From positions 1-64,000 of the IMG/VR virus record IMGVR_UViG_3300028388_003135: a stretch of DNA of 64,000 nucleotides; one strand, 5' to 3'. Below, piece by piece: positions 1-64,000 of this stretch. The first letter of the stretch is position 1, and every line of letters starts with the position of its first letter. The stretch is from a virus. The position numbers were made by a program, and so were the translations under genes. Under the pieces are notes generated by a model. The model was not told the DNA's origin. It did no database searches and was given only the letters and a program-made list of their open reading frames with translations.

Positions 1-366
1 GCGACTGACGTGCTGAGGCAAGAAGGATGGAACAATCTCGAATATGAATGGTGGGCGAACGACATCTGCCACCGGTCCGCGATGGCGTGTTATGTCCAAA
101 TGACGATCCTAGATATCCCAGGCGTGGTGAGTCGGATGAACACGCTCACGATGGAATCTGCTCCGCAATGGCCGACCATAGCTTACCTGCGAGCCGCTGC
201 GGAGCGAGAAAGTCCGCCAATGAAGTTGCTATCGCTTTTCAAGTCGGAAGCATTAGATCGCGGCCCTGAGCGTCCTGCAAAGCAACAAGGCGTAGTAACA
301 ACTGACGCAGAGCCCCAAACGTTTGGATTAAAGCCACAGCAAATGACTTTTGACTTGGAATTCTGA
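1..366 (+). CDS. Hypothetical protein, 5' end outside window
   Basis: The frame is open from the first base of the window to a TGA at 364-366, so the true start probably lies upstream; a GTG at position 10 is the first start inside the window. I do not recognise the protein. One copy of the genome-wide palindrome at 316-325 falls inside it and is read as Q-T-F-G. Confidence 0.55.
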   Translation, partial: ATDVLRQEGWNNLEYEWWANDICHRSAMACYVQMTILDIPGVVSRMNTLTMESAPQWPTIAYLRAAAERESPPMKLLSLFKSEALDRGPERPAKQQGVVTTDAEPQTFGLKPQQMTFDLEF

Positions 367-397
367 TTTTCCGCGCCCTGTTGATCGCCAGATTACG

Positions 398-454
398 CCT
401 TTACCTATGGGCGGGGAATTGTCCCCGCGAGACACCACTTTGAAAGGCTAGGAC
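398..454 (+). promoter_or_regulatory. Duplicated leader with GC hairpin, copy 1
   Basis: This leader of the 455 gene is nearly identical to 8765-8825. Both hold TTTACCTATGGG, then a 6-bp hairpin (GCGGGG 411-416 pairing with CCCCGC 423-428, loop AATTGT), then TTGAAAGGCTAG just before the start codon, which supplies the ribosome-binding site. The duplication suggests a shared promoter and 5' untranslated region controlling both genes; the transcript start is not known. Confidence 0.6.
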
Positions 455-775
455 ATGACGAAAAACACTGTTACGCGAATCGCGCACGACGAGTTGATTG
501 CTGAAGCGTGGTCGCGGTCGTTCAAATATGAAAAGTGCATCGCGACTGCAACGCGGCTAGACGACAGCATTATCGGACAACTGCGAGCTTACTTGGCAGT
601 GTCGTGCAACAATTGGCAGATCGTCTATCGACCAGACCTCCCAAGTGGACGGCATGAGCATGGCCAGATTTGGATCGGCGCCAACAGTCACGCAACAACT
701 CGAATTGCAGACGCTTTCGTGTCCGGTTGGACGGCCAATCTCGCATATGCACAGAGGTCCGCACGCATCGCATAG
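455..775 (+). CDS. Hypothetical protein (106 aa)
   Basis: The ATG at 455 follows the ribosome-binding sequence AAAGGCTAGGAC and the duplicated hairpin leader shared with the ParB-like gene at 8826, so the two are probably co-regulated. The 106-residue protein has no domain I recognise and no membrane segment. Sharing a leader with a DNA-binding protein is the only functional hint. Confidence 0.65.
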   Translation: MTKNTVTRIAHDELIAEAWSRSFKYEKCIATATRLDDSIIGQLRAYLAVSCNNWQIVYRPDLPSGRHEHGQIWIGANSHATTRIADAFVSGWTANLAYAQRSARIA

Positions 776-851
776 GTCGAAACGCCTTCGGGCGTCTAGG
801 TTGGATGATTCCCGACCTACTGACGAGACAACTCAAACCACGGAGCCGGGC

Positions 852-1109
852 ATGGTTAGCACAGCACAAGCACGAAATCTATACCTCAAGGCAAGCGAAG
901 CGTTCGTAGAAGCGATCCACAATATGGACGGATCGACCGAAAGCGAAATTGAACGACTACGAGTCGCCGCCGCAAACGCGAACGGACGACGCGAAGCGAT
1001 CAGGGATCTGGTTGGAGAAGCTCAAGTGCGAGAGTGGGTCACACAAAGCGAGCAAGGTCGCGTGTTCAAGGATGGTTTTGGCAACGTGCTCAGCCAGCCC
1101 CCATTCTAA
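852..1109 (+). CDS. Small hypothetical protein (85 aa)
   Basis: The ATG at 852 is chosen because GGAG lies about 8 bases upstream; a longer reading from 645 would overlap the previous gene heavily and has no such site. The product is an 85-residue, charged, probably helical protein with no recognised domain. It is followed by a GC-rich hairpin built around the palindrome. Confidence 0.6.
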   Translation: MVSTAQARNLYLKASEAFVEAIHNMDGSTESEIERLRVAAANANGRREAIRDLVGEAQVREWVTQSEQGRVFKDGFGNVLSQPPF

Positions 1110-1125
1110 AGAGCTCACACCAAGC

Positions 1126-1149
1126 GCCCCAAACACAAACGTTTGGGGC
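1126..1149 (+). repeat. Palindrome-containing hairpin, copy 1 of 3
   Basis: GCCCCAAAC (1126-1134) pairs perfectly with GTTTGGGGC (1141-1149) around a 6-base ACAAAC loop. Two nearly identical copies lie at 4764-4787 and 6155-6178, each between a stop codon and the next leader. The element could be an RNA hairpin (3'-end stabiliser or weak terminator); the following sequence CTCTATTG has no clear T-tract here. Confidence 0.6.
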
Positions 1150-1204
1150 CTCTATTGTAGGGCGGCGTTTGCCGCGACCGACACCACTACCTTAGGAGAC
1201 ACCG

Positions 1205-2686
1205 ATGAATTCACAAGCCAACGCTACTGTGTACGACAAAGCCGCTCACGCCTTTAAGCGTGGCGTGCCTATTGTGACGTTGACGACCGCCGATCCCGCG
1301 TTAACCGTGAAGCTTCTGCGTGAAGCCATCGACGCGCCTTTAGTGCAGTTTGATGTCGCTGATGGCTGGAAGGTGCCCGAGCAGCCAAACCAAGAAGAGG
1401 CTAAGAAGCGCCTCGCCGTGGTCGACTGTGACGCACAGCCGGATCCTGCAGAGGCGTTGATTCAGTGCCGACAAATGGACGACGATACTGTCGTTGTGTT
1501 GCATAACGCTCATGTCTTTGTTAACAGCGATGTAGAGCGGCAAGCGATTTGGAATTGTCGCGACGAGTTCAAAGCGACCAACAAGATGCTAGTCCTGCTC
1601 GGTCCGCAGTTTCAAGTACCAGCAGAATTGCAGAATGACGTAGTGCAACTAGACGAGCCGCTACCTGACCATAGCGAACTCGTCGACGTGATTGCTGGCC
1701 TTTGTGCCGAAGTCGATGTAGATGTCGATAGCGAAGCAGTGCAACGCGCAGCATCGGCCTCAGCTGGCCTATCTGGCTTTGCTGCTGAGCAGTACGCTGC
1801 GATCAACCTGAGTCGCGAAGGCTTGGACGTGCCAGGTATTTGGGAGGACAAGTGTGCCAAGATCAATGAAACGCCAGGCTTACAAGTCGTATCTGGCGAC
1901 AAGACGTTTGAAGATGTTGCTGGCGTGAGTCAAGCGAAGAAGTTTGTGCGGAAGATTCTCGGCGGTTGCGATGCTCCGAATACGATTGTATTCATCGACG
2001 AGATCGAGAAGTCTATTAGCGGGCAGGGTGACACCTCTGGCGTGTCCCAGGATCAACTTGGTGTGCTGCTACAGTGGATGCAAGACAATGCCGCTACCGG
2101 CATGATCCTTGTCGGACCACCAGGAGCAGCGAAGTCAGCGTTCGCTAAAACGGCTGGCGGCGAGGGCGGCATTCCGACAATCCAATTGGATCTTGGCGGG
2201 ATGAAAGGCGAGTTCGTCGGAACGTCTGAGACGCGAATCCGCGATGCACTTAAGGTAGTGCATTCAGTGTCTGGCGGCAAAACGATGTGGATTGCAACAT
2301 GCAACTCTCTAGCATCGCTGCCACCAGAGCTCAAGCGACGATTCAACTTCGGCACATGGTTCTTCGATCTGCCAACCCGCGAGGAACGCAAGGCGATCTG
2401 GGATCTCTATGTCGCAAAGTTTGGCGTCAGCGATCCCAGCGACAAGCTACTCGACCAACCTTGGACCGGAGCCGAGATCGAGTCCTGCTGCCGAATCGCT
2501 TGGCAAACCAATGACACAGTTGACGAATGTGCAGAGTTTATCGTGCCCGTTGCGACCGCAGCCGCGGATAGTATTGCCAAGCTGCAAGAGTCCGCTGTAG
2601 GCAAGTTTCTCAATGCCGCTGCTCCAGGACCATACGCAAAGCCTAAACCACAGAAGGCGAAGCGAACTCGCAAAGCGAGCATCTAG
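1205..2686 (+). CDS. AAA+ ATPase with Walker B before Walker A (Ycf46-like N-terminus)
   Basis: This 493-residue ATPase has an N-terminal region (about 1-230) resembling the non-catalytic part of Ycf46/FtsH-like phage AAA proteins, including an LP-type DEPLPD segment. A Walker B-like IVFIDEIEK sits at about 261-269. Walker A (GPPGAAKS) follows at 304-311, then KGEFVGTSE and a sensor-1-like WIATCN and an arginine-rich LPPELKRRF. In ordinary AAA+ proteins Walker A comes first, so the core looks circularly permuted; I recall similar phage homologues but cannot search for them. The basic tail (AKPKPQKAKRTRKA) could contact nucleic acid. The start has TTAGGAGACACCG upstream. DUF1257 and DUF2997 genes follow nearby, a known co-occurrence in cyanobacteria, plastids and phages. 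The function of that trio is unknown. Confidence 0.85.
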   Translation: MNSQANATVYDKAAHAFKRGVPIVTLTTADPALTVKLLREAIDAPLVQFDVADGWKVPEQPNQEEAKKRLAVVDCDAQPDPAEALIQCRQMDDDTVVVLHNAHVFVNSDVERQAIWNCRDEFKATNKMLVLLGPQFQVPAELQNDVVQLDEPLPDHSELVDVIAGLCAEVDVDVDSEAVQRAASASAGLSGFAAEQYAAINLSREGLDVPGIWEDKCAKINETPGLQVVSGDKTFEDVAGVSQAKKFVRKILGGCDAPNTIVFIDEIEKSISGQGDTSGVSQDQLGVLLQWMQDNAATGMILVGPPGAAKSAFAKTAGGEGGIPTIQLDLGGMKGEFVGTSETRIRDALKVVHSVSGGKTMWIATCNSLASLPPELKRRFNFGTWFFDLPTREERKAIWDLYVAKFGVSDPSDKLLDQPWTGAEIESCCRIAWQTNDTVDECAEFIVPVATAAADSIAKLQESAVGKFLNAAAPGPYAKPKPQKAKRTRKASI

Positions 2687-2687
2687 G

Positions 2688-2738
2688 GGATGGTGTCCCC
2701 CTAGCGGGCGCGGCGAGAATCCTAAGGCTCGCCGCGCC
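2688..2738 (+). terminator. Tandem GC-rich hairpins after the AAA+ gene
   Basis: Two hairpins follow the stop codon: GGGGA-TGGTG-TCCCC at 2688-2702, then an 11-bp perfect stem GGCGCGGCGAG (2707-2717) with CTCGCCGCGCC (2728-2738). No T-tract follows, so intrinsic termination is uncertain; an mRNA 3'-end stabilising structure is equally possible. Confidence 0.5.
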
Positions 2739-2802
2739 TACCCATCCAAACGTTTGGGCCTAGAGAGATAGGCACCAAAGTTCTTTCACGGAGACGATTA
2801 CT

Positions 2803-3240
2803 ATGAGCAAGATGACTCACCATGATTTACGGATTGGCGACAAGGTCAGCGTGAATGGCAAGCCACCACGCACCATAAGCAGGTTGCTAGGCGGCGATCG
2901 GTTCACAGTCCACGGGATCGCAGGCAGCGGCGAGCCGGCTTTTCAGGTATGGTCGTTCTACGAGAACAACGTCCTGCGGACCGAGCAAACGTCCGACACT
3001 GGCGTGCGGTATGTGGATGCATTCCTGCTAGCACTGGATGAATCGAACGGCATCCTAGACAGTGAGTTCGCGGACAAGTGGCTAGATGAACTGCTCGACG
3101 AAGGTAGCGAACTCGTCGAAGATGTCCGGCAAACGTTTCTGAGCCACTCGCCTATTTTTCGCTTCCCAGAATCCACGCAGCTAATCATCAGCCGACTAGG
3201 TGAGGTTGCGTTTAACGAACCGGAGACCACGGATGAATGA
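2803..3240 (+). CDS. Hypothetical protein (145 aa)
   Basis: The ATG at 2803 follows CACGGAGACGATTACT. The N-terminal 45 residues look like a small beta domain (LRIGDKVSVNGK), and the rest is predicted helical and acidic. The 3' end overlaps the next start by 8 bases, so it is translationally coupled to the sigma-like gene. No family is recognised; a cofactor role for that neighbour is possible but unsupported. Confidence 0.65.
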   Translation: MSKMTHHDLRIGDKVSVNGKPPRTISRLLGGDRFTVHGIAGSGEPAFQVWSFYENNVLRTEQTSDTGVRYVDAFLLALDESNGILDSEFADKWLDELLDEGSELVEDVRQTFLSHSPIFRFPESTQLIISRLGEVAFNEPETTDE

Positions 3241-3760
3241 ACAGCAACTCTCAGAGCTTTTGACCGACATCTACCCTCAGCTGCAACGGCAAGCCAGACA
3301 GATCGTTAGAGAGAACCCACGTTACGATGCTGACGATGTTCTGCAGCAAGCAATGATCAACGCAACCAGAGCATTCCGCGTAGGGCATTATGACGGAATG
3401 GACCCAAACGGGATCCACTATTGCGTGGTCAACGAAGTTCGTCGAGCAGTGATCAAGATGTCGGCAAAGCAGCAACGAGCACAGCGAGACTATCGCCGAA
3501 CGCAACACGCCGAAGCGATAGACCTGTCATTCCTAGTGTTAGACGCGACAGAATCGCGTCTAATCGCCGAAGATACCGTCGAACGCATAAAATCACGTCT
3601 TTGCCTGACACCGCACTGGGAGCGAAATGTGAAGGTTTTCGAAGCCCTAATCGCCGGACACTCGATGGCAGACATCAAGAGGCAAGGGATGACGAACCGA
3701 GCTGTTCGATCAGCGGTCCAAGAGATCCGCGAAATCGCAACAGAATTTCTGGCTTTATAG
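3233..3760 (+). CDS. Small sigma-factor-like protein
   Basis: The 175-residue product has a segment around 14-47 with the pattern of sigma-70 region 2 (helix, then DADDVLQQAMINATRAF, compared with the usual eDlvQe core) and a C-terminal helix-turn-helix-like stretch at about 140-172 resembling region 4. Length fits an ECF-type sigma factor. If real, it would direct host RNA polymerase to phage promoters. The start ATG at 3233 is preceded by GGAGACCACGG inside the previous gene. No conserved residue proves core-polymerase binding, so another HTH regulator remains possible. Confidence 0.55.
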   Translation: MNEQQLSELLTDIYPQLQRQARQIVRENPRYDADDVLQQAMINATRAFRVGHYDGMDPNGIHYCVVNEVRRAVIKMSAKQQRAQRDYRRTQHAEAIDLSFLVLDATESRLIAEDTVERIKSRLCLTPHWERNVKVFEALIAGHSMADIKRQGMTNRAVRSAVQEIREIATEFLAL

Positions 3761-3793
3761 CGCCCCAAACGTTTGGGTGCTGGGCCATACCTA

Positions 3794-3824
3794 TAGGCAA
3801 AGTTCATTTCACTGGAGGCACCAC
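3794..3824 (+). promoter_or_regulatory. Duplicated leader with strong SD, copy 1
   Basis: The 5' leader TAGGCAAAGTTCATTTCACT followed by GGAGGCACCAC precedes the ATG at 3825 and is nearly identical to 4796-4827. It lies directly downstream of a palindrome copy (3766). The conservation suggests a shared promoter/translation signal. Confidence 0.55.
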
Positions 3825-4748
3825 ATGGTTACTGAAGAAAATAAGACCGAGTTCGCTGAAAAGCTTCGGGCACAAACTTGCGGCGTACGGTTCCGTTCGT
3901 TTGGTATGACGTTGAGTCGCAAGCTAGATAAGGACAAGATCCAGGACATCGCTACGCAGTTTGACGCCGACAGTGAGTCGTTGACTGCAAGTAAGCGGAT
4001 TCTCGACAGCAAACATGGTAGCGTCCGCAAGGTTCGTGCTACGCAACGGCAAGCAAAGATTGAGGTTCACAAGAACTCAATCGACTATCCGGAGAAGGGG
4101 CTGCGACTAATCAAAACGGCAGCTATTGAGGCAGTCACCCAGCGAATCGCTGACTATAAGATTGAGTTGGACGAGGCTTTGCAAGAGCTCTACGACGATT
4201 GGGATGACATCAAGGCCGAACGGCAAACCGCCCTCAAAGAACTGTACAGCGATTCGGATTATGATCTCGATGTGCGCGAGCACTTTGCAATCTCAATCGA
4301 GTTTCCCGCTATTGAGCCAGATCAGCGGCTGATGACATTGCATCCCGAACTTTACGCTGCTGAGCAGGAACGTATCGGGCAGCAATTCGCCGAAGCACTG
4401 ATTGAGCTAGAGATCGCTGCAAAAGCGGAATTGACAAAGATGCTGAACCACTTCGTAGAACGCTTAGAGCCAAGCGAGGACGGCAAGAAGAAGACGCTGA
4501 CCGAGTCAACGCTTGTGAAGCTTCACGAATACGCAGAGTACTTCAAGTCACAAACAATCGGATCGCATGCCGACCTGGACGGGCTAATGGCAGAAATCTC
4601 TGATTGGTGCCAGGGCCGCAACGTTGAGCAGATCCGCAAGGGCGACCCTATGTACCGCGAGGGCGTCAAGGCGGATCTTACACGATTTAAAGAAGCTGCT
4701 AGCGCGCTAGTCATTGCTAAGCCTCGCCGCATGATCGACTTGGACTAA
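3825..4748 (+). CDS. Helical hypothetical protein (307 aa)
   Basis: The ATG at 3825 follows CTGGAGGCACCAC. The 307-residue product is almost entirely charged helix with long heptad-like stretches (about 85-140 and 190-250), consistent with a coiled coil. No catalytic motif is visible. It sits inside the AAA+/DUF1257/DUF2997 block and shares its leader with the DUF1257 gene, so it is probably co-expressed with that module. Function unknown. Confidence 0.7.
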   Translation: MVTEENKTEFAEKLRAQTCGVRFRSFGMTLSRKLDKDKIQDIATQFDADSESLTASKRILDSKHGSVRKVRATQRQAKIEVHKNSIDYPEKGLRLIKTAAIEAVTQRIADYKIELDEALQELYDDWDDIKAERQTALKELYSDSDYDLDVREHFAISIEFPAIEPDQRLMTLHPELYAAEQERIGQQFAEALIELEIAAKAELTKMLNHFVERLEPSEDGKKKTLTESTLVKLHEYAEYFKSQTIGSHADLDGLMAEISDWCQGRNVEQIRKGDPMYREGVKADLTRFKEAASALVIAKPRRMIDLD

Positions 4749-4763
4749 TGGCGGCGGCGCAGC

Positions 4764-4787
4764 GCCCCAAACACAAACGTTTGGGGC
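4764..4787 (+). repeat. Palindrome-containing hairpin, copy 2 of 3
   Basis: The same 9-bp stem (GCCCCAAAC/GTTTGGGGC) and ACAAAC loop as at 1126, followed here by CTTTACGG. It lies between the helical-protein gene and the DUF1257 gene. Confidence 0.6.
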
Positions 4788-4795
4788 CTTTACGG

Positions 4796-4827
4796 TAGGC
4801 AAAGTTCATTTCACCGGAGGCACCAAA
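4796..4827 (+). promoter_or_regulatory. Duplicated leader with strong SD, copy 2
   Basis: Second copy of the leader at 3794-3824, TAGGCAAAGTTCATTTCACC then GGAGGCACCAAA, ending at the ATG of the DUF1257 gene. Confidence 0.55.
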
Positions 4828-5289
4828 ATGAGTCATATTTCAGCAGTCGACTTTCGATTCGACGAAGCGCACTTCGACACGCTCGCTAAGGACTGCGAAG
4901 CGCTAGGGCTAGAGCTTGTTCGGAACGCTACCACGTACAAGTGGTATGGTCGGGATATGGGCGACTATCGCGACAAGACAGCAGGCGAACTCGGCATCGT
5001 GCCTGACGGCAAGTGTTCGCATAAGATTCGCGTCAAAGACGCGGATAACAGCACGTATGAAATCGGCCTAGTTGCCGATCCGCAAAACGCTGGCAAGTTC
5101 ATCCCAGTGTGGGATTTCTGGAACGGCGGGCATGGCTTGATGAAGCTGGTGGGTGATGGTGAAGACATTAACAAGCTCACGCACACGCATTCGCTGTCGG
5201 TCACCCGAAAGACGCTCCGCAAGAAAGGACTACGTTGGAGTGAGTCAGTAGGCCAGGACGGACGCACGCGATTTAAGGTCACACTCTAA
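4828..5289 (+). CDS. DUF1257 (Ycf35-like) protein
   Basis: The start MSHISAVDF, the following helix (TLAKDCEALGLEL), the central GLVAD..GKFIPVWDFWN segment and the C-terminal THSLSVTRKTLRKKGLRW match the layout of DUF1257/Ycf35 proteins, including the usual length of about 120-150 residues. The family co-occurs with Ycf46-like AAA ATPases and DUF2997 proteins in cyanobacteria, plastids and phages; no biochemical role is established. Here DUF2997 follows after 11 bases and the AAA+ gene lies upstream. Confidence 0.75.
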   Translation: MSHISAVDFRFDEAHFDTLAKDCEALGLELVRNATTYKWYGRDMGDYRDKTAGELGIVPDGKCSHKIRVKDADNSTYEIGLVADPQNAGKFIPVWDFWNGGHGLMKLVGDGEDINKLTHTHSLSVTRKTLRKKGLRWSESVGQDGRTRFKVTL

Positions 5290-5300
5290 GGAGCAGTCGG

Positions 5301-5510
5301 ATGAAACGTTTCAACAAGTCAAGCGGAACCGTCGACATCACATTCAACGCTGATGGGTCGACCGACATCAAAGTAGAAGGCGTAAAGGGCAGCAGCTGCA
5401 CGAAGCTTACCGAGGACATTGAGTCCGCAATTGGTGTCACCAAGTCGAGCAAGAAGACCCGCGAATATCGCGAGAAAGAACAGAGGCAGGGACGAAAGGC
5501 AACGCAATGA
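5301..5510 (+). CDS. DUF2997 protein
   Basis: The 69-residue product has a short beta strand start, then DGSTDIKVEGVKGSSCTKLTEDIE, the GxxGxxC-helix pattern of DUF2997, and the expected size. It lies 11 bases after the DUF1257 gene with AAGGAGCAGTCGG upstream of its ATG, and its end overlaps the next start by 4 bases. It completes the AAA+/DUF1257/DUF2997 set. Confidence 0.75.
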   Translation: MKRFNKSSGTVDITFNADGSTDIKVEGVKGSSCTKLTEDIESAIGVTKSSKKTREYREKEQRQGRKATQ

Positions 5511-6151
5511 GTTTCAAAGAGCTTGCTGATCTAGTTGTCGGGCACCGAGTAGTGCTCGCGTCGGAAGTCGACGGCAGCAGCAAGTTCGTAGAAGTGACTG
5601 TCGATCAAATTGGCACAACCGGAGTGTTTGTGAAAGGCTTTCGGTTTCCATCGGCACGTATTAATTTTGCATCGCTCACTACCGATTGTGGCAGATGGAA
5701 GTACATCAAATACTGCCAGCACTATCGTTGCTGCAACCTGCATGCAGCGACTCTGGGAGAAATGCCGCGCCGGAGCCGACGCCAGGACTACACATTCTAT
5801 AGCTGCGACACACCGACAGCTGACGGGCCTTGCACTGTTGGCGTTTGGGGGAGAACGGATTCAAGTCCGGCAGATCAGTTGCTTAGGACTCTTCGCAAAG
5901 ACGTGTTTGCGAAACTCAACAGTGTTCCAACGGACCACTATGAAGCGGTTTGGCTCGCAGCAAACGTAGACACCAACGATTCAATCGGTCGCATGAACAC
6001 GGACGAATGCAACGAGATGCTCCAAACCATCAAGGAGTATCAAGCAAACGGGATCGAGGCGCTGAGGCCAGTGGCAAAGATACGGACATCGCCAACTCAA
6101 GACAAAACAGTAATTGTGCAACACCACAAGCGAAAAATCAGGCTCGACTGA
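5507..6151 (+). CDS. Cysteine-rich hypothetical protein (214 aa)
   Basis: The ATG overlaps the DUF2997 stop by 4 bases, indicating coupled translation. Residues 1-60 look like a beta domain; residues about 67-112 hold six cysteines (CQHYRCCNLH, SCDTP, GPC), a possible metal-binding or disulfide cluster; the rest is helical with a basic tail (QHHKRKIRLD). No family is recognised. Confidence 0.65.
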   Translation: MSFKELADLVVGHRVVLASEVDGSSKFVEVTVDQIGTTGVFVKGFRFPSARINFASLTTDCGRWKYIKYCQHYRCCNLHAATLGEMPRRSRRQDYTFYSCDTPTADGPCTVGVWGRTDSSPADQLLRTLRKDVFAKLNSVPTDHYEAVWLAANVDTNDSIGRMNTDECNEMLQTIKEYQANGIEALRPVAKIRTSPTQDKTVIVQHHKRKIRLD

Positions 6152-6154
6152 AGC

Positions 6155-6178
6155 GCCCCAAACACAAACGTTTGGGGC
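6155..6178 (+). repeat. Palindrome-containing hairpin, copy 3 of 3
   Basis: Third copy of the GCCCCAAAC/GTTTGGGGC hairpin, followed by CTTTCTAATTTGGAGG. It lies directly after the stop codon at 6151 and about 22 bases before the next start. Confidence 0.6.
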
Positions 6179-6199
6179 CTTTCTAATTTGGAGGACACC

Positions 6200-6529
6200 A
6201 TGCAAGAACGAACATTAGTATTCAACAGCGATGGCTCGATGCGGTTTCTAGCTCACGACGAACTGACTTGTTTAGAGCAGTCAGGCAGTACCGCAAAGCG
6301 TCGTGCATCACACGTAGAGCCTAAACGTTTGGTGTTGCGAGTAGCGTTCCACATGCTGCGCCGAATGTTCGGCGAATCAGGAACTGTAGCAGCGTTCACG
6401 CGAGTTTGGCCCTGCGAGTGGGTTGTGGACCTTAGACCATCAAACGGACCTCGCCTCGATGGTCCATTCGCAGATAGGGCGACAGCGATTGAGGCCGAAG
6501 AGCGCTGGTTGTCCGAGAATTATCTTTGA
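6200..6529 (+). CDS. Hypothetical protein (109 aa)
   Basis: The ATG at 6200 follows TTGGAGGACACC, the recurring strong ribosome-binding pattern of this region. The C-terminal half (VWPCEWVVDLRPSNGP..DGPFADRATAIEAEERWL) has the look of small phage proteins that end in a DRxxAIxAE helix, but I cannot name a family. Confidence 0.65.
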   Translation: MQERTLVFNSDGSMRFLAHDELTCLEQSGSTAKRRASHVEPKRLVLRVAFHMLRRMFGESGTVAAFTRVWPCEWVVDLRPSNGPRLDGPFADRATAIEAEERWLSENYL

Positions 6530-6536
6530 GGTAAAG

Positions 6537-7058
6537 ATGCCGAATTTATTTGAGATTGGCGACGACCTGCGGGAAGCAGATGAACTGCTTGAGCAGGCAT
6601 TTGAGCAGGCTGGCGAAGAAGGGTTGTCGCAAGATGATCCTGTACTGCGGTGGTTTGAGGCGATCAAAGGGCAGGAGGCAACCAAGCTAGAAGGCTATGG
6701 CTGGTTGCTGCGAGAGCTCAACGTCGACCTTGCAGGATTTAAGCAGCTACGAGACGAGTTCGTTCGCAAAGCGCAGGTCACCGAGCGTAAGATCGCGTGG
6801 CTAAAACAACGTTTACTCGAGTACATGACAGATACGGACCAGACCAGGATCAAGACGCCAAGCTTTACTGTCAGCCGCCGTGCTAACGGCGGTAAAGCTC
6901 CCGTGGTATTCGAGAAGGACGAATTGCCGGAGGAGTTCTTAGAACAAGTGCTGCACATGGAAGTTAGAACTAACGATCTCCGAGATGCTCTCGAAGCAGG
7001 ACAGCAGGTTCAAGGTGCGTACCTCGGTGCGCGAGGGCAGCATGTCCAAGTCCGCTAA
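6537..7058 (+). CDS. Gp157-like siphovirus protein
   Basis: This 173-residue protein starts at ATG 6537 after GAGGTAAAG. Long helices in the N-terminal two thirds are followed by RIKTPSFTVSRRANGG and an ELPEEFL segment, which matches the helix-then-beta layout of the Siphovirus Gp157 family (coiled coil, then a k-i-x-T-x-x-x-x-v pattern and a P-E-E-F-l motif). The family is found in phage recombination/replication regions and its role is unclear. The 3' end overlaps the DUF3268 start by 17 bases. Confidence 0.7.
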   Translation: MPNLFEIGDDLREADELLEQAFEQAGEEGLSQDDPVLRWFEAIKGQEATKLEGYGWLLRELNVDLAGFKQLRDEFVRKAQVTERKIAWLKQRLLEYMTDTDQTRIKTPSFTVSRRANGGKAPVVFEKDELPEEFLEQVLHMEVRTNDLRDALEAGQQVQGAYLGARGQHVQVR

Positions 7059-7839
7059 GCCACGACGCGTTAAATGCCCATACTGCAAGCAGTGGGCACA
7101 ATTTGTTCGCGGCGATCAGGTGTACCCTAACCGCCGCGACCTTCGCGAAAAGCGTTTCTATATCTGCAAGCCCTGCGACGCGCGGGTTGGTTGTCATCCA
7201 AACGGTGACCCGTTCGGTTCTCTTGCAAATGCAGCGACAAGGTCAGCGAGAAGCGAAGCGCATCAAGCATTCGATCCGCTATGGAAGTCTGGCGGCATGT
7301 CTCGCAGCCAAGCATATAAATGGCTCGGCAAAGCAATGGGACTCTCGAAGCGAGAGTGCCACATAGGGCGATTCGATCCAGGGCAATGTCAGCAAGTCGT
7401 CCAGCTGGTAGCCAAGCGCTCTGAAGTAGCGTTAGGACAGATGCCCGACGACATTGTTCAGCAGCAAACAGTGCTGGAGGATATTGTCACCGCGCTAGCG
7501 TTGATATCGCCAGAGCAGGTCGACCGACAGTTGATCGATCACCTAGTTAGTCGCTCCGGTTCCGAGCAGATGACGTTCGCTTTGCAGATGTCAATAGCGT
7601 GGAGCCACAAGCCAGCGAGGCTCGCTCAGCAGTTCTCCCAAACGTTTGGAACTGACCGCCTTTTGGACCTTATCCGGTTAGCAGATCAGAGAGTGTTCGT
7701 GTGGCACATGAACTACTACATGATTCGATTAGCATGGCTGTACGATCGAGCGAGCGATATCGACGACGCTTTGACCATACTTGTCCGAGCAAGAGATAGA
7801 ACTACGTTCTCAACATATAACATCGGAGACACCAAATGA
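7042..7839 (+). CDS. DUF3268 zinc-finger protein
   Basis: Residues about 10-50 have CPYC...CKPCDARVGCH, a CxxC-x(n)-CxxC zinc ribbon, followed by PFGSLANAATRSARSEAHQA and HIGRFDPGQC, matching the DUF3268 zinc-finger family of phages. The C-terminal 130 residues are helical and not covered by that family. The ATG at 7042 after GCGAGGGCAGC is preferred. The end overlaps the ERF gene by 4 bases, suggesting one recombination operon (Gp157-like, DUF3268, ERF). Confidence 0.75.
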   Translation: MSKSAKPRRVKCPYCKQWAQFVRGDQVYPNRRDLREKRFYICKPCDARVGCHPNGDPFGSLANAATRSARSEAHQAFDPLWKSGGMSRSQAYKWLGKAMGLSKRECHIGRFDPGQCQQVVQLVAKRSEVALGQMPDDIVQQQTVLEDIVTALALISPEQVDRQLIDHLVSRSGSEQMTFALQMSIAWSHKPARLAQQFSQTFGTDRLLDLIRLADQRVFVWHMNYYMIRLAWLYDRASDIDDALTILVRARDRTTFSTYNIGDTK

Positions 7840-8714
7840 GCAGCACCGGCGAAATCTTCAAAGCGTTGGTTCAAGTGCAGAGGGATTTAGTTGCGTCTGG
7901 CATCAAGAAGGAACGCACCACCGACAGCGGGCCTCGGTATTCGTATCGAGGTATCGACGACATCTACGAAGTAGTCGGCAACATCATGTCAAAGGCGGGC
8001 ATAGTTTGCGTGCCGACCAAAACTAATACCCACTACGAAGAACGGGTTATAGAGACACACCAGAAAACAAGTCACGTGCGTTTAGCAGCGGTAACGCAAA
8101 CATATCGTTTCTACGCCGAGGACGGGTCGTTCATTGAAGCTGAGATATGCGGAGAGGGCGTCGATCACTCCGACAAAGCGACCAACAAAGCTCTCTCAGC
8201 TGCCTACAAGTATTTGATGTTCCAAACGTTTTGCATTCCATATGAAGGCAACGGCGGCGCGACCGACTCCGAGTCAGACAACATACCTGTTGGCAAGCCA
8301 GCTAATCGCCAACCTAACGCGACCGGAGCGGCAAGCGGCTCAAACGGTGCAAACGGAAGCAGCGGCGGGCAGAACGGCTCACAGACGGCCTCAGCGGGGC
8401 TGGATTGGTGGCCAGCAAAAGTAGACGCGAAGGCAGTGCCAGGACTCTGTGATCGAATTAAGGATCTCGACCAGGACGAACAGCTGCGAGTCGTGGCAGG
8501 AACGTTAGTCAAGGCCTTTGCAGCGAAAACGATATCCAAGCCATCAGGGCGGAAGATTGCATTAGCGGTTCTAGGCCGTCGAGGCGACATAGTACCCGAG
8601 TCGCGGTTCGCGTCGTTTGCAGACATGGTCGCTCACCTCGAAAAAATCGAACTACTTTCGCATGATGAAGCTGTGCCCATAATTGAAGCCACCAGAGCGA
8701 GGTTGTCGCTCTAA
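7836..8714 (+). CDS. ERF-family single-strand annealing protein
   Basis: The 292-residue product shows the ERF layout: an N-terminal helix, RYSYRGIDDIYEVV (about 30-45), a strand-rich centre, then GEGVDHSDKATNKALSAAYK (about 108-128) and FCIP. These match ERF recombinases, which anneal complementary single strands during phage recombination. After about residue 150 a Gly/Ser/Asn-rich linker leads to a helical C-terminal domain (about 185-292) that is longer than in minimal ERF proteins. The ATG overlaps the previous stop. Confidence 0.85.
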   Translation: MSSTGEIFKALVQVQRDLVASGIKKERTTDSGPRYSYRGIDDIYEVVGNIMSKAGIVCVPTKTNTHYEERVIETHQKTSHVRLAAVTQTYRFYAEDGSFIEAEICGEGVDHSDKATNKALSAAYKYLMFQTFCIPYEGNGGATDSESDNIPVGKPANRQPNATGAASGSNGANGSSGGQNGSQTASAGLDWWPAKVDAKAVPGLCDRIKDLDQDEQLRVVAGTLVKAFAAKTISKPSGRKIALAVLGRRGDIVPESRFASFADMVAHLEKIELLSHDEAVPIIEATRARLSL

Positions 8715-8764
8715 ATAAAATCGGTTTTCAGGAAAAGCCGCGCCCCAAACGTTTGGATTTCGGA

Positions 8765-8825
8765 CCTTTACCTATGGGCGGGGAATTGTCCCCGCGAGAC
8801 CGACACCATCTTGAAAGGCTAGAAC
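8765..8825 (+). promoter_or_regulatory. Duplicated leader with GC hairpin, copy 2
   Basis: Second copy of the 398-454 leader: TTTACCTATGGG, hairpin GCGGGG (8778-8783)/CCCCGC (8790-8795), then TTGAAAGGCTAGAAC before the ATG. A palindrome copy lies just upstream at 8746. Confidence 0.6.
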
Positions 8826-9626
8826 ATGACTAAGACTGCTACATCTAAGGCGACTAAAAAGTGGGTTCGTTTGGACGAGATCGTTTTTGATAGCGAGAAG
8901 TACCAAATGCGACGTGACGATACGGCAGATTTCGTCAAGGAATATCGCGGGATGCTTCGGGACGCTTCGGAGGCAGCTGCAGAAGGCACCCGCCCTCAGT
9001 GGCCGTTCAAGGATCCGATTGTCGTATACGACATCAAAGGCGAGCTGTACTGCGTGGAAGGGTTCACGCGAGGCGAAGCAGCTCACAAGGCCAGGTGGGA
9101 CGAAGTCTACGTCGAGATCCACAAGGGCACTGAGCAGAAGGCGATGATCGCGGCGTTGGGTGCCAATGCGACCCACGGAAAAGCGAGAACGAACGCTGAC
9201 AAGCGAAACGCGGTCCTTAGAGCGTTAGAGGAACTGACAGCGGCAAAGTGGACCCCGCCAAAGATTGCACAGGTTTGCAACGTGTCCGACCAGTTTGTTC
9301 GCAACATGATCAAGCGTCGCGAGAAGGGCCAAACGTCCAAGGCTGGCGTTGAATCAGCGTTAGCGCCGCAGCCGGAAGCTGAAACCAGCAGTCCAGCTAC
9401 GAAGGCAGATAAAAAGCCAACAGCCGCGCAGAAGGCGAACACGGCATCAGTCAGCAATGGTTCAGTCGACCCCCAAGAGATGCGCAAGCAGCGAGCAAGC
9501 AATGCATATACTGCACTTGGCGGGATTGTAACGGTCAGTGAAGAACTTGGATTTTATGATGATATCAAGGACCACCTAGATGCAATTCAATCCCGATTCC
9601 AAAAAGCGCGACAGTCTGGCAAGTAG
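8826..9626 (+). CDS. ParB-like domain protein (266 aa)
   Basis: The N-terminal 120 residues have ParB/Srx-like features: a conserved D-E-I start (WVRLDEIVFDSEKYQMR), a YCVEGFTRGEAA segment equivalent to the GxxRxxA/GhHR box, and a helical region with QVCNVSDQFVRNMIK, a helix-turn-helix. The C-terminal part is Ala/Lys/Pro-rich and likely flexible. ParB-like proteins bind DNA palindromes and some hydrolyse CTP or nick DNA. It is one of two such proteins here and a candidate reader of the CAAACGTTTG sites (inference). Confidence 0.65.
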   Translation: MTKTATSKATKKWVRLDEIVFDSEKYQMRRDDTADFVKEYRGMLRDASEAAAEGTRPQWPFKDPIVVYDIKGELYCVEGFTRGEAAHKARWDEVYVEIHKGTEQKAMIAALGANATHGKARTNADKRNAVLRALEELTAAKWTPPKIAQVCNVSDQFVRNMIKRREKGQTSKAGVESALAPQPEAETSSPATKADKKPTAAQKANTASVSNGSVDPQEMRKQRASNAYTALGGIVTVSEELGFYDDIKDHLDAIQSRFQKARQSGK

Positions 9627-9882
9627 GCCAAGTCAACAATCTGAATGCTCCGGTCGACAGATCGGAGCCGTATCGGCGGACCACCTAAGTAATTGGGAGG
9701 ATCCGCCGGTTTTAGTTCGTATAGTGTACTTCGTCTCCAACATGCCGACGCCCTGCGTAAGGTACTACGACAAAGAGCAGCAAGCCGACGAGTTTATTGA
9801 CGAGCTCAAACGTTTGGATTCGCTTCGGAAAATCCATAGTGTTGTGCGATACGACATGCGGTACAACAACGAGGTGATGTGA
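9580..9882 (+). CDS. Hypothetical protein (100 aa), start uncertain
   Basis: The frame runs from ATG 9580, overlapping the ParB-like gene by 47 bases; a shorter start (GTG 9724 or ATG 9742) is possible, and a strong GGGAGGA lies at about 9695 without a start at ideal distance. The C-terminal half (RYYDKEQQADEFIDELKRLD) looks like a real small protein. It ends overlapping the helicase start. Function unknown. Confidence 0.5.
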   Translation: MQFNPDSKKRDSLASRPSQQSECSGRQIGAVSADHLSNWEDPPVLVRIVYFVSNMPTPCVRYYDKEQQADEFIDELKRLDSLRKIHSVVRYDMRYNNEVM

Positions 9883-11567
9883 TGGATATCTTTGACCAGT
9901 TGGACTCAGAGTTGCTAGGCGAAACCGACGCAGCAAAGTTCGGCGAACGTCCGCCTCGGGTGGCTCACCAAGATCGTGCTATGGAGCAGATCGCGAGAGA
10001 GCGCGATCTGCAGCGAGGCAAGCGCGTTAAGGATCCAATATTAGTCGTTGGTCCCTGTGGTAGCGGCAAGTCGCGGATTATGACGGATCTCACGATGGAG
10101 GAAGTATCGCGAGGTGGGCAAGTCGTGTTGAAGGTCCATCGAAACATGCTGCTAGAGCAGCTAATCGACGACCTCACCGGTGCAGGAATTGATTTCGGCA
10201 TCATCCAAGCTGACTACGCAGGCGATCCACACGCGCCGGTCCAGCTAGCCTCAACGCAAACCTTATATCGAAGGGCGATCAAGAGTCAGACCATCGACAT
10301 GCCTGACGCGACGTTGGTAATCAACGACGAAGCACACCAGCAGGCCGGGGCGATGGAACGGTCGTTGATCTATGGAGCGATGCAGGGTGGTTGTGTAATT
10401 CCAGGTTGGTCGACCCGCCAAGTCGATGTAGTGGGGTTCACCGCTACACCAGTGTCGCAGTCCAAGATTTATCGCCGCATGGTTGAGTTCGCGACATACT
10501 CGCTAATGCGAGAGGTCAAGTTTCATCAGAAGGTGAAGGTCTACGGACCCTCGGAGATCGACATGAGCGGTCTTCGGCCGAACGCAGAAGGCAACTTCGC
10601 GACAGCGAAACTCGGTGAACGTGCAGTCAAGTTGCACGGAAGCATTTACAGTTCATGGAAGAGCCTAAACCCGTTTGCACTGCCTACAATCGGGTTTGCG
10701 CCTTGTGTGCCATCGTCTAAGTGGTTCGCGTTTAAGTTTGCAGACAAAGGTGTACCAGTCGCCCATATGGACGGAGAGTTGATTCTCTATCCAGAGGTTG
10801 GACCGAGGGGAGCAGTTAAGCTCAAGGAGATCGCGTCTACGCGAGAAAACCGAGCGATGGTCCTGGCGGGTTCGAAGGACGGGTCCATCAAGATTGTTTG
10901 GAATCGGTTTTTACTGCGCGAAGCAATCGATATGCCGTGGCTATATCACGGCATCTTCGCGACGGTCATGGGCTCGATCACATCGGCGTTGCAATCTGTG
11001 GGGCGGCTTCAGCGCTTTTGGGGCGACTACGATTTTAAGATTATGCAGGATCATGGCGGATGGTATTGGAGGCATGGTTCGCCGAACGACGACCGAAGAT
11101 GGAAGCTAGGGTATGCTGCCAAGCACTATCAGCGTGAGAGAGTCAAACGTTTGGCTAAGGGCGAGGAGTTCGAAGGGCTCTGCTGTCCGAAGTGTTCAAT
11201 GTGGCGGAAGTCCGGTCCAGTATGTCCAGGCTGCGGCAACAACCACAAGCGTTCAATGCGAGTCGTGCAAACCAAAGCTGGAACGCTCAAAGAGATGCAC
11301 GGAAGCGTATACAAGAAAGAAAAGGCGAAGCCGAGCGACATGCAGAGGCTTTGGACCGCGCACATCTTCCGTGGCTATGCATTGGACCACTCGGTCGATC
11401 AGGCAGTAGCGTTGTTCTGTTCTGAGTTGCAGCGGAAAGGTTTGCCGGTGGATTGGAAGTTGTTTCTCAAGTTGAACCACGCGCCGCCGAACCCAGACTC
11501 AGCCGATTACCGACGAAAGATCAGGAGTTACTATCCGTGGGCAAGACGAAGGACAGAACGGAAGTAG
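9882..11567 (+). CDS. DEAH-box SF2 helicase with zinc ribbon
   Basis: Walker A GPCGSGKS is at 57-64, the DEAH box at 149-152 and motif III-like GFTATP at about 186. A helicase C-terminal domain follows, with QSVGRLQRFWG as motif VI. About residues 433-452 hold two CxxC pairs, a zinc ribbon seen in phage SF2 helicases. It probably unwinds or translocates on duplex DNA in replication or recombination. ATG 9882 overlaps the upstream TGA and follows GAGGTGATG; GTG 9879 is an alternative. Length is normal for phage DEAD/DEAH helicases. Confidence 0.9.
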   Translation: MDIFDQLDSELLGETDAAKFGERPPRVAHQDRAMEQIARERDLQRGKRVKDPILVVGPCGSGKSRIMTDLTMEEVSRGGQVVLKVHRNMLLEQLIDDLTGAGIDFGIIQADYAGDPHAPVQLASTQTLYRRAIKSQTIDMPDATLVINDEAHQQAGAMERSLIYGAMQGGCVIPGWSTRQVDVVGFTATPVSQSKIYRRMVEFATYSLMREVKFHQKVKVYGPSEIDMSGLRPNAEGNFATAKLGERAVKLHGSIYSSWKSLNPFALPTIGFAPCVPSSKWFAFKFADKGVPVAHMDGELILYPEVGPRGAVKLKEIASTRENRAMVLAGSKDGSIKIVWNRFLLREAIDMPWLYHGIFATVMGSITSALQSVGRLQRFWGDYDFKIMQDHGGWYWRHGSPNDDRRWKLGYAAKHYQRERVKRLAKGEEFEGLCCPKCSMWRKSGPVCPGCGNNHKRSMRVVQTKAGTLKEMHGSVYKKEKAKPSDMQRLWTAHIFRGYALDHSVDQAVALFCSELQRKGLPVDWKLFLKLNHAPPNPDSADYRRKIRSYYPWARRRTERK

Positions 11568-11950
11568 ATGAAGCGTATGTGCAGATGCTCACAGACACTG
11601 ACTACCCATACTGCTGGAACTGCTTTCGCACGTTGCAGGACCGGCCAGCTGGTTGGCATGGTCCTTGGTTGATCGAGCGAGCACACATTGTGAATAATCC
11701 GCGAGTTGAGGATCGCCGTGCAGTCATTCTGCTGTGCTCGTGGTGCCATCGGATCCAACATGGTGAGCAGCTAACGTTACCGGGTTTGGAGTCGTTCGTA
11801 CAGCTAACACTGCCGAACATGCTGGACATGAAAAGTCGGTTCGACGGTCCTTATTACGACAGACCCTGGCTCAGCAAACATCACATTGGCACACTGCCGC
11901 GCGCGTCAGGGCGCGGTCGATATCGCAAGCGAACGAAGCATGAAAACTAA
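11537..11950 (+). CDS. HNH endonuclease
   Basis: The protein has CWNCF, ERAHIVN and LLCSWCHRIQHG, the CxxC...H...CxxCH...H zinc-stapled layout of HNH nucleases; the catalytic His lies in the AHI motif. GTG 11537 is chosen because CAGGAG lies 11 bases upstream; the frame is open further back into the helicase gene. The product is about 137 residues. It overlaps the helicase 3' end by 31 bases and the next gene by 11. It could be a homing-type or packaging-related nuclease. Confidence 0.75.
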   Translation: MGKTKDRTEVDEAYVQMLTDTDYPYCWNCFRTLQDRPAGWHGPWLIERAHIVNNPRVEDRRAVILLCSWCHRIQHGEQLTLPGLESFVQLTLPNMLDMKSRFDGPYYDRPWLSKHHIGTLPRASGRGRYRKRTKHEN

Positions 11951-12767
11951 GCTAGTAGTGAACTCAGAGCTGGACGTGTTCGGGTTGGAAGACGTCGAGA
12001 TCAGGCTGGTAGGAAACGCGATGGTTAGACTGGCTGGCAACGCAGGTGGGCTCAAAGCTTACCTGAGGCGACCACAGTTGAACAACGTGTTGATCGATTG
12101 CCGAAAGCAAACGTTGGGTTGGCCACCACTGACGATCGGTTATTGCGACTATCCGCAGATCGATAGCGTGGAAGTGTTTCACGGTGGCGGACCTGTGTTC
12201 ATAAAGTCGGTGTGGAATCTGCAAGCAAATCGGCTCCGAGTACTCGGAACGAGGGAATCGAATATGCCAGCGGTGGTTGTCGAGAACATGACCCATCGAG
12301 TGACAGAGAGCGACGATCCGCAAAGGATAGACTATCCGAACAACGATCTGCTCTTCGAAGGACTGACGATTGAGCGGTGCGCCAGCTTGCCACTACTGGT
12401 ACGGGATACGATTGGAATGCGGATTGCGAGCGGCAAGCTTCACGGCTCAGAAGGTGGTCGCGCAGGGTACGATAACAACGAGGGCCTTATAAGGTTGCAT
12501 AACTGCCCTCGATTTCATATCGGCGGAGCAGTGATGCTGACGCAAAGCGAAGAGCCAGCTGTGCAAATCGAAGACAAGCCGACTAGCACAAAGACTTCGC
12601 TTTCAGGTGAGCCAATGCTTGCGCCCAATTGCAAGATTGGTCTGCAGATTAGAACGTCAGGAACGCAGGAGCGGGAGCGTTTGCCTGACGTAGATTGGTT
12701 CGTCCCGCGATACAACAGCGGCCAGCCGAAATTTGACGGCAAGGCATACGGAATAAAGGAGACGTAG
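11940..12767 (+). CDS. Beta-rich hypothetical protein (275 aa)
   Basis: The ATG at 11940 overlaps the HNH stop. The sequence is rich in short strands and turns with repeated I/V-x-N/D patterns (VEIRLVGNAMVRLAGN, LLFEGLTIERCAS), typical of a right-handed parallel beta-helix, though no catalytic motif is visible. Its place beside replication genes is unusual for a beta-helix, which phages mostly use in tail spikes. Function unknown. Confidence 0.6.
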   Translation: MKTKLVVNSELDVFGLEDVEIRLVGNAMVRLAGNAGGLKAYLRRPQLNNVLIDCRKQTLGWPPLTIGYCDYPQIDSVEVFHGGGPVFIKSVWNLQANRLRVLGTRESNMPAVVVENMTHRVTESDDPQRIDYPNNDLLFEGLTIERCASLPLLVRDTIGMRIASGKLHGSEGGRAGYDNNEGLIRLHNCPRFHIGGAVMLTQSEEPAVQIEDKPTSTKTSLSGEPMLAPNCKIGLQIRTSGTQERERLPDVDWFVPRYNSGQPKFDGKAYGIKET

Positions 12768-12768
12768 G

Positions 12769-13014
12769 ATGCTAGTACTGACCAGGGAACAGGACGAACA
12801 GGTCACTATAGAGTTGACGCCAGAGCTGATGAAGCAATTCGTTGAACGAGGCGAAACAATAGAGATCGTGACAACCGTCGTAGCGTTTCGCAATCGCACG
12901 CGAGTTCGGCTAGGCTTCGACGTGCCTCAGCCGGTCCCAATCTATCGCAATGAACTCAAGCGAGATGTCGACGCCAATGGCTTAAGGAAGGTATCATGCA
13001 ATCGCAATTCCTAG
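12769..13014 (+). CDS. csrA: CsrA homologue
   Basis: The start MLVLTREQDEQVTIEL, the centre VAFRNRTRVRLGFDVPQ and PIYRNEL match CsrA, a small dimeric RNA-binding repressor that blocks ribosome-binding sites at ANGGA motifs. Conserved L4 and R6 of the first RNA-binding strand and the VRLGFD..P..VPIYR second strand are present. At 81 residues it is a little longer than usual, with a basic tail. ATG follows GGAGACGTAGG. The phage leaders carry GGAG/AGGA ribosome sites, so both phage and host messages are possible targets (inference). Confidence 0.9.
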   Translation: MLVLTREQDEQVTIELTPELMKQFVERGETIEIVTTVVAFRNRTRVRLGFDVPQPVPIYRNELKRDVDANGLRKVSCNRNS

Positions 13015-13391
13015 ACGGTCCAGCAGAAGGCGTCAAGCTGGCCCTCAGACGCGCGCCGCTCTACCTTCGCGTAACTTACCAAAGCGGAGAGTGGGATGCG
13101 TTAGATCAGCTCTCTGACGTCCCAAAAGCCAAAGAGAGTGTTTACATCTACAAACGTTTGGATTGCGCTCGGGGAGTTCATGTACGGGCGTCGAAGGGCA
13201 GCGGTCTGGGTGGTTGCTGGAGCTATGGGCAGTATCGTTATATTGGCGATCTGCCAGACGAGATCAGCAGGCATACCAAGGAGTGGCGAGCTTGGGCAGA
13301 AGATCAGCCAACCCATCACTGGAAAGAAGGCGATGCAACGGGTTACAGCCGAGCAGTTCAAGGAACTGACAAAGACAGGGAAGAAGTCTAA
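12996..13391 (+). CDS. Hypothetical protein (131 aa)
   Basis: The ATG at 12996 follows AAGGAAGGTATC and lies within the last codons of csrA, so the two are coupled. The protein has strands in the first 60 residues, a glycine-rich GSGLGGCWSYG stretch and a tryptophan-rich acidic C-terminus. No family is recognised. Confidence 0.65.
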   Translation: MQSQFLDGPAEGVKLALRRAPLYLRVTYQSGEWDALDQLSDVPKAKESVYIYKRLDCARGVHVRASKGSGLGGCWSYGQYRYIGDLPDEISRHTKEWRAWAEDQPTHHWKEGDATGYSRAVQGTDKDREEV

Positions 13392-13722
13392 GTGGCGAAA
13401 CCGGCCAGTGAAGACAAGCGAAGGAGTGTTTGATTCGCAGGCAGAGTACGACAGGTGGTGTGAGCTTAAGATTCTGCAATCACAAGGCGAGATTCGGAAG
13501 TTAGAGCATCACAAGGTCTTTGAGATCAGAGTCGGCGGACACCTGATCTGTAAATACGAGTCCGACTTCGTTTACGAAGAGCAGACCAGCGATCCAAACG
13601 TTTGGACGCCCATCGTTGAGGACGTAAAGGGTAGCAAGGAAACTAAGACGCCGGAGTACAAGCTCAAGGCGAAGTTAATGTTCGCAGTTCACAAAATCAC
13701 TATCAGGGAAACTTTCAAATGA
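13333..13722 (+). CDS. DUF1064 family protein, putative nuclease
   Basis: The 129-residue product reads KSKWRNRPVKTSEGVFDSQAEYDRW.ELKILQ..GEI..LEHHK, then a C-terminal DFVYEE...VEDVKGSKETKTPEYKLKAKL. This is the DUF1064 pattern; the E, D and E/K pairs resemble a PD-(D/E)XK nuclease core (VEDVKG). Such proteins occur in phage recombination regions, possibly as Holliday-junction resolvase analogues. ATG 13333 follows GGAAAGAAGGCG. Confidence 0.75.
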   Translation: MQRVTAEQFKELTKTGKKSKWRNRPVKTSEGVFDSQAEYDRWCELKILQSQGEIRKLEHHKVFEIRVGGHLICKYESDFVYEEQTSDPNVWTPIVEDVKGSKETKTPEYKLKAKLMFAVHKITIRETFK

Positions 13723-13907
13723 CACGCGACGAAGCAAACGTAGTTCTTGATCTAGTAGACGCTGCCACGGAGGGCAATATGCCCACAGTCCGCGAGCAGA
13801 TGGCAGAGAGGGGTTATTCTCCAGCAGAGATAGTAAAGGTGTTCAGCGGAATAGCTGCTAAAGCAGGACGGTCGCCAATGTTTGAAGAAAGCGATTTCAA
13901 CGAATAA
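13719..13907 (+). CDS. Small helical protein (62 aa)
   Basis: The start overlaps the DUF1064 stop (ATGA type). The 62 residues are mostly helical and acidic with a possible winged-helix-like ERGYSPAEIVKVFSGIAA. No family is assigned. Confidence 0.6.
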   Translation: MTRDEANVVLDLVDAATEGNMPTVREQMAERGYSPAEIVKVFSGIAAKAGRSPMFEESDFNE

Positions 13908-13916
13908 GGGTGAGGC

Positions 13917-14204
13917 ATGCAGCCACGGAAGTACACCAGAAGCGACAAAATGCTGATGGTAGCAATGCAGAACCCTGAAGAGTGGGTCTGTCAGATCCAG
14001 TACATGGACTCTCGGAAACAGTTAACGAACCGCACTGTGTCGCCTATCCGTTTTAATGGTGACGCAGTGCTGGTATACTGCCTGAGCCGCGACGGCCTTC
14101 GCTCACTCAAGCTGACCGGCATTCTAGGCGTAAAGCTTCGGCACGCCAGCGACGTAATGACGCCAGAAGCGTTGCAAGTCCTATTGAGCGCAAGGCCAGC
14201 TTGA
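13917..14204 (+). CDS. Small WYL-like domain protein
   Basis: The 95-residue product contains IQYMDSRKQLTNRTVSPIRFN then VLVYCLSRDGLRSLKLTGI. This resembles the core of WYL domains (strand, R-x-v-x-P, ayC-x-x-r, R-x-f-x-l-x-r-I), which bind nucleic acid or ligands. It lacks the N-terminal HTH of full WYL regulators. ATG follows GGGTGAGGC. Confidence 0.55.
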   Translation: MQPRKYTRSDKMLMVAMQNPEEWVCQIQYMDSRKQLTNRTVSPIRFNGDAVLVYCLSRDGLRSLKLTGILGVKLRHASDVMTPEALQVLLSARPA

Positions 14205-14278
14205 TAAGTCAATGGGAACGACGGGCCAAACGTTTGGCTTGGTCACATCAACGACGGCCAGCGGGAAAGGGAAGGTCT

Positions 14279-14515
14279 ATGGCTAAGGTGTTTGATATGG
14301 GCCGAGGGTTCAATGCGACCGCGGGCACGGACTTGTGGTCAGCTAAGCTGATAAGCCCAGAGCCCAATATAAATGCAACAATGGCTGCTCAGTTAATGGC
14401 TGAGGCAGCAAACACTTTGGCTATGCCAGGCGTGTTGGCTCAAGTCAACACTTCACCACAGCAACAAGATCCTTTAGTACGCAAGCAACATAAGCGGAGA
14501 GTCAACCTTGACTGA
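14279..14515 (+). CDS. Small hypothetical protein (78 aa)
   Basis: ATG 14279 is chosen because GGGAAAGGGAAGG lies just upstream; an in-frame TTG at 14201 lacks a site. A palindrome copy (14227) then lies in its leader. The basic tail (RKQHKRRVNLD) resembles those of other small genes in this phage. The end overlaps the ParB-like gene by 8 bases. Function unknown. Confidence 0.5.
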   Translation: MAKVFDMGRGFNATAGTDLWSAKLISPEPNINATMAAQLMAEAANTLAMPGVLAQVNTSPQQQDPLVRKQHKRRVNLD

Positions 14516-15146
14516 AAATCCGACCGACGAAAACGCAGTGCCAGAAGCGGTAGAAGAAATTGAGGCATCGCTTGATCTTTCACTATTCCCTGTCATTGAG
14601 CTGGACAAGCTCAAGCTCGACCCGAGCAACGCAAGGAAGCATGGGTCAAAAGACATTGACGCGATCGCGGAGAGCTTGCAAGGCTTTGGGCAGCAAACGC
14701 CGATTGTGATTAATCGATATGGCGTGATCGTCAAAGGCAATGGAACGGTGCTAGCAGCAAAGCAGCTGGGTTGGGAAACGCTGCACTACATCGTGACAAA
14801 GCTTGAAGGCGACGAAGAGCGAGCCTATGCGATAGCGGACAATCAAACCGCCCTCCTGTCTGAGTGGGATATCGAAGAGCTGTCGAAGCAAATCCAAACG
14901 TTTGACGAGTCGTTATTAGGCAAGCTGGGATTCAGCGATGCCGATCTCGCTGAGTTGATCGACGCCAACATTGAGACGTTCACGGTAACGGACGGACCAG
15001 GCGGCGAGATCGAGCCGGAGGACGACACGGCGTTTACAGTTCAGCTCACTGAGAAAGTGCCGGACAGCGATAAAGGCAAAGTGATCGAAGCAATCAACAA
15101 AGCTATGGAAGGGGCAGGTCTTGCTTATCGCGCCGAAGCCTACTGA
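14508..15146 (+). CDS. ParB-like protein next to dpdA (212 aa)
   Basis: The TTG start has GGAG 9 bases upstream. Residues about 30-130 match the ParB/Srx fold: VIELDKLKLDPSNARKHG, then IAESLQGFGQQTPIVINRYGVIVKGNG with the G-N-G/GhxR turn, and ERAYAIADNQTALLS, typical of phage ParB-like proteins. ParB-like proteins are often neighbours of DpdA transglycosylases in phages and may target or assist base exchange. The C-terminal 80 residues are acidic. It overlaps dpdA by 26 bases, consistent with coupled synthesis. Confidence 0.8.
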   Translation: MTENPTDENAVPEAVEEIEASLDLSLFPVIELDKLKLDPSNARKHGSKDIDAIAESLQGFGQQTPIVINRYGVIVKGNGTVLAAKQLGWETLHYIVTKLEGDEERAYAIADNQTALLSEWDIEELSKQIQTFDESLLGKLGFSDADLAELIDANIETFTVTDGPGGEIEPEDDTAFTVQLTEKVPDSDKGKVIEAINKAMEGAGLAYRAEAY

Positions 15147-16083
15147 TAAGGTTCCCCTGCTGGTTAGCTACCACTACATCAAGGATTGGCCAGAAGAACG
15201 AATCAAGTATGTTCTCGAAAATCCACACCTAGAAGTCCTGATCGACTCCGGAGCGTTCTCAGCGTTGAACGCTGGCGTTGAAGTTGATATCGAGGAGTAC
15301 ATGGCGTGGGTCAAACGTTGGGAAAACCATTTGTTTGGCTACATGCTGCTCGACAAGCTCGGCGACCCGAAGACATCTGCTGAGAACTACGAGGTTATGC
15401 TTCGCAATGGACTCCATCCGATCCCGATTCATGTGCGCGGTGATGGCGAACAGCGAATGGACGAATTGTTCGAACGGTCGGCGTATGTCGCGTGTGGTGG
15501 CTTCCGACGCCCTAAGGTTGGGTGGAGCAGCGAAGGTTATGTTGAGCTCAAGATGCAGTGGGCGAAAGGTCGGCCCGTCCACTGGTTAGGCTACACGAAG
15601 CATACGATGCTGATGCGATATGCCCCGTACTCCTGCGACTCGTCGAACGTGATGTCGGCGGCGCAGTATGGCTTGTTGATCTACCCAAAGTCAGGTGGGC
15701 TCACGCAGATCAAATACAACGAGCTCAAAGCATCGCCGCCCATCGCCCTTAAGCGAACGCTCGACCGGCTTGGCATTCAATGGGAGGATCTCAAGGACAG
15801 GCGGTCATGGCGATGCAACCGCCCTGCAGGCCAAGAATACTGCGAGCACTTGTCGCACTTTATGACGTGCTTTGCTTACGTGGACTACGCAAGACGGATG
15901 AATGCCTATAACGGAACGCGAGTATTCATAGCGACCACCGGCGTCTATGACACACCAGAGATGGTGAGTTTCTTCGCCAATGAGACTTGCCTGACTGAAC
16001 GCGCACCATACCCGGTGAGCATTGCAACCCGACCGAGACCCGTTGCTGAATGGAGCAATCAAGATGCAGCCGCTACCGCCTGA
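15121..16083 (+). CDS. dpdA: DpdA-type DNA guanine transglycosylase
   Basis: DpdA is a tRNA-guanine transglycosylase homologue that swaps guanine in DNA for a 7-deazaguanine. Here IDSGAFS (D42) corresponds to the DSGGFQ motif of TGT with its catalytic Asp, and YSCDSSN (D173) matches the position of the nucleophilic Asp region. LHPIPIHVRGDGE and VACGGFRRP are the usual central strands. The TTG start at 15121 follows AAGGGGCAGG; no better ATG exists. At 320 residues the size fits phage DpdA. The next genes make the precursor base, which supports DNA rather than tRNA modification. Confidence 0.8.
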   Translation: MLIAPKPTDKVPLLVSYHYIKDWPEERIKYVLENPHLEVLIDSGAFSALNAGVEVDIEEYMAWVKRWENHLFGYMLLDKLGDPKTSAENYEVMLRNGLHPIPIHVRGDGEQRMDELFERSAYVACGGFRRPKVGWSSEGYVELKMQWAKGRPVHWLGYTKHTMLMRYAPYSCDSSNVMSAAQYGLLIYPKSGGLTQIKYNELKASPPIALKRTLDRLGIQWEDLKDRRSWRCNRPAGQEYCEHLSHFMTCFAYVDYARRMNAYNGTRVFIATTGVYDTPEMVSFFANETCLTERAPYPVSIATRPRPVAEWSNQDAAATA

Positions 16084-16462
16084 TGACGTCCAGATACTTG
16101 AGATAGTTGTCACGACAGAATTTGAGGCCGTGCACTGTTGGCCCAACGCGCCAGAGGGCAATATTCTCAAGCATCCGCACCGGCATAAATTCTTCGTTCG
16201 CGTCAAGTTTGCGGTCACGCATACTGACCGCCAGTTAGAGTTCTTGGACATGAAAGAAGTGGTCGAGGGTCATATCGCTAATCGGCTGAACCAAATTGAA
16301 GCGATAGGCCGGGGTGGAGAAGCGTTGCATTGGTCATGCGAAGACTTTTGCAACGACATCGCCGCGCATCTACAATCGCAAGACTACCCAGTGACGTTTG
16401 TCTCCGTGTTCGAGGACAACGAGAATGGAGCAGAGTTAACGTTAGGGCTGAAAAGTGTTTGA
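16064..16462 (+). CDS. QueD-like protein lacking the catalytic cysteine
   Basis: This 132-residue T-fold protein keeps the zinc ligands (H24, and H39/H41 in HPHRH, equivalent to HGH) but the cysteine normally four residues before the HxH is Leu35, and the downstream Asp-His pair is absent. It is therefore unlikely to make 6-carboxytetrahydropterin. A QueD-like 7-carboxy-7-deazaguanine decarboxylase, DpdL, has been proposed in phages; this protein is a candidate for that role (inference from memory of the family). ATG 16064 has TGGAG 8 bases upstream and overlaps dpdA by 20 bases. Confidence 0.65.
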   Translation: MQPLPPDDVQILEIVVTTEFEAVHCWPNAPEGNILKHPHRHKFFVRVKFAVTHTDRQLEFLDMKEVVEGHIANRLNQIEAIGRGGEALHWSCEDFCNDIAAHLQSQDYPVTFVSVFEDNENGAELTLGLKSV

Positions 16463-17096
16463 CAGCGAACCATACGAAGAGACAGACCGGACCATCACGT
16501 TTAAGGACGGTCAGACAGTGTCGTTTGGGGTCCTACCTAGCCCCCGGCCAAAGCTCAAACGTTTGCCTACTTGGGTCCTTGTAGTCGTGTACCTTGCAGC
16601 TATCGTTGCTGCGAACTTGCTGGTTGCCCGCTATGGACAGATAGCGTTACTGTTCACGGCGGTCGCTCTCCTGCCAACTGACTTTCTAATCCGCGACATC
16701 CTTCACAGTCGCTGGGAAGTTGAAAGCAAGTATTGGTTCTTCGCGATGGCCCTGCTTGTCGGCAGCGGCGGCGTGATAACGTTGCTGGTCAATTACTCGG
16801 CGGTTAACGTGGCTCTGGCGTCTTCTGCGGCGTTCTGCGCGGCAGGGGTGTCAAATGCGGCGGTGTACGCTTCAATCGCGTTAGATCGCAAATTTACCCG
16901 CATGACCGCCTCGAATGCTGTGGCCAGTGTGGTAGACTCGGTCCTGTTTCCACTTTTGGCGTTTGGAACGCTCGACTGGCGGATCTCAGCTGGTCAAGCC
17001 GCCCTCAAGTTCATAGGCGGGTTGCTACTCACAATTTGGTATCTTCGCAGGACCGACCCACGTGCGATATTTCTCAACAAAGACCTACGGGCATGA
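16455..17096 (+). CDS. YhhQ/VUT-family queuosine-precursor transporter
   Basis: The 213-residue membrane protein has about six hydrophobic segments from residue 38 on and the family motif DFLIRD (about 75) followed by paired helices and a conserved SNAAVY. YhhQ/VUT proteins import preQ0 or preQ1. Similar genes are known in phages with 7-deazaguanine DNA. The GTG start overlaps the upstream gene by 8 bases. In this cluster it could import host-pool precursor or a salvaged base. Confidence 0.75.
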   Translation: MFDSEPYEETDRTITFKDGQTVSFGVLPSPRPKLKRLPTWVLVVVYLAAIVAANLLVARYGQIALLFTAVALLPTDFLIRDILHSRWEVESKYWFFAMALLVGSGGVITLLVNYSAVNVALASSAAFCAAGVSNAAVYASIALDRKFTRMTASNAVASVVDSVLFPLLAFGTLDWRISAGQAALKFIGGLLLTIWYLRRTDPRAIFLNKDLRA

Positions 17097-17502
17097 GCTC
17101 GGGTTGTCTTGCTGTTTTCGACAGCATAAAGCCAAGAGCCACTGTAATCGTTTGCATGGCTACGCGATCAGCGTCAAGCTGGTTTTCGAAGCCGACACAT
17201 TAGACCATCGCAATTGGGTTCAAGACTTCGGCGATCTCGATTGGGTGAAGACTTATTTGAAGCAAACGTTTGACCACACAACAGTAGTCGCAGCAGACGA
17301 TCCAGCGATGAAGGTGTTCGAGGACATGCATTCGAAAGGACTGCTCAAGCTGGTGGTCCGTGAAGCAGTTGGTTGCGAAGCGTTTGCAATGCAGATCGCG
17401 GATTACGTTGCCTCCGGACTGCCACCGCGAGTGAATTTGTTAGAGGTCGAGGTACGAGAGCATGGCGCCAATAGTGCAGGAGTCAAGATCTATGGAGCAT
17501 GA
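17062..17502 (+). CDS. queD: QueD, 6-carboxytetrahydropterin synthase
   Basis: SCCFRQHKAKSHCNRLHGY contains the QueD catalytic Cys28 in the C-x3-H-G motif and zinc ligand H32; FDHTT (D71-H72) is the catalytic Asp-His pair and VREHGANSA holds the conserved Glu. The HGY in place of HGH is common in this subfamily. QueD turns dihydroneopterin triphosphate into 6-carboxytetrahydropterin, the second step of 7-deazaguanine synthesis. The GTG start overlaps the transporter by 35 bases. Confidence 0.85.
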   Translation: MRYFSTKTYGHELGLSCCFRQHKAKSHCNRLHGYAISVKLVFEADTLDHRNWVQDFGDLDWVKTYLKQTFDHTTVVAADDPAMKVFEDMHSKGLLKLVVREAVGCEAFAMQIADYVASGLPPRVNLLEVEVREHGANSAGVKIYGA

Positions 17503-18124
17503 GAAGCAGTATCGAATAAACGAGGTGTTCGTAGCTAAGCAGGGCGAGGGCTTGCGAAGCGGCGAGATGTCGATATTCGTTCGGTTCAGCGGCTGTAACA
17601 TGCGTTGCGACCTTGAGGCGAGCCAGGTGTCGCCAGGCGGTTTTAAATGCGATACCGAGTTCACTAGCGGGCGGTCGCTCAACGCAGCAGCGATCCTCAA
17701 GTACATCGACGAGATGAAGGCGATAGCGAAGACGCCAGAATGCAATTGGATCGTCCTGACTGGCGGCGAACCTATGCTGCAAGTTGACCAACCGTTGATC
17801 GACGCATTGCATCAAGCGGGCTATCGGTTACAAATTGAAACCAATGGAACGCTCGAAGTGCCGAGGACGATCGATTTCATCACAGTCAGTCCCAAGGTTG
17901 CGGAGCATGCGATTGTGCAACGCTCAGCGACTGAGGTGAAGTATGTTAGGGGCTACGGCCAGGCACTGCCGTCAACTTGCGTAGACGCAAAGCACTTTTG
18001 GATCTCGGCAGCGTTCGACTCAGGCAGCGTTGCCCCCAAGACCGTTGAATGGTGTTCTCAACTATGCGAAGGAACCAAATGGAAGCTCAGCCTACAGACA
18101 CACAATCTCGAGGGAAGTCGATAG
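17492..18124 (+). CDS. queE: QueE, 7-carboxy-7-deazaguanine synthase
   Basis: QueE is a radical-SAM enzyme that makes 7-carboxy-7-deazaguanine. The 210-residue protein keeps the N-terminal EVFVAKQGEGLRSGEMSIFV signature, SGCNMRC (C35, C39) and CDTEF (C53), then TGGEPMLQ for SAM binding. The cluster motif reads CX3C-X13-C, with an insertion of about 11 residues between the second and third cysteines relative to CX3CX2C; QueE variants with CX14CX2C are known. ATG 17492 has AGGAG upstream and overlaps queD. Confidence 0.85.
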   Translation: MEHEKQYRINEVFVAKQGEGLRSGEMSIFVRFSGCNMRCDLEASQVSPGGFKCDTEFTSGRSLNAAAILKYIDEMKAIAKTPECNWIVLTGGEPMLQVDQPLIDALHQAGYRLQIETNGTLEVPRTIDFITVSPKVAEHAIVQRSATEVKYVRGYGQALPSTCVDAKHFWISAAFDSGSVAPKTVEWCSQLCEGTKWKLSLQTHNLEGSR

Positions 18125-18678
18125 AGGTTCCTGTCTACGAAGCGGAGGAGGCGGTCAAACGTTTGCTTTTGCATCTAGGAGAAGATCCAGCACGCGATGG
18201 ATTGTTGGACACGCCTTCGCGCGTCGTTAAGGCTCTGCGAGAGATGACGGCTGGCTATGCTGTGGATCCCGCAAAGCTGCTATCCAAGCAGTTCGAAGCA
18301 GAGCACGACGAGATGATCGTGGTCAAAGATATGCCGTTCGTCTCCATGTGCGAGCATCACCTAATGCCGTTTCGTGGAACAGCAGCAATAGGTTATCTGC
18401 CCGGCGCCAAGATCGTTGGGCTTAGCAAGTTTGCCAGATTGCTAGATTGTTTTGCTTGCCGATTTCAAGTGCAGGAGCGACTCACGGACCAGATCGCCAC
18501 CGCGATCATGGAGCATACTGACGCGCGGGGGGCGGGTTGTATTGTCCGTTCTTCACATGGTTGCATGACTTGTCGAGGTATCAAGAAGCACGGCAAAATG
18601 GTAACATCGGCGATGAAGGGTATGTTCTTAGAGGTTCCAGCCACGAAGGCGGAGTTCTTATCTCACGTGAGATCGTGA
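18079..18678 (+). CDS. folE: FolE, GTP cyclohydrolase I
   Basis: GTP cyclohydrolase I supplies dihydroneopterin triphosphate, the first step of the pathway. Zinc ligands C91 and H94 (SMCEHHLMPFRG) and C162 (SSHGCMTCRG) are present, as are GLSKFARLLDCFA and QERLTDQIA, the substrate-site block. The 199-residue length is normal. ATG 18079 after GCGAAGGAACCAA is preferred over 18049. It overlaps queE by 46 bases and ends on the next start. Confidence 0.9.
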   Translation: MEAQPTDTQSRGKSIEVPVYEAEEAVKRLLLHLGEDPARDGLLDTPSRVVKALREMTAGYAVDPAKLLSKQFEAEHDEMIVVKDMPFVSMCEHHLMPFRGTAAIGYLPGAKIVGLSKFARLLDCFACRFQVQERLTDQIATAIMEHTDARGAGCIVRSSHGCMTCRGIKKHGKMVTSAMKGMFLEVPATKAEFLSHVRS

Positions 18679-18869
18679 TGCTTATCTGCGCCTTGGCATG
18701 TTTGTTTTGCGCTACCTACTGCGCGATTGCGGTGGGTAAGGCGGCATGGTATTCCAACGATAAGCCGTTTTTCGCAAGAGCCCTGACCATGCAGGGATTC
18801 GGCATGCTGTTCTGTATTTCAGCTGTGCTAGGCGTGTTGTGCCTACTCAAATTCTATTCGCAAGGGTAG
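18678..18869 (+). CDS. Small two-helix membrane protein (63 aa)
   Basis: The ATG overlaps the folE stop (TGATG), so it is coupled to the base-modification operon. The 63 residues form two hydrophobic segments (about 2-20 and 40-58) separated by a short polar loop. It could be an accessory membrane peptide; no family is known. Confidence 0.65.
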   Translation: MLICALACLFCATYCAIAVGKAAWYSNDKPFFARALTMQGFGMLFCISAVLGVLCLLKFYSQG

Positions 18870-18874
18870 GTCCG

Positions 18875-19174
18875 ATGAATGTACTGGACACGCAGAACAA
18901 AATTGAGGTCCTTATACATTTGGCAGACGGGACTCAGATAAAGGCAGTGACCGACGATGTGGACGTGCTCCAAAAAGTGCAGCGCGCTCACAAGAGGAGT
19001 CGGCAGCTCTGGCGACCGTTCAGGCCGCGTACTTTTGCAATCAGCGACCAAGGCAAAGTGGTGTGCGTGTTTTGCTTAGCAGCCTTTGATTTAGCAGCAG
19101 CCGCAACGACGCCTGTATCTCACATTATGGCAAATGAACCAAACCCACCAAACCAACCTATGGCAGCAGTTTAG
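18875..19174 (+). CDS. Hypothetical protein (99 aa)
   Basis: ATG 18875 follows AAGGGTAGGTCCG. The first 70 residues look like a small beta domain (IEVLIHLADGTQIKAVTDD) and the rest is Ala/Pro-rich. Its end overlaps the next gene by 41 bases. No family is recognised. Confidence 0.6.
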   Translation: MNVLDTQNKIEVLIHLADGTQIKAVTDDVDVLQKVQRAHKRSRQLWRPFRPRTFAISDQGKVVCVFCLAAFDLAAAATTPVSHIMANEPNPPNQPMAAV

Positions 19175-19964
19175 GGACGCGCAGCAGCATTTGTTCACCG
19201 AGCCCTTCCTTCAAGCAAAAGTCGATACATATGTCGGCGTGACGATTTTTATGGTTGCAACGCGGCAGGCAGACTGGTCGCAGCAAACGTTTGGATCGGA
19301 TAAAGAGAGAGGGCCGATCGGGCCACTCAAGCATCTAATCAAGGAAGCAGACGAAGCGCAGTCTGCGTGGGGTGCGTGGCAAGCTTTGGAAGCATCGCTC
19401 GACGACGATTTGGCGTCTGTCGCAAAGCTCGGTCTTTTGGAGGAACTCGCAGACTGCTCTCTGCTACTCTTCGATGCACTTCGGCGAGCTGGATTCACAA
19501 CCGTGGATCTTGTTTCGATGATGTGGAAGAAACAGATACTCAACGAGAAGCGAGAATGGAACGTCAAGGTGGACAACGAGTCGCCGGTTGAGCACGTCAA
19601 GGACGTAAAGGACGTAAAGGAGGACGAGTCGCGCATTGCTGGGAATGATACCTTCAACCTGCACATGCACACGATTCGACGCGGTGAGCTTGTTGGCGGT
19701 GCCGAACGAATTTTGTTCACGGCATGGCCCTCGGTAGAAGATGTTGCTAGACCGCTCTGCTATGCGGTAGTCCATCAGACCGAGCTAATGGGGAACTACT
19801 TAGAATGGATTCACGTCGAGGAGGGATATCGGCGAACCGGGATCGCTACAGCGGTCGCAACCCTGATCGAAGCCGCAATAGGTCCGCTTGAGCTATCCGG
19901 AGTCACGGAGGAAGGCGAGGCGTGGTGTGAAGCATTCTGTGAAGCGAAACCTGATGAAGGATAA
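19134..19964 (+). CDS. DUF550 (MazG-like) pyrophosphohydrolase fused to GNAT
   Basis: Residues about 35-140 carry RQADWSQQTFG, RGPIGPLKHLIKEADEA and ELADCSLLLFDALRRAG, the EEXXE/EXXD layout of DUF550 dATP/dGTP or MazG-like hydrolases. A charged linker (VKDVKDVKED, itself a tandem DNA repeat) leads to a GNAT N-acetyltransferase-like half (about 170-276) with EWIHVEEGYRRTGIATAVA, the acetyl-CoA-binding RxxGIA motif. The fusion is unusual. The hydrolase may trim nucleotide pools; the acetylated substrate is unknown. Confidence 0.75.
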   Translation: MNQTHQTNLWQQFRDAQQHLFTEPFLQAKVDTYVGVTIFMVATRQADWSQQTFGSDKERGPIGPLKHLIKEADEAQSAWGAWQALEASLDDDLASVAKLGLLEELADCSLLLFDALRRAGFTTVDLVSMMWKKQILNEKREWNVKVDNESPVEHVKDVKDVKEDESRIAGNDTFNLHMHTIRRGELVGGAERILFTAWPSVEDVARPLCYAVVHQTELMGNYLEWIHVEEGYRRTGIATAVATLIEAAIGPLELSGVTEEGEAWCEAFCEAKPDEG

Positions 19965-20127
19965 AGACGAACAGATAGAAGCAACGATCCACCGGATGTC
20001 GTTGAAACAGGGAACCGAGTTGAAGATCGTCCATGTGATCGAGCTGGGCGACAGTTGGGTCACGCTGGCAGTTGTCGCAGCTGGTTGCTGGGCCATAGCC
20101 AAGATGTTTATTGGGTGGGTAGCGTGA
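19954..20127 (+). CDS. Small single-pass membrane protein (57 aa)
   Basis: ATG 19954 lies in the last codons of the DUF550-GNAT gene. The 57-residue product has a charged N-terminal half and one hydrophobic segment (SWVTLAVVAAGCWAIAKMF). The last codon overlaps the nuclease start. Function unknown. Confidence 0.6.
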   Translation: MKDKDEQIEATIHRMSLKQGTELKIVHVIELGDSWVTLAVVAAGCWAIAKMFIGWVA

Positions 20128-20471
20128 AATATCACTACGAAGCGATCTGCACAGCGGTTTACGATGGCGACACTATAACCGTCGACATTGACCTTGGGTT
20201 TGGCATCTGGTTGCGAGATCAGAAGCTCAGGCTTTATGGCATCAACGCACCTGAAATCCGTGGTGAGCAGCGAGCAAGCGGCCTTAGAGCGAAGGACTGG
20301 CTTTTAGACCAGATCTTTGACGAGACAATCGAGTTCAATTCGCTCAAGGACACTAAGGGTAAGTATGGCCGCTGGATCGCGGAGATCACCCACATAGATG
20401 GCGTTCGGCTCGAAACAACCCTCAATCAACAAATGGTGATTTCTGGGCACGCTATCGAGGCGAACTACTAA
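20124..20471 (+). CDS. Staphylococcal-nuclease-like protein
   Basis: The 115-residue product begins at GTG 20124 (GTGA overlap with the previous stop). VYDGDTITVDIDLGFGIWL and KLRLYGINAPEIRG match the SNase active-site Asp and Arg segments, and SLKDTKGKYGRWIAEI the later Arg region. It is likely a Ca2+-dependent nuclease degrading host nucleic acid or processing phage DNA. There is no signal peptide. Confidence 0.8.
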   Translation: MKYHYEAICTAVYDGDTITVDIDLGFGIWLRDQKLRLYGINAPEIRGEQRASGLRAKDWLLDQIFDETIEFNSLKDTKGKYGRWIAEITHIDGVRLETTLNQQMVISGHAIEANY

Positions 20472-20644
20472 TGGACGGCAAAGGACGGCTAACTGACGAC
20501 GATCCTATGCCAATCGGCAAGCACAAAGGCAAACGTTTGGGCGATGTGCCTGATAGCTATTGGGCATGGTTCCTCGATCAAGATTGGTGTGACAAGTATC
20601 CAAAGCTGGTGGAGTATGCAAACACCGGTGTTGACTGCGAGTAG
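20471..20644 (+). CDS. DUF3820-like protein (57 aa)
   Basis: This small gene, starting in the previous TAA, reads MPIGKHKGKRLGDVPDSYWAW then WCDKYPKLVEYA, the pattern of DUF3820 proteins (pfGkyKGk-x-l-x-d-v-P-d-s-Y-l-x-W). The palindrome copy at 20530 falls in it and encodes K-R-L-G. Function unknown. Confidence 0.7.
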   Translation: MDGKGRLTDDDPMPIGKHKGKRLGDVPDSYWAWFLDQDWCDKYPKLVEYANTGVDCE

Positions 20645-20710
20645 GTAGCATTGGTTTCAAACGTTTGATAGGTTAGGATTCGTTGACCGACACTCTAACC
20701 GGAGAGACCG

Positions 20711-21172
20711 ATGAAAAACCCCACCCCAATCTTTGCGTGGATTGCTCTGATTGCCGTAGGCTGCGTTGTCTATTCTGCCATCAAATGGGAGATCGAAGAG
20801 CAGCGGAATGCCGATCTAACCGCACAGAACGACGATCTAAGCGACTCTGTGGACGAATACGGCAAAATACTCATAGGTGTTGCTGCAGGCGATATAGAGG
20901 CTCTGAAGCGGCTTGAGCCGGGCTCGGTGTGGGTTGATCTCGCTGGCGATGGGTATGAGCTCGGTCATGTGAACACAGCGACCGGTGAAGTGGAGTTGCA
21001 TCGGGTCCTAACTTCGGGCGACCAATGTGGCGTTTGTGGTTGGGTCTGGGAGGCTGCGACAACAGGCAATCCTGTGCGTTCCGACGAAGGGCAAGACGGA
21101 GGAACGAAACCGCCTGTTGGAGAGGTCTCAGCTTCGCCGGTCGCTCACCAACGTTGTGATGTCCACTTCTAG
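20711..21172 (+). CDS. Hypothetical membrane-anchored protein (153 aa)
   Basis: ATG 20711 follows AACCGGAGAGACCG. An N-terminal hydrophobic segment (IFAWIALIAVGCVVYSAI, about 7-24) is followed by a charged coiled-coil-like stretch and a polar domain with CGVCG. A short palindrome-bearing leader (20658) precedes it. It could be a spanin-like or signalling protein, but I see no lipobox. Its end overlaps the small-terminase candidate. Confidence 0.6.
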   Translation: MKNPTPIFAWIALIAVGCVVYSAIKWEIEEQRNADLTAQNDDLSDSVDEYGKILIGVAAGDIEALKRLEPGSVWVDLAGDGYELGHVNTATGEVELHRVLTSGDQCGVCGWVWEAATTGNPVRSDEGQDGGTKPPVGEVSASPVAHQRCDVHF

Positions 21173-21728
21173 GGCGAGTTGGGTGACAAAGAGAGCCGGC
21201 TCACGCTCCGGCAAAGATATGGGGTCGCAACGACACCCACCAGGCGCAACCAGCGGGTTCCCTGACACCCTTGAAGAAGACGGGTTGTCGCCTGAGGAAT
21301 CGTTTGCCATTGAGACGCGAGCAATTCGCGAACTCTGGATTGGCAGCGGTGAAGCATTTGCTAAGGGACGGCAAGCGCTGATGAACAAGATTCTCAAGAT
21401 CGGACTCACCACTCAAGATGAAGGCATGGCAGTGTCTGCGATGAACACGTTGGTTCGTGCAGAGCTAGGAGTTCAGCGAAACGCAATTCTAGCCAAACGT
21501 TTGGACATGGGCGGGTCGGGCGGCGACTTGCCTCCGCAAGCTGAGCCAGAAAAGCAGGAGCGAGCAATTGTTATCGAGGGCTCGGCGAAACCTGTCAGTC
21601 CGCAGGACTTCGTCCGCCAGATGATCGGTAATCAGGATGTCAGAGCCTCTATCCGAACTCGACTTAGTAACGCCACTGAATTACGCAGTAGCGACGAACA
21701 ACCAATTCAAGAGGGCGAGACATCTTGA
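21159..21728 (+). CDS. Candidate terminase small subunit
   Basis: The assignment rests on position directly before, and a 92-base overlap with, the large terminase. The 189-residue protein has a basic Ser/Gly-rich N-terminus, a helical centre (about 45-110) that could oligomerise, and an acidic/proline-rich tail. ATG 21159 is used but has no strong ribosome site; earlier starts would overlap the previous gene. No HTH is obvious. Confidence 0.5.
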   Translation: MSTSRASWVTKRAGSRSGKDMGSQRHPPGATSGFPDTLEEDGLSPEESFAIETRAIRELWIGSGEAFAKGRQALMNKILKIGLTTQDEGMAVSAMNTLVRAELGVQRNAILAKRLDMGGSGGDLPPQAEPEKQERAIVIEGSAKPVSPQDFVRQMIGNQDVRASIRTRLSNATELRSSDEQPIQEGETS

Positions 21729-23073
21729 GCTTCTTGAGCATGAGCTCATTGAAACACTCAACAATGAGTTTGATGTTCTAATTGCCCAAGCGCCGCCTCG
21801 GCATGGGAAGTCCTGGTTTCTCGCTCGCGAATTCCCGAAGTGGTATCACGGCGTCTGGCCTGAGCATCAATCTCTGATTACCAGTTACCAGCTGGACCTA
21901 GCCCGAGATCATTCCTCCTATGTTCGCGACGAGTTCCACCGCCTTGCGCCCTACTGGGGATTGGAGGGTGTTCGCTACTCAAAGGCAGCGGCGGCGAAGT
22001 GGGAGATTGCAGGCGGTCCCGGCGATATCATGGGCGGTTGTCGCGCAGCGGGTATCGGCGGCGGTATCACTGGGCGCGGTGCAAACGTGTTCATTATTGA
22101 CGACTACCTCAAGAACGCTGAGCAAGCGACGTCAGAACGGATTCGCGACAAACAATGGGAATGGTTCGAAACGACTGCTTGGACTCGGTTGGAACCGGGC
22201 GGCAAGATGATCATCCTTGCGACCCGGTGGCATGAGGACGACTTAATTGGTCGAGCGTTGAGGTTCTTGACCGCAGCCAATTTCAAGGTTCGCGAGATCC
22301 GACTGCCTGCGCTAGCTGAGCCAACCGACGAGCAGCCAGATCCGCTAGGCCGCAAGACAGGCGAAGCGCTATGGCCAGAGCGATGGTCCGCCGAATACCT
22401 ACGACAGCAACAGTTGCTGTTCGATCCCTATTGGTTCAATGCGATGTACCAGCAGCGGTTAGGTAGTTACGGTGCAAATGAGTGGCCGAGCGAATACTTC
22501 TGGAACATGATGGTTCAACCGGAGGATTGGCCGCAAACGTTTGAGTTCTCAGCAACGGCTCTAGACCCGTCCAAGGGCAAACAGGCTAAGGTTGGCGACT
22601 TTTCAGCAATTGTGAACGTCGCATATCACAAAGGCTACTTGTGGGTGGAGGCAGACCTAGAACGACGCGATGCTGGCAAGATGGCAAGCGATCTCGTAGC
22701 GTTCAATGACTTGCGAAGGCCAATTGTCACAGGGATCGAGGCAAATGCGTTCCAGCACTTGTTGGCGGACACCTATATTCAGGCGCAAATAGATCACGGA
22801 AACTATCGCGACGAACCGGAGCTGATTGATAACAAAGTTGCAAAGGCTTTGCGGATAGCGAGGCTCGGCTTCTGGTTGCGAATTCATCGAGTCAAGATCA
22901 AGGACACGCCAGGCGGGCGGCTGTTGTTTGAGCAATTGAAGCACTTTCCCAACGCCAAGTATGACGACGGGCCCGATGCGTTCGAGATGGCCCTTAGGCT
23001 TCTCCTGCAGGCGAGCTGGGACCCGACGTTGAATCAGCTAGCCGAGGGTAACGTTACGCACATCGCGGCGTAG
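21637..23073 (+). CDS. terL: Terminase large subunit
   Basis: The packaging motor/nuclease shows Walker A APPRHGKS at 52-59, Walker B VFIIDD at 151-156, an ATR coupling motif (ILATRWHEDD), and a C-terminal RNase H-like nuclease with ALDPSKGK (about 308) and DDGPDAFE (about 446) as the metal-binding acidic residues. Size (478 residues) is normal. It moves DNA into the prohead through the portal and cuts concatemers. A palindrome copy lies at 22534. Confidence 0.95.
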   Translation: MSEPLSELDLVTPLNYAVATNNQFKRARHLELLEHELIETLNNEFDVLIAQAPPRHGKSWFLAREFPKWYHGVWPEHQSLITSYQLDLARDHSSYVRDEFHRLAPYWGLEGVRYSKAAAAKWEIAGGPGDIMGGCRAAGIGGGITGRGANVFIIDDYLKNAEQATSERIRDKQWEWFETTAWTRLEPGGKMIILATRWHEDDLIGRALRFLTAANFKVREIRLPALAEPTDEQPDPLGRKTGEALWPERWSAEYLRQQQLLFDPYWFNAMYQQRLGSYGANEWPSEYFWNMMVQPEDWPQTFEFSATALDPSKGKQAKVGDFSAIVNVAYHKGYLWVEADLERRDAGKMASDLVAFNDLRRPIVTGIEANAFQHLLADTYIQAQIDHGNYRDEPELIDNKVAKALRIARLGFWLRIHRVKIKDTPGGRLLFEQLKHFPNAKYDDGPDAFEMALRLLLQASWDPTLNQLAEGNVTHIAA

Positions 23074-23168
23074 GGGCCTTATGAAGCAGGGACACGCCAT
23101 CAGTGGCGTTAACGAGAGGCAACGTTAGCGAACGGCGTCAAGCTGGGAGCGGGAGGGAGAGCCAGCCG

Positions 23169-23366
23169 ATGTCATTATCCGAACGACAATTCCTGATTCT
23201 GCGAGGCAAGATCAAAGCAGCTGAGCAGCGATGGCGAGGTCGCGCAGAACAGGAACGTTTGCATGGTACCGACGACCTTCGATCCGAAGCAGAGGACTCA
23301 GCGGCAGCGTTCGAAGCAATTGGTTTGTTGATAGAAATACTCATGCCAAAGGATAAAACGGAATGA
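23169..23366 (+). CDS. Small helical protein (65 aa)
   Basis: ATG 23169 follows GGGAGGGAGAGCCAGCCG, a very strong site. The product is helical and Arg/Glu-rich. It overlaps the next gene by 4 bases. Function unknown. The 95 bases between terL and this gene hold a small CGCCA-TCAG-TGGCG hairpin and nothing else I can name. Confidence 0.55.
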   Translation: MSLSERQFLILRGKIKAAEQRWRGRAEQERLHGTDDLRSEAEDSAAAFEAIGLLIEILMPKDKTE

Positions 23367-23806
23367 TCGAGTTAGATAGTTTGACGCCTGAAGATGTGGG
23401 CCGGAGCGTGCTTTATGTCGACGGCCAAGGGCAGAGCGACGAGGGCACAATTCACGGCTCGAATCAACTATTGATCTTCGTCCGGTTTAAGACAGGAGTG
23501 ATGGGTTGCATGCCATCAACGCTTTACCGTTGCACCAAAGCTGAGTACAGGGCAGCGAGAGTCCAAACCGATGCCATTCAGAAGTGCGTAGGTAAGATCA
23601 ACGGGGCAAAGTTCGCGGTAGATTCTTCGCGGAATCTAATAGCCCTTATGCAGGAGTATGCCGAGGAGTACCAGAAAGAGCTCGCATTGCAATTGGCGAT
23701 TCTCGGTGGTCATGGCAAGTCGGAATATGATGCAGCAATGAGTGCGTCAAAGCTGACGGCAGATGAAATTGAAGAAGCACGTAAATGGAATGCCGTAAAG
23801 GAATAG
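23363..23806 (+). CDS. Hypothetical protein (147 aa)
   Basis: The N-terminal 55 residues (LTPEDVGRSVLYVDGQGQ) look like a small SH3/Tudor-like beta barrel; the rest is helical. The ATG overlaps the previous stop. No family is recognised. Confidence 0.6.
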   Translation: MIELDSLTPEDVGRSVLYVDGQGQSDEGTIHGSNQLLIFVRFKTGVMGCMPSTLYRCTKAEYRAARVQTDAIQKCVGKINGAKFAVDSSRNLIALMQEYAEEYQKELALQLAILGGHGKSEYDAAMSASKLTADEIEEARKWNAVKE

Positions 23807-23809
23807 TTC

Positions 23810-24049
23810 ATGGCGAATCACAGTCCACCACGATCCTACACTCCTGACGAGCTGCGGCGAGTAGCGGCCTCTTTCCGTGTTGTGCTCGACGGATTGGAAG
23901 GCGTAGCCACAAATATGGAAGAAGCAAGCATCGAGTCAGTGCCAGTACGGTATTGGAAGGTCGGAGAGCGCGCGTCAGACCAGTTTGTGAAGTTTGTCGC
24001 GGACGCACAGCAACAGTTGGTAGCAAAGACACTAAAGGCGGGCGAGTGA
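23810..24049 (+). CDS. Hypothetical protein (79 aa)
   Basis: A 79-residue protein with helices around a short strand region; the stop TGA overlaps the next ATG. Weak ribosome site (GGAATAGTTC). No recognised domain. Confidence 0.55.
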   Translation: MANHSPPRSYTPDELRRVAASFRVVLDGLEGVATNMEEASIESVPVRYWKVGERASDQFVKFVADAQQQLVAKTLKAGE

Positions 24050-24894
24050 TGGATCATCTTGGACTTAGCAGCTACAGCAAGTCGCCCAAACGTTTGGATA
24101 CAACGCCGAAACGCAAAGTATGCGAGGACGAGCTTCCAAGCGAAGTGGTGGATGCTCTGGTCGACTGGAACAGCTCGCTTGAAAGCTATGAGCGGTGTGG
24201 GTGTGGAAAACATCACTACGGCGACTCTTATCTAGAGTGCTATGACGAAAACGGGGAACCCACTGGCGACATGCTATCCCACAGTGAAGTGCCAGAATCT
24301 TGGGTGTGGACAGGGGAGGATGATGTATGCGTCGTCCACTTTGACGGTTGTGACTATGTTGTGGGCTGTGAGTGCAATTGGCCCGCGAAGCACTGGCAAT
24401 GGCTCGCACAAAACAAAGAGTGGATTTTAGTAGCGTTCCACGAAACAGCGACCAATCAAGTTGAGACAGGGATGGCGATGTGGGCTAAGACCCGTCAGTC
24501 GCATGTCGTCCATGATGGTGATTTGTCAAACAAAGTGGTCACAACGGCAGAAGCGGTGACGATTGCACATGAGTTCATGGACGCAGCTCGGGACGAGTTG
24601 CTAAAAGAATTCAAGGTTAGCAGTGAGTCGATCACGAGCACATATCGGAACCTTGAATCTGCTTTGAAAAGAGATGTCAAAGGCAGTGTGGACAAGCTAG
24701 AAAACAACATCACCCACGCTATAGATAAGCGGTTGCGGGCCGTAGCAGATGTGCTGAAGGCAGAATCCGCTGCGGCGTTGCAGAAAGCGACCAAGAAGGC
24801 AACAGAAGCCGCAGTTGAGGCGGCGAAGCACTATGCGCAACAAGAGGTTCAGGTACAGCTCAATCAACGCAGAAAACTAATCTTAGGAGACTAA
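24049..24894 (+). CDS. Hypothetical protein with coiled-coil tail (281 aa)
   Basis: The ATG overlaps the previous TGA. The N-terminal half has cysteine/histidine groups (CGCGKHHYG, CDYVVGCEC) and many tryptophans. The C-terminal 110 residues are a long charged, alanine-rich helix likely to form a coiled coil. A palindrome copy (24087) reads K-R-L-D. Its role is unknown. Confidence 0.6.
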   Translation: MDHLGLSSYSKSPKRLDTTPKRKVCEDELPSEVVDALVDWNSSLESYERCGCGKHHYGDSYLECYDENGEPTGDMLSHSEVPESWVWTGEDDVCVVHFDGCDYVVGCECNWPAKHWQWLAQNKEWILVAFHETATNQVETGMAMWAKTRQSHVVHDGDLSNKVVTTAEAVTIAHEFMDAARDELLKEFKVSSESITSTYRNLESALKRDVKGSVDKLENNITHAIDKRLRAVADVLKAESAAALQKATKKATEAAVEAAKHYAQQEVQVQLNQRRKLILGD

Positions 24895-24895
24895 T

Positions 24896-25345
24896 ATGCG
24901 ACCACGAATGATCGCAATGAAGGACCATCTATACGTCGTAGCGTGTGTGGACACGGACTTCGTGGCAACGCTTGAAGAGGGCGGGATGGTTGCCGCGACA
25001 TGGGCCCAATCGGATATGCCGAATGGGTTCACAGAGTACTTCTGCGTAGCCGTAAAGGAAGGGACTTCGCTGCCTGAAGCGCCGCCGCCTCCCAAATACC
25101 CGGTGGCGATTCGTATTGATCAGCAAGGGCTCGACAACTTGAAAGAGGCCGGTGTGTCGTCAAGCTCGACTGACAAAGTCACGTCAATTATCGCAGTGCG
25201 AACTTTGGAGCAAGGAGACGCTTGCGACGGCTGTGAAAAAGCAGTCGCGGAACTAGCGAGAGTAGTCGCGCGGCAGAAGAAACAAAAGCAAAAAGAGTAT
25301 CGCGAGCGTAGTTTCTATTCCCGAAGCAACCCGAGTTTGAATTAA
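24896..25345 (+). CDS. Hypothetical protein (149 aa)
   Basis: ATG 24896 follows CTTAGGAGACTAAT. The N-terminal half is beta-rich, a proline-rich linker (PEAPPPPKYP) follows, and the C-terminus has CDGCEKA and a lysine-rich tail. No family is recognised. The stop and next ATG share a base. Confidence 0.6.
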   Translation: MRPRMIAMKDHLYVVACVDTDFVATLEEGGMVAATWAQSDMPNGFTEYFCVAVKEGTSLPEAPPPPKYPVAIRIDQQGLDNLKEAGVSSSSTDKVTSIIAVRTLEQGDACDGCEKAVAELARVVARQKKQKQKEYRERSFYSRSNPSLN

Positions 25346-25767
25346 TGACAAAAAAGAGGCATCTAAATCCCAAACGTTTGGTCGAAGTCAGTCCGGCAGT
25401 ACTCGCAAGGGTGCCCAACTCTGCTCAGCGAGTGTTTGCAGACCACACGAACGGCTGGATGGTAAGTGTCGACGACTGGGATGGAACAGACGGAACGCCC
25501 TGGGAGGGATCGCTTCGTGTCCACGTTACGCAGAATTCCGGATCGCGCCCTGAGCACTGGAATGACCCAAAGTATCGCGCTAACGATATCACCTGGGATG
25601 AACTCAACGCGATAAAGCAGCATTTCTGGCCCAATCGAATTGCAATCGAAATCTATCCGCCTAAGAATAGGAGCGTGGACGTAGCAGCTATCCGCTGGCT
25701 TTGGGTTCTGCCCGAAGGCGCCGAGCTGCCGTTTAACCTAGAAGCGAACTCTACGATCTTGAAATAG
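25345..25767 (+). CDS. Conserved-looking phage protein (140 aa)
   Basis: The C-terminal ITWDELNAIKQHFWP, IEIYPPKNRSVDVA and LWVLPEGAELPF are a pattern I associate with a widespread uncharacterised phage protein family; no function is known. A palindrome copy near the start codes K-R-L-V. Confidence 0.6.
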   Translation: MTKKRHLNPKRLVEVSPAVLARVPNSAQRVFADHTNGWMVSVDDWDGTDGTPWEGSLRVHVTQNSGSRPEHWNDPKYRANDITWDELNAIKQHFWPNRIAIEIYPPKNRSVDVAAIRWLWVLPEGAELPFNLEANSTILK

Positions 25768-25778
25768 GACGACCGGCT

Positions 25779-26000
25779 ATGCTTAACGATCCCGCGCATC
25801 CAATTTGGCCAATCATTCGTTCCGGTATGTGGGCCATCGCCTTGGTGGTGTGGCTGGTGTTTGGTACCGAAGGCTGGGACGTGCAGCACATCTTGTTAGT
25901 AATTGGGGCGGTTGGGGCCTTACTTACCGGAGGCGAACTGCCGTTCTTGTCGCAGTTTAAGCCGAAGAAAGAGAACCCGGCGGAAAAGCCGGACGAGTAA
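25779..26000 (+). CDS. Small two-helix membrane protein, holin candidate (73 aa)
   Basis: Two hydrophobic segments (about 15-31 and 37-52) are followed by a lysine-rich tail, the size and shape of a small holin. ATG follows GGACGACCGGCT. No lysin gene is adjacent, so this is only a candidate; other membrane proteins lie at 53.5-58 kb. Confidence 0.5.
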   Translation: MLNDPAHPIWPIIRSGMWAIALVVWLVFGTEGWDVQHILLVIGAVGALLTGGELPFLSQFKPKKENPAEKPDE

Positions 26001-26021
26001 CCCAAACGTTTGGAGCGAGCG

Positions 26022-26609
26022 ATGATCTGGTTGGCAGTGGCGATGGCGATTGGTTTTGTCTGTGGCATAGGGACTGCAATTGGCGTTCTGTTCTGCCTCC
26101 CTGCAAGCGACGATCACCGGCAGATTGAGATTCAGAAGCGCGAGCTATATTCGCAGTTATCCGGAAAGAACCCGCAGGATGTGTGGACCGAGCCCCGGTC
26201 CCCTGAACGTTGCGATGCACGGAGCAACAGTACAGAAAAGACGCCGTCGGTTGCTTCCGTGCAATCGGTTGTTCGCACGCCTGGTCCGTGGCGTGTGGCA
26301 AGACTTGATCGCGTATGTCACCCCAATTTGCCAAACAACTCACTTGGTGTCGTAGCTGATCCGTCGCACAAGCAAAACGGCGTTCGAGGCAACGCGGCAG
26401 TGATATGCATAATTGCGCCGCCAGAGTTTTTGACGCCACAGGACATTGAAAACGCAAGGCTCATTGCGATTGCACCGAAGCTGCTCGAAGGCTTAGGTGA
26501 GGCGTTAGCAATGTTGCGCTCGCAGTATGAGGAATCAGACACGCCGACGTGTGAAGCATGGCTTGCGGATCTAGAACGCCTGGAGTCAATCGCCGACAGC
26601 GCATGCTAG
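26022..26609 (+). CDS. Membrane-anchored protein with NARLIA motif (195 aa)
   Basis: ATG 26022 is preferred; its ribosome site GGAG is the end of the palindrome flank (GTTTGGAGCGAGCG). Residues 2-25 form a membrane segment. The C-terminal half has a PWRVARL strand and DIENARLIAIAPKLLE, a motif typical of many small phage proteins of unknown function. The stop overlaps the convergent minus-strand gene by 4 bases. Confidence 0.6.
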   Translation: MIWLAVAMAIGFVCGIGTAIGVLFCLPASDDHRQIEIQKRELYSQLSGKNPQDVWTEPRSPERCDARSNSTEKTPSVASVQSVVRTPGPWRVARLDRVCHPNLPNNSLGVVADPSHKQNGVRGNAAVICIIAPPEFLTPQDIENARLIAIAPKLLEGLGEALAMLRSQYEESDTPTCEAWLADLERLESIADSAC

Positions 26610-27220
26610 ATCGTGCCAACGCCAGTGGTATCTACAGCAGCAACGGCTCGACGAATCGACGCTGCGGGGATATCAAGCGATTCGCCTTCACTGTGCAGTT
26701 GGGCATTCAAAGCAATTGCTGGCAAGTACGCATGCCAATTGCCTGACGGCCAATACCGGAGATCAGCTGCGACGTCGCGGAGAGAATGCCGCAGCTCTCT
26801 AGTTCGTTCAGCACCAGCAATGTGCCGCAGTGTCAGGGTCGAATACCACAAGCCAGGGCCGAGCATTTTCTTAGCCAAACGTTTGACTTCGCTCACTGTT
26901 ACGGTCAATCTGCCGTTGTGGCGAATGGGTGCGAGTAAGCCTGCTCTCACCAGTCGCCGCATTTTGTCGTGTGATGGCCAGCCGGGTAGTAGCGTTGCTG
27001 CCACGGCCAGTGAGACGCGCCCCCGCTGAGGCGGAGTGACCTGAAGCCCTAACTCTAAGGCCAGCGGATCGCTATACTGACGTTGGTTCTGCAGGTGGGC
27101 GCGAACGGTGTTCCTGTGGATGCCGAGCGTACGCGCGACTTCCGACCGACTATTCCCTGCTCGCGATAGCTCATGGATCCGGCGAACAGTTCGAGGCGTC
27201 AGATGTTTGCTAGTTGGCAT
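26606..27220 (-). CDS. HTH DNA-binding protein, only minus-strand gene
   Basis: The 204-residue product has a clear N-terminal helix-turn-helix (LTPRTVRRIHELSRAGNSRS, then EVARTLGIHRNTVRAHL), of the type used by resolvases and transposase-like regulators, then a second winged-helix-like region (SHDKMRRLVRAGLLAPIRHN). It is transcribed against all neighbours, separating the TerL block from the portal, which suggests a separately controlled regulator. It is a candidate for the protein that binds the genome-wide palindrome (inference). Confidence 0.7.
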   Translation of the reverse strand: MPTSKHLTPRTVRRIHELSRAGNSRSEVARTLGIHRNTVRAHLQNQRQYSDPLALELGLQVTPPQRGRVSLAVAATLLPGWPSHDKMRRLVRAGLLAPIRHNGRLTVTVSEVKRLAKKMLGPGLWYSTLTLRHIAGAERTRELRHSLRDVAADLRYWPSGNWHAYLPAIALNAQLHSEGESLDIPAASIRRAVAAVDTTGVGTI

Positions 27221-27231
27221 GAGGTAGTCCG

Positions 27232-30200
27232 ATGGAAGATAGCAAGGTAGTCGATAACCCGATTTTTAATCAAAACGGCGAAGTAGTCGACGGTACACGC
27301 GACATGGTAGCCGATCTCTTAGACGCAATCCAAGGCGATGGCCTGTTTGACTCCCTGCAGGAGAGTTATTGGTCGCACTTTGGCAACGTGTCCAACCCAT
27401 ACGCCTCAATGCAAGGTTTTGGTTGGCTATCTGACCGACAAGGCTACCACACGCAGAATCGCGACCGGCTGGAAGGTCGCTATTCTCCGGTCTACGACAA
27501 CGAGATTGATCTACGCGCGATCCGCCAAGCCTGCCGTTTACTGATTGAGCGGGTGCCTGTTGCAAAGGCGATGCGAGAACGGCTCGTCGACTACACGATC
27601 TCGAAAGGGTTTGAGATCAAGATCACGCACGATTCGCCCGACGTCCAACAGCTTTGCCAACGGGTCGTGGATAAGTTCATTGAGGACAACGACTGGGAAT
27701 CGTTAGAGATTGAGTCGTTCGAACGGGAACACGAGGAGGGCGAGTTCATCGCGTCGCTGCGTTACGAGCAGGGGCACGTGATGATGGATATTCACGAAGG
27801 CGACTATTTGAGCGAACCGGTCAACACGGGCGAGCTTGAGTCGTGGTTGCAGCTGCCGGACCGGATCGATCCCTGCTGGACGTTTGGTGTGCTCCGAGAA
27901 AAGCATAGACGGCGAAATCTTGGCTACCACATCACCCGCGATCTCGGTGCGGATTGGCAATTCTATCCCGAGCGACATTTTGTCCATTGGAAACGAAACA
28001 GCAAACAAGACGCTAAGCGTGGGTTTGGAGATCATTACACAACGCACCAATGGCTGAGTCATGGTTCCAAAGTCCTTGGAAACACTGCCCACGGAGCAGC
28101 AATTCAAGCTGCTATCGCGTACGTCGTAGAGCATGCCAACAAGGTTACGAGCGGGCAGGCAGCGGCATTGGCAGCGACCCGAGGAAAGGTATCGATGCGT
28201 CCGCAAGTCAACGGAGACGGGACGACCTCAACGCAGCGGAAGTTCAACCCCGGTACCGTTGTCGACCTAAACCAGGGTAGCAAGTATCACGCGGGGCTAC
28301 TTGGCTCGAACAACTCACAGATCTACATCACGGTGATGGAAGCCTGCATGCGGCTATCGGGAACTATCTGGGCGTTTCCCGAACATATGCTGACCGGCTA
28401 CGCGGGGAATAACAACCGCGCGAGCAGCGAGACCGCCGAGAGTCCGTTCATTCAGGGACGGCTTCGCGACATCCGGATTCGATCGAAGCGAACCAAACGT
28501 TTGGTTTTGAAGATCCTCCGCATGTACTTCGATGCTAATCAGAGCATAGGGAGTTGGGAGGAGATCGAACCGGGGCTGGATGTAGCGATTGGCGAACCAG
28601 AGATTGTCAATCGTGATGAAGCAGCTGTGACGGCAGCACTGGTTCAGCAAGCCGAGAAGGGATGGGTATCTAACCACACAGCAATGACCACGCTAGGCCG
28701 CGACGTCGAAGACGAGCAGGCGAAAATTGCGGACGAGCAGAAGTCGCAGCCAGGCCAGCAGGAAGGCCCTGCAGCGGGCCGCTCAGCGACGTTCGGCGGG
28801 CTCTCCCGTATGCAATGGACACGCAACAACAGGGCCTTAGATGACGTGCTAGGGGCTTTAAAAAGCGGTGGAGTCAGTGCTCGCAGAGCGCGCGTAATGT
28901 TGCGAACGTTGGGATTGGACGGTGATGACGCTTTAGAGTTGATTCAAGATGCAGGCGGTCCCCAACGTTTGGGCGAGTCTATTGAAAGGTTTCTTGAGGC
29001 GTGGGATCCGAGCGAGCATCCGCGATACCCGAAGGGGCATCCGAAGGGCGGTAAGTTCATGTCGAAGGATGATGCGGAACAGTACCATCGCGAGCAGGCC
29101 GCGCAACAAACGCAAGTCGAAGCAGCGAGGAAGGTCGAGAAGGCGATGCGCACGCTCAAAGGTCGCAAAGAGCTCTCGCAAGAAATATACGAGAGCTTGG
29201 ACGCTGACGGCCAAACAGCGATGTATGAGTATTCTGGCATCGGCATCGACATTAATCAGGCGATCCGCGACGGACGTACCAGCGGTGTGCACATGGAAGC
29301 GGCCAGGGCTCTTGAGAAGGTCATGCAGCAGTCAGGAGTCGAGGTCCCAGCGGGAACCCTTTTGCATCGTGTGGTCGAAGAAAAGCATGTGAAGGCGTTG
29401 CTAGAAACAGGCGTAGATGCTGATGACGCATTCGTCTCAACGACCGTTGGCAACCTTGACCGCATCAAGTCGGACATGGAGGACTTCGACGCCGAGAATC
29501 CGGTAACGCTGAACATACTGCTTGCGGACGACATCAAGGGCTTGCCGCTACAGGGTAAGTTTAATCAGTACTTCGCGTATCAGGACGAGGTTCTGCTTGA
29601 GCCAGGCACTGTCTTTGAATTGGAGTATAAAGACGGCAATAGCATCGACGTGCTCGCGTACAAGCGACGGGAGGCACCCGACTGGACTGGAGGCGGTGTA
29701 GCGAACACGTCGCAGTTCGACACGGCGCACGCTCGCGACAACGCCGGGCGGCGACTAATGCAATCAGCGCCGGCGATGCTAGCGGCCAACCGAGAGTTCG
29801 CGGACTTCGCGGCTTTCGAGGACGATACGGAGCAGCGTGTATCGTCAGCAGCGAAAGAAATGTTCGGGCATGGGTGGGATGCCGTGACGCGAGAATCTGT
29901 AGCCGACGCGGCGGGGGCGCTGGATAACGCGTCTGTGATGGTCGACGAGTGGGAGGGGCAGATCCGCGTATCCGTCAAACATCCGGACGTCATGACGCAA
30001 GAGCGGATCCTATACAGGGAGGGCAACGAGACGTTCATGCTCAACGACCAGCTAGAAACATTCGGAGAATCAGGTATTGGTCGGGAAATCTTCCGACAGC
30101 AGGTAGTAGCGTCCAAACGTTTGGGCCTCAACGCGATGAAAGCCGTTGCGTCAGGCGACGGTCGCGTTGGAGATCAGAACGGTTACTACACTTGGGCTCG

Positions 30201-30429
30201 CTACGGCTACGACGGACCGATCGAAAGCATTCGCAGCAAGCGAACGCAAGAAAAGGTTCGCCAGCGATTCCCGAAAGCGAAGACGATGCTTGACCTGATG
30301 TCGACGCAAGCCGGTCGAGACTTCTGGCGGGACAATGGGACCGAATGGGACGCGACGTTCGATCTAGCTGACGGATCGCGATCGCTGGCAGTGTTTGAGG
30401 CCTACTTAGAAGCAAAAGGTGAGCTATGA
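27232..30429 (+). CDS. Portal fused to ADP-ribosyltransferase-like domain
   Basis: Residues 1 to about 510 have the order and helices of a siphovirus portal (dodecameric DNA gateway), ending in RSKRTKRLVLKILRMYF. A linker contains PRYPKGHPKGGKF. Residues about 650-800 resemble an ADP-ribosyltransferase of the R-S-E class: LHRVVE (R713), FVSTTV (S736) and YQDEVLLEPGT with Q784-x-E786, a QxE turn like C3-type enzymes. The last 230 residues hold RLGLNAMKAVA and NGYYTWARYGYDG. Portals near 500 residues are normal, so 1065 is unusual. The enzyme could be injected with DNA. Confidence 0.75.
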   Translation: MEDSKVVDNPIFNQNGEVVDGTRDMVADLLDAIQGDGLFDSLQESYWSHFGNVSNPYASMQGFGWLSDRQGYHTQNRDRLEGRYSPVYDNEIDLRAIRQACRLLIERVPVAKAMRERLVDYTISKGFEIKITHDSPDVQQLCQRVVDKFIEDNDWESLEIESFEREHEEGEFIASLRYEQGHVMMDIHEGDYLSEPVNTGELESWLQLPDRIDPCWTFGVLREKHRRRNLGYHITRDLGADWQFYPERHFVHWKRNSKQDAKRGFGDHYTTHQWLSHGSKVLGNTAHGAAIQAAIAYVVEHANKVTSGQAAALAATRGKVSMRPQVNGDGTTSTQRKFNPGTVVDLNQGSKYHAGLLGSNNSQIYITVMEACMRLSGTIWAFPEHMLTGYAGNNNRASSETAESPFIQGRLRDIRIRSKRTKRLVLKILRMYFDANQSIGSWEEIEPGLDVAIGEPEIVNRDEAAVTAALVQQAEKGWVSNHTAMTTLGRDVEDEQAKIADEQKSQPGQQEGPAAGRSATFGGLSRMQWTRNNRALDDVLGALKSGGVSARRARVMLRTLGLDGDDALELIQDAGGPQRLGESIERFLEAWDPSEHPRYPKGHPKGGKFMSKDDAEQYHREQAAQQTQVEAARKVEKAMRTLKGRKELSQEIYESLDADGQTAMYEYSGIGIDINQAIRDGRTSGVHMEAARALEKVMQQSGVEVPAGTLLHRVVEEKHVKALLETGVDADDAFVSTTVGNLDRIKSDMEDFDAENPVTLNILLADDIKGLPLQGKFNQYFAYQDEVLLEPGTVFELEYKDGNSIDVLAYKRREAPDWTGGGVANTSQFDTAHARDNAGRRLMQSAPAMLAANREFADFAAFEDDTEQRVSSAAKEMFGHGWDAVTRESVADAAGALDNASVMVDEWEGQIRVSVKHPDVMTQERILYREGNETFMLNDQLETFGESGIGREIFRQQVVASKRLGLNAMKAVASGDGRVGDQNGYYTWARYGYDGPIESIRSKRTQEKVRQRFPKAKTMLDLMSTQAGRDFWRDNGTEWDATFDLADGSRSLAVFEAYLEAKGEL

Positions 30430-31103
30430 ACCGCGACAAAAACGAACTCCGAGAAACTCGCCTTGACGCAAGGGCGCACACTGCCGCGACTGGCCTTGTG
30501 AATCGCGTGTTTGGCGCTGTGCCAGATGCCGTCCTCAAACGTTTGGGCAAGTGGCCCAAACCCGGCAAGCCTAAGCTGCTTAAGGAATCTGTTCAAACCG
30601 TTGCGAGCGGCTTAGCGTTGATCGCTAGGGATACTGGGCGAGTGCTAATGATCCAGCGAGCGAACGACCCGGCGGATCATGCAGCTGGCTTTTGGGAGTT
30701 TCCAGGTGGACATATCGAGGATGGCGAAACGCCATTGCAGGCCGCTATTCGCGAATGGGAAGAAGAAGTCGGGGTGAAGTTGCCAGACGGGTTGGATAGC
30801 GAGAGCGACTGGTCAACGGGCGTCTATATGGGTCACGTAGCGTTCATCGACAGCGAATCCGACTTAGAGATCAACACGGATTCCAAGGAAGTGCTCAACC
30901 CAGACGATCCGGACGGCGATGGTGTCGAGGTTGCAGCGTGGTGGGACATAGACCATATTATGGGCAGTAAGAACATTCGTCCTGAACTTCGGGCCGTCGC
31001 TAGTCTAGTCGTCGGCGTTATGCGTTCGGCTACTCCGTTGCTGGAGTCGGACCTATCTAATACGCAACGCCAAATGCTCGAACGATGGTCCAACTACCCA
31101 TGA
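30426..31103 (+). CDS. Nudix hydrolase
   Basis: The Nudix box at about 94-117 reads GGHIEDGETPLQ then AAIREWEEEVGV, matching GX5EX7REUXEEXGU. WEFPGG is the typical lead-in. These enzymes cleave nucleoside diphosphates linked to X. Lying directly after a portal with an ADP-ribosyltransferase domain, it might act on ADP-ribose or NAD-derived products (inference). The start overlaps the portal stop by 4 bases. An N-terminal 60-residue helical extension precedes the domain. Confidence 0.85.
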   Translation: MNRDKNELRETRLDARAHTAATGLVNRVFGAVPDAVLKRLGKWPKPGKPKLLKESVQTVASGLALIARDTGRVLMIQRANDPADHAAGFWEFPGGHIEDGETPLQAAIREWEEEVGVKLPDGLDSESDWSTGVYMGHVAFIDSESDLEINTDSKEVLNPDDPDGDGVEVAAWWDIDHIMGSKNIRPELRAVASLVVGVMRSATPLLESDLSNTQRQMLERWSNYP

Positions 31104-31110
31104 GGCCGTT

Positions 31111-31407
31111 ATGACCGACACACCACCGCAAAGAATCGCTCTGCAACCCGAAGACCTAGACACGATTCGGCAACGCGAAAAGGCGTACATAGACTCCCTC
31201 AGTCAGCGATACCCACACATCCAGCTAACGAATGAACAATTCGAAACACTGGTCAAAGGACGAAGAGTCGAGATCATGCTAGAGATTCACGACGAACGAA
31301 TGCGACAGAGCGAACTCGGCACAACACAGCCCGGCGCCAACCTAGTGATTGCAAGTAACCCCGAAGAGTCACAGACAACAGCGGCAAGCGAACTTACTGA
31401 AGAGTAA
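31111..31407 (+). CDS. Small acidic helical protein (98 aa)
   Basis: ATG 31111 lies 7 bases after the Nudix stop. The 98 residues are helical and charged with a Thr/Glu-rich tail. It precedes an intrinsic terminator, so it closes the portal-Nudix unit. No family is recognised. Confidence 0.6.
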   Translation: MTDTPPQRIALQPEDLDTIRQREKAYIDSLSQRYPHIQLTNEQFETLVKGRRVEIMLEIHDERMRQSELGTTQPGANLVIASNPEESQTTAASELTEE

Positions 31408-31439
31408 GTCAAACGTTTGCAGTGGATCTAAAGTTCTAC

Positions 31440-31466
31440 ACGCTCTGCTATGCGGAGCGTTTTTTT
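31440..31466 (+). terminator. Intrinsic terminator
   Basis: ACGCTCTGC-TAT-GCGGAGCGT forms a 9-bp stem (one T.G pair) followed by TTTTTTA. It ends the portal/Nudix transcript, 30 bases after a palindrome copy at 31410. Confidence 0.8.
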
Positions 31467-31480
31467 ATAGGCAGAGCACA

Positions 31481-32095
31481 ATGGAACTACCGAACAGAGG
31501 TCGGCTTGAGTCGCAGCTACGTAGCGCGGTCCGCAAGACGTTCAAGCAATATCGAACACTCGGAACTCGACAACCGCCTTGGGTGAAGATTCGCCGCGAG
31601 TTAGAGCAGAATGTCAAGCCGATCTTGGATCGGATTAAGTCCGAGTCGGCGCGCACGATGGCGGCTAAATATGCGGACGATCCGTTACCTCCTGACTTTG
31701 ATCCAGGCGGGCGAACCGCTACGGAGTTTGCTGCGGACGTAGTGTCGCGAACTGCCAGGTCATGGCTGAAAATGCCGCGACGAACGAAAGAGGTTCGCGA
31801 AGCGTTCGCAGAGAAGCACTTCGGGGAAGATCGCATCGCAGTCATCGGAACCACAGAGGCGACGTTTGCGCATCAGGCAGGCGAAAATGCAGTGATGGAT
31901 TGGCTCGACGACGCGGACCTTGAGGCGATCTGGCAAGTCGAAGAAGGCTGCACCAAAAGCGGTCCTTGCGAAGAATGCCAGAAGATGCACAACAAGCCAA
32001 AAAGCTACTGGGAACAGTTCTACCCGCTTGGGCCAGGGTCTGTGCATCCGTCCTGTTGTTGCTGGCTGAAGTACCGTCGAAGGTCTAGGCGGTAG
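31481..32095 (+). CDS. MuF-like minor capsid protein
   Basis: The 204-residue protein starts at ATG 31481 just after the terminator. It is basic and helical and ends in EEGCTKSGPCEECQKMHNK..LGPGSVHPSCCCWLKY. The late GPGSVHPxCxC motif is the usual ending of phage head morphogenesis (MuF/gp7) proteins, where it likely binds zinc. Such proteins sit between portal and protease, as here. Confidence 0.7.
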   Translation: MELPNRGRLESQLRSAVRKTFKQYRTLGTRQPPWVKIRRELEQNVKPILDRIKSESARTMAAKYADDPLPPDFDPGGRTATEFAADVVSRTARSWLKMPRRTKEVREAFAEKHFGEDRIAVIGTTEATFAHQAGENAVMDWLDDADLEAIWQVEEGCTKSGPCEECQKMHNKPKSYWEQFYPLGPGSVHPSCCCWLKYRRRSRR

Positions 32096-32103
32096 CAGAA
32101 ATA

Positions 32104-32146
32104 CAAACGTTTGGTTGGCTATGTGTTCAGCTACTGGGCATAATTC
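32104..32146 (+). promoter_or_regulatory. Candidate promoter, copy 1 (protease gene)
   Basis: TTGGCT (32115-32120), an 18-base spacer and CATAAT (32139-32144) form a sigma-70-like promoter. About 30 bases, starting with the palindrome, are repeated at 41682 with the same spacing. Expected initiation falls at about 32150-32152, on the ATG of the protease gene, so that message may be leaderless. Confidence 0.55.
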
Positions 32147-32151
32147 CATGC

Positions 32152-33297
32152 ATGAGCAGTCCAGCAGCTAACGCCGAAGTGATTCGTTTCCAGGAATCCT
32201 ACCAGTTTGACAAGAGCCGCATTGATCGTGATGCAGGCGTCATTCATAACGTCAAGGTGCTAGGCCTGGAGTCGAAGAATCGCCGGAACTACCGCGAAGC
32301 AATCAAGGCCTCCAAGGCGAAATACGAGGGGGCAAAAGTATTTCTCGACCACGAACGCGAAGGCAAGGAACGACGCAACGAAGATCGATGGGGCAAGCTC
32401 GAAGGGATTTACGAAGCTGCGGACGGGCTTTATGCCAAACGTTTGGTCTATGCGAAAGAGCATCGTCTAACGCCACAGATTCTAGAAGGCATCGAGCGGT
32501 TCAACGATTTTGGCCTTTCCCATGATGCAAGCGGTCGCGGTCGCAAAGACGGCAGCGGCGTAGTAGTCGAAGCGATTGACGTAGTTCATTCGGTCGACCT
32601 TGTTCAACAGCCAGCAACCACCAACAACCTATTCGAGTCAAGCATGAGCGCTAAAGCGAAATTTTGGACCGTACTTCGCGAGTCTTGTGGCAAGAACGAT
32701 ACCGCAACTTTGCTGCTCACCAATCTCACCGAGATGGATGACAGCGAGCTCTATCCTTCTGAGAAAGAGATGGAAGTTGACGAGGCTGCGATGGGCGAGA
32801 TGTCCCTCGACGAACAAGTCGATCAAGCATTCAACGCTGCCGTCACTGCCATTCTGAACGCGAACATCGACACCAAGTCCAAGATCGCAAAGATTAGCAT
32901 GCTCTTGCGTACCGCTGACAAGGCGCACAACGCAAACGCCACCGACACCCAAACCACTGAATCGCAAGAGACTGGAGGTCCCGGCAAGATGACCGAATCG
33001 CAACAGAAGCAGCTTGAAGAGTTGCAACAGTTCAAAGAGGAAACCCTGCAGGCGCAAGAGCGCGACTCATGCGTGAACCTGTTAGAGTCGTTCGAAGTCG
33101 AGCCAACCGACGTTCGCGTAAATGCGTTGGTTGCATTGGAAAGCAGTCAGCGAGAAGCATTGGCGAAGTCGTTTCCGACCAAAGCCAAGCGGCCAGAGTC
33201 GAGCCTCGGTCGGCTAGCCGAGTCCGTAATGAACGGCGGCAACGATCAGGACGAGTTTCCTTCCGATCCGGCTAAGCTGCACGAAATCTTCCACTAA
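32152..33297 (+). CDS. Prohead protease with scaffold-like tail
   Basis: Residues about 20-165 resemble phage prohead serine proteases: FLDHERE holds a conserved His-containing strand, and FGLSHDASGR, VVVEAIDVVHSVDLVQQPAT, LFES is the hallmark ending. The remaining 210 residues are acidic coiled coil (GKMTESQQKQLEELQQFKEE), the usual scaffold. It assembles and matures the capsid and precedes the capsid genes. The start has no ribosome-binding site and may be leaderless. Confidence 0.8.
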   Translation: MSSPAANAEVIRFQESYQFDKSRIDRDAGVIHNVKVLGLESKNRRNYREAIKASKAKYEGAKVFLDHEREGKERRNEDRWGKLEGIYEAADGLYAKRLVYAKEHRLTPQILEGIERFNDFGLSHDASGRGRKDGSGVVVEAIDVVHSVDLVQQPATTNNLFESSMSAKAKFWTVLRESCGKNDTATLLLTNLTEMDDSELYPSEKEMEVDEAAMGEMSLDEQVDQAFNAAVTAILNANIDTKSKIAKISMLLRTADKAHNANATDTQTTESQETGGPGKMTESQQKQLEELQQFKEETLQAQERDSCVNLLESFEVEPTDVRVNALVALESSQREALAKSFPTKAKRPESSLGRLAESVMNGGNDQDEFPSDPAKLHEIFH

Positions 33298-33360
33298 TCA
33301 AGCCCGAGCCAAGCCCGGCCCCAAACGTTTGCTACATTCATTATTTTTTGAGTAGGTCCG

Positions 33361-34071
33361 ATGACGAAAGCAACCGACTTCAATGACGTTCAGCGTGGTT
33401 CGTTCAACAACGCACAGTGGCAAGAAATGTGCATTGTTGCACCACCTGACGGCCACGGCTCGGCTGGGACGATCGCGCTCCTTGAGGAGAATGGCGGTGG
33501 CGTCTCGATCACAACCTCAACCACCGATAACAACCTTGCGTATATTCAGAAGTCCGCGCGGACAATGAACCTCGCAGGCGGCTATTCGGTGGCCTTGAGT
33601 GGTATCCTTCAGTTCTCTGAAGCTAACACCAATGCGGCAAACATCTTCGTTGGTCTCACCAACATCGCATCAGCAGCGGTTCTGCAAGACGACGGAGCTG
33701 GCCTGATCTCAGCGTTCAAAGGCGTCGGTTTCTTCAAGGTAGATGGTGGCGTAAACCTCCAGGTCGGAGTAGGCAACGGTACTGACGCCAATGAAACCAA
33801 GGAGATCGATAACACGGCCAATCAGCGAAAGGCGGCGGTGGTAGCTGGGTCCGCTTCCGACGTACCTTTCCGGATTGGAGCGATCTACAAAACGTCAACC
33901 AAGATCGATGTGGTCTTCTGGTGGAACGGTGTCGAGGTCTACAAGATCACCGACTACGACCCAACCGGCATGGGCTTGCTAGCTCCGTGCTTCGCCGTGA
34001 AGTGTGGTTCGACCACCGCAGAAGTCTTGAAGCTGCGGATGTACAACGCATCTGTTCGGCGCGCTGGTTAA
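33361..34071 (+). CDS. Beta-rich protein, capsid decoration candidate
   Basis: ATG 33361 follows TGAGTAGGTCCG. The 236-residue, strand-rich sequence has a jelly-roll-like pattern (IFVGLTNIASAAVLQDDG, GVGFFKVDGGVNLQVGVG, IDVVFWWNGVEVYKITDY) like carbohydrate-binding lectin folds. Between protease and major capsid gene the usual occupant is a decoration protein, hence the call. Confidence 0.6.
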   Translation: MTKATDFNDVQRGSFNNAQWQEMCIVAPPDGHGSAGTIALLEENGGGVSITTSTTDNNLAYIQKSARTMNLAGGYSVALSGILQFSEANTNAANIFVGLTNIASAAVLQDDGAGLISAFKGVGFFKVDGGVNLQVGVGNGTDANETKEIDNTANQRKAAVVAGSASDVPFRIGAIYKTSTKIDVVFWWNGVEVYKITDYDPTGMGLLAPCFAVKCGSTTAEVLKLRMYNASVRRAG

Positions 34072-34129
34072 GGCCTGACGGTCCCCCAATAACTCAAACG
34101 TTTGAATCAATAGCTTATTTCCGGAGAGT

Positions 34130-35299
34130 ATGATGGACGCGAAGACACGACGCCACAACGACCTACGCCGATGGCGTGAGTCCCGTCAAAAGGAAGGCCG
34201 TCCAGGTGTTAAGCGGTTTGTCAACGAGTGGCGAGGCATGCTCAAAGAGGCACGCCGCAACAACACTCTCGATGACTGGTCCATTCGTGGCATGTTCGAG
34301 GCTGTGGTTGACGATGGGCACGAACTGGTCAACAACCACTTTGGTTCGAACTCCGGTGGCTTCCGGATGCATGAGGCCGGGACGGCAATTGACACGTCGT
34401 TGTTTCAGGCGACTCAAGGGCAGTACGTTTACAACCTCATCATGGAGGCGTACGAGAAGCCCGAGTTCGTCGGCGACTTGCTGTTCCGCACGCAGCAGTC
34501 CAACGAGGTTCGCGAAACAATCCCCGGCGTGAGCGAGCTGGGTGATGACGTGGAGGTCGTGGACGAGAACGAGCCATATCCAAACGCTGTCACGCAAGAG
34601 TGCTGGATCGAGACTCCTGCTACGATCAAACGCGGTTTGATGGTCAACGTCACGAAAGAAACGGTCTTCTTCGACAAGACCGGTTTGATCATGCAGCGAG
34701 CGTCAAACGTCGGGTACACGATTCGCCTCAACAAAGAGAAGCGAATGCTCGATTGTGCGTTCGGCATCACGACCGTTTACAAGCGAAATGGCAAGGCCGC
34801 AGAAGCGACCTACCAGTCAGAGAATCTGACCGCAAGTAATCCGTTGGTCGACTTCCAAAGCCTCGATACCGCTGACACGAAGTACAGCGACATCTTGGAT
34901 CCGGACACCGGCGAACCAATCGTCTCAACGCCGAACACGTTAATTGTCCCATCGGCGTTGAAAAATACTGCAATGCGAATCCGGAACTCGGTACTGACGA
35001 ACGTTTCGACGCAGTCGTCAACAGTCGAGACTCGGGTAGCAGGCAACTCGTTGAATCAGCCCTATGAGATCGTTACGAGCCCATACGTGAAGCAGCGGAC
35101 ATCGTCAGCTTCGACATGGTTCTACGGCAATCCAAAGGCCGCGTTCATCTACATGCAAAACTGGCCTTTGACCGTCGAAAACGAGACCGGTAACGGCCCG
35201 CAAGCGTTTGAACGGGATATCGTCGCGAGATACAAAGCGTCCGAGCGAGGTTCAGCGGGTGTCTACGAACGACGCCACATGCTCAAGGCAACCGCCTAG
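34130..35299 (+). CDS. Major capsid protein
   Basis: The 389-residue product has an N-terminal helical arm (residues 1-70), then LVNNHFGSNSGG and long strand-rich segments, an E-loop-like stretch and a C-terminal VARYKASERG. The size, position after the protease, and a strong terminator afterwards support an HK97-fold capsid protein (Mu gpT-like type rather than classic HK97). ATG 34130 follows TTCCGGAGAGT. Confidence 0.8.
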   Translation: MMDAKTRRHNDLRRWRESRQKEGRPGVKRFVNEWRGMLKEARRNNTLDDWSIRGMFEAVVDDGHELVNNHFGSNSGGFRMHEAGTAIDTSLFQATQGQYVYNLIMEAYEKPEFVGDLLFRTQQSNEVRETIPGVSELGDDVEVVDENEPYPNAVTQECWIETPATIKRGLMVNVTKETVFFDKTGLIMQRASNVGYTIRLNKEKRMLDCAFGITTVYKRNGKAAEATYQSENLTASNPLVDFQSLDTADTKYSDILDPDTGEPIVSTPNTLIVPSALKNTAMRIRNSVLTNVSTQSSTVETRVAGNSLNQPYEIVTSPYVKQRTSSASTWFYGNPKAAFIYMQNWPLTVENETGNGPQAFERDIVARYKASERGSAGVYERRHMLKATA

Positions 35300-35370
35300 A
35301 ATTGCGTTCTAACGCGACCTGTTGGTTGCGTGCGTGAAACGCCAGCCCTAAACTTAACTACGTTTAAACA

Positions 35371-35400
35371 GCCGCTCCTGCGATCAGGAGCGGCTTTTTT
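35371..35400 (+). terminator. Intrinsic terminator after capsid gene
   Basis: GCCGCTCCTG-CGAT-CAGGAGCGGC is a perfect 10-bp stem followed by TTTTTT. It is the strongest terminator in the window and closes the capsid unit. The 120-base gap to the next gene holds nothing else. Confidence 0.9.
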
Positions 35401-35423
35401 CCTAGTTACAGACAGGCGACACA

Positions 35424-36182
35424 ATGACCGACGACAGACGACCACCAGCAGCAGCAGCGGACGAAGATTTACAGACGGGGGAGAACTTGCAGGCAGAGGC
35501 TGAATTGCGAGGCGAGTCCAATAAGGGCGGTGAAGACATCCAAACGTTTGCCGGCGCAGCAACCGATGTTACGTTTGACGGCCCTGAAGCAGATTCCGAT
35601 CCCGATGCCCCCATAGAAAACACCTTGCGGGAGTCGCTGAAGGCACTCAGTGACGCAGAGCGAGAGAGTCCTGCAGTGCAAGCGATCCTAGCGAAGCTCG
35701 ATGAAGCAGAAGCTGCTGTAACGGAGCTGCAAGCTAGGAACGACCAGCTAGAAGCTGATGCGGCAGCCAATTCGATCCATCGTGGCGCAAGGCCGGTCGT
35801 TGGTGAAGGCGGTGGCTACGTGTTTGTAGTGGGGCCAGTTAATCGGGCAAAGCACAGTGCTCTGCCGGTCAAGCGACTAACGTGCTGCGACGAATCAGAG
35901 GCTATCCGGTACTACGTTATCTCGACGGACAATCCGCCGGGCAGCGGCAAGCAGGTGGATCCAGTCAAGGTCGCGCTAAGAGCTGTGATTACGGATAACC
36001 GACGTGCGAAGCTAACGCAGCTCAAGCAAAGGATATCGCAAGTGCGTTTGAAGTTGCAAAACGGCGCGCCGTTGACCACGAACGATCAGAAGATTTACTC
36101 GCAGTATCAACAAGAGATCGACGGACTGCCGTATGATGAAAACAACCCATTCGAGGACGCGGACGTGCAAGACGTGTCCTAA
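35424..36182 (+). CDS. Hypothetical virion-region protein (252 aa)
   Basis: The first 110 residues are acidic and low complexity (AAAADEDLQTGENLQAE) with a helical stretch; residues about 128-190 are a beta/alpha region (GGGYVFVVGPVNRAK), and the end is charged helix. It follows the capsid gene and could be a head-completion protein; nothing in the sequence proves it. Confidence 0.55.
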   Translation: MTDDRRPPAAAADEDLQTGENLQAEAELRGESNKGGEDIQTFAGAATDVTFDGPEADSDPDAPIENTLRESLKALSDAERESPAVQAILAKLDEAEAAVTELQARNDQLEADAAANSIHRGARPVVGEGGGYVFVVGPVNRAKHSALPVKRLTCCDESEAIRYYVISTDNPPGSGKQVDPVKVALRAVITDNRRAKLTQLKQRISQVRLKLQNGAPLTTNDQKIYSQYQQEIDGLPYDENNPFEDADVQDVS

Positions 36183-36205
36183 CTACTTTTTCTGGAGCGA
36201 GGAAC

Positions 36206-36511
36206 ATGACAAAGAAGTTTGAAGTGACGTTAGGTGAATCGGTTCTGATGGTCGAAGCCGACGACGAAATCGAAGCGATTCGCTTGGCCAGGCTGAAGGC
36301 TAATGTTCCTCACTCCACGCATCACAAGGTCGTCTGTTGCGATCCAGAATGCGAGGAGCATGCTGACGAAACCGCCGACGTCGATCCGGACGCAGAAACC
36401 GTCGATCCAGAAACGGCCGATCCGGAAACCGTCGATCCGGAAACGCCGGAGGATCCGGTTGTCGTTGATACGAATCCCGACCTCCCACTTCCGACCAATC
36501 CGTTAGGTTAA
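36206..36511 (+). CDS. Acidic protein with DPET repeats (101 aa)
   Basis: ATG 36206 follows GGAGCGAGGAAC. A small N-terminal beta domain (KFEVTLGESVLMVEADDEIE) with CCDPEC is followed by a disordered acidic tail of tandem V/A-DPET repeats encoded by 15-base DNA repeats at about 36380-36450. Such a repeat can expand or contract easily. Function unknown. Confidence 0.6.
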   Translation: MTKKFEVTLGESVLMVEADDEIEAIRLARLKANVPHSTHHKVVCCDPECEEHADETADVDPDAETVDPETADPETVDPETPEDPVVVDTNPDLPLPTNPLG

Positions 36512-36515
36512 ACCT

Positions 36516-36794
36516 ATGACCACCAGCTGCGAGCAAGCAAAAGAGTACTTGCAAACGTTGCTAAAGCGTCAAGCAACGATCAACAAACGTCTGGAAGAAG
36601 CTTACGAGTGCTTTAAACCAAACGTAAAGAGCAGCGAAGGCGGTTCGACGGTAGATCACGCAGGGGCCCGCAAAGAATTAGAGCAGGCCCTCAAGAACGT
36701 CAATCAGCAGATCGCCGAAGCGCGAGAGCAGATGGAGGCGATCTGCGGTGATGGTGGAACGTTCGAGGTGATTAGCGAGATGGACGTGTTCTAA
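36516..36794 (+). CDS. Helical hypothetical protein (92 aa)
   Basis: Two long helices separated by a Gly/Ser loop (KSSEGGS) suggest a helical hairpin. The stop shares a base with the next ATG. Place suggests a head-tail connector or accessory protein. Confidence 0.55.
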   Translation: MTTSCEQAKEYLQTLLKRQATINKRLEEAYECFKPNVKSSEGGSTVDHAGARKELEQALKNVNQQIAEAREQMEAICGDGGTFEVISEMDVF

Positions 36795-37246
36795 TGTCGT
36801 TGTCGTTGCTGACGGAAGTAGATTGCTCTGCGGATCGTTTCGAGTGCTATGCCGACGAATGGAAGCACATGGACGACGATTCAATCGTGGATGTCGGCAT
36901 TGTCTATTCGTCTGATGTTAGGGACGATACGACTTCGCGAAGAAAGCCCGCTCCAACCGCAGGAGTCAAGGCACTGCGGACAGATCCTAGTCACAACGAG
37001 ATCGCGATTCTCGCTAGCGGTTCGTTTGGCTTCCAATCGTCGGATCGGCGTTTCACTCTCTTTGTGAACACGCTTCGGGTAAACCCGAAGGACAGCAAAA
37101 GCGACATGCTCGCCCTTGTAGAGTCTGATAAGATCGTGAGCGGTTCTTTCACGTACACAATTCTCTCGATGCGACTGGCAGTCTACGACACGCAATTGAT
37201 CTGCTTATGCCGGCGTGTCCACAGTCAGGCTAGCGCACCTATATAG
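36794..37246 (+). CDS. Hypothetical protein (150 aa)
   Basis: Strand-rich protein (GSFTYTILSMRLAVYDTQLI at the end) in the position of a head-tail joining or tail-completion protein. No motif is decisive. The ATG overlaps the previous stop. Confidence 0.55.
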   Translation: MSLSLLTEVDCSADRFECYADEWKHMDDDSIVDVGIVYSSDVRDDTTSRRKPAPTAGVKALRTDPSHNEIAILASGSFGFQSSDRRFTLFVNTLRVNPKDSKSDMLALVESDKIVSGSFTYTILSMRLAVYDTQLICLCRRVHSQASAPI

Positions 37247-37255
37247 GACGAACCG

Positions 37256-37390
37256 ATGATGGTTTCCGACGTTGACTATTATGCGGCATTTTTGGCATCG
37301 CGAATCCTGCTTTTCCTAGCGTTTCTCTTCGCGGCCTGGTGCTTCGGCTACTACTACATGGACTACCACGGTCGTCACCGTGGCATCTGA
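37256..37390 (+). CDS. Small membrane protein (44 aa)
   Basis: A 44-residue reading frame, starting at ATG 37256 after TATAGGACGAACCG, has one hydrophobic segment (AAFLASRILLFLAFLFAAW) and a basic C-terminus. Its spacing and ribosome site (AGGA) make it credible. Function unknown. Confidence 0.55.
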   Translation: MMVSDVDYYAAFLASRILLFLAFLFAAWCFGYYYMDYHGRHRGI

Positions 37391-37460
37391 GCCCCCAAAC
37401 GTTTGGGCCTTAATAAGGTGCAACGCACAGAACGCGACATCTACAACGGAGGCACCGATC

Positions 37461-37928
37461 ATGCTCATTTACCTAAAGAAGAAGAACTCTAACAGGGTTC
37501 AAGGCCCGTATTCTTACGAGATGGTCCAGGCTTCGGCCAGCAGTGGGAAGCTGAACGACTATCTTGCGTCCTCAGACCGCAGTGAGTGGTTCTCTGCTCG
37601 CAATCTAGCGAGACCAGAGCCAACGCCGGTCACAGTCAACGTGACAGCAGGGAAGTCGCGGCCAGCGCTTCCGGCAAAAGCTGAGCGAAAGAAGATGCAC
37701 GCCATCACGTTCCTGCTATGGCTGTTCTTTGGCGGGTTAGGTGCCCAACATTGGTATCGCGGCCACACAATCGTAGGCGGTGTCTACGTTGGCATGTGGG
37801 TATTTTGGATGGCAGTCGCGCCAGACTATGCGGCTCTCCATGTGTTCGTGTTTCTGCTAGACGGCGTCATTATGCTCTGCTCAAGCTTCTACGATCGTTT
37901 TCACTACGATCTCGCATCGCAGCCCTAG
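37461..37928 (+). CDS. GYF_2 + TM2 domain membrane protein
   Basis: ATG 37461 follows ACGGAGGCACCGATC. Residues 1-50 match GYF_2 (YLKKKNSNRVQGPYSYEMVQ, then SEWFSARNL). Residues about 80-150 match a TM2 domain (HAITFLLWLFFGGLGAQHWY, then GGVYVGMWVFW). TM2 and GYF_2 proteins are membrane proteins common in Planctomycetes and relatives. Its presence among virion genes is unusual and may reflect capture from the host. Confidence 0.75.
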   Translation: MLIYLKKKNSNRVQGPYSYEMVQASASSGKLNDYLASSDRSEWFSARNLARPEPTPVTVNVTAGKSRPALPAKAERKKMHAITFLLWLFFGGLGAQHWYRGHTIVGGVYVGMWVFWMAVAPDYAALHVFVFLLDGVIMLCSSFYDRFHYDLASQP

Positions 37929-38013
37929 AGCTTGCATCGCCGGTTGGTCGTGATATCATGGCAAACGACGACCGACCGGCTCGAACTCCAATCTCTATCC
38001 AAACGTTTGACCT

Positions 38014-39195
38014 ATGGTTAGTCGACATCCTTTTACGCGATCCGCCCGTAACGCGTTCAAAGCAATCGCCAGGGCGGCGGCATCTGCCGGAACGCGGGAC
38101 GCTGCTCCGTCTGCTACCCTAGTTGGGCAATGGCTGAACTCTACCGCCCCTGGGCACCAAACCATTACGGACGAATCGGGCTTTGATCGCCACGCTGCTT
38201 GGGTCAACTCCAATTGCTTCGACTTCACGACCGGGACCGCAGCATCTGCGGGGGTGGATATCGAAAGCGCGGAAGCGGCGGCTCTGGGCACGACAGGGGC
38301 ATCGTCTGATTTCTTTCTGTCCTTCTGGATCAACCTGGACGAGTGGTCCGGCATCACAGCCCCTATCGGTCGCTATGACACGTTGGGGTGGACGATTCTA
38401 AACATCAACACCAACGAAATAAGAGTTTACCGCGATGCGGACGGCTTGCGGTTTTTGACCGCAAGGACGGGGTTGACGGGGTGGAACCATTTTGTGTTTT
38501 CATGGGAAGGCACCGACGCAAATCTTTGGGTAAACGGTGTGCTGTATTCCGGCACTAAAAATTCGTCTTTCAGTAGCGCAACTAACTCCGCAGCGACAAG
38601 CACGGCGGTTATTGGCGGGCGTGGCAAAAGCGGGGCTTCGGTTGTAACACCGGCCTTGGCGTCGATGGCGGGCGTCTATGCATTCAGCGGAACGCCTACT
38701 TCGGATAACGTGACCTATCTCTACACAAACGGCAGAAGCGGGACGCAGCCCCCAAACATGGTATTCGGCTATCCTGGCGCAGAAGGCGAAAGCGGCTCGG
38801 GAACCGGCAACATCTGGGATATTTCAGGTAACGACAACCACGGCAATTCCTTAGCTTCGCTTGCGGTTGGTTCGCAGGACGCCTTTCACTACAACGTACT
38901 GAACGGCTACACGGAATCAGGCGGCATCTACGTTCCCAAGCAGTTTGACGATGCTGCGGACGCTGAAGGCAACACGCTCGGGCGTCCAGCGGGTACGTAT
39001 CACAACGGCGCGGAAACGCAAATCAATTTCCGATTCACGGAACAAGATGCGGGTTCGGGTGCTTGGTATCAACCGATTCTCGATGCGGGCAAACCTGTTT
39101 ACGCCAACTGGTCTTATGGCGACACGCCGGGCGATGGGTGGACCATCGATCAGTCGACCGCATTCCAAGAGAAGAACTACCGGCTTTTTTTTTAG
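38014..39195 (+). CDS. LamG-like lectin domain protein (393 aa)
   Basis: The N-terminal 230 residues have a concanavalin/LamG layout: FDRHAAWVNSNCFDF, FFLSFWINLDEW, GLTGWNHFVFSWEGTDANLW and GVYAFSGTPTS. The rest is strand-rich. It is probably an adhesin or side fibre binding surface carbohydrate. It starts at ATG 38014, just after a palindrome copy, with no clear ribosome site. The gene ends in nine Ts (39185-39193) read CTT-TTT-TTT-TAG; a -1 slip there would add about 19 residues ending at 39251. Confidence 0.7.
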   Translation: MVSRHPFTRSARNAFKAIARAAASAGTRDAAPSATLVGQWLNSTAPGHQTITDESGFDRHAAWVNSNCFDFTTGTAASAGVDIESAEAAALGTTGASSDFFLSFWINLDEWSGITAPIGRYDTLGWTILNINTNEIRVYRDADGLRFLTARTGLTGWNHFVFSWEGTDANLWVNGVLYSGTKNSSFSSATNSAATSTAVIGGRGKSGASVVTPALASMAGVYAFSGTPTSDNVTYLYTNGRSGTQPPNMVFGYPGAEGESGSGTGNIWDISGNDNHGNSLASLAVGSQDAFHYNVLNGYTESGGIYVPKQFDDAADAEGNTLGRPAGTYHNGAETQINFRFTEQDAGSGAWYQPILDAGKPVYANWSYGDTPGDGWTIDQSTAFQEKNYRLFF

Positions 39196-39273
39196 CGCTG
39201 CCTAACGCCCGTTCGTGGGATTTCTCGTTTGATAGTTCGTTCGTTAATTAGCACTTAGAAACAAACGTTTGCG

Positions 39274-40779
39274 ATGGTAACTGAACGAATTCCGTTTGAC
39301 CGTGTGACCGGTGTTCTTGAAACCGATGGCGCCGAGGCGCTTATCGCTGAGATTCTTGGGGAAACCACGCAAGCGGAAAATAGCCGTGCACGGGTAGCCG
39401 AAACGCTAACGCGGCTTCTGCAGCAATGCTCGGGCGTCCACCATTGGGCAAACGCTCGGGATTGGGGCCTAACGACGTCGGTCTCTAATCCGGCTGCGAT
39501 CATCAATCAAGCAATTCAAGATTGCTATACCGAAGGGTGGGGCCTGTCTATCGATCCTGGGACGTATTTGCTGGAAGTTCCCATTGAGTACGCCACCTAT
39601 AGCTCGGGTTGGATCACGGGGCAACTTCCGCCGATTCGTGGTAGTGTTTGGACGAAACCAAAGGTGAACACCGCGAGCACTGTCACGAAGCTGGAAGCGA
39701 CCTACGATGATGGGCCCGTTCTGTTCACACAAGGTTCGCGGGGTGCGAAGCTCGAATTCTTGCACTTGGTAGCAAATACGCTGGGCACAACATCGGGACA
39801 GCCTAGCGAAACGGTCGAGAATAAGGTTACGAACGAAGCGCTGTACCAGAACGCTACGGCGGACCAATGGAAGCCGCAATGCGTGGTCGCCATCGATCCT
39901 TGCGGGGTTCAGACCGATCAAGCGGGGCGGCGATATTCGACCATCGATTCGTCGCGATATAGCGCCACGAATTCGCAGTCGTCGGACATTACAATTCGGA
40001 ACTGCTTGCTGGAAGGCGCGGAAGTAGCCGTAACGGCGGGGCTCGGTGTGTCGGCTAATTCCGACGGAGTCTTGATAGAAGACACGGATATTACCAAGTG
40101 CCGCTATGCGGTGTCTGCTGGGCACTCGCAAACCAAGAATATCCGGCTGCGAAACACGTCAACGTCAGACGTTTGGCAAGTGGCGGCTAACAATATCCAC
40201 GGACAACAAAACGCGCGAATGCCGATTATCGAAAGCCTTGGGCAGTCGTCGGTAATTGGGACAATTTTTGGAACGCCCCACCCGTCCAGCCCTTGCTATT
40301 TCTTGGGTGGTCCGCATACCGAAGTCGTTGGTTCATTGGGGACGTTTGCGGGCACGGGCACGTCGACGCCGGTGGTGTTTCGTGATGCTTCGTTCAATAT
40401 GTACGGCACCGACACGCAATTAAGCGCGGGCGGGCGTGTTGTGCTGGTTGAGAATTGCACGTTCTTTATGGGGACGTCTGGGCATGGATTCAAGGTTGAA
40501 TGCACGTGCGACGACGATTTGCCGGGCACTTGGGACGGCGGCGCTTACTCTGGCGAAGTGCGCGGGGCTGAAATCATCTTCCGAAACACTACATTCGGCG
40601 CCTCAACTACCGGGCAAGACCTAGACCACTACGTCAATCCAACTACGGACGAAGGCACTACGACGGCGGCTCGGGCAGACTGGATTCGTTTTGTAAACTG
40701 TTTGACGGGCGCTGGCGCAACGTCGCCCTACTCGCATTTGCTGAACGGGCGTGCGGGTGCAATGAACATCTACACATGA
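39274..40779 (+). CDS. Parallel beta-helix (pectate-lyase-like) tail protein
   Basis: The 501-residue product has the N-terminal entry of pectate-lyase_3 beta-helices (AIINQAIQDCYTEGW, LSIDPGTYLLEVPIEY) followed by beta-helix turns (SDITIRNCLLEGAE, GVLIEDTDITKCRY, RVVLVENCTFFMG). Such proteins are tail spikes or depolymerases. The ATG is 3 bases after a palindrome copy and has no ribosome site, so its translation may depend on the upstream gene or on a leaderless message. Confidence 0.75.
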   Translation: MVTERIPFDRVTGVLETDGAEALIAEILGETTQAENSRARVAETLTRLLQQCSGVHHWANARDWGLTTSVSNPAAIINQAIQDCYTEGWGLSIDPGTYLLEVPIEYATYSSGWITGQLPPIRGSVWTKPKVNTASTVTKLEATYDDGPVLFTQGSRGAKLEFLHLVANTLGTTSGQPSETVENKVTNEALYQNATADQWKPQCVVAIDPCGVQTDQAGRRYSTIDSSRYSATNSQSSDITIRNCLLEGAEVAVTAGLGVSANSDGVLIEDTDITKCRYAVSAGHSQTKNIRLRNTSTSDVWQVAANNIHGQQNARMPIIESLGQSSVIGTIFGTPHPSSPCYFLGGPHTEVVGSLGTFAGTGTSTPVVFRDASFNMYGTDTQLSAGGRVVLVENCTFFMGTSGHGFKVECTCDDDLPGTWDGGAYSGEVRGAEIIFRNTTFGASTTGQDLDHYVNPTTDEGTTTAARADWIRFVNCLTGAGATSPYSHLLNGRAGAMNIYT

Positions 40780-40874
40780 GAAAGCTCATAGTTTTCGCTG
40801 TCATCGTTTCAAGTTTATTGCTGCCCTTGATTCTGGGCAGAATGACACACACTCAAACGTTTGGATTTGAATAA
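40776..40874 (+). CDS. Small hydrophobic peptide (32 aa)
   Basis: A 32-residue frame begins on the beta-helix stop (ATGA) and ends on the next ATG (TAATG). It has a basic start and a hydrophobic stretch (LIVFAVIVSSLLLPLIL) like a signal peptide or lytic peptide. The tight stop/start coupling on both sides supports reality. Confidence 0.5.
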   Translation: MRKLIVFAVIVSSLLLPLILGRMTHTQTFGFE

Positions 40875-41224
40875 TGGACATCGCAGAAGAAACAGACGAT
40901 CTAGGCTTGCACTTTGCAACGGTCACCAGTGCTGCAGCTACTTCCGAGTGGGTTCCGCTTGGAACGTCGGGCGGTATGGCTTGCATTGACTCGGTCGATG
41001 CGAACGGAAACTCGACAGGATGGGGAAGCGCTACGGCGACTCTGCTCTATTCTCCTGACGGAAAGATGATCTGTTCTGGCGAGGATGTGAACGGAGACGT
41101 TCAGGACAAGGCTGACGGTTTCGCCCGCGAGTTCGACATGGGCGGTTTTGTAGCAATCTTGTCCGGTGGTTCGTTCTCCGGTGAGACGCTTCGAATCACG
41201 GTCCGTCCTAAACTCAGGCGTTAA
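40874..41224 (+). CDS. Beta-rich virion protein (116 aa)
   Basis: A strand-rich 116-residue protein (TATLLYSPDGKMICS, GFVAILSGGSFSGETLRITV) coupled to genes on both sides by stop/start overlaps. Its position before the gpG-like protein suggests a structural or head-tail role. No family is named. Confidence 0.6.
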   Translation: MDIAEETDDLGLHFATVTSAAATSEWVPLGTSGGMACIDSVDANGNSTGWGSATATLLYSPDGKMICSGEDVNGDVQDKADGFAREFDMGGFVAILSGGSFSGETLRITVRPKLRR

Positions 41225-41679
41225 TGGCCAACCTGTCGCAGATCCGCAAAGGCTTTGACCCTCTGATGGATCTGTTTGAGCGTCACAGTGAAGAAGTTAT
41301 CTTCGCCGACGCTATTCAAGAGGGTCACGATATGATAGCGAGCGGCTTCGGAGATAACTTCGATGCCGCACGGAACGCTGACGGATCCAGTTGGCCAGAG
41401 CGGGTGGACGACAAGCCACACCCATTACTCCAGCTATCGCTGGACATGCGGCGAGCGGCGACCAATCAAGGGCCGGGCCACTACTTCGAGCAAACCGGCA
41501 GCGGCGGAGCCACTTACGAGATCGGCATCGACGACGATGTGATTCCTTACGCTCGATTCCACGTGCTTGGAACGCGGATTCATCCTGTTCGCGACCCTAT
41601 CTACGCTGCACCGATGGTTGAGTATGCCGTCGAGACGGCTTTCCTGAAGTCGATCAATGAGCAGCTAGGGTTGGCATAA
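41224..41679 (+). CDS. Virion morphogenesis (gpG-like) protein
   Basis: The 151-residue product reads SSWPERVDDKPHPLLQLSLDMRR, then YEIGIDDDVIPYARFHVLGT, the layout of phage virion morphogenesis/tail completion proteins (WP...L-x-x-S-G-x-L...Y-A-x-x-H-x-x-G). They join tails to heads. It ends just before a palindrome-linked promoter. Confidence 0.65.
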   Translation: MANLSQIRKGFDPLMDLFERHSEEVIFADAIQEGHDMIASGFGDNFDAARNADGSSWPERVDDKPHPLLQLSLDMRRAATNQGPGHYFEQTGSGGATYEIGIDDDVIPYARFHVLGTRIHPVRDPIYAAPMVEYAVETAFLKSINEQLGLA

Positions 41680-41681
41680 CC

Positions 41682-41724
41682 CAAACGTTTGGTTGGCTAT
41701 GTGTTCAGCTCAGCAGCATAATTT
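41682..41724 (+). promoter_or_regulatory. Candidate promoter, copy 2 (tail operon)
   Basis: TTGGCT (41693-41698), an 18-base spacer and CATAAT (41717-41722), preceded by the palindrome, repeat the arrangement at 32104-32146. Initiation would give a leader of about 105 bases before the ATG at 41831. Confidence 0.55.
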
Positions 41725-41768
41725 GAGCAGCTGTTCTGTTCGAGTCGGTCGGTTCAGTCCAGTCAGGG

Positions 41769-41820
41769 CCGGATGCTTGCGGTAAGCCACCAGCCGGTTC
41801 GTGTGAAGCGCAAGCACCGG
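41769..41820 (+). promoter_or_regulatory. Hairpin in tail-operon leader
   Basis: CCGG-AT-GCTTGCG (41769-41781) pairs with CGCAAGC-A-CCGG (41809-41820), an 11-bp interrupted stem ending 10 bases before the ATG at 41831. It can expose or hide the start region; no ligand-binding pattern is recognised. Confidence 0.5.
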
Positions 41821-41830
41821 TCCGAAATTT

Positions 41831-42358
41831 ATGGCATTAGAATCTCGACGACTGAAGATCATGGAGGCGCTGTCGGCTACGTTCTTGGCGCATACCGACC
41901 TAGCAGCACTCTTGCCAACGTGGCGGATTCAAAAGTCATTGTTTAATCGTTATCAACCTTGGCAGGCTGGCGGCTTGATCGCCGCGACGGGGACGGCCAA
42001 TCCTACACATGAAAATGTGGTGTCACGGTTCGAGTGGGGTATCTTGGTAGCGTGGGCGTTTCCGACTGATGGCAATACGGGCAACCAAACACAGCTGGAG
42101 AATATGCTTGCAATCGACGAGTGGATGGCGATCACTTTTTCATTCACTGGCAAGAACCGAGCGCCGGCGCCGATTGCAGCATTGGATAGTTCGTTCCCTG
42201 AAGCCGATCCGCACCATTTCACATTCGAGGGCGTCTCTGTCCAAGACGGTTCACCGTTTGTCGAGGGCGCGATTCGGAGCAACTTTGATGCAAACGCCAG
42301 GCATCTGATATTCAAAGTCAACATCCCTAAGCCAGACAACTCAAGCCTTGGAGCCTAA
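41831..42358 (+). CDS. Putative tail terminator/completion protein (175 aa)
   Basis: The product begins RRLKIMEALSATFLAH..ALLPTW, a helix then strand-rich body (WGILVAWAFPTDG, HHFTFEGVSVQDG), resembling minor tail proteins that cap the tube. Position between gpG-like and tail tube genes fits. No strong ribosome site is present; the leader hairpin ends just upstream. Confidence 0.55.
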   Translation: MALESRRLKIMEALSATFLAHTDLAALLPTWRIQKSLFNRYQPWQAGGLIAATGTANPTHENVVSRFEWGILVAWAFPTDGNTGNQTQLENMLAIDEWMAITFSFTGKNRAPAPIAALDSSFPEADPHHFTFEGVSVQDGSPFVEGAIRSNFDANARHLIFKVNIPKPDNSSLGA

Positions 42359-42361
42359 GCG

Positions 42362-42844
42362 GTGGCTGAATCAGACACGACGCAAGATGAAACCGATGCA
42401 CCAGCCGAATCGCAGCCTGCTCCTGCGAGCACTTCGGATAACCCGGCGCACTACAAAGCGAAGAAACCGCCAAAACGGACCACACCAAAGCCAAGTATTA
42501 AGGTGTCGCTTGGAGGGAGAGACGCGCAGCTATCGCTGTTCCATGTTACGAACTGCAAGAAGCGGAACCTAAAGCATATTTTCGCAATTGATCGCGAGGC
42601 AGCGGCAAGGATTTATAACGCCGACGAGTACCCTGGCAAACGTTTGGAGTCTGCTCCTAAGGATCTGCTTGCGGGGTTCGCGTTGCAAGCGGCTTCGTGT
42701 CCATGTAACGGGGAGGCCGTTTACGTCCAGGTCAGTTTGCCGACTCTGGCAGAAAATCATCCTAAGGCAGATCACAACCGACTGGCGAGCTTGCATGGCG
42801 TGGCTTTCATTTGCCGTACCTTCACTCAGGAGATGATTGGTTAG
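42362..42844 (+). CDS. Hypothetical tail-region protein (160 aa)
   Basis: The GTG start follows GGAGCCTAAGCG. The first 45 residues are Ala/Pro/Thr-rich and disordered; the rest (VSLGGRDAQLSLFHVTNCKK, FALQAASCPCNGEAVYV) is a mixed fold. A palindrome copy codes K-R-L-E. No family is known. Confidence 0.6.
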   Translation: MAESDTTQDETDAPAESQPAPASTSDNPAHYKAKKPPKRTTPKPSIKVSLGGRDAQLSLFHVTNCKKRNLKHIFAIDREAAARIYNADEYPGKRLESAPKDLLAGFALQAASCPCNGEAVYVQVSLPTLAENHPKADHNRLASLHGVAFICRTFTQEMIG

Positions 42845-43018
42845 ATGTCGCAATCACATGAAATGCGAGTTCAGCTCGCTGACAACGTTGGCGGAACCAC
42901 GAACGCAATTTCGCTAGCTGTTTCGGACCTTGATTTAGCAGGTGAGCGGATCTTCGGTCGCGAGGAGGGCAAGCGTGGCAGCAGGCTGCGTCGGAGCGCA
43001 AATGTATGGTTGGGTTGA
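42845..43018 (+). CDS. Small protein overlapping tail tube start (57 aa)
   Basis: ATG 42845 follows the previous stop directly and has AGGAGATGATTGG upstream. The 57-residue product (QLADNVGGTTNAISLAVSDL) runs 44 bases into the tail tube gene in another frame. It carries the strong AGGAGGG that the tube uses, so it may couple translation. Alternatively it is the tube N-terminus before a sequence error. Confidence 0.45.
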   Translation: MSQSHEMRVQLADNVGGTTNAISLAVSDLDLAGERIFGREEGKRGSRLRRSANVWLG

Positions 43019-43586
43019 TAAGGGCGCGAAGAACTATCAGTACACGCTTCTAACGATTAGTTCGATAACGATATCGATCAGTGAACAAGACTACGTTCGG
43101 ATGCGAGTCGACTTCATCGGCGGCGCCGAGACTGAGGTCGTTAGCTTTGCTGGCACGCCGCCGGACATTGACTGCAATAGCGAGTTCATCGCATCGGATT
43201 GCACGTTCACGATTGGCGGCACTGCTTATCCATTCAAGTCGTTCGAGCTGACGATCAACAATCAACTCGCATCCAATCAGCATGAGAACGCGCAGACGCG
43301 ATCAATCTTCGAATCCGAGGATTTGCTCATTACGTCCAACATCACGACAGGTTGGCGGACGGACACGACAGGACTCTACCGACGGGCGGTCGCGGGCGAC
43401 GATTCTGCGACCCTAGTATTTACTGATGGCACCGATACGTATACCTTCACTTTCGGTAACACCGCGATTCCAGACAGAGGGCCGTCTGTGGGTAGCGGTG
43501 AAATCATCCGTAACATAGCGATGATTCACGAAGGCACTGGCCCTGACGGTACCGACTTGCCGCAGATATCCATCGCGAAGTCTTAA
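42975..43586 (+). CDS. Major tail tube protein
   Basis: GTG 42975 has AGGAGGG 6 bases upstream (42963-42969), making it the best start. The 203-residue beta-rich product has YTLLTISSITISISEQDYVR, FELTINNQLASNQHENAQT and LVFTDGTDTYTFTFGN, the pattern of phage tail tube proteins. It precedes the frameshifted chaperone genes and tape measure, the canonical tail order. Confidence 0.75.
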   Translation: MAAGCVGAQMYGWVDKGAKNYQYTLLTISSITISISEQDYVRMRVDFIGGAETEVVSFAGTPPDIDCNSEFIASDCTFTIGGTAYPFKSFELTINNQLASNQHENAQTRSIFESEDLLITSNITTGWRTDTTGLYRRAVAGDDSATLVFTDGTDTYTFTFGNTAIPDRGPSVGSGEIIRNIAMIHEGTGPDGTDLPQISIAKS

Positions 43587-43595
43587 GAGACTCCT

Positions 43596-44063
43596 ATGAC
43601 GACCGACCCAAAGGATTTGACTGGCCCTAGCGATCCACCTGACCGCATTCCACAACGAAACTTACTCAGCGCAACTGACAACGTGATTCGCGACGGATGG
43701 TCGCAAGAAGGCTACATTGCAGAGAGTTCGATCAACGGTGAACTCGGCTTTACTTATCGGCCTTTCCTGCCAGAAGACGTCGCGGCAATCGACGGTTTCA
43801 TTGCACAGAACCAGCGAGCAGCGCCAAGGGAGGTTGTGAAGTCGTTGGCAAATGAGATCGCCAAACGTTTGGATAGTTGGACGGAGGGGGAGCCGCCAAA
43901 CTACGAAAGCCTTCGACGAGTTCGGTATCCTGTTCTTAAACGCATGTACGACATCATGGCAGGGTACGAGGCAAGCGACGAAGCGCCTGATGCGGACGAG
44001 CCACCGAAAGGTGAGGACCCGGGCAAGCCGATTAACCTGACGGAGATGATAAAAAACTCATAG
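43596..44063 (+). CDS. Tail assembly chaperone G
   Basis: The 155-residue zero-frame product lies between tail tube and tape measure and ends at a -1 slippery site, A-AAA-AAC at 44051-44057, six bases before its TAG. This is the classical G/GT arrangement of siphophages: G coats the tape measure, and a minority GT fusion recruits tube subunits. The C-terminal 30 residues are acidic and disordered. Confidence 0.85.
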   Translation: MTTDPKDLTGPSDPPDRIPQRNLLSATDNVIRDGWSQEGYIAESSINGELGFTYRPFLPEDVAAIDGFIAQNQRAAPREVVKSLANEIAKRLDSWTEGEPPNYESLRRVRYPVLKRMYDIMAGYEASDEAPDADEPPKGEDPGKPINLTEMIKNS

Positions 44064-44470
44064 CGGCGATTGATCTGGCAATCGAGCATCCGCAATTAGC
44101 AAGGACCAGCTGCCAGACATGCCGCCTATACAAGCTTGACGAGAACTGGGAGGTTCGAAAGTCGAACCGAGGCAACAAGCTTCGCCGAATTGGAGATCCT
44201 CCCTGCGAAACTCCGGAAGGTTGTCCGAAAGGCCATCATCGGAATCCGATTGAGTACAGACTTCGGGACTACAAGTTGATCGAACTCTACTTCGCGACGA
44301 AGGCGATGGGAGGGCACAACCTAACGCAAGCCGAAAGAGGAGACCGACTACTCCAATCGCTGTTTTCGCTGTTGGAGCAGAAGTTCAGAGCGATCGACCA
44401 GCAACACGCGCAAGCCAGTTCGACCATGATCGCCAATGCAATGATCGCGAGAGTGCCACGTGACCAATAA
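43596..44470 (+). CDS. Tail assembly chaperone GT, -1 frameshift product
   Basis: Slipping at 44051-44057 moves the ribosome into a frame open from 44057 to the TGA ending at 44470, adding about 137 residues. This extension has CQTCRLYKLDENWEV, then PPCETPEGCPKGHH, a CxxC...C-x4-C set that could bind zinc, and a helical end. No independent start with a good ribosome site exists for the T part, which supports frameshifting. The end overlaps the tape-measure GTG by 11 bases. Confidence 0.85.
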
Positions 44471-46859
44471 GAAACTCGTTTACGAATTGGCCGCAGTACG
44501 CGATCCACGGTCTGGCCAAGCAGTCAAGCAGTTCAGCCGCGAGATCCTCAGCGAATACGCGAAGATCAAAAAACAGACTCCCGGTCTGGGCGACCAGGCC
44601 AAGGAGTTGGCGGCAACTGCTAGGCAAGCATTCTCAACCGCTCGCAAGACGTTCCGAACGTTCAAGGACTTCGAGGACGCAAAGGTCAAGGTCGCGGAAG
44701 ATGCTCAGCGTGCGATCCAAGAGACCATCGCAGAAGGCCACAAGCAAGGCGTGGCAACGATGGAGAATTCGCTCGCGATCTCTGTTGAGATGTCCAAAGC
44801 AGCGGCAGCAGAGATCGAACAGATCAACAAGCGTCAAACGCGATTCCTGAATCGCGAATCCGGCTTGCGTACCCAGAAGGAGATCGCTGAGCAACGAAAG
44901 CAGGAGGCAGAGGGGCGGCGGTCGCTTGCCAAACGTTTGGCCGACTTCAAGAAGGCAAAGGCAGAAGAACGCCGGATAGCCAAGAAAGCTGCCGACGACA
45001 TGCGCAGGGCAGAAGAGCGCGCGCACGCAGCTGCGGAGGCAGATGTATCCCGTCGCAGAGAGTTTGCTAACTCAGCAAACGAGTATTTCAATCGCTTCGA
45101 CGATCAGCTTGGGAGAGCGCTTGATGGTGTCGGTCGCGTATCACGCGGTTTCGTAGCTCTTGGGTTGGTAGGCGAGGACTCGCTGCAAGAGCTCACAGAT
45201 GGCTTGCTGACAATGCAAGGTGCGTTCGATGTTATCTCCGGTGGTGCTTCGGTCATCATGGGAATGCAAAAGGCGATGCAAGCCTATGCCGTTGCTACAC
45301 AGTTTGCTGCAGCAGCACAACAAACACTCGCCGCGACCGCGCCTGGCGGTGGAGGTTCGAGAGGGCGGAAAGGTGGCAGTCGTCGCGGCGGTGGTAGCAG
45401 TGCAGCATTGACAGGAGCAGCAGCAATTGCGGCCAACCAGTTCGTTCCCGCGATCACCGGCTCTGGAGCATTAGCAGCTGCAGGCGCTACGTTCACGGTC
45501 GGATCCGCAGCAGCGTTAGCAACCAGCGTGTTTGATTCTGGTCGGGGCTATTTGGACTACGCATCGGGACGCTCACGCAATGTCGGCGTTCGTTCTGGTT
45601 CGATCTCGGACATCTTCAATCGGAATATCGTTAATCCTGCCGCTGGCATGTTCGACGAGTTCACCGGCAACACCGACACCGCAGCGGCGCAGGCTCGAAT
45701 CAGCAGCCGCAAGGTTGCCAAGATGGAAGAAGAGGTGAAAGCCGTCATTGCACAACGGCTTGCAATCGAGGAGAAGATCAACGAGCAATACGAAGCACGC
45801 GAAGGCATCCTATCCAAAATGCGTTCGTTTCACGAAACCATCATGGATCTCCAGCTATCCGAAGCGGACAACAGCGAAAAACGAGTGCTTCTGGCTAAGC
45901 ATGTTCACGACTATGAGAATCGCATAGCAGCGGTGCGGGAACGCATGGACTCGTTAACAGATGCGAATGAGGGCCAGCGAGCGTCACTATTGGAGCGCGA
46001 GGCATCGCTTGCGGGTCGCCTTCGGGACATCACCAAGGAGCGATTCGAGGTCGAGCGAGACATCATCAAGGAGAAGGCAGCGGGCGCGGCGAAGGCTCAG
46101 CAAGCAGCCGAACGTGAGCTAGATACGATCAAACAACGAACCAAGGCAGCAAGAGATTCGCTGTTGTCGTCAGAGGTTCGATTCGGCCTAATGAGCGACG
46201 AGGACCAAACCGAGATTCTTGGGCTGCTTCAGAAAGGTCGGTCTGGCAAACGTTTGGACGTTGACGAGCTTCGCAAGCTACAAGGGCTCGGCTCCAAAGA
46301 GGCGACGGAGATAGTCAACCGTCAGGCATTGGCTCGGGCCGGCGGTTTGTTTCAGCCGCAGAGTGCAGCGCTCGAGTCTATCGAAAGGCAGCGAGCCAAG
46401 TTACAACTTGAGGAAGCAAGGGTCCTGCGTGGTGCCAGGGGCGATTTTGACGAAGATGGCAACCGCATCGGCCTACGTTTGGGCATTCGCGGCTCAAACG
46501 CTCTTGATGGCATTGCAGGGCGACGACAGCGTCTGAACGCTCAGGAGGCCCGTATACGAGCGCAAATGGCGGGAGAGCAAAGATTACGGGATAGCGTGTT
46601 TGGACGCGAGAGACGCGAGCTGGACGCATTAGCGGGGCGACAGAACAAGGTCGAAGCGCGAATTCAGCACCAAATCAGCGTTCAGGCGAAGTTTGACCAG
46701 ACCGCTGAGGCTATAGGCGATGCTATGGTAGAACGGCTAATGCAGCAGATGCAACCGTTCGTGAACCGGATCCACAGTCAGATGGCGACTCACGACGAGC
46801 AAATCGCGGGCCTGCTTCGAGTTCGGCGTCAGACCATACCAGGCCAAGGGGGGTTCTAG
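44460..46859 (+). CDS. Tape measure protein
   Basis: The 799-residue product has long coiled-coil stretches (about 20-200 and 400-600) around a hydrophobic, glycine-rich centre (about 225-360, with GGGGSRGRKGGSRRGGG), typical of tape measures that set tail length and may form a membrane channel. The GTG start lies inside the GT extension. At about 1.5 A per residue, the tail would be about 120 nm long (inference). Confidence 0.85.
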   Translation: MTNKKLVYELAAVRDPRSGQAVKQFSREILSEYAKIKKQTPGLGDQAKELAATARQAFSTARKTFRTFKDFEDAKVKVAEDAQRAIQETIAEGHKQGVATMENSLAISVEMSKAAAAEIEQINKRQTRFLNRESGLRTQKEIAEQRKQEAEGRRSLAKRLADFKKAKAEERRIAKKAADDMRRAEERAHAAAEADVSRRREFANSANEYFNRFDDQLGRALDGVGRVSRGFVALGLVGEDSLQELTDGLLTMQGAFDVISGGASVIMGMQKAMQAYAVATQFAAAAQQTLAATAPGGGGSRGRKGGSRRGGGSSAALTGAAAIAANQFVPAITGSGALAAAGATFTVGSAAALATSVFDSGRGYLDYASGRSRNVGVRSGSISDIFNRNIVNPAAGMFDEFTGNTDTAAAQARISSRKVAKMEEEVKAVIAQRLAIEEKINEQYEAREGILSKMRSFHETIMDLQLSEADNSEKRVLLAKHVHDYENRIAAVRERMDSLTDANEGQRASLLEREASLAGRLRDITKERFEVERDIIKEKAAGAAKAQQAAERELDTIKQRTKAARDSLLSSEVRFGLMSDEDQTEILGLLQKGRSGKRLDVDELRKLQGLGSKEATEIVNRQALARAGGLFQPQSAALESIERQRAKLQLEEARVLRGARGDFDEDGNRIGLRLGIRGSNALDGIAGRRQRLNAQEARIRAQMAGEQRLRDSVFGRERRELDALAGRQNKVEARIQHQISVQAKFDQTAEAIGDAMVERLMQQMQPFVNRIHSQMATHDEQIAGLLRVRRQTIPGQGGF

Positions 46860-47581
46860 TGCGGTTGAAAATCGGTTCCTTTCTTCGGCCGAACAACGAA
46901 GCGACGGCCAATATTAGCTATCGTCCGCTCTACGACGCCAAGCAGCGAATGTATGGCGTGATGGAGACGTGGCAGATCAGCGGTCGTTTGACTATCAACC
47001 CTGGTGGGCAAACAGAGATGGACGCTGCGCTGAGGATTCTGCGCAGGGACTTCAGCCAGCAAGAACCGGATTTAGTCTTCATGCATGACGACGGGTTCAC
47101 AGAGAGCGAGCAGCAGCTCAAGCGTCAGAATTGCGTGTCAGGTCCAACAGTAACCGCGCTGGGTTTGCCTCGCGATGCCGAGGATGTTTACGCGACGGGG
47201 ATGACCTACACCGCAACATTTGAAGCAGAGACCAGGCTATCAGGAGCGACCGGCAATCCAATCATCGAGTTCAACGAAACCTTATCGAATCCGGAAGGTG
47301 GAACCAAGCTCGGATTCGTTGGTGGCTCAATCGGCTTGGCAGAGCGCCAGGTGTTCCAGCAGAACGCTCCCTACATCTACATTCAGGCAGGGTTTGCGGT
47401 CGGCAAATACGGATACGTAGCACCACCACTGCCGCTATGGCCAAACCTGCAACTCGAACGCAATAAGCCTGTGTTAGTTGGCCCCAGAAAGCTTGGTCGC
47501 ATTAACACCGAGTACGTGACACAATGGTCATACCGAATGGGTAACGAGTTTCCGTTGTCCGGTGTTCCCCACGAACTGTAA
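46859..47581 (+). CDS. Distal tail protein candidate (240 aa)
   Basis: The GTG overlaps the tape-measure stop by one base. The protein is strand-rich and sits where the distal tail/baseplate hub ring protein normally follows the tape measure. No motif beyond position is decisive. Confidence 0.55.
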   Translation: MRLKIGSFLRPNNEATANISYRPLYDAKQRMYGVMETWQISGRLTINPGGQTEMDAALRILRRDFSQQEPDLVFMHDDGFTESEQQLKRQNCVSGPTVTALGLPRDAEDVYATGMTYTATFEAETRLSGATGNPIIEFNETLSNPEGGTKLGFVGGSIGLAERQVFQQNAPYIYIQAGFAVGKYGYVAPPLPLWPNLQLERNKPVLVGPRKLGRINTEYVTQWSYRMGNEFPLSGVPHEL

Positions 47582-47601
47582 ACAAACGTTTGGATTGAGG
47601 C

Positions 47602-48822
47602 ATGGCTACTAGAACCTGGACAGGCGCGGCCCGAAACATTGCACAAGTCGCTACATCGAGCGGTACGTGGGCTACTGGAACCTATACCTACACGATCAAC
47701 GGCAAAGACGTTTCCTATGTCGCTACGTCGAGCGGCGCGGCAAATGTGATTCCCGGCATCGCAGCAGCGATCGAAGCGGCTGCGATCCCAGAGTTCTCTG
47801 AGCTCACGCTAACGCAAGATACTGTTGGCGGTACGTTGACGTTCACGGCGGCCACAGCAGGCAAGCCGTTCGTTATGACTACGTCGGGTCCGGCGGGATT
47901 CACTCACACCGCGACAACAGCTAGCACCGGCGCAGAGTATTTCGACAATGCTGACAACTGGGCAGAGGGCGCTGTTCCGATCACCGGTGACGATATTGTA
48001 TTTGCGGACTCAGCGATTTCGTGTCGATACGCTTTAGATCAGACTGGCGTCGATCCAGACTCTTGCACAGTACGGGCGACCTTCACTGGTGAAATCGGTT
48101 TGCCGCCTACAAACACTAGCAATTATCCCGAGTACCGCGACCGGTATCTCAAATTCGGCGGCGGTGCAGCAATCACGCTAACTGTTGGTGGCGGGCAGGG
48201 TAATCAATCAAGCCTGATTCTTATCGACACCAACGGGGCGGACACCACGCTACAACTCTATGGTTCGGGCTCAGCACAGAACACGCCCTACCCATTCAAC
48301 CTGAAAGGCACTGGCGCGGGCTCCGATCTCTCCTGCTACGGCGGCTCAGGCTTGTTCGAGTCCTGTACCGCAGACAACTTCTTCGCGACTCCTTTCGAGG
48401 CTGGCGGCGATGTTTATGAGCTCGATAGCAACTGCTCGATAGCAACGTTGCGGTCGACCAGCGCAGCGAACGTTCGCTTATACGGCGCAATAACTACGCT
48501 GCTCGAAGCGTTAGGCGGTTCGCAAGTTACAACGTTCGGAGCAGCTGCGGCTCCAACTGTTCGAACCGCTACAGGCGGTCGCATACTTTGGGCGTCTACC
48601 GGAGGCATCTCAACGCATCTCTATTGTGAACACCAAGGGTTCATAAGCTTCAACGAGGATGCGAGTGCTAAAACGGTCGCAAACGCCACCATGTACGCTG
48701 GCAGCGAATTGCTTGATCCGCTGGGCGTGGTAACCTTTACCAACCCAATTAACCTGACGGGTTGTTCGCTTGCCGACGTAACTCTTGACGTAGGACGGAA
48801 CCGAACGCTCGCCATAGCATAG
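47602..48822 (+). CDS. Beta-rich virion protein (406 aa)
   Basis: ATG 47602 is preceded by GATTGAGGC, 10 bases after a palindrome copy. The sequence is dominated by Thr/Ser/Gly strands (TWATGTYTYTINGKDVSYVA), like phage adhesion or beta-helix proteins. It lies in the tail-tip region. No enzyme motif is visible. Confidence 0.6.
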   Translation: MATRTWTGAARNIAQVATSSGTWATGTYTYTINGKDVSYVATSSGAANVIPGIAAAIEAAAIPEFSELTLTQDTVGGTLTFTAATAGKPFVMTTSGPAGFTHTATTASTGAEYFDNADNWAEGAVPITGDDIVFADSAISCRYALDQTGVDPDSCTVRATFTGEIGLPPTNTSNYPEYRDRYLKFGGGAAITLTVGGGQGNQSSLILIDTNGADTTLQLYGSGSAQNTPYPFNLKGTGAGSDLSCYGGSGLFESCTADNFFATPFEAGGDVYELDSNCSIATLRSTSAANVRLYGAITTLLEALGGSQVTTFGAAAAPTVRTATGGRILWASTGGISTHLYCEHQGFISFNEDASAKTVANATMYAGSELLDPLGVVTFTNPINLTGCSLADVTLDVGRNRTLAIA

Positions 48823-48834
48823 GCAAACGTTTGG

Positions 48835-50640
48835 ATGACTAAGCACTGTCAGTTCTATTTCGCGGGAATCCCCTCTGAAGCCGGAACGTTCCCGCTGCAA
48901 GCAGGCGTCGAGCCGTCGACGGGGCAACTATCGTTCACAATCAGCAACGGCTCACGACTGCCGCAAATCGGCGACGTAACAATTACCGATGGTGCTGGGT
49001 CGGCGCGGGTGTTCAGGAACTGCCGAATCGTGCGGTCAATCCGCTCAACCGGCACAAGTGGCCAAATGTACGAGGTCACGTTTGTTGATCGTCGTTGGCT
49101 ATGGGCTAGCGATCATTACGCAGTGTCGGGCGAATATAACCGCAACGAAACTGACTACCCGAACAACAGGACCCCTCGGCAGCTGGCAGTCATCTTGGCG
49201 CAGTTCATGGGCGAGTCTGGGTTCGATGTGTCGGCGTTCCCACATGCGGTAGCGTTCCGGACACCTAAGACCAAGCAGCTGCGAATCAAGTTCTTTCAAG
49301 GTCCACTGAAGAAGTGGGATGCAGACAATCCAGCCTCTGAGCTCGATACGCTCTGCCAAGAGTATGGGATGATTCCTAGCCTCTCAACGTCCGACCGCCT
49401 GGTTGTCCATCCAATCGGTTCCGGTCGCCAACCGTTCAGCGACCAACGGCTAATCGAAAACACCAACGGCATCGAGCCGCCGGTGATACCGCGATCGCTC
49501 GTCTTCGAGGGTGGTCAAACGTCGATCCAACACGATTTAAAGCTGGTTCCGGTTGGCAAAGAGGTTACTGGCGATAAAGCTGGGCAGTTTATCGACATCG
49601 ACGACTTGAGCTATAAGCCTTCAATTGGCTGGGAGCGAGATGACCCTAATACGTTCTTGACTGTTCTCAGAGAACACGGTCGACGAGCACAGCGATTAGC
49701 TCAGGAGCACATCTGGACGCTATATGCGGTTGGCGATGGATTCCAGCTACCGTTGCCGCCGTTTGTTCTTGCAAACAAGAATAAGAAAGGCGGACTCACT
49801 ACGCAGCAGGTTCAGCAGATCAAACAGGATTTCAAGATCAACGCAGGCACATCGAAAGTGCAAAGCGAACGGTGGAGGATCCTGCCAGTTAACGCTCAAC
49901 AGAACTTCACCTACCAGCAAGAGCCAGCAGAAGTCATTGGTTACTTCAACCTTGCGAACTCGACGCAAAGGAACGTGACCAACATAGCGGATTACGCTAG
50001 TTTGCCAGCCGACGCAACCAACTACGACAAGTTGATCGCGACGATGCCGCTGCCGGATAACAGCAAGTTACACTACACAGATGGGTTTACGCTGAATCAA
50101 ACGTTTGGATTCGTGAAGTTCAATAGGCCGGTTTACTTCGTCGAGCAGGGGGTTGGTCTTCGTCCAGCCGTGATACGCTTGCGGACCAGCTTCCCTTTGA
50201 GGTTCCGCGATACTGCGGCAGTGCTGTGTCAGCAGTTCTGGCAGAGCCCTGGCAGTCCGCAGGCCGTTAATGTGGCGACGATGGTAAAGCGGTCGGATAT
50301 CTGGTATGAATATGACACGCAGGGGAACAATAATCAGACTGAGTTCACCGCTGCCGCATTCGACTCCCTGCTATCAAGGCTGAACCAATACAAGATCGGT
50401 GTAGGAGTTAGCCAAACATTCAGAGGCTTTGCGTTCGACTACATGCCAGACGGAATTGTAAGAACGGTAACGTTTGCAAAGGCATATCAAGGAGGAGGAA
50501 CCACCTCGGTCGATTTCAATATGGAACGACCGGACCTCTACACAACATTAGCAGAGATCCGCAACCGGAGGGCCTTAAGCTATCAGGCCCGCAAGGTACT
50601 GGAAGATCAGCGAAAACGGGCACGTGGACTACTTCGATAG
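48835..50640 (+). CDS. Tail tip/baseplate protein (601 aa)
   Basis: The ATG lies one base after a palindrome flank (CAAACGTTTGGATGACTA, the same 18 bases as at 56860). The protein has a mixed fold with VTFVDRRWLWASDHYAVSGE and ELDTLCQEYGMIPSLSTSDR, which resembles the Mu gp44-like/lysozyme-free hub domains that handle the tail tip. No lytic motif is visible, so the hub call is by position and fold pattern. Confidence 0.55.
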   Translation: MTKHCQFYFAGIPSEAGTFPLQAGVEPSTGQLSFTISNGSRLPQIGDVTITDGAGSARVFRNCRIVRSIRSTGTSGQMYEVTFVDRRWLWASDHYAVSGEYNRNETDYPNNRTPRQLAVILAQFMGESGFDVSAFPHAVAFRTPKTKQLRIKFFQGPLKKWDADNPASELDTLCQEYGMIPSLSTSDRLVVHPIGSGRQPFSDQRLIENTNGIEPPVIPRSLVFEGGQTSIQHDLKLVPVGKEVTGDKAGQFIDIDDLSYKPSIGWERDDPNTFLTVLREHGRRAQRLAQEHIWTLYAVGDGFQLPLPPFVLANKNKKGGLTTQQVQQIKQDFKINAGTSKVQSERWRILPVNAQQNFTYQQEPAEVIGYFNLANSTQRNVTNIADYASLPADATNYDKLIATMPLPDNSKLHYTDGFTLNQTFGFVKFNRPVYFVEQGVGLRPAVIRLRTSFPLRFRDTAAVLCQQFWQSPGSPQAVNVATMVKRSDIWYEYDTQGNNNQTEFTAAAFDSLLSRLNQYKIGVGVSQTFRGFAFDYMPDGIVRTVTFAKAYQGGGTTSVDFNMERPDLYTTLAEIRNRRALSYQARKVLEDQRKRARGLLR

Positions 50641-50663
50641 CAAAGACCGACAAGGTGGAGCAA

Positions 50664-51020
50664 ATGGCCAAGAGCAAAACAACGCAAATTCTAAGAGTTC
50701 GATGCCGCATCAACAACGCGCTAAATCGATGGGAAGTATTGTCGTCAGCAAACGATACTGACCTGGACTTAGACGCTGGCTGGTTCATCCCTCGGTCTGT
50801 GACTGAGGTTGATTTAGTTGTTTCGCGGCAGGTGCCAGAGGCAGAGTACTACAAAACCCACTATCTGGTTTTACTCGAAGACAGCGGGGAGATTCCAGCA
50901 ACGGGCGACCTTCTCCCAGCGTCTTGTGTAGAGGCGATAAGCAAACGTTTGGATGCTTTGCTTGGTCGCAAGCTCAATGGCCCGGCGGCGGAAGTTCTTT
51001 GTATACAGGTCGAGTACTAG
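50664..51020 (+). CDS. Hypothetical tail-region protein (118 aa)
   Basis: ATG 50664 follows GGTGGAGCAA. A strand-rich N-terminus (ILRVRCRINNALNRWEVLSS) and helical end. A palindrome copy reads K-R-L-D. No family is known. Confidence 0.6.
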   Translation: MAKSKTTQILRVRCRINNALNRWEVLSSANDTDLDLDAGWFIPRSVTEVDLVVSRQVPEAEYYKTHYLVLLEDSGEIPATGDLLPASCVEAISKRLDALLGRKLNGPAAEVLCIQVEY

Positions 51021-51023
51021 CAG

Positions 51024-52064
51024 ATGTCGCGCAATTGGGATGCAAACCCTAAGCAGTTTTGGCTGAACGACCTTAGCGAGGACGTTCCCCCGTTTGCGTG
51101 TCTTGAGCTCAAGGTAGCGTCCAATACAGCGACCGAAGTTGTCGAGGACGAAGAACTGCAATGGAACGTCAAGAAGCCCACAGCGGATGCCACAGCAAAC
51201 ACGGTCGTCTTTAATGGGCCATTGGAAGTGGTGGACGAGGCTAGCGGCGAGATGCAAGTCGTCCACCTTAAAAGATGCTTGGTCGATACGTCCGCTAACA
51301 CTCCGGAAGTGGGCGACGAGCTCGGGCCGGTCGATGGCGAATACTACCTTGGTGAGGGCAGCGGTTTCGTGTTCCAAGGGCTGGATGCTTCGGAGGCGTA
51401 TGTCGACGGAGATATCAAGTCCGCGTGGGTGGTGCCTGGCGTCAGCAATGGTGTAAGGCTTGTGAAGTTGCAGGCGGACTACGACGGTACGGCGGCGGTT
51501 CCTGCTGACTGGATTCGTCGAACCGATAAAAGCACGAGTCGCGGCGTACTAAGCGTTTGGGGCCAACCATATACTGGCGGCGACCTAATGAACGGGGCCG
51601 AAGCAGGCTACGAAACCGAAGTCGCGCGGGTAGATGGTGAGTGGATGCAGGTTCCAGGCGCTTGTATCGATACGTCGGGAGTCCAGCCGGGCACGACAGC
51701 ACCGGCGGCGCAATCTTCGTTCTCCCAGCAGAACGGGACTGCATTCAGCGAAGTGTTCGATAACGACGATGCTTCTATGGATATCGCGGTGGCGTCGGTC
51801 ACGAACAAGGCAACGGGCGCACTTGTTCATGCCAACGTGACCACAGCATTGACCACGCTTGGACTGTCGCAGGCGACAACGGACAAGGGAAGTGGTGCGG
51901 GGAACAATCGCCTGACGATTAGCGGTATGCTCGCCAATTTGCCGGGCACGTATATTCTGAAAATTACGTCCGTGCAAGCGAGGGCCGCTTTCAGTCCATT
52001 GTTCTCGGCCGAGTTTTCCGATGCACGAACGGCAACCACGTTCATCGAGGTAACGATAACGTGA
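51024..52064 (+). CDS. Beta-rich virion protein (346 aa)
   Basis: ATG 51024 lies 3 bases after the previous stop. The first 200 residues look like a small-domain virion protein with SH3-like strands; the last 120 (FSEVFDNDDASMDIAVASVT) resemble an Ig-like domain used in tail fibres. No palindrome copy is found between 50951 and 53467, the widest gap in the window. Confidence 0.55.
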   Translation: MSRNWDANPKQFWLNDLSEDVPPFACLELKVASNTATEVVEDEELQWNVKKPTADATANTVVFNGPLEVVDEASGEMQVVHLKRCLVDTSANTPEVGDELGPVDGEYYLGEGSGFVFQGLDASEAYVDGDIKSAWVVPGVSNGVRLVKLQADYDGTAAVPADWIRRTDKSTSRGVLSVWGQPYTGGDLMNGAEAGYETEVARVDGEWMQVPGACIDTSGVQPGTTAPAAQSSFSQQNGTAFSEVFDNDDASMDIAVASVTNKATGALVHANVTTALTTLGLSQATTDKGSGAGNNRLTISGMLANLPGTYILKITSVQARAAFSPLFSAEFSDARTATTFIEVTIT

Positions 52065-52897
52065 CAATCATTGGCCCAAAATGCTGCTGTGGGGGCGACC
52101 CTGGTTGTGCTTCCCCAAACAGTAATCAGTATGCATTGGATCAGTTGGGCATATCGACGCTGACAAGGTCTGGGAATGCGCAATCGATCCTGAACATGGA
52201 GGACTATGAGCCACGGCGACTAACGTGCTCGGGGTTCCCTACGCCCTTTGCATACTACGACTACTTTGGGCCCGCCGATCAGTCAGTGGACCTCACAACC
52301 ACAAACACGACCCTAGCAGAAGTTACGGTCGGGAGAACTGAAGAGAATGGTTGGTTGTACGAATTCAACGGGCCTGGCGGTCCGTATTCGTGTCAAGGTT
52401 TGGCGTTCCAAGATTACTACACAATCCACCCGGCAGTGCGGATTGCGTCATCATTAGAAATAACATGCGAAACAACTTTGCAGGGGGATACGTTCCGCCG
52501 GTGGACGCATCGCATGTCCGTTCAGATTATCTATCTTGGACGGGGCTCTGCGTCTGCGCCCAACTTCGCGGCCTTAGGGACCAATGGGCAGTTCGTACAT
52601 GATACCAGTGAATTCGGTTCGGCATGGATTTCAGGGGCACCTAACAATCAGATTCACTTTATCAGCGATGCCACTACACGAATGGCTTGGACGTTCGGGC
52701 AGGCATTCTTGAATAACCCGCCCGCGTTCAACACAGGGAAAAGCTGCGTGGCGGTTTCGTTATCGGTAAGGCGGGGCCCATTCTTTCTTGAGGAACAAGA
52801 CTATTTGCTTGACGTGCTGCCCATTGCCCCAACGGTAGCGAACAGTAGTTATCCTGACGCGTTCGGACTACTCGTCGGACAATCACAACTCAGCTAG
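52061..52897 (+). CDS. Cysteine-containing virion protein (278 aa)
   Basis: GTG 52061 overlaps the previous stop. The start has a cysteine-rich patch (CCCGGDPGC), then a strand-rich body. A similar arrangement appears in phage minor tail proteins, but I cannot name a family. Confidence 0.55.
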   Translation: MTIIGPKCCCGGDPGCASPNSNQYALDQLGISTLTRSGNAQSILNMEDYEPRRLTCSGFPTPFAYYDYFGPADQSVDLTTTNTTLAEVTVGRTEENGWLYEFNGPGGPYSCQGLAFQDYYTIHPAVRIASSLEITCETTLQGDTFRRWTHRMSVQIIYLGRGSASAPNFAALGTNGQFVHDTSEFGSAWISGAPNNQIHFISDATTRMAWTFGQAFLNNPPAFNTGKSCVAVSLSVRRGPFFLEEQDYLLDVLPIAPTVANSSYPDAFGLLVGQSQLS

Positions 52898-52906
52898 GAC
52901 TTTCAA

Positions 52907-53458
52907 ATGCCATTCCCAACACCTGTAGATGACCTCGACTCGCTGATCGAAGCGGTGGGCGACGAAACAGCATCGGGTGGAATAACGCCAACCGAATTAG
53001 AAACGATCCTCGAAGCCCTGCGCGGGTACGGGATCGGCTATCACGATATCATCGCATCAGACGCGACGATTAACTCTACAACGCACACAACGCAACATTC
53101 CTTCGATGCGTTTGGTCCGGCGAGCGGAACGGGCTACACAAAATTCGAAGGTCGCTGGATGATGAACGGCGATGCTACGGCGGGTTTGATTTTGCGGATT
53201 AATGCGACCGGATGCACGGGGCGTGTTTGGGTGATATCCCCAGCAATCACGACGCAACATGCGGCGATATCGTCCGGCGTGTTCACTTCATCCGCCCTGG
53301 TCATGGCAGGTGCAAACGACATTGTCCGATTCGGTGGCATCATCGCAAACGCTACGGCTTCTGATGTGGCGTGTACCGTGCAGGCGGCTAACAACACCGG
53401 AACGAACTCGCAGACGCTTTACCAGAACTCCTATATGCAATCCTGGCCGTTCAGCTAG
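52907..53458 (+). CDS. Beta-rich tail fibre-like protein (183 aa)
   Basis: ATG 52907 follows CTAGGACTTTCAA. Helical first 45 residues (DSLIEAVGDETASGG), then alternating strands rich in Thr/Ala (HTTQHSFDAFGPASG), like a trimeric fibre tip. The call rests on composition and position. Confidence 0.5.
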   Translation: MPFPTPVDDLDSLIEAVGDETASGGITPTELETILEALRGYGIGYHDIIASDATINSTTHTTQHSFDAFGPASGTGYTKFEGRWMMNGDATAGLILRINATGCTGRVWVISPAITTQHAAISSGVFTSSALVMAGANDIVRFGGIIANATASDVACTVQAANNTGTNSQTLYQNSYMQSWPFS

Positions 53459-53519
53459 CTTGCGTCCAAACGTTTGGGCGGTCACACTGATAGAAACTAT
53501 TCTATTCAGGAGACCGACT

Positions 53520-54125
53520 GTGAAGAAACCAATTCTGATAGGGTCCGCGATCTGCGGACTCCTGCTTGTAGCTCACTGGCTGTTCAGCGGATCGCTAGGC
53601 GACACCGTTCGGCACGCTGCCACGGACGATCCTTCGAAGCTCTCGCTCGACCCTGGTTCGCTGGCAGACAAACTTGTAAATCTGGTAATGGACATCGGCC
53701 TGACCGTTGTCCTGTTCTTGATCGGGCTGTGGACCCGCATTTGGGAGGCGGTCACCGACTTGTGGGAGGGTGCGAAAGGAGCCAAAGAGCAGGGCAAGAC
53801 ATCGCCGCCTCTGCCTATCCCTCCTGACAAGGTCGGTGAGGCGAGGCAGCTGCGGCAGCAACTGTTCGAGGCAGTGCTGCGAGGGGACGACGCTGAAGCA
53901 GACAGGCTGCGACTCCTAATCGAGGAAACGTTCCCGACAGAAGCCACGGAGAGCGACTCTAACGCGACGGAGCCAGACTACGACAAGCTAGCCGAAATGG
54001 TCGCGCATCGCGTTTTGGCGCAAATCTCGCAGGCGACACACGGCAATCCTGAGGCTGGCCGTTATGACATGGTGCCACCAGTGCCCTCCGTGGATGACAT
54101 AATCAACAGCGAGGTGAGCAAATGA
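53520..54125 (+). CDS. Two-helix membrane protein (201 aa)
   Basis: GTG 53520 has TCAGGAGACCGACT upstream; earlier in-frame starts lie in the fibre gene. Segments at about 4-19 and 56-75 are hydrophobic. A charged helical domain follows (ARQLRQQLFEAVLRGDDAEA). It begins a block of membrane proteins around a peptidase gene. Holin or virion roles are possible. Confidence 0.6.
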   Translation: MKKPILIGSAICGLLLVAHWLFSGSLGDTVRHAATDDPSKLSLDPGSLADKLVNLVMDIGLTVVLFLIGLWTRIWEAVTDLWEGAKGAKEQGKTSPPLPIPPDKVGEARQLRQQLFEAVLRGDDAEADRLRLLIEETFPTEATESDSNATEPDYDKLAEMVAHRVLAQISQATHGNPEAGRYDMVPPVPSVDDIINSEVSK

Positions 54126-54634
54126 GCGAGGATCCATTAGATGCGATAGCTGCACAGCAGCGCGGCTCAAATGTGGCGTCGGTTGTTCAGTCGCTGACAA
54201 CTCTCATTCTCGGGTTGGCTCTTGCATTCGTTGTCCTGCGTGTGATGGATAGCAGCGGCGGCGACGGGGGCCAGCGAGATGATGATCGCTACGAAGATCG
54301 CGATGATCGGGACAGGGATCGAGATCGCGACTCCCAAACGTTTGACTTCACTGGCAGAACAATACTGTTCATTTCAGAGAAGAAGGACGGTCCGTTAGAG
54401 CATGATCTGCTTGTCCGACAGATGCCAGAGTTCTGCAAGGACAATAGCTGTGACTTCCGTTGGTATGATGACGACGAAGAAGCGTTTGCTGAGGTCATTG
54501 CTTGGGCAAAGGAGCAGTCAGTTGCGCCACCGTTCATCTTAGTAACTGACGACAGGTTGGACCCAGACAAAGTGGTTCCCTGGCCAGACAACGATAATCC
54601 AACGACCGACATGCTGAAAGGATTGTTCAAATGA
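54122..54634 (+). CDS. Membrane protein with Asp/Arg repeat linker (170 aa)
   Basis: The ATG overlaps the previous stop by 4 bases. One hydrophobic segment (about 23-42) is followed by a D/R-repeat linker (RYEDRDDRDRDRDRD) and a soluble domain (about 75-160) with alternating strands and helices (TILFISEKKDGPLEHDLLVR, PPFILVTDDRL), which resembles a thioredoxin- or flavodoxin-like fold without its motifs. Overlaps the peptidase start. Confidence 0.6.
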   Translation: MSEDPLDAIAAQQRGSNVASVVQSLTTLILGLALAFVVLRVMDSSGGDGGQRDDDRYEDRDDRDRDRDRDSQTFDFTGRTILFISEKKDGPLEHDLLVRQMPEFCKDNSCDFRWYDDDEEAFAEVIAWAKEQSVAPPFILVTDDRLDPDKVVPWPDNDNPTTDMLKGLFK

Positions 54635-55566
54635 GCGAGCCGTATGAATTACAACTTGACGCCTCAGATGGTGGCGGCAAAGTCAAAACAGGTCTTGTTT
54701 TGCCCGACGAGGAACAGCTGCGACTAACGACAACCGTTCGAGAGTTTCCTACGCGAATGTTGTTAGAGTGGGACCAGATCGAACGGGCGCTGCAAGGAGA
54801 TTTCTACCGAGCAGAACGTCAGCGATTAGGACCGTGGATGATCAACCAAAGCTCGATTGGTAAATGCAATGCGTCGGCAGACGTTGGAGCGGTTGACCAG
54901 CTTCGAGACAACTCAGGCCAGCCGCATATCCCGCTCGCTGACAACGACCTTTATTTGCAAATGAATGGTGGGCAGGATCGCGGCTCAGCATTGATCGAAG
55001 GGTTTCGACTGTTACAGACGCGAGGCTGTTCTTCACGTCGGTTGCAGGTTCGCGGCATGGAGAAAATCTATCCGCACCTGGCGTATCGTCCACAGCAGGT
55101 GGATCGCGACGTTTTAGAGCAGGCCAGCGTCGAGGCGCCTCGGTTCAAGGGTTGGGAGTTCTTCCGAGCGCCCGAGCGCTATGACGACTTTCGTCATGCG
55201 CTAGCGTCAGCAGCTGCTAGGCGATGGCCGGTAGTCTTCGCGTGGGCGGTTGGTCGCAACGGGTCACGGCTTCGCAACGGCTATGTTCAGGTGGACAGCA
55301 ACGGCAAGGGCAACCATGCCAACGTGTTCAGTTCTGCAAAGTGGGTAGGTGGAAACGATAAAGTTCATATGGATTGCAGGAACAGTTGGGGACCGGTCCG
55401 CGACCCAATCTACGGGCCTCGCGGCGCGGGGTGGGGTGAGAACGGTTTCGGCCTGTTTACTATGGAAGATGCGTTTCAATGCAACCGATGGCACTATACC
55501 TTCATCTGCACTAGCGCTACCGCAGATCCGAACGACCCGTTTACAGCGGCTTGTCAGCGTCTGTAG
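54631..55566 (+). CDS. Papain-like cysteine peptidase
   Basis: A C1-type active site is visible: Q73 and C79 in NQSSIGKCNASAD (Q-x-x-x-G-x-C), His229 in GNHANVF, and Asn251 in CRNSWGP, the NSWG hallmark. The 311-residue protein has no signal peptide. It lies between membrane proteins, so it may cut host envelope proteins, process virion proteins or act as a lysin in a host without ordinary peptidoglycan use. The substrate is unknown. Confidence 0.75.
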   Translation: MSEPYELQLDASDGGGKVKTGLVLPDEEQLRLTTTVREFPTRMLLEWDQIERALQGDFYRAERQRLGPWMINQSSIGKCNASADVGAVDQLRDNSGQPHIPLADNDLYLQMNGGQDRGSALIEGFRLLQTRGCSSRRLQVRGMEKIYPHLAYRPQQVDRDVLEQASVEAPRFKGWEFFRAPERYDDFRHALASAAARRWPVVFAWAVGRNGSRLRNGYVQVDSNGKGNHANVFSSAKWVGGNDKVHMDCRNSWGPVRDPIYGPRGAGWGENGFGLFTMEDAFQCNRWHYTFICTSATADPNDPFTAACQRL

Positions 55567-55651
55567 GGCTAGGCGAGGTTGACAGCAAGCCTCTTGGGTG
55601 AAAAGCTAAGCGTAGGTCAAACGTTTGGCACATTAACCTTGGAGGCTCATT

Positions 55652-56548
55652 ATGCTTCGTTTCGTAGCGGTCGCAGTTCCCGCGCTATTGATCTGCGTCT
55701 TTATCAACACGGTTTCTCAGTCGCAGGTTGAGCCGAAGCTCACTGCCACGTTATCGCCAGCTGACCAGCAGCTACTCGAAGACTCTGGGCTCGCCGACGC
55801 ATTGAACAAAGCGTTTCAAGAAGTCGATTCGCAGCAAGGCGAACGGTTGCGTGAGGCACAGCGAGAATTTACTAACAGCTTGGCGGAGATCATTGCTAGG
55901 CAGGATCTTGCAGTCAGCGACAAGTTAGACGCATTGAGCGACAAGGTCGGAGACCTAGATGAACAGCTGCTAGAAGCCAATGTGAGGTTAGCGGATATCG
56001 ATGCCGCGATGTCATCCTACAAAGAAAAGATTGGCGATCTCCGCACTGAGAACACGAAGCTCTCAGAGAAGCTGACGTCAGTACAAACTGATGATTGCAT
56101 AATCGATCCAACCACTGGTTTGCAAGTATGCCCTAACGGGACCATATCCGCACCAGGCACTACGACGACTAGCACTGTGGTCTACTCCTATCCGTCTGTT
56201 AGTTCCTATCCGTCAGTTAGGAGCGTTAGCAACGGGTCGGGAGGGACGAGGTTCTACAACACGACGACAAGTGCTGGCTCGAACGGGACGATGTTCTACA
56301 ATCCAGCCTCGGGCGCGGGATCAGGTGGAACGATGTTCTATAATCCAACAGCGAGCGTGCAATCGAGCCAAGCATTCCTGATGCAGTCGCCTGGCGTGAA
56401 CCTAGTATCCTACGACGGTAGCGGTGCTTCGCTTCGTATGCCTGGCGTGATGACAACGAGCAGCGGCGAGAATTGGGTCGTCTCGAGGAGCGGACGCAGG
56501 GCACGTAGATTTCGTCCCTTGTTGTTCCCTCGATTGCGAGGCTTCTAA
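55652..56548 (+). CDS. Exported coiled-coil protein with FYNP repeats (298 aa)
   Basis: ATG 55652 follows CTTGGAGGCTCATT. Residues 1-24 form a signal peptide or anchor, about 40-150 a coiled coil, and about 190-245 a Ser/Gly/Asn-rich region with three repeats (GGTRFYN, NGTMFYNP, GGTMFYNP). A basic tail follows. The shape resembles envelope-spanning phage proteins such as spanins, but no lipobox is present. Confidence 0.6.
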   Translation: MLRFVAVAVPALLICVFINTVSQSQVEPKLTATLSPADQQLLEDSGLADALNKAFQEVDSQQGERLREAQREFTNSLAEIIARQDLAVSDKLDALSDKVGDLDEQLLEANVRLADIDAAMSSYKEKIGDLRTENTKLSEKLTSVQTDDCIIDPTTGLQVCPNGTISAPGTTTTSTVVYSYPSVSSYPSVRSVSNGSGGTRFYNTTTSAGSNGTMFYNPASGAGSGGTMFYNPTASVQSSQAFLMQSPGVNLVSYDGSGASLRMPGVMTTSSGENWVVSRSGRRARRFRPLLFPRLRGF

Positions 56549-56551
56549 TCG

Positions 56552-56848
56552 GTGTGGTCGCTTGTAACGGATCTCAAAGGCACCATTTGGGCGTTAGTCT
56601 TCTTGGTGTTGTCGTTGTGTTGGCTTATGCGTGGCTGCGAATCCCGATGGGAAAAGCGGCGAGAGCGATGGGACCAGAGACGAGACGAGCGACGTGAACG
56701 CTGGGACGAGCGCAAACAAGATCGCCAAGACCGTCGCGACGACCGACAAGATCGCGACGGTTTCTTTCAAAGGTGGCAAGATCGCCGAGAGCGGCGACGG
56801 CTTAACATAGGCGAAGCAATTACTAACGCCGAGGGCGAATCCGGCTAG
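56552..56848 (+). CDS. Membrane protein with Arg/Asp-rich tail (98 aa)
   Basis: The GTG start lies 3 bases after the previous stop. A hydrophobic helix (IWALVFLVLSLCWLM) precedes a long strongly charged R/D/E tail made of near-repeats (RRERWDQRRDERRERWDER). The charge pattern suggests a single long helix. Function unknown; possibly paired with the 55652 protein. Confidence 0.6.
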   Translation: MWSLVTDLKGTIWALVFLVLSLCWLMRGCESRWEKRRERWDQRRDERRERWDERKQDRQDRRDDRQDRDGFFQRWQDRRERRRLNIGEAITNAEGESG

Positions 56849-56878
56849 TCCTCTCCTCTCAAACGTTTGGATGACTAG

Positions 56879-57457
56879 ATGGATTGGATCCCTTTTCAGC
56901 ATGCAATGAATGCGATGGACTGCTTGACTGGCCACGGTGTTGACCACCCTTGGGCAGTGTGGGCAACGGTTGCGTTTTGTATTGTGGTCTGTTTGCAGTA
57001 CTTACGCATCGCTGGCCGGTGGCTAACAGCTTTCGGCCTGCCAGTGCGGTTTCGCTACCTGTTTGTGTTTCAGCGGATGAAAGGCAAGGACGAGCTGCGC
57101 AAGTCGATAGCGTGGAAGTTATCTGGTATATTCCTGCTATGTGCGTTGTGCGGATACGGTTCCTTTGTTGCCGCAGTATGGTTCCCGTTCGCTGCGTATG
57201 TCGCTCGATTGGTTGGGCTGATGTTTCTAATTGTCGTCAATGAGATGTTCTTAATAGGAACCACTCAGACAAAGTTCAACGTCGAGGCCCGCAATCAAGC
57301 AATCGGTCAATCGATGATGGATCTTGCCGACGAGCAAGAGTTTGACATCACGACACTTGACCGTAACAACCCTGAGCATTTGCAGGCAGCGTTCACCTAC
57401 TGCAAAATGACTAACCAGAGGGTCAAAGCAATTGAGGCGTTCTTCAATAACGAGTAG
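56879..57457 (+). CDS. Multi-pass membrane protein, holin-like candidate (192 aa)
   Basis: Three or four hydrophobic segments (about 25-45, 83-103, 105-125) are followed by a cytoplasmic helical tail (VEARNQAIGQSMMDLADEQE). ATG 56879 lies nine bases after a palindrome flank; no ribosome site is clear. It might form membrane lesions, but no family match is visible. Confidence 0.55.
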   Translation: MDWIPFQHAMNAMDCLTGHGVDHPWAVWATVAFCIVVCLQYLRIAGRWLTAFGLPVRFRYLFVFQRMKGKDELRKSIAWKLSGIFLLCALCGYGSFVAAVWFPFAAYVARLVGLMFLIVVNEMFLIGTTQTKFNVEARNQAIGQSMMDLADEQEFDITTLDRNNPEHLQAAFTYCKMTNQRVKAIEAFFNNE

Positions 57458-57465
57458 GAACGCAT

Positions 57466-58155
57466 GTGGAACGTACGCAGAAAATCTGGGCAGCAGTAAA
57501 AGAGGCCCACAGAAACCATAGGAAGCTGGGTTGTGCTCTTGTTGATCGAGAAGGCAAGATACTGGATTGCACTGCAGCGTTTGCGGAGCTGCTTGAACAA
57601 GACGTGTCAGAGCTTCTCCAGCTTGGAGCAACAATCTTCTCCATCGGATTCCCCGAGGACGAGCATAAGACCCGACTCAAACTTGAGTGGTTGTTTGACA
57701 CCAAGTCACCAGGGCACATATCGACGATCGAGTGGTATAAAGGCGCACAAGGCCAAAGACTGCCAAGGCAGTTAGAATCGCAGGCAATCGAAGGCGCGGA
57801 CGGCAACCGACACTGTTGTATTTCAATCGTCTTCGAGGTTCCTAAGACAGCAGTACAGTTCACGCAAATCCGGACGGAGCTGTCAGATGTATCCAAACGT
57901 TTGGATGGCATCGTGAAATCACAAGAATCAACTGTCGGAGGTATTACAGTCGTGGCAGGAACTAACACACACAACCAGGCCGATCGCGGTTCGTCGATTA
58001 GCAACACGCAGAACTCGAACACGATCATCATTGTTGCGTTTCTAGCGTTAGCAGTAATTGTTGCGGTAGTGTTTGGCGCTAGGGTGTTTATGACGCCGAC
58101 TAGCGTAGAGGTAAATCAGCCGCCGGCTGTAGAAAGTCAGGACGAGGAACCATAG
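57466..58155 (+). CDS. PAS-like domain protein with C-terminal membrane anchor
   Basis: Residues about 18-130 look like a PAS domain (GCALVDREGKILDCTAAFAE, then LLEQDVSELLQLG, and strands CISIVFEV). A Ser/Asn-rich linker follows and one hydrophobic segment at about 188-212 with a short acidic tail. GTG 57466 has AGGAACGCAT upstream. Phage PAS proteins are rare; a sensor tethered to the membrane is plausible. Its stop codon lies in the acceptor stem of the tRNA-like element. Confidence 0.6.
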   Translation: MERTQKIWAAVKEAHRNHRKLGCALVDREGKILDCTAAFAELLEQDVSELLQLGATIFSIGFPEDEHKTRLKLEWLFDTKSPGHISTIEWYKGAQGQRLPRQLESQAIEGADGNRHCCISIVFEVPKTAVQFTQIRTELSDVSKRLDGIVKSQESTVGGITVVAGTNTHNQADRGSSISNTQNSNTIIIVAFLALAVIVAVVFGARVFMTPTSVEVNQPPAVESQDEEP

Positions 58156-58237
58156 CGAGTGTGGACGGCAGACACCTATTCGCCTTCGGGATGCTTTGGC
58201 CGGAAACGGCATCGGGTTCGAATCCCGACTATGGTTC
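58147..58237 (+). tRNA. tRNA-like element 1, class II, abnormal anticodon arm
   Basis: A 9-bp acceptor stem (GAACCATAG 58147-58155 with CTATGGTTC 58229-58237) frames a perfect T arm (TCGGG-TTCGAAT-CCCGA, 58212-58228), a Leu-like D segment (GTG..GGCAGACAC), and a variable arm GCCG-GAAA-CGGC (58199-58210). The anticodon arm (58177-58193) is odd: a weak TATTC/GGATG stem around GCCTTCG lacks T33 and can refold to CC-TTCG-GG. No CCA is encoded. It is either a divergent Leu-type tRNA or a non-decoding tRNA mimic. Confidence 0.55.
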
Positions 58238-58332
58238 TTTATTTGCGTCGAGGTGGGGTACGTGGTAGGATTTGGTTCGACAATGCTGACCAGGGTTTAG
58301 GGGTATTCACTGGTTGGTAGGGTAAGACGGGG

Positions 58333-58361
58333 ACGGCGACCTTTCGGGGTCGCCGTTATTT
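58333..58361 (+). terminator. Intrinsic-terminator-like hairpin
   Basis: ACGGCGACC (58333-58341) pairs with GGTCGCCGT (58348-58356) around TTTCGG, followed by TATTTAT. It lies about 100 bases after the tRNA-like element and could end its transcript. The intervening 58238-58332 is G-rich without a coding frame. Confidence 0.65.
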
Positions 58362-58372
58362 ATAGGTGCAGG

Positions 58373-58552
58373 ATGAACGATCCGATTAACGGTACCATCC
58401 GCGAAGACCATGTTTTTCGCCGCTGCATGTATGCACTTGGCATTTTCTTTCTGTTGTCGTGGGTGTTGTCATGGCCACTTATCCAAATGCGTCCGACGTT
58501 CGATCCGGAGTTGTGTACGGGCCGAACGACAACGACTTCACAGGAACGTTAG
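58373..58552 (+). CDS. Small membrane protein (59 aa)
   Basis: ATG 58373 follows AGGTGCAGG. The 59 residues hold one hydrophobic segment (MYALGIFFLLSWVLSWPLI). It overlaps the next gene by 82 bases in another frame, which lowers confidence, but the ribosome site is better than that of the next gene. Confidence 0.45.
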   Translation: MNDPINGTIREDHVFRRCMYALGIFFLLSWVLSWPLIQMRPTFDPELCTGRTTTTSQER

Positions 58553-58974
58553 TTACGAGCCCTGTAGCGGGTAGTGGCTTCACAGCAGCCTCGTTAATCA
58601 AAGGCGACTCTTACACCGCAGCTGTTGGGCGCGACTTGCGGTTCGTGTTCGATGCGCCGGCCGGTCTTACAGTTGGTGACTTTACAGTCAAGCTGTATCT
58701 CAAGGGCCTTGTAATTGACGGTGCGTCGGAGTCACCAGTTGAGGAATCCTACAGTTACGCTGGAACTGTTGCGGCTGGCTCGGGTAGCGAATCCGGCAAA
58801 TGGGTAGCGACTATCGAGATCGCCGACACAGAGTCGGCGTCTTGGAAGCCAGGTCTATTTGAGTGGTTCCTAGTGTTAGTCCTCACTGCTACTGCCGACG
58901 AGGCGACTGTTCTTCACAGCGCAGATAGTGATTGCTGCGACAACAAGATTCTTATTCACGAAAAAGCGTTTTAA
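58471..58974 (+). CDS. Beta-rich hypothetical protein (167 aa)
   Basis: The frame from ATG 58471 encodes an all-strand domain (LRFVFDAPAGLTVGDFTVKL) with SDCCDNK at the end. It resembles structural or Ig-like domains in phage virions. No clear ribosome site; possibly coupled to the overlapping small gene. Confidence 0.6.
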   Translation: MATYPNASDVRSGVVYGPNDNDFTGTLVTSPVAGSGFTAASLIKGDSYTAAVGRDLRFVFDAPAGLTVGDFTVKLYLKGLVIDGASESPVEESYSYAGTVAAGSGSESGKWVATIEIADTESASWKPGLFEWFLVLVLTATADEATVLHSADSDCCDNKILIHEKAF

Positions 58975-59031
58975 GAGGCAAACGTTTGGGCCTTATCTGT
59001 TGTGAGAACAATTCTAACAACGGAGACTCAA

Positions 59032-59532
59032 GTGAACGCTGTCACGCAACACCGCCGGCTAGCTAACGAAGGCTTTGCTAACTATCACGAGATTAAGGAG
59101 GCGCCTGGTCTCGCTCATGGCGATTGCTTACGGTTAGCGATTGCTGCTCAGGCAGCTCTGTCGGCCAATCGTATCCGCAGCGTGATTGTTGCGGGCTCTG
59201 CTAGGTTTTGGGTCCATGATACGTTCAACCTTGAATTTCGTTGGGACGACAGCCTAAACGGTACGCAGCTCGGCATTTGGGCGAAGCATGAGCGTATGCC
59301 GGAGATGCACTGCTGGGTGAAGATACCATCAACGAACATGATTATGGATCTGTGGCCGAAGTACCTCCAAGAGCGTTTGGTCGCGATGAACCTAGACGAC
59401 AAGGTCGCGGAGCCAGTTGATTTTCTGTTCAAACGTTTGGATCAAATGCCGGAAGCGTTTGAATACAAGGAGCATCCTGTTGCGACGGAATACGCTAGAA
59501 CTATGGCGGCGTCTTTGACTGCGAAACTTTAA
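59032..59532 (+). CDS. Transglutaminase-like C-H-D protein
   Basis: GTG 59032 follows AACGGAGACTCAA. HGDCLRLAIAAQAAL, MPEMHCWVKIP and IMDLWPKYL place a Cys, His and Asp in the order used by transglutaminase-like/papain-fold enzymes. The 166-residue size is small. The palindrome leader at 58979 precedes it. Function is uncertain (peptide cross-link cleavage or protease). Confidence 0.55.
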   Translation: MNAVTQHRRLANEGFANYHEIKEAPGLAHGDCLRLAIAAQAALSANRIRSVIVAGSARFWVHDTFNLEFRWDDSLNGTQLGIWAKHERMPEMHCWVKIPSTNMIMDLWPKYLQERLVAMNLDDKVAEPVDFLFKRLDQMPEAFEYKEHPVATEYARTMAASLTAKL

Positions 59533-59548
59533 CTTTGAGAGAGAACTT

Positions 59549-59857
59549 ATGAACCAACGTCATTTTGACCGCAATGCGTTTTGCCATAACGCGGCTATTC
59601 GCATGGATTGTGACTTCGTCCATAGCGACGAGCTACAGTTCTACGACAGCAGCAAAGCGTTGAAGGTGGTTGTTAGTAAAGAATCGCTTGCTAGTGAAAA
59701 CACAATGCGATCCAAGCTAGACCAGCTTTGCAAGGCTCTGACTGCACTCAAGAAGTCTGCCGAGGTTGTGGTGTTCGCGATAGTGGACATAGACGATCCT
59801 TCGGACTGCTTGTCTGGCTTCGAGATTAAAGCAGTGGCGGGTGATCTCGCGGACTAG
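59549..59857 (+). CDS. Hypothetical protein (102 aa)
   Basis: ATG 59549 follows GAGAGAACTT. A mixed alpha/beta protein with KSAEVVVFAIVDIDDP. No domain recognised. The gene run 59.5-60.6 kb is less tightly packed than the virion region and may be accessory. Confidence 0.6.
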   Translation: MNQRHFDRNAFCHNAAIRMDCDFVHSDELQFYDSSKALKVVVSKESLASENTMRSKLDQLCKALTALKKSAEVVVFAIVDIDDPSDCLSGFEIKAVAGDLAD

Positions 59858-59897
59858 GCCACTTCGAAACAGATCGTTGGCGGCTTTGGAGTTTGTT

Positions 59898-60200
59898 ATG
59901 GCTATTGGCAAAAAGCATCTTGACCAGTTGAGACACGCAGTTGGTTTCTACGCGGACAAGCCGGGATTCCGAAACGCATTTCACACGGACAAGGACGACG
60001 CGATTTGGAATGAGCTGAAGGAACTGGGGTTTGCAGCCGGTGGAATCGAGCGGTTGGGCTCCTGCTATTTCTGGGTCACGGAGCAAGGTGAGGAATTGAT
60101 CGGACTTGGCGAGCAGAAGCGATACAAAGAAGGCATTGACCGCCAGCATGAGCGAAGCATTGAGGACATCTGCGAGACGCACGACATTGTGTTTGATTAG
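59898..60200 (+). CDS. Hypothetical accessory protein (100 aa)
   Basis: ATG 59898 with GGAGTTTGTT upstream is chosen over an earlier frame start. The 100-residue helical protein (DKPGFRNAFHTDKDDA, LKELGFAAGGIERLGSCYFW) looks like a small winged-helix. It ends just before the attC-like inverted repeat, as an integron cassette gene would. Confidence 0.55.
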   Translation: MAIGKKHLDQLRHAVGFYADKPGFRNAFHTDKDDAIWNELKELGFAAGGIERLGSCYFWVTEQGEELIGLGEQKRYKEGIDRQHERSIEDICETHDIVFD

Positions 60201-60203
60201 TCC

Positions 60204-60292
60204 GCAGAACGTCGAGCATAACCGGGCCGGGAGTAAATGCGGCCACTAAAAACCAGCGTGAATCCGGCTCCGGTTCATGCGTTTTGTTATCT
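60204..60292. other. attC-like imperfect inverted repeat
   Basis: GCAT-AACCGG-G-CCGG (60217-60231) pairs with CCGG-CT-CCGGTT-C-ATGC (60264-60280), an interrupted stem with unpaired bases, flanked by AAC (60208-60210) and GTT (60286-60288). The layout and the words recall integron attC sites and resemble planctomycete cassette boundaries I remember, but the GTTRRRY core is imperfect (GTTATCT). If real, the 59898 or 60302 gene entered as a cassette. Confidence 0.35.
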
Positions 60293-60301
60293 GGATTTTC
60301 G

Positions 60302-60610
60302 ATGGACCCAATAAACCTGCAAACACCGGAAGAAATGTTGGAGCGATGGAGCGGTGTGCAATGCGAGTGTGACCCCAGCGTTGGGCATCTGTGCGAGTGC
60401 TGCCACGACACCCAAGTGCTGCGGGACTTGATCAAAGAACGTGATCGTCTTCGGGACGGTATCGATTTCTGGTCGTATTGTATGTCGCAAGGGATGCGGG
60501 ACACGTGCCCAGAGCGGGTGGAAGAGTTGGCCGATTTCCTGATGAGTTGCAAGGTGGCACCGTATTACATTCGGAACAAACATTGTGAGACGGTCGCTAC
60601 TGACAGATAA
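60302..60610 (+). CDS. Hypothetical cysteine-containing protein (102 aa)
   Basis: ATG 60302 lies 14 bases after the GTT of the attC-like repeat, as in cassette genes. The product has CECDPSVGHLCECCHD, a cysteine cluster that may bind metal, and a helical end (WSYCMSQGMRDTCPERVEEL). No family is known. Confidence 0.55.
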   Translation: MDPINLQTPEEMLERWSGVQCECDPSVGHLCECCHDTQVLRDLIKERDRLRDGIDFWSYCMSQGMRDTCPERVEELADFLMSCKVAPYYIRNKHCETVATDR

Positions 60611-60797
60611 CGCTTGAGATCATCGAGCACGAAAGGACTACCGTTTGCTGGATAGCGACTGAACGATGGATAAGTTGAAACGGCCCGATAATTGATGATA
60701 TTTGCTACCAGCAAGCAAGGATTGAGTTTTATTGCCCGAAGTGCGGTAGAAAGTATGGAACATTCCTACGCCGAATCATGGGACGCCATGACGAGGC

Positions 60798-60889
60798 TAG
60801 TCGGTCGTCTACTGGATAGGACGCCTGTCGGTGGCGGGCTTGCAATCCGTCAAGACAGGAGAAGCGGGGTTCGATTCCCCGCCCGGCGA
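60798..60889 (+). tRNA. tRNA-like element 2, enlarged anticodon arm
   Basis: A Glu-like D arm (TCGTCTACTGGATAGGAC), a perfect T arm (CGGGG-TTCGATT-CCCCG, 60865-60881) and a 5-base variable loop AGAAG are canonical. The anticodon stem CCTGT (60824-60828)/ACAGG (60855-60859) encloses 26 bases instead of 7. Inside is a further hairpin GGCGGG-CTTGCAA-TCCGTC (60833-60851) whose loop looks like an anticodon loop (T33, TGC). The acceptor TAGTCGG pairs imperfectly with the 3' end. It is probably not a normal decoding tRNA. Confidence 0.5.
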
Positions 60890-60910
60890 TTTAGCCAGAT
60901 AACTTCGGAT

Positions 60911-60931
60911 TATGTTGCGCGGCGCAACGTA
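60911..60931 (+). other. Hairpin before palindrome copy 56
   Basis: TATGTTGC (60911-60918) pairs with GCAACGTA (60924-60931) around GCGGC, an 8-bp stem with one T.G pair. It lies 4 bases before the palindrome at 60936. Confidence 0.5.
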
Positions 60932-61004
60932 TGCTCAAACGTTTGGATTGCTGGGCCGAAAGTCTGCTTGACTAGCGAATAGCATGAGCGTATGTTGCTA
61001 AATA

Positions 61005-61516
61005 GCTGATCAAAGGTCCTGGCGGACAACCTGATTGGCGGACTGACTGACCGAAAGGCAAGTAGAGAACTTTCCTGCGAGGCAACCAACCTTCTGCAGC
61101 TTCATGCTTTCGAGCATGTCTCACTATTTGCTTAGTGTCAGTCCGCGAAGTCCGCCAACCGGTTGTCTCGCAGGGTAGTTCTCATTCTTTCCCAACCTCG
61201 ATCAGCTCGAACATGATCGGGGCGTCTATGTCAGCCCTCGGGCTGCGGTCTAATGGCATAGTGGAGCAGCATGGCGGCGCTGCGTAGGAAAACGGTAGTC
61301 GCGTCCGGCAGGCCAAGAGCTAGCGGACATCTTCATTCCATCTCGTTGAGAACCCCGAGTGCTTGGAGCGTGCGAGGGCCCTTCGTTGGGTGACTGGACA
61401 GCACGTTAAAAACGCGGAGCTTGCTGGGTCATGCTGCGCTCGCGTTGTGGGCCGCTCGGGTCCTTATAGGGTTATGTAGCGTCCAGCTTCACTAAAACGT
61501 TTGGACGCTGATCAAA
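61005..61516 (+). ncRNA. Large structured noncoding RNA candidate with pseudoknot
   Basis: No credible coding frame covers this span. GGCGGAC (61021-61027)/GTCCGCC (61150-61156) and GCGGACTGAC (61038-61047)/GTCAGTCCGC (61137-61146) form helix A. A 23-base helix with one mismatch joins 61065-61087 to 61161-61183 (helix B). The order A-B-A'-B' is a pseudoknot. CC-GAAA-GG lies at 61051-61058, CATGCT-TTCG-AGCATG at 61103-61118, a 9-bp hairpin at 61196-61222, CAGCC/GGCTG at 61232-61245, AACGC-g-GAGC/GCTCGCGTT at about 61410-61445, and AGCGTCCA/TGGACGCT at 61478-61509. Size and tRNA-like neighbours recall GOLLD/ROOL RNAs. Strand + is assumed from the neighbouring genes. Confidence 0.7.
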
Positions 61517-61555
61517 TAACAACAACCGCGAAGCGACGATAAGAGGGCATGAAAC

Positions 61556-61771
61556 ATGCGGGACCGATTTCATTATGACGCGAACGGACGACTGCGAGGA
61601 CGCTCCTCTGATCGCGGACCGGGCGGCGGTTGTGGAATAGTCATAGCGATAGCTGGCTTGATGTTAGTGTTCACTACCGGAGGGCGGAACGCCGTAGAGG
61701 CATTCGGGTTTCTCATGCTCGTTCTGATAGCTGTGGTAGCACTAGCGATATCTATGAGGTTGATTAAATGA
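61556..61771 (+). CDS. Small two-helix membrane protein (71 aa)
   Basis: ATG 61556 follows GAGGGCATGAAAC. A basic Arg/Gly N-terminus precedes two hydrophobic segments (about 26-42 and 48-66). The stop overlaps the next start. The gap 61517-61555 holds nothing I can identify. Confidence 0.6.
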   Translation: MRDRFHYDANGRLRGRSSDRGPGGGCGIVIAIAGLMLVFTTGGRNAVEAFGFLMLVLIAVVALAISMRLIK

Positions 61772-62529
61772 GGATCGCAAGCGTGAGCAGCAAGCAAGGA
61801 TTTAGGCCGTTCGCTAAAACAGAACCAACGCTAGGCATCGTCCTGCTAGGGAACTGGTCGGTTTTGGTAGCTCGTAAAAATCGAAGCAATCAGCGGAACC
61901 ATCTTGCCGACATGCCGACCCAAGCTTCTGCGAGTAACGGTAGGCACTGGTTGTCCTGCAGTAATTCGTTCGGGAGATCTACCGCCTTCATGCGACCAGC
62001 AGCTATCAACTGCACATCATGTATCAATCAGGCGCAGCAGCTAACAATGCGTTGGCTCGCTAACGAGATGGGGTGTGAGCGACCAGAACACTGCAACAGG
62101 GAGCTGGTAGCAGTAGCCATAGATCAGCTACTCGACAGCGAAGCATATCCTGAACAGCTCAAGACGTTGATCATAGCGAACGCGCTGATAGCGCTTGAAA
62201 ACCCGCCGAAGGCGCGGTCGGACTACTTGCGAATACCATCAGCAGAGCTGCTACTGAGCCTTTCGGTGAAACCAAACGTTTGGGATGGCGTTCCTTCTTT
62301 CCCGTCTCTCAGCGAGTCCGGTTTGCCAAAAGGTACGAGGAAGTCTGGCCGGATCAGGCTGTCAATCTACTTGGACCTTGTCATGCGAGGCCTAGTCACA
62401 GTAGAGCCAGGCAAGCCAATATTCTTAACCAACAAAGGCGTCGACGTGCTTCGCCATGACGACACGATAAGGCTGGTGGAAACACAAAGACAAAGGAGAA
62501 CCGATGCAAACCATAGTCCTGTCCGTTAA
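61768..62529 (+). CDS. Hypothetical protein (253 aa)
   Basis: The ATG overlaps the previous stop by 4 bases. The first 90 residues are Ser/Arg-rich with a C-x2-C pair (NCTSCINQ), and the rest is helical with possible winged-helix patterns (RSDYLRIPSAELLLSL, LVMRGLVTVEPGKP). It could be a DNA-binding protein. A palindrome copy reads N-V-W. Confidence 0.6.
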   Translation: MRIASVSSKQGFRPFAKTEPTLGIVLLGNWSVLVARKNRSNQRNHLADMPTQASASNGRHWLSCSNSFGRSTAFMRPAAINCTSCINQAQQLTMRWLANEMGCERPEHCNRELVAVAIDQLLDSEAYPEQLKTLIIANALIALENPPKARSDYLRIPSAELLLSLSVKPNVWDGVPSFPSLSESGLPKGTRKSGRIRLSIYLDLVMRGLVTVEPGKPIFLTNKGVDVLRHDDTIRLVETQRQRRTDANHSPVR

Positions 62530-62824
62530 GACTAAAACCGGCTGGCGATACATAGCTGCGGAAGTCCGGAGCAACATCAACCGCTATGACACTGTGCAAT
62601 TGCCCCACCCTTGGAAGGCGGGCGTCGACATAGCGACAGTCGTTCAGAGGGCCGTACACCTGAGCAAAGAGGCTGACAAGCAAGCAGACGTGTTGCACAT
62701 GAGCATAACGGAACCGCCCTTGGTGTTTGATGGTACGCCAACAGAACTGCAAGAGGCCTTATCAGACAGATGGGGAAGCGACATCGCACTACTGGAGATC
62801 CAAAATGAACACACCGACGAATAA
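62504..62824 (+). CDS. Hypothetical protein (106 aa)
   Basis: ATG 62504 follows AAAGGAGAACCG and overlaps the previous gene by 26 bases. An alpha/beta protein without a known motif. Its end overlaps the next start by 20 bases. Confidence 0.6.
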   Translation: MQTIVLSVKTKTGWRYIAAEVRSNINRYDTVQLPHPWKAGVDIATVVQRAVHLSKEADKQADVLHMSITEPPLVFDGTPTELQEALSDRWGSDIALLEIQNEHTDE

Positions 62825-63233
62825 GACCATGAGCATGATGCCAAAAGCAAAGCTGACGAACGGATTAGTCGTAGCGAACTTCAGCAGCGGTCATCCGTTT
62901 ACGTTCGAAGATGGAACGGTTTTGCCTGCATGTCAGGACGACCGAGTGCAAGCGTTGGTGATCGTCCACCAAGAAACGCATTCGCAGAAGCGCATCGTAG
63001 ACCAGACAGAATACGAAATGAGGAACATAACCGCTGAGCTCACCGAGTTGGGGATGGCGATGGTCCAAACCACAGTGTTGGACGAATGCAACGTGATTAT
63101 CGCGCCTCGGCAAGTCGTAGAAGCGATTCATGCTGCCGGGCTTCTGAAAAAGCACGATCGCTTCGCGTCAATCAAAATGACGAAGCGCGGCGGTCCTGCA
63201 CGAATCGACGTATTTTGCCAACCTATGGAGTAA
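62805..63233 (+). CDS. Hypothetical protein (142 aa)
   Basis: ATG 62805 is chosen for GGAGATCCAAA upstream; an earlier ATG at 62727 lacks one. The product is alpha/beta (LVVANFSSGHPFTFEDG) with a basic end. No domain recognised. Confidence 0.6.
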   Translation: MNTPTNKTMSMMPKAKLTNGLVVANFSSGHPFTFEDGTVLPACQDDRVQALVIVHQETHSQKRIVDQTEYEMRNITAELTELGMAMVQTTVLDECNVIIAPRQVVEAIHAAGLLKKHDRFASIKMTKRGGPARIDVFCQPME

Positions 63234-63237
63234 AGCA

Positions 63238-63657
63238 ATGGAGCGTAAACCGAAAGGCGAACAATTCAAGCGCAAGTTGACGTTCATGTATCGCGACGAG
63301 AACGGGTACGTTTGGTACGACCACGAAGCAGATATGCGTCGGCGATGGGCAGGAGTAATTCAGCGGCGCGCGGAACCCGGTCAGATCTATGAGTTCGAAT
63401 GTGAGCAGGGTCACGAAGCGGATGGCCTTGTGGTAGTTAAGAATAGCGGACTTTTCTCGGGGCAATGCGATACAGATGATGTTGCACAATGGGCAATAAC
63501 ACACAAAGCCAACGCATTGCAACGAGCAGCAAAGGCTGATGATGCTTGGAAAGAAAGGCTAGAGCCGCTGAGGAGGGCATACCGATCCGCACAATCGGCG
63601 CAGAAGAAAGCAGCGATCATAGCTACCGCGATAAAGTACATCACAGCTCATAAGTGA
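63238..63657 (+). CDS. Hypothetical protein (139 aa)
   Basis: ATG 63238 lies 4 bases after the previous stop with TGGAGTAAAGCA upstream. N-terminal strands (LTFMYRDENGYVWYDHEAD), then a charged helical C-terminus. No family is known. Confidence 0.6.
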   Translation: MERKPKGEQFKRKLTFMYRDENGYVWYDHEADMRRRWAGVIQRRAEPGQIYEFECEQGHEADGLVVVKNSGLFSGQCDTDDVAQWAITHKANALQRAAKADDAWKERLEPLRRAYRSAQSAQKKAAIIATAIKYITAHK

Positions 63658-63665
63658 GAAGTCAC

Positions 63666-64000
63666 ATGAAGTCGACATGGTTTGGAGATCGCAAACGATA
63701 TGAGTTTGCTTCGGAGATTTTCGCGGCGTGGAAAGGTGTCGACTATTGGACCGCAGTCAGTCACTGGATCGAGGTCGTATGGTGTAGTTTCCGACAAGCA
63801 GCATGGCGAATGGGCTTTATGAGCCACATCGAAACTGAGAGGCAGTATATGCGGCTGATTGGCCAGCTGCACGACGCGAAGCGATATCAAGCCGCCCTGC
63901 ATATCCTGACCGAAGCACTGGCAGACGATCCTTACGACTTTATTGGCATGGTCCTACAAGAGCTCGATCAAACCAACAAGCTTGCAGGGCAGTTCTTCAC
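63666..64000 (+). CDS. Hypothetical protein, 3' end outside window
   Basis: A frame opens at ATG 63666 with AAGTGAGAAGTCAC upstream and stays open to the window edge (111 full codons seen). The product is helical with WFGDRKRYEF and a repeat-like HILTEALADDPYDF. No domain can be assigned from the visible part. Confidence 0.5.
   Translation, partial: MKSTWFGDRKRYEFASEIFAAWKGVDYWTAVSHWIEVVWCSFRQAAWRMGFMSHIETERQYMRLIGQLHDAKRYQAALHILTEALADDPYDFIGMVLQELDQTNKLAGQFF

Follow-up and report, generated by a model that had tools for sequence, protein, structure and literature searches.

Few large structured RNAs have been described in phages, and none has a known role, including the two that assemble into cages. 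ROOL and GOLLD are tRNA-adjacent phage RNAs that form such cages, and in some GOLLD RNAs the linker contains phage-encoded tRNAs (PMC12286853). The most abundant transcript of ICP1 is an RNA of ~800 nt out of a 1-kb gene-free space (PMC7567579), and long noncoding RNAs occur beside the tRNAs of Staphylococcus phage K (PMC10383478). The element described here lies in a gene-free gap of a phage genome, and we give an even chance to the reading that it is a ~600-nt noncoding RNA of the phage with no relatives known.

The window, i.e., the whole stretch of DNA analysed, comprises 64,000 nt of a 64,090-base IMG/VR virus record with terminase, ERF, capsid and AAA ATPase genes. The terminase, the capsid and a tail-spike-like protein encoded in the record indicated a phage. 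A gap of ~945 bp between the ORFs at 60284-60610 and 61556-61771 houses the structured element, and no convincing gene was found between 60610 and 61556. A protein-coding gap was set aside, the frames being closed or implausible. The 96-aa frame at 60692-60982, which crosses the cloverleaf described below, matched no Pfam family. Another frame on the + strand (60685-60818), which is without a usual start codon and overlaps the structured region, reads FYCPKCGRKYGTFLRR and resembles a truncated zinc ribbon; no convincing relative of it was present among the fetched loci. The proteins flanking the gap gave no Pfam match above the cut-off, and most of them lack a counterpart in G010, a collinear relative. 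To judge from sequence, the gap is part of an accessory region.

The folding strength was evaluated as the z of each sequence relative to its shuffles, in 319 folding windows on both strands at 200-nt steps across the 64-kb stretch. The lowest value of the 319 was obtained at 61005-61204, on both strands. The mean over three windows was lowest in the whole phage at 60590-61206 (~617 nt), where z was -5.9 on the + strand and -4.5 on the - strand, and the excess of + over - folding in these windows ranked second of 317. The credible element is this ~617-nt stretch of the + strand, with approximate limits (Table 1). What the computations show directly is a structure signal biased to one strand, a stretch lacking any convincing gene, and a cloverleaf that is the best fold. 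An earlier note had described an RNA of ~500 nt at 61005-61516, with hairpins continuing to 61509. The structure instead stopped at 61206 and began upstream at ~60590; the part at 60590-61004, which had been missed, was structured as well and more strongly on the + strand. The 14-bp stem in this part had a z of -4.3 on +, matched by none of 200 shuffles. No structure above chance was found at 61207-61516, where z was +0.35 on + (38 of 60 shuffles as good or better) and -0.56 on -, and the last hairpin there (61478-61509) includes one of the genome-wide AAACGTTT sites.

Table 1. Features of the structured element and of the adjoining noncoding stretch.
Feature	Coordinates	Strand	Basis
Whole structured noncoding element	60590..61206	+	z, strand excess, no convincing gene
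Stem GTTTGCTGG/CCAGCAAGC plus TAGCGA/TTGCTA	60643..60716	+	MFE pairs, p 0.97-0.98; overlaps doubtful small frame
tRNA-like cloverleaf, 102 nt	60795..60896	+	exact MFE of stretch
14-bp stem 60924-60937/60985-60998, two G-U pairs	60924..60998	+	p 0.99 in local fold
3' domain (~200 nt) closed by stem P1, AGCTGATC/GATCAGCT	61004..61207 (61005-61206)	+	z; P1 p 0.94
TGGCGGACAACC, first TGGCGGAC copy plus GACAACC, rival of helix B for 61161-61167	61020..61031	+	
S1 5' strand (helix A, best register, with 10-bp extension)	61035..61065	+	duplex energy
Helix B 5' strand, GAGAACTTTCCTGCGAGGCAACC	61065..61087	+	duplex energy; 22/23 pairs
Hairpin CATGCT-TTCG-AGCATG within S1 loop	61103..61118	+	p 0.97
S1 3' strand	61124..61158	+	duplex with 61035-61065
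Helix B 3' strand, GGTTGTCTCGCAGGGTAGTTCTC, 2 nt after S1	61161..61183	+	
Noncoding 3' part of earlier note, not structured above chance	61207..61516	.	z

The 3' domain (61005-61206) folded equally on the two strands (z of -6.4 on + and -6.5 on -), as expected of DNA inverted repeats. Such folding would suit a DNA-level element, in which protein-binding or cruciform inverted repeats act in replication origin, partition or packaging with no functional RNA, and so would the accessory module that adjoins the gene-free gap. This explanation is given a minor share of our belief. Against it, the stretch 60590-61000 was clearly biased to the + strand and contains the cloverleaf, and no GC-skew switch was found.

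The cloverleaf had an MFE of -46.8 kcal/mol, and 3 of 200 shuffles were as good. Its acceptor-like stem consists of 5+5 bp with a 4-nt bulge. The D-like arm has 5 bp and the loop ACTGGATA, and the T arm, which follows a short variable part, has 6 bp and the loop TTCGATT. The anticodon-like arm is extended to 13 bp (6+7 bp) with the loop CTTGCAA, and no CCA is encoded. The D-like and T-loop sequences are typical of tRNA, and the D and T arms presumably resemble those of tRNA-Glu. ARAGORN reported a tRNA-Ala at 60810-60889, and the best Rfam score of the tRNA type was 21.1 bits (tRNA-Sec), under the cut-off of 47. Hence, despite the ARAGORN call, the Rfam scores below the cut-off and the 13-bp anticodon-like arm spoke against a tRNA; the cloverleaf is tRNA-like, not a normal tRNA gene. 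As in mascRNA and other tRNA-like elements, a tRNA-shaped part lies in a longer noncoding RNA (model match 18.8 bits), whereas mascRNA is eukaryotic and the match of the element is below the cut-off, with longer arms. A cloverleaf below the tRNA cut-offs and without CCA may also come from debris, i.e., a decayed tRNA gene and inverted-repeat insertion remnants that fold well and have no present function. The small frame ahead of the cloverleaf (FYCPKCGRKYG), which is like a broken zinc-ribbon gene, and the lack of conservation in the searched relatives are consistent with this origin. We consider debris improbable, however, because unselected long near-perfect helices would decay fast and the fold signal spans 600 nt with strand bias.

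Two long helices occur in the 3' domain. The 22 of 23 pairs claimed for helix B in the earlier note were obtained again on recomputation, with two G-U among the pairs, one U-U mismatch and a duplex energy of -38.2 kcal/mol. Helix A, first described as 61020-61027/61152-61159 plus 61040-61048/61137-61145, was present in a better register. TGGCGGAC exists in two direct copies and one inverted copy, and pairing from the second direct copy gave 61035-61044/61149-61158, a 5-nt bulge and 61045-61051/61137-61143, extended by a further 10 bp at 61056-61065/61124-61133. The duplex energy of this stem (S1, 61035-61065 with 61124-61158) was -37.6 kcal/mol. Helix scores were judged against 400 dinucleotide shuffles, with loops of up to 250 nt. 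Helix B was the top-scoring helix of this loop size in the 64-kb window (50, against a shuffle maximum of 45), and in the related phage and host-linked DNA (574 kb in all) one helix scored as high or higher. The crossing pair scored 77, whereas the 400 shuffles averaged 52.7 and none went above 70, which upheld the view that two such long crossing helices are beyond random sequence. The direct and inverted copies of TGGCGGAC would again suit a DNA-level element, whereas helix B argues against it: of its three deviations from perfect complementarity, two are G-U on the + strand and become A-C mismatches if read on the other.

The sequence GGTTGTC (61161-61167) has two possible partners, namely the helix B strand and GACAACC (61025-61031). 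The nested fold, in which GACAACC pairs with 61161-61167 and B is not formed, had an energy of -86.4 kcal/mol, and the fold with B forced had -79.0 kcal/mol. S1 with the B strands left free had -58.1 kcal/mol, to which B adds -38.2 kcal/mol, giving about -96 kcal/mol before the unmodelled pseudoknot penalty. The three values lie so near one another that they favour neither a pseudoknot nor a two-state switch. If both stems form, linkers of 0 and 2 nt join the 27-bp S1 to the 22-bp B, and the helices would need to lie side by side.

The alternative folds, ~7 kcal/mol apart, compete for 61161-61167, and the TGGCGGAC duplication offers alternative partners. Both points are consistent with a cis-acting leader switch, in which the 3' domain would lie in the 5' leader of an accessory operon from 61556, and S1 with GACAACC/GGTTGTC would exclude helix B and thereby set downstream read-through or translation. 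A promoter-like pair, TTGACT-17-TATGTT, with a predicted transcript start near 61003 also fits. However, its -10 match is weak, a U-tract terminator is absent after helix B, and the first gene is 350 unstructured nt away from the domain. We regard the leader switch as doubtful. No strong promoter or + strand terminator was found in the region of the element, which speaks against the reading as a phage noncoding RNA. The HK022 put RNA and attenuator leaders are long hairpins ahead of a phage operon, with put sites of ~65 nt; they share with the element possible alternative folds, whereas the element has no terminator beside helix B.

The element was compared with the known RNA families. It is structured, gene-free and several hundred nucleotides long, as described for large phage noncoding RNAs, and it has the GOLLD location near or containing a tRNA, given the phage record and a tRNA-like cloverleaf among its parts. 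A scan against all Rfam models (cmscan) found no family at the gathering cut-offs, and with permissive filters up to E 10 returned only weak tRNA-like and evident chance matches. GOLLD gave no row in these scans up to E 10, in which its model was run along with all the others of Rfam and without a positive control. The ROOL model (RF03087, cut-off 99.1 bits), run alone on the record up to E 10 without a working positive control, gave no match either. The Infernal check proposed in the earlier note was thus negative for both families, within the same limits. Its idea of a structured phage RNA adjoining a tRNA-like element was statistically well supported, whereas membership in GOLLD or ROOL was not supported, given the lack of an Rfam match. 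A group I intron and a tmRNA were set aside for want of an Rfam match, and a terminator pair for want of a U-tract.

Like GOLLD, the element would be a large phage or prophage RNA with pseudoknots and a tRNA nearby, which in GOLLD is sometimes within the linker. Unlike GOLLD, it has no covariance-model match, measures 617 nt instead of the often >800 nt, and has no recognised conserved 3' domain. ROOL is comparable in length (574 model positions; 659 nt in env-120), pseudoknotted, tRNA-adjacent and found in phages, but RF03087 did not match the element and no kissing-loop or cage-forming element was identified in it. The RNAs of ICP1 and phage K are likewise large phage RNAs with no known function; they were seen by RNA-seq and belong to different phage groups, whereas the element is predicted. 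A divergent GOLLD or ROOL member would be a special case of a phage noncoding RNA, and the comparable size, the tRNA-like element, the phage genome and the gene-free locus agree with it. We consider it very improbable, however, given the negative Rfam and ROOL results and a structured part that stops at 61206.

We read the element as probably like GOLLD, ROOL and the ICP1 RNA in kind, not in family. The phage would transcribe a noncoding RNA of ~600 nt from the + strand, at ~60590-61206, in which the cloverleaf would sit mid-RNA and a compact 3' domain would be shut by P1. S1 and B may cross to give a long-stem pseudoknot, or the RNA may swap between two hairpins. The product would most likely be a stable accessory RNA during infection, with a putative role in trans. 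The cloverleaf is a probable substrate of tRNA-processing enzymes (RNase P or RNase Z type); the 3' domain, once shut, may shield the 3' end and supply a working surface in the style of GOLLD, ROOL and ICP1. A bolder and rather unlikely reading is that of a new ornate class of ~600-nt phage RNA, with a cloverleaf bearing a 13-bp anticodon arm inside a larger fold that ends in a pseudoknot of two long stems (27 and 22 bp, with linkers of 0-2 nt) and possibly assembles or switches. If true, an RNA unrelated to the others, yet with a tRNA-like part built into it, would show that RNAs of this sort have arisen more than once. Moreover, the compact 200-nt domain is a test case for the crossing versus switching of two long stems.

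Relatives were searched at the levels of the element and of the phage, with homologue searches that may omit records very near the window. blastn of the element against phages and plasmids gave chance matches only, and the DNA patterns (duplicated TGGCGGAC, helix B) gave chance matches or nothing in viral contigs. The terminase, the portal-position protein, a single capsid sequence and the 253-aa neighbour as queries found no near relative. A capsid-alignment search kept 80 loci, the best being 58% identical. The nearest relative found was G010 (IMGVR_UViG_3300033067_001375), with 58% identity in the capsid and 57% in the ATPase; it was collinear in a circularly permuted way, suggesting that the two ends of the window join. 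In 20 capsid-linked records including G010, blastn to the element remained at chance level and the single-sequence model of the 3' domain (R1) was unmatched. An ATPase-led genome search reached Acidobacteria, Armatimonadetes and Nitrospirales bins, and the element was not matched in them. The element was not found in the nearest relatives, indicating that it is dispensable for the phage group.

Before its ATPase gene, G010 has a gene-free leader (L282 12900-13120; G010 52500-52720) with a promoter-like TTGACA/TATTAT, a terminator-like T6 hairpin and an 18-bp inverted repeat spanning the hairpin. This long leader upstream of the ATPase operon would favour the cis-acting leader switch, but it had no blastn match to the element and no match to the 3'-domain model, and directly before the ATPase gene is a different place. 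Long inverted repeats near the AAA ATPase gene in the relatives G010, G012 and L302 would favour the DNA-level element.

Other repeats were observed in these genomes. In a Bryobacteraceae bin, the ATPase gene is closely followed by a perfect 25-bp inverted repeat (L302 7732-7957). The palindrome AAACGTTT has 62 copies in the window, ~1 per kb (e.g., at 316, 1136, 2747, 60936, 61494 and 62273), nearly always in the context CAAACGTTTG and often in CCAAACGTTTGG. Matches to AAACGTTTGG with one mismatch numbered 127, against 4.4 expected. The spacing of AAACGTTT was far evener than random (CV 0.45), and none of 2000 random placements was as even. Twenty of the 62 sites were outside ORFs of at least 90 aa, though such ORFs make up 92% of the window. 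In three places (1130-1155, 4768-4793 and 6159-6184), the palindrome sits in a longer, nearly identical sequence, CCCAAACACAAACGTTTGGGGCCT. The core is presumably like the operators of the LacI/PurR type, and the sites possibly form a stoperator-like or genome-organising system. G010 (L280-L283) has its own dispersed palindrome, TTGTAAACGTTTACAA, and 28 AAACGTTT cores in 67.5 kb. Both phages share the core and its dispersal but differ in the flanks, as a shift in the specificity of a phage DNA-binding protein would be expected to produce.
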